From the NCBI GenBank assembly GCA_003557485.1, contig PWOI01000092.1, positions 1 to 6,594 of the forward strand: a DNA stretch of 6,594 nucleotides, in the 5' to 3' direction. Position numbers and translations under genes: made by a program. Source of the stretch: Elusimicrobiota bacterium (GTDB taxonomy: Bacteria; CG03; SLGR01; PWQF01). A model generated the notes under the pieces. It worked only from the letters and a program-made list of their open reading frames with translations. It had not been told where the DNA came from and searched no databases. Shown here one piece after another: positions 1-6,594 of the stretch (positions are counted from its first letter, which is position 1; every line of letters begins with the position of its first letter).

Positions 1-394
1 AGGTAAGGGTGCTGAATACATCCTCAAGCTTATAAGCTCCTCCGCTCCCTGAAGTTATTTTAACCCCGGCAGCAGTGCTGTGGTAATGGCCCGGGTTCCA
101 TATGTCATAGGGAAAGAAACTTACCTCCCGGTTAAGGTGAGTGAAAGTAAAAGGCTCCTGACCCAGGTCCCGGGCATAGAAATTTTTAACATCCTCTGCC
201 GGATCCTTTGTAAGCAAAATCCGTCCTTCAATCTCTCCGGCCATAATTCCCCCGAAAACTTTCGGGGCATCTTCAAAGGCGCCGGGATAATCAGGGATAG
301 AGGTATTGCCTGTATATTCATTACCCGTCTGCCCCGGTAGGATCTTCACCTGAGCAAGTCCGAAAACTATAATAAGTATCAATAATTTTTTCAT
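1..394 (-). CDS. Small secreted protein of unknown function (5' part, runs off window)
   Basis: This reading frame opens at ATG 394-392 and stays open for 131 codons to the left edge, so the C-terminus is missing. The start is fixed by a GGAGGT Shine-Dalgarno site at 399-404 and a promoter about 30 nt upstream. The N-terminus (MKKLLILIIVFGLAQ) is a short signal peptide, so the product is probably exported. A segment at residues 33-39 (IPDYPGA) is followed at 61-77 by a pattern with LLTKDPAEDVKNFYARDL. Together they resemble small secreted proteins of unknown function that pair a 'YPGA' motif with a helix of the type 'T.DSPEKVVAFYK..L'. That resemblance is from memory and is not a named family assignment. 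The rest is soluble, with aromatic residues around 93-105 (FFPYDIWNPGHYH). The gene is divergent from the adhesin operon and has its own promoter, so a functional link is unproven. An 86-codon frame on the opposite strand (80-340) is its shadow. Confidence 0.8.
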   Translation of the reverse strand, partial: MKKLLILIIVFGLAQVKILPGQTGNEYTGNTSIPDYPGAFEDAPKVFGGIMAGEIEGRILLTKDPAEDVKNFYARDLGQEPFTFTHLNREVSFFPYDIWNPGHYHSTAAGVKITSGSGGAYKLEDVFSTLT

Positions 395-398
395 AAAT

Positions 399-404
399 AC
401 CTCC
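399..404 (-). promoter_or_regulatory. Ribosome-binding site of the minus-strand gene
   Basis: On the minus strand GGAGGT lies 4 nt before ATG 394-392. It supports that start and that strand over the overlapping plus-strand open frame. Confidence 0.75.
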
Positions 405-430
405 GCGAAGTTACTCTTTTCTATGGGGAT

Positions 431-459
431 TTTATACCAGATAAAGAAAGAAAATTCAA
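431..459 (-). promoter_or_regulatory. Sigma70-type promoter with extended -10 for the minus-strand gene
   Basis: Read on the minus strand, TTGAAT (459-454) is followed after exactly 17 nt by TATAAA (436-431). TGG directly precedes the -10, giving an extended -10 element (TGGTATAAA). Transcription would begin near 424, leaving a leader of about 30 nt with the Shine-Dalgarno site. Both hexamers match consensus at four or more positions with ideal spacing, so this is the best promoter in the window. Calling it housekeeping-sigma dependent is an inference from consensus. Confidence 0.65.
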
Positions 460-535
460 TGAAAAAGAAATAGCTTAAAATGCTATCTCCCGGTTCCGGG
501 AATTATGCTTGAGGACATATATTAGCGCGTACCTT

Positions 536-572
536 TTGAAATTTTACGGGAATTGTATAATAATTATATAAT
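536..572 (+). promoter_or_regulatory. Candidate promoter for the adhesin operon
   Basis: Two perfect TATAAT hexamers lie at 556-561 and 567-572. The only good -35-like sequence, TTGAAA at 536-541, is 14 nt from the first box and 25 nt from the second. Neither spacing is ideal, so either the -35 is poor or an activator or alternative sigma factor is used. Initiation here would give a leader of roughly 135-150 nt before ATG 714. A weaker alternative uses TATATT at 681-686 and would give a short leader. Confidence 0.3.
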
Positions 573-603
573 AGGCTCCAAAATATAAAATAAAGGTGTA
601 AAT

Positions 604-632
604 AAATTAATAAACCTAAGCAAAAATTAATA
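604..632 (+). repeat. Nine-base direct repeat in the adhesin leader
   Basis: AAATTAATA occurs at 604-612 and again at 624-632, 20 bp apart start to start. That is about two helical turns, so the copies face the same side of the DNA. This could be a regulator site or just a product of the AT-rich composition. Nothing else supports a regulatory role. Confidence 0.3.
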
Positions 633-713
633 CCGGCCAGAAGAAGAGACTCTTATTTTAATCAAATAATTCTCAAACCCTATATTACAGCCCTCCGGAA
701 ACATTACTGAAAA

Positions 714-3700
714 ATGAAAAGATTCCTTAAAACTGCCGGGTATATTAAAACAGCTGCCATAACTTCCTTTCTGTTGTTCCTTGCCTATACTCCTGTTTTT
801 GCGGAACCCATTGGAATATCAGACAGCTCACAGCTGGAAAATATAAGCAACGACTTAAGCGGCGATTATATTTTAACCCAGGATATTGACTGCAGCGCCC
901 ACGGCAAATTTACTCCAATCGGAGACGCAGCAAATCCCTTTTTAGGTTCTCTTGAGGGAGGGGGATATGAAATTCAGAATCTTGACCTTGACGACCCGGA
1001 TTATGCGGGTCTTTTTGGGGTAATAGGCTCCACCGGTCTCGTTGAAAACCTTACAATAAACGGGGTCACTCTTGACAGGGGTTCCGAAGGAGTGGCCGAA
1101 GCAGGCGGCGGCCTGGCCGGTCTTAACCTGGGAAAAATTGACACGGTAAAGGTTATTATTAAGTCAGACGATTTTATTGAGGCAGGTTCATCTGCGTACT
1201 CAGGCGGGCTGGTGGGGAGAAACGAAGGAGAAATTTATGACTCCATAGTGGTTTTGAACGGTCAGGTTCGCAGCGCATTATCAACGGACAGAATAGGCGG
1301 GTTTATTGGCCATTTAAATGGCGGCCCCGTGCGGCGGTGCGCGGTTATCGGCTCGGGAAGCGTGGTCTTAACCAGCAACGAGTATGTAGGGGGGTTTGCA
1401 GCCCATGTGGGAACCGGCCTTGGTAATGATGAGTTATCCGATATTTATGTCAATGTGCATGTCGATGCCAGCGGAGCAGATGACCAATCGCGTGTTGGCG
1501 GTCTGATAGGCAGTTTTAACACTTCAAAAACTGTAGGTATGATGTATATGGCCGGTTTAATTTCCTTAGGTGGAGAAGTGGTGTACCATTCAACAGGCGC
1601 TTTAATCGGATATTCACAGTATACCAATCCCGACGGCAGTGGTATGTACTGGGATTATGAGTCCACAACGGTTGACATATCGGACACGGATGAAAAACTT
1701 ACCGAAGCAAAATCATTTTCCACTTCGGAAATGACTTATTCTTACGATGCCTGGGATCCCCCCGGCGATTCAGCTGGGCCTTACTACAACTGGGACTTTG
1801 ACACCGTATGGGCTCATGATGAGAGTGGGGAGATAAACGGCGGCTACCCTGTTTTTATACGGCAAGTAGAGACTATTCCTCCAACTGACTTTACCGGCAC
1901 GGCAACCTCAACCACAACAATACACTGGAGCTGGCAGCATTCTTCTACCGATACCATAGACGGGTTTGAAGTGAGAAGTTCAACCGGCGGCATTTATTTA
2001 TCCTCAGCAACGTTAACTGCAGATACAACTGATTATTTCCAGTCCGGACTTACGGCAAATACATCTTCTCACTACTATAAGATATATGCTGTTAGCGAAG
2101 CCGGTTATTCGGCTGATTTCAGTTCGGCCCCGGTTTACCCGGTATATACAGAGGCAAGAGTACCGGAAAATCTTGATACGGCCCAGGTTTATATAAGTTC
2201 GGCAACATTGACCTGGGATATAAACGATAATCCCCCAGGGACAAGGTTCGGTATCTCTTATTCAACTGACTCAAATTTTAAAGTAAACGTATCCACCCCT
2301 GTAGATATTAATGATAATCTTACGGCAAATACAACAGATGTAAAAGATTTAACCTCCGATACTACCTACTATTTCCGTGCCTGGGCTTATAACGGCAACG
2401 AAATAATGACAGCTTTTTCCAATACCGCAGGCACGACAACCCTGAAATTGGGCATTCCGCCGCCCGCGCCGGAAGATTTTACCGGTATTGTACTCTCGTC
2501 GACTTCCCTTAAATGGCAGTGGGAACTTTCAGCGGGAGCCACCGCCTACTATATATATGACGGTTCCGATACATTGCTTCAGACCGTTTATGAACCTGCT
2601 CAGGAGTGGACGGAAAGCGGATTGGAACCCAATATAAAATACAGCCGATGGATAAAAGCGGGCAACGAATACGGCGTAAGCGAATCTTCATCAACTGATT
2701 CTGCCTATACATACGCCGCTCCCCCCCACAGCCTTGTATTTGATGAAGTAAACTTCAGTTCGGTTACGGTTTCCTGGTCCACCTCTACCGCAAATCCTGC
2801 CGGAACGAGGTTCGGCATATCTTATTCCACCGATTCAACCTTTTCCGCAGCCGTTACCACCCCGACGGATTTTAATTCAGACCTTACAGCCGGCACCACG
2901 GATATTTTCAACCTTACGCATAATACAACATACTATTTTAAAGCTTACGCTTTCAACGATGAAGGTTCCTGGCCGGGGACAGACCAGTATTCAGCCACGG
3001 CAAGTACCCGGACCAGGAAGGATCCCACTCTTATTTCCACTCCGGGCAACTTAATTTTAAACGAGTTTTTTGATTTTTGGACTGAAGATAATGCAGACTA
3101 CTGGACCTGGGACGGAGCAGCGGGGCGGCTTCAAAAGTCACCTGGGGAGCCGCTGGCGGGAGATTATAATATCTCTCTTACCCCGGTAGGAAGTCACGAT
3201 ACCCTCATAAATAATATAGGTTCGGAGTTTGAGTCCGGGAAAACTTACAGGGCTGAAATATGGGTAAAAGGAACAAGCGGGGTAAGGGTAAGGGCGGGAA
3301 TACGGTGGTCAGGGAGTAATCAATACGGTCCATATGCTGAGCTGGAGAATGACCGGTGGACAAAAGTCACACACAACCGTCAGCGGGATGTAGAGGGGAC
3401 TGATGACGGACTCATTATTTCCGTACTGGAAAGCGTGGAGGGCGCCCGCCCCGAGGTAACTGTGGGCGCTGCCTGGCTGGGGGAGAACGATCCCCCCCTA
3501 AGCTGGCCGGCTGGTATTCTTTATTTATCCCCCGTTGAAGTCTATGAAAATGAATCTTTTGACCGGGTCTTTACCTTAACCCTGGCAAATGAACAGTTTT
3601 CCGAAAGCCTGGATGCGGCCCATTTATCACTTTCAGAAGATTTTGCGGGGCTAAGTATCGATTCATTAAACAGGGTAAACTCCACGACTGCCACGGTAAG

Positions 3701-5063
3701 CATCTCCGGCAGCCTATCGTACGGTTCCGGTTCCGGAAAAATAATTGTTAACGAAGACGGACTGGATGGAGAAGAGGCTCTTGAAGCGTCCGCTGTAGTG
3801 GTTCCCGTTATAAGAGCTTTTCCCCACCAGGAAGGGTTTGAGCACGGAGGGGATATCCCCCCCGGATGGAGGCTTTACGGAAGTTTATATATAAGTGATA
3901 CGGGGACACATAACAGGACGGGGGACTACTCTGTTGCCGTCGGGGCCGGCGATAATACTGCCCACGAGATGGAATCTGTTCTGTTTGATTATAGCGGATT
4001 AACTGCAGAAGATATCTCTTTCTGGTACAGGGGAACTTCCACGGCTGCGGGAAGCACAATAACCGTGGTAGCATCTACTGACGGGGGGGAAACTTATACG
4101 GTTCCTGTCCTGGACACGGTCTCAATAACAGCAGATTCCGGTTTTTATGAGCTAAGCGCCGACCGGGACCTAAGCCCGCTGCAGGATGAAAGCTCAGTCA
4201 AATTTAAGTGGACTATTTTCCGTACAGGTGGAATTATTAGCTTGGATGACATAACTTTTTCCGCTGCGGATATCGCCCCGGCAGCCGTAAGCAACCTGGA
4301 AGCAGAAGCTCTTTTGGATGGCGGCATTGAACTTACCTGGACCTCACCCCAGGATATAACGGGCGGGGAGTACAGGATCAGGTGGTCAACTGATTCGGCG
4401 GTTGACTGGGAAAGCGACTGGGCGGAAACCGAGGGGTTATGGGAAGATGAAGATAACAGGTTCAGTCTCACGTTTGCAACAGACACCCTTGAGGGAGGAG
4501 CCCATTCCTACAGTGTAGAAAACCTTGACGGGGGAGTTGAATATTTCTTCAGGATGTGGATTAAGGATGATGCAGGAAACTGGTCTGATATTTCTAATCC
4601 TTCAAACGCTACGGTGGTTCAGATAACGGAGGTGAATGTTGTTACCGAAACTCATTATTTCGGACAGCTTGACCTGGAGCAGTCAACTATGACTGTTGAA
4701 GCAATAAAGGTAATTAATACAGGTAATGTCCCCCTTAATTACAGCATAAAGGCATCTACAATTACGGAGGAAACCCCCTGGGTTTTCGGATCGGAGCCGG
4801 GGTGGGACAGGTTTGTTCTGATGGCAGCTTTTCACGACAGCAAACCCACAGAAGAAGAGTTCGCTGTAAATGATAATATAGTTGGCTCCGACTATATTGC
4901 CTGCAGCGGGACCGTTTATACCATTGACAATACCCAGGCCGGGGTAAGTATCCCCAAGGGCGGAGAGCTGGATTTGTGGATATATTTCATAATGCCCCGG
5001 CAGACCACAACTCCTCAACTGCAGGAAATGATGATAACAATAGGAGCTCAGAAAGATGAATAA
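714..5063 (+). CDS. Giant modular surface adhesin-like protein (GLUG beta-helix, FnIII, jelly-roll domains)
   Basis: This is a 1449-residue secreted protein, probably a surface adhesin or glycan-binding fibre component. Residues 1-30 are a signal peptide with cleavage likely after PVFA. The domains in order are:
- 31-382, GLUG-type beta-helix with repeats at about 98, 132, 164, 195, 226, 262 and 295, closing with the family-typical WDFDTVW (360-366) and NGGYPVF (375-381);
- 388-478, 483-580, 582-668 and 669-770, four FnIII domains in an A-B-A'-B' order;
- 779-922, CBM4-like jelly roll (NLILNEFFDFW start);
- 935-1033, Ig-like domain;
- 1034-1187, choice-of-anchor-J/cleaved-adhesin-like jelly roll (FEHGGDIPPGW at 1042-1052, ISLDDITF at 1175-1182);
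- 1188-1302, FnIII;
- 1304-1449, a domain related to the small protein starting at 6030.
No catalytic motif was recognised. An in-frame TGA at 708-710 excludes any earlier start. The Shine-Dalgarno site is weak or absent, and the stop overlaps the next gene. Domain names come from motif recognition, not a profile search. Confidence 0.88.
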   Translation: MKRFLKTAGYIKTAAITSFLLFLAYTPVFAEPIGISDSSQLENISNDLSGDYILTQDIDCSAHGKFTPIGDAANPFLGSLEGGGYEIQNLDLDDPDYAGLFGVIGSTGLVENLTINGVTLDRGSEGVAEAGGGLAGLNLGKIDTVKVIIKSDDFIEAGSSAYSGGLVGRNEGEIYDSIVVLNGQVRSALSTDRIGGFIGHLNGGPVRRCAVIGSGSVVLTSNEYVGGFAAHVGTGLGNDELSDIYVNVHVDASGADDQSRVGGLIGSFNTSKTVGMMYMAGLISLGGEVVYHSTGALIGYSQYTNPDGSGMYWDYESTTVDISDTDEKLTEAKSFSTSEMTYSYDAWDPPGDSAGPYYNWDFDTVWAHDESGEINGGYPVFIRQVETIPPTDFTGTATSTTTIHWSWQHSSTDTIDGFEVRSSTGGIYLSSATLTADTTDYFQSGLTANTSSHYYKIYAVSEAGYSADFSSAPVYPVYTEARVPENLDTAQVYISSATLTWDINDNPPGTRFGISYSTDSNFKVNVSTPVDINDNLTANTTDVKDLTSDTTYYFRAWAYNGNEIMTAFSNTAGTTTLKLGIPPPAPEDFTGIVLSSTSLKWQWELSAGATAYYIYDGSDTLLQTVYEPAQEWTESGLEPNIKYSRWIKAGNEYGVSESSSTDSAYTYAAPPHSLVFDEVNFSSVTVSWSTSTANPAGTRFGISYSTDSTFSAAVTTPTDFNSDLTAGTTDIFNLTHNTTYYFKAYAFNDEGSWPGTDQYSATASTRTRKDPTLISTPGNLILNEFFDFWTEDNADYWTWDGAAGRLQKSPGEPLAGDYNISLTPVGSHDTLINNIGSEFESGKTYRAEIWVKGTSGVRVRAGIRWSGSNQYGPYAELENDRWTKVTHNRQRDVEGTDDGLIISVLESVEGARPEVTVGAAWLGENDPPLSWPAGILYLSPVEVYENESFDRVFTLTLANEQFSESLDAAHLSLSEDFAGLSIDSLNRVNSTTATVSISGSLSYGSGSGKIIVNEDGLDGEEALEASAVVVPVIRAFPHQEGFEHGGDIPPGWRLYGSLYISDTGTHNRTGDYSVAVGAGDNTAHEMESVLFDYSGLTAEDISFWYRGTSTAAGSTITVVASTDGGETYTVPVLDTVSITADSGFYELSADRDLSPLQDESSVKFKWTIFRTGGIISLDDITFSAADIAPAAVSNLEAEALLDGGIELTWTSPQDITGGEYRIRWSTDSAVDWESDWAETEGLWEDEDNRFSLTFATDTLEGGAHSYSVENLDGGVEYFFRMWIKDDAGNWSDISNPSNATVVQITEVNVVTETHYFGQLDLEQSTMTVEAIKVINTGNVPLNYSIKASTITEETPWVFGSEPGWDRFVLMAAFHDSKPTEEEFAVNDNIVGSDYIACSGTVYTIDNTQAGVSIPKGGELDLWIYFIMPRQTTTPQLQEMMITIGAQKDE
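1005..1643 (+). repeat. GLUG-type protein repeats within the adhesin
   Basis: These are seven degenerate peptide repeats built around the pattern GG-(L/F)-x-G. They begin near residues 98 (AGLFG), 132 (GGLAG), 164 (GGLVG), 195 (GGFIG), 226 (GGFAA), 262 (GGLIG) and 295 (GALIG). Spacing is 31-36 residues. The first has AG and the seventh GA in place of GG, and the fourth ends in AA instead of x-G. Such repeats are known to form right-handed parallel beta-helices in bacterial adhesins. The repetition is at protein level; no exact DNA repeat is present. Confidence 0.8.
1875..3020 (+). repeat. Tandem duplication of a two-domain FnIII unit (A-B-A'-B')
   Basis: FnIII domains 1 and 3 resemble each other. 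They share a DFTG start, alternating Trp (WSW and WQW) and an S-G-L turn before the Tyr-rich strands. Domains 2 and 4 resemble each other more closely. The peptide GTRFGISYSTDS is identical at residues 509-520 and 697-708, 188 residues apart, and both carry a later TTYYF motif. The unit of about 188 residues (roughly 564 bp) therefore appears to have been duplicated in tandem. Confidence 0.7.
5042..5063 (+). promoter_or_regulatory. Ribosome-binding site and translational-coupling overlap
   Basis: AGGAG at 5042-5046 lies 9 nt before ATG 5056 and sits inside the end of the adhesin gene. The second gene's start and the adhesin's TAA stop overlap by 8 bp (ATGAATAA). Ribosomes finishing the adhesin could therefore reinitiate on the second gene. 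This supports one operon and coordinated production of the two proteins. Confidence 0.7.
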
Positions 5064-5937
5064 GGTAAAGTTTTTTGCATATGCGCTGATATTGTTTTTA
5101 GTCAGCGGATTGCTTATGGCAAGTGTAAGCATAGGGACCAGGTACGGAACAATAGTACTTGAAGAAGTTTCACCAGGCAGGGTATATAATATAACCGAGA
5201 TGAGAGATTTGCCGTATACGGTAATAAACAGGGGATCCACAAAAGGCAATGTTAACATAACGGTCTTTCCGCCCCGTGAACCCCGGGAAGATTATGAACC
5301 CATAGCCGACCCCAACTGGCTTACGGTAAGGCCCTCGGAGTTTGAACTTGAAGCGGGAGAAAGCATGCCCACAAGCCTCATACTTAATATCCCTGATGAT
5401 GAGAAGTATAAGGGGAGGCATTTCCATGCCCTTATAAGAGTCCAGAGCGGCCGGGGCGGGGGTGTCGGAGCAGCAGTAGTAAACAATTTCTTTTTTTCTG
5501 TTGGTTCTCCCGGCCCCGAGGCTGTCAGAGAAGCCAGGGCCCGTGAGGTTCTTTCGGATTTGAACTATGATGTTAACCCCGAATCCCTTTTTATTGAAGT
5601 CCCGGCCGGAGAAGAATTTGATATTCTCCAGGAGCTGGACAGAAGTCTGCAGATAATAAACAGGGGGAGGCAGGATGTGAAACTTGTTATAAACAGTATT
5701 GAAAACAGACCGGGATATTCTGCTGCCGACGGATATTCATTTACTTCTTCGCCCGAGTACCTGTGGGCGGAGCCCGGGACGATGGCAATAGAAAGCTACC
5801 AGGTAAGGGACGTTAATCTGTTTGCAAAGATACCAGAGGAGTATAAAGGAGAGAAGCTGATGTTTCTTGTCGGGGTCCATCCGGAGGGGATGGATTTTGC
5901 GAACCTTTATTCAAGAGTTTTTGTAAGTGTAAAATAG
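5056..5937 (+). CDS. Exported protein with two tandem Ig-like domains, possible assembly chaperone or anchor
   Basis: This is a 293-residue protein. A hydrophobic signal peptide (residues about 4-22, cleavage likely near LLMA-S) places it in the periplasm or outside the cell. The mature part is two related beta-sandwich domains, about 26-148 and 150-293. Both carry INRG (57-60 and 201-204) followed by a Val/Ile-rich strand. Both end with an IP-acidic-YKG motif before the last strands (112-120 and 259-265). The pattern 'WLTVRPSEFELEAGES...LNIPDDEKYKGRHF' is typical of exported Ig-like domains of the COG1470/DUF916-like kind. Unlike DUF916 proteins of Gram-positives, it has no C-terminal membrane anchor. 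Two Ig domains in a small exported protein next to a subunit gene recall periplasmic pilus chaperones. I cannot see the signature Arg/Lys of PapD-type chaperones, so that role is inferred from context. Translation is probably coupled to the upstream adhesin. Confidence 0.8.
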   Translation: MNKVKFFAYALILFLVSGLLMASVSIGTRYGTIVLEEVSPGRVYNITEMRDLPYTVINRGSTKGNVNITVFPPREPREDYEPIADPNWLTVRPSEFELEAGESMPTSLILNIPDDEKYKGRHFHALIRVQSGRGGGVGAAVVNNFFFSVGSPGPEAVREARAREVLSDLNYDVNPESLFIEVPAGEEFDILQELDRSLQIINRGRQDVKLVINSIENRPGYSAADGYSFTSSPEYLWAEPGTMAIESYQVRDVNLFAKIPEEYKGEKLMFLVGVHPEGMDFANLYSRVFVSVK

Positions 5938-5954
5938 GAAGGAGGTGCTTATAG

Positions 5955-5971
5955 CAAAACAAGGTGTTTTG
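5955..5971 (+). other. Small hairpin between the second and third genes
   Basis: CAAAACA and TGTTTTG form a perfect 7-bp stem around a three-base AGG loop. It is AT-rich and weak, and no T-tract follows, so it is not an intrinsic terminator. It could mark an RNA-processing site or protect the 5' end of the downstream message, but this is speculative. Confidence 0.4.
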
Positions 5972-6015
5972 GTAGGGAAAGGAAGGAAAAATAATGAAAG
6001 AGAAGGAAAGTGTAA

Positions 6016-6023
6016 AAGGAGGT
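6016..6023 (+). promoter_or_regulatory. Perfect Shine-Dalgarno site that decides the start of the third gene
   Basis: AAGGAGGT lies 7 nt before ATG 6030, counted from the end of GGAGG. It favours that start over the in-frame ATG at 5994, which has only a loose GGAAGGA upstream and would put twelve charged residues before the signal peptide. It is the strongest translation signal in the operon. Confidence 0.8.
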
Positions 6024-6029
6024 AAGAGA

Positions 6030-6594
6030 ATGAAGTTGTTAAAGGGACTATTGGTTTTTGTGTTGACGGTAGGGGTTATGGCGGTTGTTTCTGCCAAGGC
6101 TGAGGAGGAGGCTTCAGACGAAATAACTATTTCAATGAATCCGCCGTCAGAGTACGGGGTTACTATTTCTCCGGATTCTTATGATTTCGGAGATGTCGCT
6201 CTTGATTCTACGTACTTGTCCACAGATACGATAATTACGGTTACAAATTCCGGTGAAGTAGTATCGGACTGGAAAATAAAGGGTGATGATTCAGAGTCTA
6301 ACTGGAATTTGGCAGGGTTTATAGATCCGGATGTTACTCCAGCTGAGGATACTGTTCATCTTATGGCCATACTGAGTGATGAGGTAACGGATGAGGATGA
6401 TATAGTAGCTTATGAGCACTGGGTTGAGAATGATTCTATTGAACATGGTGTATCACATAACATGGTAAAGGAAGAAAACTGGGAAACTGAAGGCCGCTAT
6501 ACTTATGACGGTGTGGCAACAGGTGACAATGTCGGAGCTGGAGAAGTACGCAGAATATGGTTTAGATTAGACACTCCAGATAGTACAACTGTTA
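6030..6594 (+). CDS. Small acidic secreted protein, putative surface-structure subunit (3' end missing)
   Basis: The first 188 codons are present and the frame is open at the window edge. Residues 1-24 are a clean signal peptide with AKA before a run of Glu. The mature part contains 39 Asp/Glu and only 7 Lys/Arg in 164 residues, so it is very acidic. Residues 42-75 (SYDFGD, then ITVTNSG) resemble Ig-like 'choice-of-anchor D' or ASH-type openings. From residue 53 on, it aligns by eye with the C-terminal domain of the giant adhesin: FG 53-54, ST 60-61, V.N.G 71-75, IK 83-84, W92, LMA 111-113, W177, P183 and TT 186-187, all in the same order. By analogy with the adhesin's domain, which has about 18 residues beyond the equivalent of V188, only a short tail is probably missing unless extra domains follow. 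The likely role is a secreted structural subunit or coat protein. Direct evidence is limited to the signal peptide, the perfect ribosome-binding site and the shared domain. Confidence 0.82.
   Translation, partial: MKLLKGLLVFVLTVGVMAVVSAKAEEEASDEITISMNPPSEYGVTISPDSYDFGDVALDSTYLSTDTIITVTNSGEVVSDWKIKGDDSESNWNLAGFIDPDVTPAEDTVHLMAILSDEVTDEDDIVAYEHWVENDSIEHGVSHNMVKEENWETEGRYTYDGVATGDNVGAGEVRRIWFRLDTPDSTTV

Follow-up and report, generated by a model that had tools for sequence, protein, structure and literature searches.

The window analysed here encodes a large secreted adhesin and, two genes downstream, a small secreted protein with a similar series of residues. This raises the question of whether both carry the same domain and, if so, what that domain does. 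A sequence-only reading of this locus had proposed that they share a domain and that such sharing would fit a surface fibre docking a tip protein. The window is an entire 6594-base contig (C128) of a 2.07 Mb draft genome, whose phylum is represented by 16 genomes in the collection examined. We call the shared domain X, and the family of the protein encoded in between (P0002) C (Table 1). X is a previously unnamed domain. Because it is mostly found together with a pilus-chaperone-like protein and a type IX-anchored partner, it is probably the plug-and-socket element by which these uncultured bacteria assemble adhesins on their surface.

Table 1. Features of the window (positions from its first base)
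Feature	Position	Strand	Description
Divergent secreted protein	2..394	-	Cut by the contig; matches neither Pfam nor NCBIfam
Large secreted adhesin, 1449 aa	714..5063	+	Signal peptide, GLUG-like repeats, several fn3, CBM_4_9-like, C-terminal X
X domain of adhesin, aa 1304-1449	4623..5060	+	Extreme C-terminus; lacks an N-terminal extension strand
C protein P0002, 293 aa	5056..5937	+	Signal peptide, then a tandem pair of PapD/WxLIP-like Ig domains (predicted)
Last strand of P0002 domain 1, aa 140-149	5473..5502	+	Family-typical GVSISFALASRLRFSTG; candidate G1-like donor strand (putative role)
Small X protein P0003, 200 aa visible	5994..6594	+	Secreted; gene cut by contig end
Mature N-terminal strand of P0003	6117..6146	+	DEITISMNPP; candidate donor strand
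X domain of P0003, aa 53-200	6150..6593	+	Last strand missing at contig end

One domain in a large and a small protein

The landmarks of the sequence-only reading lie where it had placed them: F1316-G1317 in the adhesin and F65-G66 in P0003, S-T seven residues on, V-x-N-x-G, W1356 and W104, and L-M-A. The distance from F to Trp is 40 residues in the adhesin and 39 in P0003, and a Pro stands six residues past the second Trp. Only the description of the first Trp as lone needs amending, because P0003 has both W93 and W104. That the adhesin C-terminus and P0003 are one domain is borne out by HHalign, the comparison proposed earlier. Profiles built separately from 31 large-protein C-termini and 23 small proteins aligned with a score of 205 (probability 99.92, E=6e-35), against at most 14 in 30 column-shuffled controls. 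Pairwise BLASTP of adhesin residues 1304-1449 with P0003 gave E=1e-6. An HMM of the large-protein domains from other loci, excluding the window and its orthologues, found both P0003 (E=7e-24) and the C-terminal part of the adhesin (5e-36). In the opposite direction, an HMM of small proteins that likewise left out the window's sequences found the adhesin at 6e-27.

In total, 57 X domains of about 145 aa were collected. The G of F-G, the N, both Trp and the Pro are invariant or nearly so across the family, and since these columns coincide with the landmarks, the latter are the family's real conserved residues. X makes up nearly the whole of each small protein (complete orthologues of P0003 are 192-193 aa long) and, in 31 of the 32 large proteins, no more than four residues separate it from the C-terminus. 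In the lone exception (L077/L125), X is followed by a type IX sorting tail.

No Pfam or NCBIfam family fits X, in agreement with the sequence-only reading, which knew of no named family. X members matched neither pilin families, nor the camelysin/TasA Pfam models, nor type IX sorting-domain models. A few weakly matched HYDIN-like Ig and choice-of-anchor D models (choice_anch_D in five members, best 9e-5), and a sequence search against solved structures returned HYDIN at E about 1e-3, a generic Ig match. The structure model of X is of low confidence (pLDDT 60, pTM 0.60), so that no missing-strand groove could be made out in it. Foldseek and VIA matched this model mainly to viral coat proteins of jelly-roll fold (E >= 5e-3, Z <= 7.2); we distrust these matches because the model is weak, and rejected the assignment.

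A PapD/WxLIP-like protein linked to X

The sequence-only reading missed the chaperone-like character of the P0002 gene, which overlaps the adhesin gene by 8 bp at the adhesin stop. An AlphaFold2 model of P0002 (pLDDT 87) has two tandem Ig-like domains. The best PDB match of domain 1 is WxLIP 9i1y of Enterococcus faecium (Z 12.0, rmsd 3.3, 119 aligned residues, 16% identity). The pilus chaperones Caf1M (Z 11.7), YadV (11.4), FimC (11.2) and CsuC (11.0) also match, as do further ones at Z 10-12. HYDIN-type domains are likewise near, so the function of P0002 is not fixed by its fold alone. The final strand of domain 1 looks, by eye, similar to the alternating G1 strand of PapD chaperones. At the sequence level, C has a weak profile link to WxLIP (HHalign probability 68%, E=5e-5), and two C members match PF06030 at 9e-4; within the phylum, all PF06030 matches are below the cut-off. 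None of 20 C members matches the PapD_N Pfam model at E up to 1, the PROSITE PS00635 pattern is absent from C, and P0002 lacks a C-terminal transmembrane helix.

The two Ig domains of P0002 (window 5125-5934) share PG..Y, GYE..P and IP..Y.G motifs and look like a tandem duplication of each other. C relatives are of two kinds: two-domain proteins of about 300 aa, and one-domain proteins of about 165 aa with a basic amphipathic tail that may bind membranes (e.g. KGFFKRIFGWILK; L009:167-667, L038:6561-7055 and L039:6245-6736). These three one-domain genes adjoin large X genes, and no partner of the small X kind was seen in their vicinity.

X occurs in 26, C in 37 and both in 22 of 386 genomes (Fisher p=3e-22), and outside the phylum the counts are 16 for X, 27 for C and 13 for both (p=3e-14); the genomes are not independent, so these p-values overstate the evidence, and weak C matches may include other PapD-like proteins. 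The X-C pattern recurs in unrelated families. Within the window's own genome, a second contig (C165) also carries a large X, a small X and a C gene, and a third (C19) a large X and C pair. Two gene orders recur: (i) large X, C, small X; and (ii) large X, one-domain C, small X, two-domain C, base (see below), PorV-like. Small and large proteins with a common domain, together with a two-Ig-domain partner, are present in the window and at loci L008, L042, L043, L048 and L049. A separate scan of named genomes with the two-domain C alignment found relatives mostly in genomes labelled Elusimicrobia, with others under the labels Sumerlaeota, Caldiserica, Clostridia and Endomicrobia.

Donor-like strands and a type IX-anchored partner

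In the alignment, a short alternating strand separates the signal peptide of small X proteins from the domain; large X domains directly follow fn3 or other cargo and have no such strand. The share with an alternating-hydrophobic pattern is 68% among small-X leaders, 12.5% among stretches preceding large X domains and 25% among random segments. A neighbouring secreted protein of the same operon, here called the base, opens its mature chain with the same strand as the small X protein: EEIYCTVII / EDIYCTVII in L083, DVYLYVTPT / DVYLYVRPT in L049, DSASFVIRV / DSASFVIGV in L047 and ATDTITITI / ATESITITI in L097. The mean 9-mer score between the small-X strand and its same-operon neighbour is 27.5, compared with 16.1 for other operons' neighbours (p=3e-7), 13.8 for large-X N-termini (p=2e-9) and 13.7 for internal segments (p=9e-10). 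In this test the neighbour at each locus was set by its position; the outcome agrees with that of a version using whichever of several neighbours scored best. At L048, L050 and L090, the two strands are barely alike.

In the window's two orthologous loci, the base ends in a type IX sorting domain (TIGR04183, 31.3 bits in L042 and 25.2 in L043; cut-off 23), and the gene after it in L042 is of the PorV/PorQ family (145 bits; cut-off 90). In the orthologues, the base stands just beyond the point at which the window's contig stops; the window's own base gene falls outside the contig and did not turn up, and the sequence-only reading lacked this partner. Outside the exception given above, X proteins have no type IX sorting tail. 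The window's genome, which lies outside Bacteroidota, encodes a 1729-aa homologue of the type IX translocon protein SprA/Sov (L124:1992-7181, G000:C42; E=5e-59, 199.6 bits, cut-off 200). The usher family PF00577 was found in none of the 16 genomes of the phylum; the E. coli control was positive.

A model of usher-less adhesin assembly

With moderate confidence, we read the locus as an usher-less, type IX-anchored adhesin assembly in which P0002 chaperones X and N-terminal strands plug into X. The X proteins would enter the periplasm by their signal peptides and, as we infer, cross the outer membrane from there. X would be an Ig-like docking domain, and P0002 a periplasmic chaperone, a strand of whose PapD-like domain completes and protects X until a subunit's N-terminal strand displaces it. 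The large protein would form the outermost piece, with cargo and a C-terminal X and no donor strand, presenting adhesive cargo of the fn3/CBM kind or, in the single case of L037, a peptidoglycan amidase. The small protein, with both a donor strand and X, would be an adaptor or shaft subunit; its strand may plug into the X of the large protein, and it could build a long shaft or a single link. The base, with a like donor strand, fn3 domains, a type IX sorting tail and the gene of a PorV-like barrel beside it, would insert its N-terminal strand into the X of the small protein, and the type IX system would keep the base at the surface. Points that count against this reading are the faint strand likeness at L048, L050 and L090, the lack of both an usher and a type IX tail to take X proteins through the outer membrane, and a second domain in P0002 that is unlike PapD domain 2.

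The tip docking proposed earlier fits this model well and has independent support in the strandless C-terminal X of the large protein, the strand-bearing single-domain partner and the PapD-like gene between them; docking itself is what we infer.

Comparison with known systems

Chaperone-usher pili (FimC/FimH, Caf1M/Caf1 and CsuC/CsuE) share with this locus the PapD-like chaperone fold (predicted for P0002), a tip adhesin with a C-terminal subunit domain that lacks an N-terminal extension, and other subunits with an alternating N-terminal strand, seen here at the sequence level. By contrast, there is no usher in the 16 genomes and no PapD_N or PS00635 in C, P0002 domain 2 resembles its own domain 1 rather than PapD domain 2, and X matches none of the pilin families. 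In the TasA/TapA fibres of Bacillus subtilis, the donor strand at the N-terminus of the fibre subunit TasA likewise recurs in the partner TapA (PMC9674648), but X has no camelysin/TasA Pfam match and no TapA- or SipW-like gene was identified. Type IX adhesins of Bacteroidota with PorV/PorP shuttles resemble the base with its sorting tail beside a PorV-like gene, and in Flavobacterium johnsoniae dedicated shuttle proteins occur beside their cargo (PMC12618676); here, however, the type IX protein seemingly anchors separately encoded X proteins, and does so outside Bacteroidota. WxL clusters of Gram-positive bacteria follow the same three-gene logic, with a domain found both by itself and at the C-terminal end of a large protein, and a third gene with two Ig-like domains. 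They differ in that X has neither a WxL family match nor profile similarity (PF13731, two WxL motifs), and in having the Gram-positive wall where this system has a type IX base and PorV.

WxLIP is proposed to stay bound to WxL proteins on the surface, and C might correspondingly be a permanent surface partner of X in a WxL-like platform, not a chaperone; we consider this unlikely. It would account for a gene set like that of WxL clusters (a small protein, a large one with the C-terminal domain and a two-Ig-domain protein; PMC10599100), for WxLIP being the top structural match of C, and for the profile link and PF06030 matches described above. Yet HHalign gives X and WxL a probability of 0.6%, PF13731 occurs in 0/16 genomes of the phylum, and Caf1M and FimC lie less than 1 Z from WxLIP. 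WxLIP consists of PGBD, HBD and a transmembrane helix; P0002 has the PGBD-like fold, as predicted, without the helix. An identification of X as a WxL domain is ruled out at the sequence level (PF13731 in just 2/386 genomes), and WxL proteins matched nothing in the PDB by sequence. As WxLIP may itself use strand insertion, the platform and chaperone readings overlap.

The closure of nearly all large proteins by X, the SprA homologue and the fact that sorting tails are likewise Ig-like C-terminal domains would also suit X as a new type IX C-terminal sorting signal, with the small X proteins as carriers or decoys. This is improbable, given that X matches no sorting-domain model, that base proteins of the same operons have their own sorting tail, that X is internal in L125 with a separate tail behind it, and that small X proteins carry no cargo and share a donor-like strand with the base. 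We give equally little credence to X and C being generic ASH/HYDIN-like Ig modules duplicated within the operon with no docking role: the choice_anch_D matches and the nearness of both to HYDIN-type domains point that way, but tight X-C co-occurrence, the fixed C-terminal place of X and operon-specific strand sharing demand a reason. The locus would work like a donor-strand adhesin system. By the features tested, it does not qualify as a chaperone-usher pilus, since an usher and a PapD family match are both lacking, or as a WxL cluster, since it has no WxL domain.

Tentatively, we extend the donor-strand reading to a new class of surface fibre with usher-less PapD/WxLIP-like chaperones, a new subunit family and a type IX base, which might span several uncultured lineages and bridge the WxL and chaperone-usher designs. 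A search of the openly available literature returned no paper on this gene combination, which does not prove that none exists. If the reading is right, strand-exchange adhesin assembly can proceed without an usher, and bacteria other than Bacteroidota can combine a PapD-like chaperone with anchoring at the surface by the type IX system. An unannotated domain that recurs in uncultured phyla, and its partner, would also gain a role that can be tested, and there would be a hint of how the Gram-positive WxL system and pilus chaperones may be related.

Other X loci

Three further loci extend the range of X proteins. The L125 protein (L125:1412-2608, G002:C42) combines X and a type IX/FlgD-like C-terminal tail in one chain, and its gene adjoins what appears by eye to be a glycoside hydrolase gene. 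At L047:1507-1896, a truncated small X gene stands beside two intact ones, which suggests a recent duplication. The large X protein of L037:1341-3026 (G014:C59) has an Amidase_3 peptidoglycan amidase (PF01520, E=2e-41) and fn3 as its cargo, so X may dock an enzyme besides adhesins.
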